A stretch of 10,121 bases of DNA, taken from an uncultured Candidatus Saccharibacteria bacterium. GTDB lineage: Bacteria; Patescibacteriota; Saccharimonadia; Saccharimonadales; Saccharimonadaceae. Position 1 is the first letter of the stretch; each line of letters starts with the position of its first letter. This document shows positions 1-10,121 of this stretch, piece after piece. Made by a program: the position numbers and the translations under genes. Under the pieces are notes generated by a model, which saw only the letters and a list, made by a program, of their open reading frames with translations, was not told where the DNA came from and ran no database searches. Where the stretch lies: the NCBI GenBank assembly GCA_938046495.1, contig CALIXG010000002.1, positions 1 to 10,121 of the forward strand. Reading direction: 5' to 3'.

Positions 1-138
1 ATTGCTTTCATCTATTACATTTTCCGTCTTTTCTAACTTTGTTGATTTGTCGGCGAATACCATAATATTAGTAAGAAAAATAGTATTCAAAAATATAATT
101 AGGACTAGAAATAGTATTATTCTTTTACACTTTATCAT
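1..138 (-). CDS. N-terminal part of a secreted protein (runs off the left edge)
   Basis: Forty-six codons are visible from an ATG at 136-138. The protein begins MIKCKRIILFLVLIIFLNTI and continues to a VFA-DK junction near residue 29. This is a typical Sec signal peptide: basic n-region, long hydrophobic core, and a V-x-A site for signal peptidase I. After it comes a polar Lys/Glu/Thr-rich stretch. The start lies 2 bases after the stop of the upstream gene, and an AGGAG Shine-Dalgarno sequence sits inside that gene's last codons, so the two are almost certainly co-transcribed and perhaps translationally coupled. The mature domain lies outside the window, so no function can be given. The alternative is that the hydrophobic segment is an uncleaved membrane anchor. 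Confidence 0.75.
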   Translation of the reverse strand, partial: MIKCKRIILFLVLIIFLNTIFLTNIMVFADKSTKLEKTENVIDESN

Positions 139-140
139 TA

Positions 141-986
141 TTAATTCACTCCTGCTAAGCAAATATCAATATAGTCAGCTATTCTTCCTTTTTCTTCATC
201 GTTGACATTAGAGTATACACCGTTAAAGATTTTTCTAACAACATGACTATCTTCAACCGAATCTTTACTTATTTTCCATAAATTATATTTTTCTATACAA
301 ATATCAGGTCCTTTAATAGTATTATGTACATATCTGCAATTAAATTTTTGTACGGTCTCCTCTAATTCCTTTTCCGTTTCTATTAGGTCGTAAATTTTTT
401 TATACGAAATAATGTAATCGGTTTTATCGTTTTGTTCGTTATATTTTTCAATATACTTAGAATCTAGATTAATATAGGCTAGATAAAAATCACTATACAC
501 TGCCACGGTGCGTGAATACGTTTGAAGACGTTTATTTACGACATTTATTAATCTATCGAATACTTTTTGCTTATTTTTATCACCAAACCCCAACTTCTTG
601 TTCTCAAGTTTCTGCTTAAGTTTTTCCAATAATTGTTTAATATTCGCTATTTGATTATATATTTTTGAATTCATAATTTCATCAAACTCATGATTTTCAG
701 CATAGATTGACGCAATGACTATTTCAGCGGTATCAATTTTTTGCATATCTTCTGATTGGGAGATTTTAAGTAATTCTTCTTTACTCATGGTCCTGGGATC
801 GACAAAAATTGCTTTAGCCAAAAATCCTATCACGGCTAATAAAACCACCCCGATCACGCCAAAAACAAGATACTTCTTCAGGTTCTTATTTTTAGGTTTG
901 GCGGCGTAGGCGTTTGGAATAATAATGTCGGAAAAATCACCACCTTGTGGAGCGGAAGTAAAAGAATTGTTTGTGTTTTGGTCCAT
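141..986 (-). CDS. Single-span membrane protein of unknown function, 281 aa
   Basis: Not recognised. The first 36 residues are polar (Asn/Ser/Ala-rich, then a basic KPKNKNLKK patch). One hydrophobic segment follows at about residues 38-62, then a roughly 215-residue mostly helical, Lys/Glu/Asn/Ile-rich domain. The positive residues before the span predict N-in, C-out topology, so the large domain would be extracytoplasmic. Three cysteines lie in the last quarter (FNCRY, PDICIE, DICLAG) and could form a disulfide. A TGTTATAAT extended -10 box ends 8 bases before the ATG and no Shine-Dalgarno is present, so the mRNA is probably leaderless. The gene is followed 2 bases later by a gene for a secreted protein, so this pair may act together at the cell envelope. 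It is markedly more AT-rich than the operon at 2863-5530. Confidence 0.85.
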   Translation of the reverse strand: MDQNTNNSFTSAPQGGDFSDIIIPNAYAAKPKNKNLKKYLVFGVIGVVLLAVIGFLAKAIFVDPRTMSKEELLKISQSEDMQKIDTAEIVIASIYAENHEFDEIMNSKIYNQIANIKQLLEKLKQKLENKKLGFGDKNKQKVFDRLINVVNKRLQTYSRTVAVYSDFYLAYINLDSKYIEKYNEQNDKTDYIISYKKIYDLIETEKELEETVQKFNCRYVHNTIKGPDICIEKYNLWKISKDSVEDSHVVRKIFNGVYSNVNDEEKGRIADYIDICLAGVN

Positions 987-994
987 TTGGTTAA

Positions 995-1003
995 ATTATA
1001 ACA
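995..1003 (-). promoter_or_regulatory. Extended -10 promoter for the 281-aa gene, leaderless type
   Basis: The minus strand reads TGTTATAAT, a perfect extended -10 element. Only 8 bases separate it from the ATG at 986, so transcription should begin at or within a base or two of the start codon. No good -35 hexamer is seen at the usual distance, as is common for extended -10 promoters. Confidence 0.65.
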
Positions 1004-1112
1004 TAAGAGTTTTAAAAATAAATCGCAAAAAAGTCAGTTTATTTTCAGCTTCGAGTATCATACTTAATTTAGATACGAAAAGTATCGAAATTCCACATTT
1101 TTCAAGCCACCA

Positions 1113-1140
1113 AAAAACTCCAGCCGAGACTGGAGTTTTT
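1113..1140. terminator. Symmetric (bidirectional) intrinsic terminator
   Basis: The arms AAAAACTCCAG and CTGGAGTTTTT form a perfect 11-bp stem around a 6-base loop, with A/T tracts on the outer side in both directions. On the minus strand it ends transcripts coming from the surface-protein gene at 1316-2635 and from the folded segment at 1145-1291, before the next promoter at 995. No gene feeds it from the plus strand. Confidence 0.85.
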
Positions 1141-1144
1141 GGTT

Positions 1145-1291
1145 GGACTTCGCAGGTTGTTTCAATGATAATACATTTTTTAACTCAAGACGTATTTTAT
1201 TATCATCACGCAGTTTTCAACCAGTTAGCTTGGGTCTCCCCGCTTAATAATTTAAGCGAGAAGGCTTATCCCAGGCTAAGTATTGACGTCC
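1145..1291. ncRNA. Candidate structured RNA or structured 3' UTR, strand undecided
   Basis: Three nested or adjacent inverted repeats fill this gene-free stretch. The outer pair is GGAC 1145-1148 with GTCC 1288-1291 (weak). Arm 1 is GGTTG 1155-1159 with CAACC 1218-1222, then a perfect 9-bp helix ATGATAATA 1165-1173 with TATTATCAT 1198-1206. Arm 2 is TTAGCTTGGG 1225-1234 with CCCAGGCTAA 1270-1279, enclosing CGCTTAA 1241-1247 with TTAAGCG 1252-1258. Together they draw a three-way junction of about 147 nt. In arm 2 the plus strand has a G-U wobble where the minus strand would have an A-C mismatch, slightly favouring a plus-strand RNA. However, the strong terminator at 1113-1140 sits at its end on the minus strand, where it would be the 3' UTR of the surface-protein mRNA. 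I do not recognise the family: RNase P, SRP and tmRNA hallmarks are absent. Confidence 0.35.
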
Positions 1292-1315
1292 TAAGAAAAT
1301 CTTCGGAGCGGTCAA

Positions 1316-2635
1316 TTAGCGAAGTTTTTTACGGCTAGAAAGGTAAAGACCAGCAGTCGTAACGATAGAACCAAGACCGAAGGCTGAGCTAATTACGGTT
1401 TCAGGACCGGTTTTTGGCATTTCCTTTGGAAGTTCTTGTTTTGGTTTTTCTGGGTTTGGAGTAACTGGAGTTACTGGTTTTTCTGGGGTATTTTCACAGG
1501 TTTTCTTAACGTAAACATCTGCGCTACCTTGAACAGCGAAACCATTAGCCGAAGCCTTAGCCCAGTTGATCAAACGGTTATTACCACAAATAAGATTTTC
1601 ATCGACAACCTTAGCGGTGAAACGGACATAACCATCACCATTAATATTGTAGCCACCAATATTCAAACCACCATTAATAACGGTGTTGGAATCAGTAGTT
1701 AGACCATCTTTGTGTTTTGAGGTAAATAACTTAGTAGTACCATTAACATATTGCATGTTCTTTGGTAAAGAGTCGCTTACAACAACATCCTTAACAGCAG
1801 AAGCATTAAGGTTCTTGTAGTGAATCTGATATTCAACAGAGTCGCCAACCTTGGCATCGATAGAAGTTTTCCATTCCTTATCGCCAAGCATACGAACCTT
1901 CTTAGTAATAGAGGTGTTTTCGAAAACTGGTTTAACCTTAATAGTGACATAACCAGCATAGTTGTAACAACCAGGGAGGTTACCATCTAATTTGTCATAA
2001 CCAACTTTCACACCACCGTTTACGATAGAGTCAGATAGGGTAGTACCGTTCTTGAAAATGTTATTTTCAAAGATAGCAGAACCTTCAACATAGTCAAGGT
2101 AGAAAGCACGACCGTCAGCGCTCTTAAGATTCAAAGAATCCCAGTAACGAGATGGAGTTGCATTTGAGGCATTAATGAAGCCAGAAATACGAGCAGTCTT
2201 AGAAACCACAGTTGGTAAAGAAATTTCAGTGGTGACATCTTTAGCCACAGCGTTAACACCCTTAGGGTTGTTGTTGTGAACATAAAGACGAACTACGTAA
2301 GTTTTACCTTCTTCAACGTTAACATCACCGATGTTCCAAACGTTGTTTTTGCCATTGTTACCAGTAGCTTCGTCGCGAATACCCAAGAAGCTGCGTTCAT
2401 CGTTTAATGGCATAATGACACCGGCCTCTTTTTCCTTAGCGGAGATAGAAGAACCGTCGTCCTTGATAGAGTTCATGACGATCTTGTCGCCAAGTTTACC
2501 AGCGTTAATGTCAGCGATAGTGTAAGTAGCGCGACCGCCAGCGTTATCACCCCAACCAGATACAGTTGCAACAGTAGCAAGACCAGCAACAGTCACGGTA
2601 GCAGCGATGGATGCAAATTTGAATGCTTTTTTCAT
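1316..2635 (-). CDS. DUF11-type cell-surface protein with signal peptide and MPKTG sorting signal, 439 aa
   Basis: This is an exported, wall- or envelope-anchored adhesin-like protein. Residues 1 to about 26 (MKKAFKFASI core then AATVTVAGLATVATVSG) form a signal peptide. The next ~215 residues include the phrase YVVRLYVHNNNP, which I associate with surface proteins of Saccharibacteria. Residues ~242-380 resemble DUF11, a beta-sandwich repeat of surface proteins (KVGDSVEYQIHYKN, VVVSDSLPKNMQYVNGTT). A Pro/Lys/Glu linker follows, then MPKTG at 406-410, a hydrophobic span and the basic tail RKKLR. That is a sortase signal with Met in place of the usual Leu. Start choice: an in-frame TTG lies five codons upstream, but AAAGGAG sits 5 bases before this ATG at 2633-2635, so the ATG is preferred. 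A structured segment and terminator lie downstream. No sortase gene is in the window. Confidence 0.88.
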   Translation of the reverse strand: MKKAFKFASIAATVTVAGLATVATVSGWGDNAGGRATYTIADINAGKLGDKIVMNSIKDDGSSISAKEKEAGVIMPLNDERSFLGIRDEATGNNGKNNVWNIGDVNVEEGKTYVVRLYVHNNNPKGVNAVAKDVTTEISLPTVVSKTARISGFINASNATPSRYWDSLNLKSADGRAFYLDYVEGSAIFENNIFKNGTTLSDSIVNGGVKVGYDKLDGNLPGCYNYAGYVTIKVKPVFENTSITKKVRMLGDKEWKTSIDAKVGDSVEYQIHYKNLNASAVKDVVVSDSLPKNMQYVNGTTKLFTSKHKDGLTTDSNTVINGGLNIGGYNINGDGYVRFTAKVVDENLICGNNRLINWAKASANGFAVQGSADVYVKKTCENTPEKPVTPVTPNPEKPKQELPKEMPKTGPETVISSAFGLGSIVTTAGLYLSSRKKLR

Positions 2636-2663
2636 AAAAGCTCCTTTCAATTAAATTGTTCCT

Positions 2664-2692
2664 GTTATAAAATTTTGTTTTCGATTTGACTA
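2664..2692 (-). promoter_or_regulatory. Possible promoter for the surface-protein gene
   Basis: On the minus strand TAGTCA (-35, 4 of 6 matches) and TATAAC (-10, 5 of 6) are 17 bases apart. Transcription would start about 20 bases before the ATG, leaving room for the AAAGGAG ribosome site. It is weaker than the other promoters here and could be coincidental in AT-rich DNA. Confidence 0.35.
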
Positions 2693-2776
2693 CACGAATC
2701 TAAATCTTTTTCTTCTAGCCAAATTGTTAATTTTCGTCTATGCCACTGAAATCGAATCGTCTCAAGAGTAAACACG

Positions 2777-2809
2777 AATTACCCGGCGGCCTGAGCCGCC
2801 AGGGTAATT
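2777..2809 (-). terminator. Strong GC-rich hairpin after the three-gene operon, probable terminator
   Basis: Arms AATTACCCGGCGGC and GCCGCC-A-GGGTAATT make a 14-bp stem with one bulged base and a 4-base loop. It lies about 55 bases past the operon's last stop codon. On the minus strand the stem is followed by TCGTGTTTAC, not a clean T-run, so termination may be inefficient, or the hairpin may mainly protect the mRNA 3' end. Two smaller inverted repeats, GTACAAC/GTTGTAC (2813-2840) and GAAGTC/GACTTC (2842-2874), lie between it and the gene, the last overlapping the stop codon. Confidence 0.55.
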
Positions 2810-2862
2810 AAGGTACAACATAGATGTAGATGAGTTGTACTGAAGTCAATTACTGAAATCCA

Positions 2863-4188
2863 TTACTGGACTTCATCCAGAACGTCATTACCTTCGGCAA
2901 TGTCGTCAACCTTGACTCCATTTTGGTCTCTGTACTCAGCTGATTGCGGCTGAGTTTCTGTAGCGTAATCTTTTCGATTTTCATACGCTGCTTCAGATTC
3001 CTTGATGTTTTTATTCTTATCTGGAGCCGGAGTTTCCGGTTTTACGTCAGCGGGTTTTTGATGCCCTCCATCGCTACGAACCGCGGGGTCCGTAGACTCG
3101 AAGGCATCACTACCGACAGTAGTGTTACCACCACCGATTTTGGCGCCGCCGTTATTGACCGGATCCTGAGAAGGTTTCTTCTCGGGTTGACTCTCATGGT
3201 GATTATTTCCACCACCGCCATTTCTACGCGGCCGAGACTCCTTGGTTTCCGGCTCAGTCTGCTTTTGAGTTTCGGGCGCGGTAGTTTCCTGAACCTTGGT
3301 CTCCTGCTCAGACTCTTTAACCTTTTTCTTCTTCTCGGTAATCTTCACTTTGATAAGCTCTGGACGCTTATCGTGTACGTTAATTCCAATCTTGAAGATC
3401 TCGGTGCCAGCTTTATTTACATAAGCTAGCACTAAGGCGTCACGAGTAAACTCGTAGTGCGCCTCGGTAAACGTCGTGAGTTTGGCGGAATCAGTATTCG
3501 CCAAACTCAGTGGATAATGGTGATTTGTAGTCACCAATTGTACTCCTTGGTTGATAAGCCGATCTCTAAGCCACAATGTAGCTACGCCGAGCTTGAGCTG
3601 TCTATCGTTGATATACAGCTTTCCGCCCTCCTCTCGGAGATAGTTCTGACCACCAGTTCCGTCCTTCATGAATCTGTCATATTCAAGTTGTGCCTCATTT
3701 AACCAGGGGTTAATCTGAGGGAGAGTAGTTCCATCACTCAAGGTTATATTCGAGAATATTTTAATCCACGATTGAGTACATACATAATTTGTTAGAACTT
3801 CCTGGTTATCCTCTGTAATCATGATAGCTACTTCGTCTTCGCTATACTTCTCGCCATCCTTCGTTCCGTGAGTCACGGAGAAAGGCGTGGATAGAGCATC
3901 ACTAAAGCCAGATCCTGCGACTCTTTCGGCTGCCTTATTCGGCATCGAATTGTCGCAGAACTCTCGACTGAGTTCTGGGTATGCTTTCGCATACTCATAG
4001 TTATCGAAATCGAATGTCAATTCTGACTTCTCGGCTTCTGCGTCTTTAGCGGAAAGGGTTTCCGACTCTGCGTCTGCGTGATTTCTTTGACAAGATTTCA
4101 CACCAGTAACTAGAGCTAATATTACCAATAATACTACGAGAATCCCCGCAAGAATTCTTGTGTCTTTTCCAAACTTTGCCTTTTTCAT
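2863..4188 (-). CDS. Membrane-anchored exported protein with long disordered C-terminal tail, 441 aa
   Basis: Not recognised. A short basic N-terminus is followed by one hydrophobic segment at residues 12-30 (ILAGILVVLLVILALVTGV), a signal anchor that places the rest outside. Residues ~55-285 look globular, with mixed hydrophobic and charged residues, aromatic clusters and cysteines at 33, 78 and 137. Residues ~286-441 are low-complexity: Lys/Glu/Thr/Pro-rich, then a GGGG-Asn-His patch and repeated PETPAPD-like stretches, typical of a flexible envelope-spanning or wall-associated linker. Start choice: an upstream in-frame start would add 27 residues overlapping the previous gene, but AGAGGTGA lies 5 bases before the chosen ATG, overlapping the previous gene's TGA. 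It is last in a three-gene operon with a 4-base gap to the gene before. Similarly built proteins occur in conjugative elements of Firmicutes, but I see no diagnostic motif and do not claim that role. Confidence 0.85.
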   Translation of the reverse strand: MKKAKFGKDTRILAGILVVLLVILALVTGVKSCQRNHADAESETLSAKDAEAEKSELTFDFDNYEYAKAYPELSREFCDNSMPNKAAERVAGSGFSDALSTPFSVTHGTKDGEKYSEDEVAIMITEDNQEVLTNYVCTQSWIKIFSNITLSDGTTLPQINPWLNEAQLEYDRFMKDGTGGQNYLREEGGKLYINDRQLKLGVATLWLRDRLINQGVQLVTTNHHYPLSLANTDSAKLTTFTEAHYEFTRDALVLAYVNKAGTEIFKIGINVHDKRPELIKVKITEKKKKVKESEQETKVQETTAPETQKQTEPETKESRPRRNGGGGNNHHESQPEKKPSQDPVNNGGAKIGGGNTTVGSDAFESTDPAVRSDGGHQKPADVKPETPAPDKNKNIKESEAAYENRKDYATETQPQSAEYRDQNGVKVDDIAEGNDVLDEVQ

Positions 4189-4192
4189 ATTT

Positions 4193-4411
4193 TCACCTCT
4201 TTCTGTTTTTCTTGGAGACTCCATTTTCGATATGGGAAATGTGGAGTCTGGCCAAAAATGTAGCAACAAATACGACGATCATCATGCAACTAAGCACAAT
4301 GCCGTCTGTGTTCGAGCTGTCGATTTCGATTTTCAGCGAGATTAATCCGAAGACAAATCCCACAAGCGTCAAAATCTGACAGATCTCCTCCATTAACATT
4401 TCCTCATTCAT
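4193..4411 (-). CDS. Small two-span membrane protein, 72 aa
   Basis: Not recognised. Residues ~10-28 (ILTLVGFVFGLISL) and ~38-57 (IVLSCMMIVVFVATFLA) are hydrophobic spans separated by a short polar turn (EIDSSNTDG). The tail is basic (SKKNRKR), which would place both ends in the cytoplasm. The ribosome site AGGAGGTAAC is the strongest in the window and overlaps the stop codon of the gene before (12-base gap). The next gene begins 4 bases after this TGA. That tight packing and strong signal support a real gene despite its size. It is likely a small subunit or accessory factor for the two larger membrane proteins on either side. A holin-like role is conceivable from size and topology only. Confidence 0.8.
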   Translation of the reverse strand: MNEEMLMEEICQILTLVGFVFGLISLKIEIDSSNTDGIVLSCMMIVVFVATFLARLHISHIENGVSKKNRKR

Positions 4412-4423
4412 AGAAGTTACCTC

Positions 4424-5530
4424 CTAAAAGATGGCTACTCGAATTATCCAGTATATCACGAAGATAATTGCGACAGCCAGGACAATAGTAACCGGGTTGA
4501 TTTTTCTAAACAAATCCGTGAGGATTGTATCATCTTCCCAGTCTTCGTCATCAACAGGATCGAGGACTTCTTCTTCCTCTTCGTCAGATTCTTCTTCGAA
4601 GTCAGTGAACTCTGGTTCTTGACTTGAAGCTTCCTCTTCCGGAGTGGGGGCTTCCTTGGCAGTGGCAGATCGATAGTTCTTAACGATCTCTTCGATCGCC
4701 GCCTGCTGGGCTTCGGGGCTTGGGTCACCAGCTAGCCGATTGAGAATTTCAGACAGCTTTTGCTGCTGAACTTCTGTCATGCTAGGGTTCGTGACTTCCA
4801 CCTTGGGCTTATCCTCTGCGTCAGATTTCGGCGCAGAGGTGGTAGTCTGAGCTTCATCAGTCTGAGTGTTTTTCGGCGGATTTGATTCGGCCTTTTTATC
4901 CTCAGTCACTGACTTTTGCTCAGTGGTTCCACTTTTGGTTCCTTGAACTACGCTACGAAGTTTTTCATTGTCCTCCTGAAGCTTATTTTGCTGATTCTGC
5001 ATGCGCTCAATTTGCTCACGCAGCTTAGCATTTTCGACTTCAGCCTTACTTTTCTTTTTGGCTCTTAACTTAGGGCCGCCAAGATAAGTAAAAGTAACTA
5101 CAACAATCGCAGCTAACCAGGAAAGGAAAGTTACCATTGCAAAATCCATGATATTTAAAATATCATGTTTCATCTGAAAGTAGCTAAAAAGCTGCCACCA
5201 AACCGGTGTAATTCCGACAAATAGCGCCACAATACAAACCAGTTTCACCTTACGGTAATTCAACTTCCGAAATTCCAGAAGGCTATACACCGCAATCGCT
5301 GCTAACTCGACTACAAAAGTCACTGCAGCAAGTTGTGGTTGCAGTTTTGGAAACGCTAGACTCCCGAAAATTGGTAGTAATAGCAAGCCTAAACTTACTG
5401 AACAACCCTTCAGGAGACCTTTTTCAATCGCCGAGAACTCTTGATTAGACTTGGTTTTTCGAGCACATATGGCATAAAGAATGGCATATGTAACGACAAC
5501 AATCATAGCTGAAATTAGACAATAACTCAT
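4424..5530 (-). CDS. Multispan membrane protein with coiled coil, acidic region and C-terminal span, 368 aa
   Basis: Not recognised; first gene of the operon. Four or five hydrophobic spans occupy residues ~4-22, 42-60, 66-85, 97-114 and 129-150. A basic patch (KLRAKKKSK) leads into a coiled coil at ~162-195 (NAKLREQIERMQNQQNKLQ). Next come a disordered Thr/Ser/Lys/Glu stretch to ~250, a helical segment at 251-290 and a very acidic region at ~297-335 (EEESDEEEEE). A final span at ~345-366 (VTIVLAVAIIFVIYWII) lies almost at the C-terminus. The coiled coil and acidic linker would lie on one face, held at both ends by membrane, an unusual arrangement suggesting a scaffold. Start choice: an ATG 20 codons upstream lacks a ribosome site and would insert a polar stretch, whereas GAGGAGGG precedes this ATG by about 8 bases. 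Confidence 0.83.
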   Translation of the reverse strand: MSYCLISAMIVVVTYAILYAICARKTKSNQEFSAIEKGLLKGCSVSLGLLLLPIFGSLAFPKLQPQLAAVTFVVELAAIAVYSLLEFRKLNYRKVKLVCIVALFVGITPVWWQLFSYFQMKHDILNIMDFAMVTFLSWLAAIVVVTFTYLGGPKLRAKKKSKAEVENAKLREQIERMQNQQNKLQEDNEKLRSVVQGTKSGTTEQKSVTEDKKAESNPPKNTQTDEAQTTTSAPKSDAEDKPKVEVTNPSMTEVQQQKLSEILNRLAGDPSPEAQQAAIEEIVKNYRSATAKEAPTPEEEASSQEPEFTDFEEESDEEEEEVLDPVDDEDWEDDTILTDLFRKINPVTIVLAVAIIFVIYWIIRVAIF

Positions 5531-5690
5531 TTTGATTCCCTCCTCTGTTGCGCTCGGTTTTCCGAGGCAAAAAAATGATTTTTTCAACATCTCATCTATA
5601 TATAACAGGCGTTAAATTATTTTACGCCTGAGATGATTCGATTTTAATGGACGTCTTGGTAATTCAAGCGGTTAAGCCAGATCACAGACT
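5531..5690 (-). promoter_or_regulatory. Long foldable 5' leader of the three-gene operon
   Basis: About 160 bases separate the predicted transcription start from the first ATG. CATCTCA (5588-5594) can pair with TGAGATG at 5629-5635 or with a second copy at 5690-5696. The inner arm CAGGCGT/ACGCCTG (5606-5612 with 5624-5630) shares two bases with the nearer copy. CTGAGATGATT occurs twice as a direct repeat (5628-5638 and 5689-5699). A further hairpin CTCGG-TTTT-CCGAG (5553-5566) lies just ahead of the ribosome site. Mutually exclusive pairings of this sort suggest attenuation or translational control. No known riboswitch class is recognised. Confidence 0.45.
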
Positions 5691-5696
5691 GAGATG

Positions 5697-5725
5697 ATTA
5701 TACTATAAATGCTTGAAAATGTCAA
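5697..5725 (-). promoter_or_regulatory. Consensus sigma-70 promoter of the three-gene operon
   Basis: On the minus strand TTGACA (5725-5720), 17 bases and TATAAT (5702-5697) match the consensus in all twelve positions at the optimal spacing. It is the only promoter in the window with a perfect -35, and implies high basal transcription unless repressed. Confidence 0.85.
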
Positions 5726-5744
5726 TGTTTATATCACAAGCATT
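5708..5744. promoter_or_regulatory. Inverted repeat around the operon -35 box, candidate operator
   Basis: AATGCTTG (5708-5715) lies in the spacer between -10 and -35, and its perfect complement CAAGCATT (5737-5744) lies upstream of the -35. The half-sites are 29 bases apart, close to three helical turns, so a dimeric or tetrameric repressor could bind across the -35. An 8-bp inverted repeat could arise by chance, but its placement on a consensus promoter is suggestive. The remainder of the stretch, to about 5870, shows no gene. Confidence 0.4.
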
Positions 5745-5874
5745 AGCGTTTTTAGTATGTCTGTTTCAATAGCAATAAAATAATCATAAGAGTTTTCGAT
5801 TTCTTAAAAGCAAATATGGGTGATTTATGGAGCTGAAAAAGTGGCTTGTATCGCGAGTGGATGGGTATAAAATT

Positions 5875-5883
5875 TGCTATAAT
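5875..5883 (+). promoter_or_regulatory. Extended -10 promoter for the GYG-repeat gene
   Basis: TGCTATAAT matches the extended -10 consensus. Transcription would begin near 5890, leaving a leader of only about 13 bases that contains GGAGGTGA directly before the ATG at 5903. In-frame ATGs at 5846 and 5882 fall upstream of or inside this box and so cannot be the starts of this transcript. Confidence 0.65.
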
Positions 5884-5902
5884 GGAAGAAAATGGAGGTG
5901 AA

Positions 5903-6454
5903 ATGGGCGGCATAATTGGCAGTTACGGACAAAGTGATTTAATGCGCGGTAATTCCGGTAGACAGCAAGAGGCAGGCGATTTATATCAGAGATCACGCGG
6001 GCAAAATGGCATGAAAGGTAGCTTTGACATTCGAGGTGGCAGTTCGGAGTCTAGCCAGAATAATGGCTTTGGTCGAGTGGAAAGCCAAGAGACCAATCAT
6101 GGTTATGGCTACGTAAAAAATCCCGAGGAATTAAAGCGTGGCTATGGGATGGTAAGTGAGAGTGAGAAAAACCGCGGATATGGCGTACTGAGTAGTGACG
6201 GCGAGAGACGTGGATATGGCGTGACTCCAGGCGATGGGTACAAACGCGGATACGGAAGACTTGGCGGAACTGAATCTAATAACGGAGTATCTGGCGTGCG
6301 ACGTGCGCCGAGTGAAGCTATGCAACGCGATAAGATGATGGGAATGGGTGGCGGGCCTGCCGGCGGTACTGGATTCTCGGGCGGCGCTGGTTTTTCTGGG
6401 GGCAGTAGACCTTCTGGCGGGAATATTAGGCCGGTGATTAAGCCTAATTTCTGA
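5903..6454 (+). CDS. Gly/Arg/Tyr-rich low-complexity protein with regular GYG repeats, 183 aa
   Basis: Not recognised. There is no signal peptide or membrane span, so it is probably cytoplasmic. The N-terminal third is rich in Gly, Ser, Gln and Arg. HGYG at residues 66-69 and RGYG at 79, 91, 103 and 115 then form a repeat with periods of 13, 12, 12 and 12. Each GYG is followed by a charged or polar spacer (KNPEELK, SESEKN, SSDGER, PGDGYK). The C-terminus is Gly-rich (GGTGFSGGAGFSGG) and ends IRPVIKPNF. It should be largely disordered. Alternating Arg/Tyr stickers and polar spacers resemble proteins that self-associate or bind nucleic acid, which is inference from composition only. The start is set by GGAGGTGA directly before the ATG and by the promoter position; a longer reading would add 19 residues. 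It is monocistronic and followed by a tRNA promoter. Confidence 0.82.
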   Translation: MGGIIGSYGQSDLMRGNSGRQQEAGDLYQRSRGQNGMKGSFDIRGGSSESSQNNGFGRVESQETNHGYGYVKNPEELKRGYGMVSESEKNRGYGVLSSDGERRGYGVTPGDGYKRGYGRLGGTESNNGVSGVRRAPSEAMQRDKMMGMGGGPAGGTGFSGGAGFSGGSRPSGGNIRPVIKPNF

Positions 6455-6481
6455 TTCTTGGGGAAAATTAATAATCTATAA

Positions 6482-6510
6482 TTGAAAAAACTAGTTGAGT
6501 TTGCTACAAT
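6482..6510 (+). promoter_or_regulatory. Promoter of the tRNA pair
   Basis: TTGAAA at 6482-6487, 17 bases, and TACAAT at 6505-6510 with an upstream TG form a good extended -10 promoter. Transcription should start near 6517, about 26 bases before the tRNA-His 5' end. Confidence 0.75.
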
Positions 6511-6542
6511 CTAGGAAGCGTACAGCGCATTTTTGAAAATTT

Positions 6543-6620
6543 GGTGGGTGTAGCTCAGTTGGTTAGAGCGTCTGATTGTGGTCCAGAAGGTCGTCGGTTC
6601 AATTCCGATCACCCACCCCA
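6543..6620 (+). tRNA. tRNA-His (GTG anticodon)
   Basis: A full cloverleaf is visible. The 7-bp acceptor stem GTGGGTG/CACCCAC is preceded by the His-specific extra G at position -1, opposite discriminator C73. The D arm is GCTC/GAGC. The anticodon loop TTGTGGT carries GTG. The variable loop has five bases, the T arm is GTCGG/CCGAT with loop TTCAATT, and CCA is encoded. The anticodon stem TCTGA/CCAGA has an A-C mismatch at its loop-closing pair (31-39). It is three bases upstream of tRNA-Gly and shares its promoter. Confidence 0.95.
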
Positions 6621-6623
6621 TTA

Positions 6624-6698
6624 GCGAGTGTAGTACAGCGGTTAGTATACAAGTTTTCCAAACTTGGGATGAGAGTTCGATTCTCTCCACTCGCACCA
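6624..6698 (+). tRNA. tRNA-Gly (TCC anticodon)
   Basis: The acceptor stem GCGAGTG/CACTCGC is perfect, with discriminator A and encoded CCA. The D arm is GTAC/GTAT, the anticodon stem CAAGT/ACTTG encloses TTTCCAA with anticodon TCC, and the T arm GAGAG/CTCTC has the standard TTCGATT loop. It would read GGA and other Gly codons by wobble. Its 3' end, ACTCGCACCAG, reappears unchanged 83 bases downstream inside a structured repeat. Confidence 0.95.
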
Positions 6699-6709
6699 GA
6701 ACAAAAAAG

Positions 6710-6736
6710 AAAGAACGGTTACGTTCTTTATTTTTT
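6710..6736 (+). terminator. Intrinsic terminator of the tRNA-His/tRNA-Gly transcript
   Basis: AAAGAACG and CGTTCTTT pair around a GTTA loop and are followed by A and six T. It lies 12 bases after the tRNA-Gly CCA end and is the first of three successive terminator hairpins. Confidence 0.85.
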
Positions 6737-6739
6737 GGT

Positions 6740-6790
6740 CGCCTGTACGAGAAAATTTGCGAAGCAAAGTTACTCGCACCAGGTTATAAA
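6740..6790 (+). repeat. Structured repeat, copy 1 (tRNA-minihelix-like)
   Basis: This 51-base unit aligns without gaps to 6824-6874. It can fold as outer stem CGAG/CTCG (6748-6751 with 6773-6776) and inner hairpin TTTGC-GAA-GCAAA (6756-6768), ending in an unpaired CACCA (6777-6781). Its segment ACTCGCACCAG is identical to the 3' end of the adjacent tRNA-Gly. A GTTATAAA block and a terminator hairpin follow. It may be a partial tRNA-Gly duplicate, an attachment-site remnant or a small RNA element. No coding capacity is evident. Confidence 0.7.
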
Positions 6791-6793
6791 AAG

Positions 6794-6818
6794 AAGAGCA
6801 TTTGTGCTCTTATTTTTT
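6794..6818 (+). terminator. Second terminator hairpin of the array
   Basis: AAGAGCA and TGCTCTT pair around TTTG and are followed by A and six T. The stem sequence differs from the first terminator while the architecture and spacing from the preceding CACCA are kept, as expected if the whole unit was duplicated and then diverged under selection for structure. Confidence 0.75.
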
Positions 6819-6823
6819 ATGAC

Positions 6824-6874
6824 CGCCCGTATGAGAAAGACCACGTAGTGGGATTACTTACATCAAGTTATAAA
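6824..6874 (+). repeat. Structured repeat, copy 2
   Basis: Gap-free counterpart of 6740-6790, offset by 84 bases. The outer stem is TGAG/CTTA (6832-6835 with 6857-6860) and the inner hairpin CCAC-GTA-GTGG (6841-6851), followed by CATCA and GTTATAAA. Most differences from copy 1 fall in the stems and preserve pairing. The perfect inverted repeat at 6872-6904 follows directly. Confidence 0.7.
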
Positions 6875-6904
6875 GAAAAAGAGGTCTTTGATCTCTTTTT
6901 CTTT
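6872..6904. terminator. Bidirectional terminator shared by the array and the tail-anchored gene
   Basis: AAAGAAAAAGAG and CTCTTTTTCTTT form a perfect 12-bp inverted repeat around a 9-base loop. On the plus strand it is the third terminator of the tRNA-linked array. On the minus strand it overlaps the stop codon of the 559-aa gene by two bases and would end that transcript. Confidence 0.75.
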
Positions 6905-8582
6905 ATTGGAAGAAGGCGAAATAGACGATGGCGCCGACCAGTGCTCCGAAGATACTCATGGCGATAAGCGCAAAAACTAATGAAAGATTGGTCTTACGCA
7001 TAGAAGGATCGTCAATAATGACAGCCTGCTGCTTGGCCTTGGCCTTTTCAGATTTATTTTTTGCATAAATAGTTTTGCGAGAATTATTTTCCTCTTCGAA
7101 AGTGTAATCCTTAATTTTAGAGCCCGGACCAAGTAGTTCGGAAGTAAAATCAGAGGAGATGAAATTCTCTTGTCCGTTAGCGAGTGGACGCTTTTGCACC
7201 TTATCAGTATTGATGAATGGGCTGCGGCCACCAAGGATGTAGTTGGAATTATTATTCGCAATGTCAGACTCAGCATAAAGCGAAGTGGATTTTGGCTTTT
7301 CGCTATCCGAGAAAGAATATGCTGAACGAGCTGGAGCGACCGTAGCTATAGGCTCATATTGATCATTCTGGTCAACCGAAGCAAAGGCAGAGTCAATAGA
7401 ATCTGGCGTGAGTGCGCTTCCCTGGTTTTTTGGCAAAGTAGAAATAGTATTTGAACGGCCGGCGGTCGGATAATACATGGTAGCTGATGGATTACCAGAG
7501 GTAGATGCCGAACTTTTACCGTGGAGTTGCTGATTATCAACAGAGTCAAAGAGCGCCTCGAGATCCTCGATTTCATCATAATTATCATAGTTTTGCAAGG
7601 CATCACGTACACTTGAAGAAACCAGGGTAGTTGGAACTGGAGCTTTAGCTGGGTAAGTCTGTTGAGATTCGGAATTTATTTCAGACTCAACTTTTTTAGC
7701 TGGACGAATGCGACCAAAAAGTGTGCGGCTTGGACTGGCGGTAATCTGAATACGAGAAACCGGCGAAGGCGCCTTAAATTTGGAAGCGACAGAAGCGGCG
7801 GAGGTAGCAGAATTAACAGCAGTAATAGCGGAACCCGCAAAAGAATTTGCAGCATTAGTAACCGAAATTGACCCAGCGGAAGCGGCGTTAGTAACTGAAA
7901 TTGCGGTAGGTGCAGGCTTCATCTTCGGAGCCAAGCTAGCACTGCCTACCGGAATTCGGCCGGTAGCACGTGGTAATTCACCAACCTTACGCTTGGCTAA
8001 TTCTTCCTTGGCGCGTTGTTTTTCTAACTCGTAGCGTCTCTGTTTGGCCTGGTTTTCACGTTCAATAGCCTGGCGTCGTAAAAGAGCTTCTTGTTCAGCC
8101 TGTTTTTTAGCGATAGCCTGCTGTTTTTCTTCGATTTCACGCTGTAATCTAAGTTCACGATTACGCAAAGATTCTTCGGCCTGAGAGCGAGCTAATTCCT
8201 GCTTCGCGGCCTCAATGCGGCGACGATTATAGTCCATGGTTTGATTTTGGAGTTCAATCTGGCGCTGAATTTCCTCACGACGTTCGCGCTCTTTTTTTGC
8301 CTGTTTTTTGCGCTCTAATTCACGTTCGGAAAGCGAATAAGTGTAAGCCGAAGTAAGCGTGCGAGTACGAGAGGGGCTAGCGATAGCGGAATTCGTAGCG
8401 GCAAAGGCAGAAGTACGATTGTTGGCACCGGAGGCACCGGCGAAAGCATTACGACCATTAAGACTGGTGGCTCCAGAATTCGTGGCAGAAGAAATAGTGC
8501 CAGCAGTTTTGCGGACAGGAGAAAAATCCATCATGCGACCTTTGACAGTGGTATTTTGGGTGTTCTTTCCTTGCATATTCAT
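6903..8582 (-). CDS. Coiled-coil protein with C-terminal membrane tail anchor, 559 aa
   Basis: Not recognised. Residues 1-80 are low-complexity Ser/Ala/Asn/Thr. Residues ~84-200 form a long, highly charged coiled coil (RELERKKQAKKERERREEIQ onwards) rich in Arg, Glu and Gln. Residues ~200-525 are Ala/Ser/Pro/Asn-rich and probably disordered, with a short tandem SVTNAASAGSISVTNAA and one acidic motif (YDEIEDLEALFDSVD). A basic stretch (KNKSEKAKAKQQ) precedes a single span at ~533-556 ending in FAFFQ. With no signal peptide, the bulk should lie in the cytoplasm, tethered to the membrane by its tail. That suggests a cytoskeletal, division or cell-pole scaffold, but no family motif supports this. 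The start is fixed by a TATAAT box 5 bases before the ATG; a second ATG two codons later is possible. It lies 24 bases after tpiA. Confidence 0.88.
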   Translation of the reverse strand: MNMQGKNTQNTTVKGRMMDFSPVRKTAGTISSATNSGATSLNGRNAFAGASGANNRTSAFAATNSAIASPSRTRTLTSAYTYSLSERELERKKQAKKERERREEIQRQIELQNQTMDYNRRRIEAAKQELARSQAEESLRNRELRLQREIEEKQQAIAKKQAEQEALLRRQAIERENQAKQRRYELEKQRAKEELAKRKVGELPRATGRIPVGSASLAPKMKPAPTAISVTNAASAGSISVTNAANSFAGSAITAVNSATSAASVASKFKAPSPVSRIQITASPSRTLFGRIRPAKKVESEINSESQQTYPAKAPVPTTLVSSSVRDALQNYDNYDEIEDLEALFDSVDNQQLHGKSSASTSGNPSATMYYPTAGRSNTISTLPKNQGSALTPDSIDSAFASVDQNDQYEPIATVAPARSAYSFSDSEKPKSTSLYAESDIANNNSNYILGGRSPFINTDKVQKRPLANGQENFISSDFTSELLGPGSKIKDYTFEEENNSRKTIYAKNKSEKAKAKQQAVIIDDPSMRKTNLSLVFALIAMSIFGALVGAIVYFAFFQ

Positions 8583-8587
8583 GTTTA

Positions 8588-8593
8588 ATTATA
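8588..8593 (-). promoter_or_regulatory. -10 box of a leaderless promoter for the 559-aa gene
   Basis: TATAAT on the minus strand ends 5 bases before the ATG at 8582, within the 24-base gap after the tpiA stop. No ribosome site can fit, so either the mRNA is leaderless or the gene is read through from tpiA. The TGn extension seen at the other promoters is missing here. Confidence 0.5.
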
Positions 8594-8606
8594 CTCGATT
8601 TTTTGA

Positions 8607-9383
8607 TTATTCACGAACCTTTTTTGCGGTCTCAATAATACTAACAAACGACTCAGAAACTAAACCTGCACTGCCAATAAGTAGACCATTTACGCCTGGC
8701 ACAGTGAGGTAGGCACCGGCATTATTCGGATTGACACTGCCACCAAAAAGTACGGGAATTTCAGCGACGGTTTCTTCCCCATAAATAGAGGTGAGTTGGT
8801 CGCGGATAATCTTCACGGCGTCAGCGATTTCATCTGGACTGGCGATATGTGCGGCCTTGGTACTAGAGATAGCCCAAACTGGTTCATAGGCGATAATACA
8901 TTTTTTAATATCGTCACTATCGATTTCGGAAAGACCACCAAAAATTTCATCACGCAAGACATCGATAGTTTCACCAAAATTACGTTGACTTTCAGTCTCA
9001 CCAACACAAAGAATTGGAGTAACGCCATTACGAATCGCAGCGGCGACCTTCTGAGAGATTTCACGGTTAGTTTCACCAAAAACAAAGCGGCGCTCGGAAT
9101 GACCGATGATAGCGTAAGAAACTAAACCGCGGAGCTGAGCGATAGAAACCTCACCAGTATAGGCACCAAAATCACGGTAATAAAAATTCTGAGCAGCAAG
9201 CTTAATCTTAGACTTGTTACGTTCAAGTTGAAGTGAAAGGCTAGAGAGCGAAGTAAAACTTGGAGCAATCACAATTTCAAGGCCACGACTAGGTTTGATT
9301 TTTTTAAGTAATTTCTGCAAAAAGATAGAAGACTCACCGATGGTCAGATTCATCTTCCAGTTGCCCACAATATATGTTTTCAT
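8607..9383 (-). CDS. tpiA: Triosephosphate isomerase, 258 aa
   Basis: Interconverts dihydroxyacetone phosphate and glyceraldehyde 3-phosphate in glycolysis, in the cytoplasm as a TIM-barrel dimer. Full length for the family. Visible signatures are GNWKMN (residues 7-12, with Asn8 and catalytic Lys10), GHSERR (94-99, catalytic His95), AYEPVWA (165-171, catalytic Glu167) and the phosphate-binding GGSVNPNNA (214-222) and GLLIGSA. The oddity is the mobile lid (loop 6). After PVWAI, most enzymes have GTGK, but here it is SSTK, so both glycines are replaced. All catalytic residues remain, so activity is expected. The start has no ribosome site; a TGCTATAAT box ends 6 bases upstream, implying a leaderless mRNA. 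It is divergent from a sugar-phosphate enzyme gene and is followed after 24 bases by the 559-aa gene. Confidence 0.97.
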   Translation of the reverse strand: MKTYIVGNWKMNLTIGESSIFLQKLLKKIKPSRGLEIVIAPSFTSLSSLSLQLERNKSKIKLAAQNFYYRDFGAYTGEVSIAQLRGLVSYAIIGHSERRFVFGETNREISQKVAAAIRNGVTPILCVGETESQRNFGETIDVLRDEIFGGLSEIDSDDIKKCIIAYEPVWAISSTKAAHIASPDEIADAVKIIRDQLTSIYGEETVAEIPVLFGGSVNPNNAGAYLTVPGVNGLLIGSAGLVSESFVSIIETAKKVRE

Positions 9384-9389
9384 AATCTT

Positions 9390-9398
9390 ATTATAGCA
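9390..9398 (-). promoter_or_regulatory. Extended -10 promoter of tpiA, leaderless type
   Basis: TGCTATAAT on the minus strand ends 6 bases before the tpiA ATG. Transcription would begin at about the start codon. No convincing -35 box is seen. Confidence 0.65.
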
Positions 9399-9439
9399 TA
9401 ATCAGTTTGAGAATTTTAACCACAAAAAGTGAGCGTTTT

Positions 9440-9448
9440 TGCTATAAT
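9440..9448 (+). promoter_or_regulatory. Extended -10 promoter of the HAD-enzyme gene
   Basis: TGCTATAAT, identical to the tpiA element and pointing the opposite way, about 42 bases from it. The predicted start near 9455 leaves a leader of about 26 bases containing AGAGAGGA (9467-9474), so unlike tpiA this mRNA has a ribosome site. Confidence 0.65.
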
Positions 9449-9480
9449 AAGCAAAAGAAATACCGCAGAGAGGAATAGAG

Positions 9481-10121
9481 ATGAAGAAAGTATTATCCTT
9501 TGATATTGACCAAACCTTAAATATTGCCAAAACCCCAATTCCCGATGAAATGGCTTTATTACTTAGTGAATGTTTGAATGAATTTGAAATTTGTCCAATT
9601 TCGGGTCAGAAATTTGAGCAATTTTTAATTCAAATCGTGAATCGCCTAGTTGAAGTCGCCGACGTTACGCCAGCGCAACTGGCGCATCTTCATCTTTTTG
9701 TAGCGCAAGGTACACAGTATTATCGCTACCAGCCAACCGCGAATGGGAATGATGGATCAGTCTATAATGAGAAGAACTGGGAACAGGTTTATAATTATCC
9801 TTTAACCGAAGAAGAAGTGGCAAAAATTACCGAAGCACTAGAAAGTTCGGCCAAAGAAGTGGGGTATTGGGAAGAAGACAAGCTTCAACCTGGCGATGAA
9901 ATTATCGAAAATCGTTTGTCGCAAGTAACTTTCTCGGCACTTGGGCAAAAGGCGGGTACGGAGGCGAAATACGCCTGGGATCCAGACTGCAAGAAACGTA
10001 ATTTGATTGCTAAGCTCGCCAAGGAAAAAGTACCAGACTTCTCTTTCGAAGTGGCAGGAACCACTAGTATCAACGCCTTCTGCGACGGTTTAAACAAATC
10101 ATTCGGCATGAATCACCTGAT
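9481..10121 (+). CDS. HAD-superfamily phosphomannomutase-like phosphatase or mutase (3' end outside the window)
   Basis: 213 codons are visible. HAD motif I is FDIDQTL (residues 7-13, nucleophile Asp8 and Asp10). A Ser-Gly pair at 41-42 fits motif II. The stretch IENRLSQVTFSALGQ (141-155) and the block EVAGTTSINAFCDGLNKSF (190-208) parallel the cap and core of eukaryotic-type phosphomannomutase (HAD-IIB), with Lys206 as the motif III lysine. From memory of human PMM2, its Arg123 is kept (Arg145 here), while the positions of Arg134 and Arg141 appear as Gln and Lys, so substrate preference may differ and a phosphatase role is possible. Motif IV would lie beyond the edge or very near it. A role in mannose or other sugar-phosphate metabolism for surface glycans is plausible. 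Start set by AGAGAGGA. Confidence 0.88.
   Translation, partial: MKKVLSFDIDQTLNIAKTPIPDEMALLLSECLNEFEICPISGQKFEQFLIQIVNRLVEVADVTPAQLAHLHLFVAQGTQYYRYQPTANGNDGSVYNEKNWEQVYNYPLTEEEVAKITEALESSAKEVGYWEEDKLQPGDEIIENRLSQVTFSALGQKAGTEAKYAWDPDCKKRNLIAKLAKEKVPDFSFEVAGTTSINAFCDGLNKSFGMNHL

Follow-up and report, generated by a model that had tools for sequence, protein, structure and literature searches.

Introduction

Why should a tRNA gene be followed by hairpins that end in copies of its own 3′ terminus, and what may be produced from them? The question is raised by a stretch of DNA of 10,121 nt (the window, by which the whole analysed stretch is meant) from an uncultured Candidatus Saccharibacteria bacterium (GCA_938046495.1, contig CALIXG010000002.1). 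An earlier note on it had described a tandem array of hairpin units and terminators behind the tRNA-Gly gene, and had proposed selection on RNA structure after duplication of a tRNA 3′ end, possibly giving small CCA-ended minihelix RNAs. Two E. coli systems offer themselves for comparison: the RtT repeats, an isolated curiosity of the tyrT operon, where the RNA is released from the tyrT transcript and connected with the stringent response, and the 3′ external transcribed spacer of leuZ, a stable RNA from a tRNA trailer that acts as a sponge of sRNAs. To our knowledge, RtT has no settled role. Should tail-copy hairpins prove to recur behind many tRNA genes in bacteria whose genomes are among the smallest, what they do could be tested in two ways, by a comparison of tRNAs that have them with tRNAs that lack them, and by RNA sequencing of a single Saccharibacterium.

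Materials and Methods

A tail copy was counted when the last 12 bases of a tRNA recurred with at most one mismatch, or its last 10 exactly, within 300 nt downstream of the gene. Copies inside another called tRNA gene were ignored, identical sequences of a tRNA plus 60 nt were collapsed to one, and tRNA genes with less than 150 nt of downstream sequence were dropped. Genomes of Saccharibacteria entered the survey on different grounds: G248 and G363 by their hits to the covariance model R1, G205 by its unit, G240, G327, G344 and G308 by a unit or unit-like repeat, and G266 and G280 by their long contigs; in G327, G308, G322, G275, G256 and G311 only the few best-scoring tRNA loci were sampled. 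R1 was built from nine units and searched against 394 genomes of the family group at E ≤ 0.01, with stricter filters at which weak matches are lost. Weak matches of 21–26 bits (G307 twice, G290, G349, G180 and G115) were left out of the unit counts; at two weakly matching loci, L095 and L098, the sampled stretch contains no tRNA. Also uncounted are the 27-nt repeats behind tRNA-Gly at locus L009, which end in CGCACCA and fall outside the tail-copy definition.

Array Behind tRNA-Gly

The window derives from an oral member of the Saccharibacteria, closely related to TM7 HOT-351 SAG3 (G001); the triosephosphate isomerase encoded at 8607-9383 is 98% identical to that at locus L001 of this genome. 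Downstream of tRNA-Gly, positions 6699-6907 (209 nt) are taken up by two hairpin units of 41 nt, set between three long terminator-like hairpins, and all these parts adjoin directly with zero gaps (Table 1).

Table 1. Arrangement of features around the tRNA-Gly array of the window
Feature	Position	Strand	Basis
Promoter-like site TTGAAA-17-TACAAT, presumed source of the tRNA transcript	6482..6510	+	Consensus scan
tRNA-His (GTG)	6544..6620	+	ARAGORN, Rfam
tRNA-Gly (TCC), CCA encoded, source of the tail copies	6624..6698	+	ARAGORN, Rfam
Terminator-like hairpin 1, spanning from the tRNA CCA to unit 1	6699..6740	+	Consensus scan, fold
Unit 1: GCCTGTACGAGAAA, inner hairpin, TTACTCGCACCA; tail copy 6772-6781	6741..6781	+	Alignment, fold
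Terminator-like hairpin 2, long, listed by the scan on both strands	6782..6824	+	Consensus scan, fold
Unit 2: GCCCGTATGAGAAA, inner hairpin, TTACTTACATCA as degenerate tail copy	6825..6865	+	Alignment, fold
Terminator-like hairpin 3, overlapping the end of the convergent ORF	6866..6907	+	Inverted repeat, fold
Convergent ORF, 559 aa, bounding the array and not part of it	6903..8582	-	ORF call

The earlier note had aligned two 51-base copies (6740-6790 and 6824-6874) without gaps, and the alignment holds, with 34 of 51 positions identical; two units are indeed present, but the natural unit is 41 nt long (6741-6781 and 6825-6865) and abuts the terminator hairpins. The reported substitutions are there as well: the inner hairpin, TTTGC/GCAAA in one copy and ACCAC/GTGGG in the other, differs by three two-sided pair changes (T-A to C-G twice, G-C to A-T), and in the outer stem one pair goes from C-G to T-A and one from G-C to G-T. 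To this should be added that the outermost pair of the inner hairpin, absent from that description, is A.G in unit 2. The stretch ACTCGCACCAG (6772-6782) repeats, as had been noticed, the 3′ end of tRNA-Gly together with one next base (6689-6699) at a spacing of 83. The tail copy of unit 1 matches the tRNA-Gly end exactly over 10 nt, that of unit 2 is degenerate, ACTTACATCA, with CATCA as its terminus, and the tail copies of the array are spaced by 83-84 bases. In the predicted fold, pairing reaches partly into the ACC of ACCA.

Three terminators had been proposed, of which the first two are listed by the consensus scan, while the third is a hairpin only (17 pairs in the fold), unlisted by the scan; counting both strands the scan gives four sites as compared with 0.5 expected in shuffled sequences. 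The promoter-like site of Table 1 is the sole one in 6400-7000 and is weak, one found against 0.9 expected in shuffles. Taken alone, the two window copies are weak evidence for a conserved structure, because they fold only modestly better than shuffled versions (z of -1.9 and -1.7; 9 and 11 of 200 shuffles fold as well), and the relatives have to supply the rest. Searched against Rfam at relaxed thresholds, the array gives matches (to sRNA, miRNA and other families) that all lie below the gathering scores and were taken as chance.

Three terminator-like hairpins in 209 nt, facing a convergent ORF, might suggest that the array serves only as a set of fail-safe terminators that halt transcription from the tRNA promoter, the units being spacers. 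We consider this distinctly unlikely, as termination needs neither identity with a tRNA tail nor a conserved left arm, and units are not commoner before convergent neighbours (16/45 vs 81/186, p = 0.40, among 231 tRNA genes with a called neighbour), which leaves a link of units with convergent genes unsupported. Nor does the array look like the remnant of mobile DNA. The 3′ ends of tRNA genes are attachment sites, and direct repeats of them, such as are present here, are the usual mark of integrase targets, so that repeated insertion and deletion of integrative elements could be imagined to have left these repeats as scars. Yet the tail copies, 83-84 bases apart, are too close to admit an integrase gene, and no integrase or element was found between the repeats, the intervening bases being taken up by the unit and a hairpin of the terminator-like kind. 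Over the array, forward-strand ORFs of at least 60 aa are limited to 6576-6848 and 6578-6967, both of which continue from the tRNA genes, and several species share this structured unit, which makes this already disfavoured origin very improbable.

As to the surrounding genes, the 559-aa convergent ORF has no Pfam match at E 0.001, and neither does the product of a 202-aa ORF located 5′ of the tRNAs (5846-6454, + strand) and carrying several GYG repeats find a match in Pfam. A 444-aa protein encoded at 1316-2650 (- strand) matches DUF11, and its C-terminus, with a PKTG motif, a hydrophobic stretch and a basic tail, is LPXTG-like by eye.

Relatives of the Unit and Covariation of Its Stems

A covariance-model search of related genomes had been proposed as a check, and it gave R1 matches in 11 of 394 family-group genomes, six of them convincing (G001, G205, G347, G363, G248 and G361) with the stems kept, so that duplication of a tRNA 3′ end with preservation of hairpin structure finds support in the units of related genomes. 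The suspected variability of array length is likewise seen between relatives, since one, two or four window-type units stand behind tRNA-Gly: a single unit in each of G205, G347 and G363, a pair in the window as well as at the orthologous site of G001, and four, accompanied by one T-arm-like unit, in a second array of G001 behind tRNA-Gly(CCC). The window-type unit adjoins tRNA-Gly in G205, G347, G363 and G248, in the last of which it comes second, preceded by a T-arm-like unit; G361 has a T-arm-like unit behind tRNA-Gly, and the window-type unit lies about 1 kb off. The latter (L094:1501-1537) is found 3′ of other sequence ending in CACCA.

The left arm GCCTGTACGAGAAA is identical at 14 of 14 positions between unit 1 of the window and G205, and at 13 of 14 in G347, G363, G248 and G361, while the terminator hairpins beside it differ in sequence among these genomes; the isomerase at L003, the inferred locus of G205, is 72% identical to that of the window. 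In the units of G347, G363, G248 and G361 the stem is CGGG/CCCG instead of CGAG/CTCG, and the tRNA-Gly of the same four genomes ends in CCCGCACCA and not in CTCGCACCA (acceptor CCCGC vs CTCGC). Thus the unit follows its local tRNA, CTCGC going with CGAG and CCCGC with CGGG, and the four CGGG rows probably represent one event. Over 13 units, drawn from the window and from the six genomes listed above, 94.2% of the cells of the 8-pair outer stem are paired as compared with 26-54% in slid versions, and the covariation score is equalled by 5 of 500 shuffles, a control that does not remove kinship. Rows that fail to pair include sister copies of window unit 2 and end units of the G001 arrays, and also ordinary units.

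Comparison with the orthologous array of G001 is instructive in another respect, as the order of parts is the same and hairpins 2 and 3 are recognisably kept, while units 1 and 2 have swapped their inner hairpins. Such a pattern could be expected from template switching, the strongest rival to a functional interpretation, though an unlikely one in our estimation, according to which replication errors at the tRNA 3′ end and its hairpins copy the tail in direct and inverted orientation, further switching keeps the arms in register, and a function of the product need not be assumed. Reverse-complement copies and multi-base paired changes arising in one event are described for this process (PMC8794818), and because both arms can be rewritten by it in a single step, the covariation need not be due to selection on RNA structure. 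The exchange of whole inner hairpins at orthologous sites with terminators 2 and 3 unmoved, as well as the patchy distribution of units, speaks for it. Template switching alone, however, leaves unexplained that 13-14 of the 14 bases of GCCTGTACGAGAAA are kept between distant genomes, and this left arm is without a close counterpart at the tRNA 5′ end (5/8 at best in the window). The array is also a good natural case for separating compensatory selection from template switching.

Tail Copies Behind Other tRNA Genes

Among the Saccharibacteria sequences sampled (up to L255), a copy of the gene's own tail was found downstream of 46 of 246 tRNA genes and upstream of 1 of 246, the pooled downstream rate being biased upward because several genomes were picked after a unit had been seen there; by the 12-base criterion alone 43 of 246 genes have a downstream copy, as compared with one upstream copy and two on the opposite strand. 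Within the stretches sampled the share varies from genome to genome: 13/36 in G280, 8/21 in G240, 6/19 in G248, 4/18 in G001, 3/32 in G266, 3/13 in G363, 2/7 in G344 and 1/22 in G205. Among loci picked by their isomerase alone, 5 of 62 tRNA genes carry tail copies; in 30 regions surrounding tRNA-Thr, taken from other family-group genomes, 0 of 72 tRNA genes do. The habit is lineage-bound within the family group. Conservation of a tRNA-Thr(UGU) unit throughout this group, which was considered when 5 of 7 genes carried it, had to be rejected after a wider sample (0/29). Outside it, two sets of loci mostly from other phyla yielded 2/28 and 0/48 and a sample of Paceibacteria 4/48; the positive control, E. 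coli tyrT, gave 2/2 downstream together with one upstream hit, which is due to the presence of two tandem tRNA-Tyr genes with a repeat between them. A literature search of few queries, with little coverage of subscription journals, returned nothing on tail-copy arrays in Saccharibacteria.

Several of the units share internal sequence. The core GCGTCCCAAGGGG, or a close variant, is present in units behind Thr, Met, Val, Cys and Asp genes of four genomes (L148, L174, L230 and L231 in G240, L194 in G266, L235 in G344 and L250 in G248), and the hairpin core looks like an exchangeable module. One might therefore regard the units as selfish palindromes residing at tRNA 3′ ends, whose core moves between tRNAs and whose arms are remade from the local tRNA; recurrence of GCGTCCCAAGGGG is joined here by that of ATGAGAAC..CGAAGC, common to Ser, Pro, Arg and Ala units. 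This reading seems hardly probable at all, as its mobilising enzyme is purely hypothetical and similar cores can arise by convergence, T-loop sequence being common to tRNAs.

Some further features of the sampled loci may be mentioned. All 246 distinct Saccharibacteria tRNA genes surveyed (L001-L255) encode CCA, compared with 15 of 48 in the Paceibacteria sample. Paceibacteria units (L287, L298 and L308) measure roughly 100-150 nt with tRNA tails at their end, and for Met, Lys(CTT) and Ile genes of this group no CCA stands at the called end of the tRNA, whose final letters are shared by the copies. Long structured inserts precede the tail copies at two other loci, where these end 118 nt 3′ of tRNA-Arg(CCT) (L075, Croceibacterium salegens) and 232 nt 3′ of tRNA-Trp (L045, bacterium).

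Structure of the Tail-Copy Units

The counted units span from 46 to 182 nt from CCA to CCA, spacer included. When all but the last 16 bases are shuffled, the mean fold energy over 53 units rises from -17.5 kcal/mol in the natural sequences to -13.0 (p = 2e-8). The part upstream of the copy is complementary to its own tail with a mean score of 12.1, exceeding both the shuffles (10.2, p = 2e-4) and the tails of other tRNAs (10.0, p = 7e-6); at the level of single units 12 of 53 pass p 0.05, and the window array does not. Pairing of the T-stem strand is slightly raised over these 53 units (0.60 vs 0.52 in shuffles, p = 0.025), that of the acceptor strand is not significantly so (0.57 vs 0.52, p = 0.095), and CCA is no freer than in shuffles. 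The acceptor minihelix with free CCA is thus statistically unsupported as a general rule, and the minihelix form envisaged in the earlier note, acceptor strand paired and CCA free, is clear in some units only (Ala and Arg(TCG) among them). The best-formed are two tRNA-Ala units of G280, each with a six-pair acceptor-like stem, a GCC linker, a T-arm-like hairpin and free ACCA.

These Ala units also bear on the origin of the left arm. Alanyl-tRNA synthetase needs the G3-U70 mark, which is absent from them: they have A3-U70, their tRNAs G3-U70, so that plain copying of the 5′ strand of the tRNA does not account for the left arm. Resemblance of left arms to the reverse complement of the tail, as here, again agrees with template switching; the T-rich runs that follow units as frequently as tRNA genes speak against it. 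Such a run occurs within 60 nt 3′ of 39 of 53 units and of 135 of 200 unit-less tRNA genes, the background being 1179 of 4000 random stretches. Derivation of the unit from a degenerate whole tRNA was also considered and is unsupported for the window: ARAGORN and Rfam recognise there only tRNA-His and tRNA-Gly, and the tRNA 5′ end is matched at 5/8 positions at best (4/8 in L001). Units overall match this end at 4-7 of 8 bases, seven being reached only in the Gly(GCC) unit of G280.

Likeness to RtT and Proposed Biogenesis

The closest parallel is offered by the RtT repeats of tyrT (RF00391). Common to both are tandem units placed directly behind a tRNA gene on the same strand, each ending in a copy of the 3′ end of its tRNA with CCA, the left part pairing with the copy. 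The window units differ in following tRNA-Gly, in being 41 nt long with a period of 83-84 nt as opposed to 178 in E. coli, and in alternating with terminator-like hairpins, none of which was noticed by eye between the E. coli repeats. The region 6680-6920 gives no match to the RtT model at E ≤ 10 (gathering score 45), and the window units are accordingly RtT-like in plan and non-members by test. In E. coli K-12, where the four repeats score 132.9-137.5 bits, annotated RttR starts after a gap of 7 nt from the CCA of tRNA-Tyr, shares 19 nt with this tRNA and has its 3′ terminus precisely at the tail copy's CCA, which makes it plausible by analogy that the units, too, could give CCA-ended RNAs. 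The leuZ spacer resembles the array in being a stable RNA from a tRNA trailer, with the difference that it is not a tail copy.

The reading we prefer, while granting it somewhat less than an even chance, is that of an RtT-like tandem array of tRNA-Gly 3′-end copies, transcribed by read-through, whose units are trimmed to CCA-ended hairpin RNAs. In each unit an imperfect hairpin has the tail copy as its right arm, and a terminator-like hairpin comes next. Promoter-like sites are absent from the array by the consensus scan, so that its transcription would depend on polymerase reading through the tRNA terminator. Enzymes of tRNA processing would then probably trim the units to small hairpin RNAs, with cutting at CCA being expected from the annotated end of E. 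coli RttR. By analogy, RNase P is a candidate for the 5′ cut, because hairpins composed of an acceptor stem, a T stem-loop and RCCA are described as cleaved by E. coli RNase P RNA (PMC11143913). The Ala units of G280 and the Arg(TCG) unit are like these model substrates in having an acceptor-like stem of 6-7 pairs, and by their predicted fold they share with them a short linker, a T-arm-like hairpin and free ACCA, unlike the window units, which pair partly into the ACC. The likeliest role would be local, namely to provide read-through transcripts with a second tRNA-like end at which they can be terminated and matured. In favour of the RtT-like reading count the two arrays of G001, the recurrence of the unit near tRNA-Gly in the other relatives, the agreement of its arms with the local tRNA, the excess of downstream over upstream tail copies, folding beyond that of shuffles, and the sub-threshold RtT matches of larger units given below. 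Against it count the negative RtT search of the window array, the fact that acceptor pairing and a free CCA are not general, the small share of units (12/53, the window's not included) with single complementarity to the tail, the ATCA end of window unit 2, the patchy spread (11/394 R1 matches and 0/72 tRNA genes elsewhere in the family group) and the consideration that strong terminators would leave little read-through RNA.

A wider reading, which we find doubtful, treats such units as a hitherto unrecognised class of CCA-ended hairpin RNAs from tRNA 3′ ends, tail mimics, each adapted to the tRNA it comes from, that might engage RNase P, trimming enzymes or nucleases that cut tRNA, with E. coli RtT as the one named member. 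It would extend to as many as one third of the tRNA genes sampled in certain Saccharibacteria, with sporadic occurrence in Paceibacteria and Proteobacteria.

As to the RtT-like reading itself, a search of 151 family-group genomes with the RtT model (E ≤ 0.05) gave four matches to larger units (29.2, 28.4, 22.5 and 21.1 bits), all below the cut-off. Each lies immediately 3′ of a tRNA gene (two of Ser, one each of Arg and Ala) and has the tail of that tRNA as its end, a location that is partly expected because the model contains a tRNA tail; the matches fall on units, not on the tRNA genes themselves. Those of 28.4 and 21.1 bits (cut-off 45) belong to the first two of three units of about 130 nt in the tRNA-Ser(GGA) array of G001, and the model aligns with both their left arm GGAUGAGAACC and their right end. 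In this array (L138:13219-13960) two kinds of terminator hairpin alternate, each occurring twice in nearly identical form, which suggests a duplication of two units.
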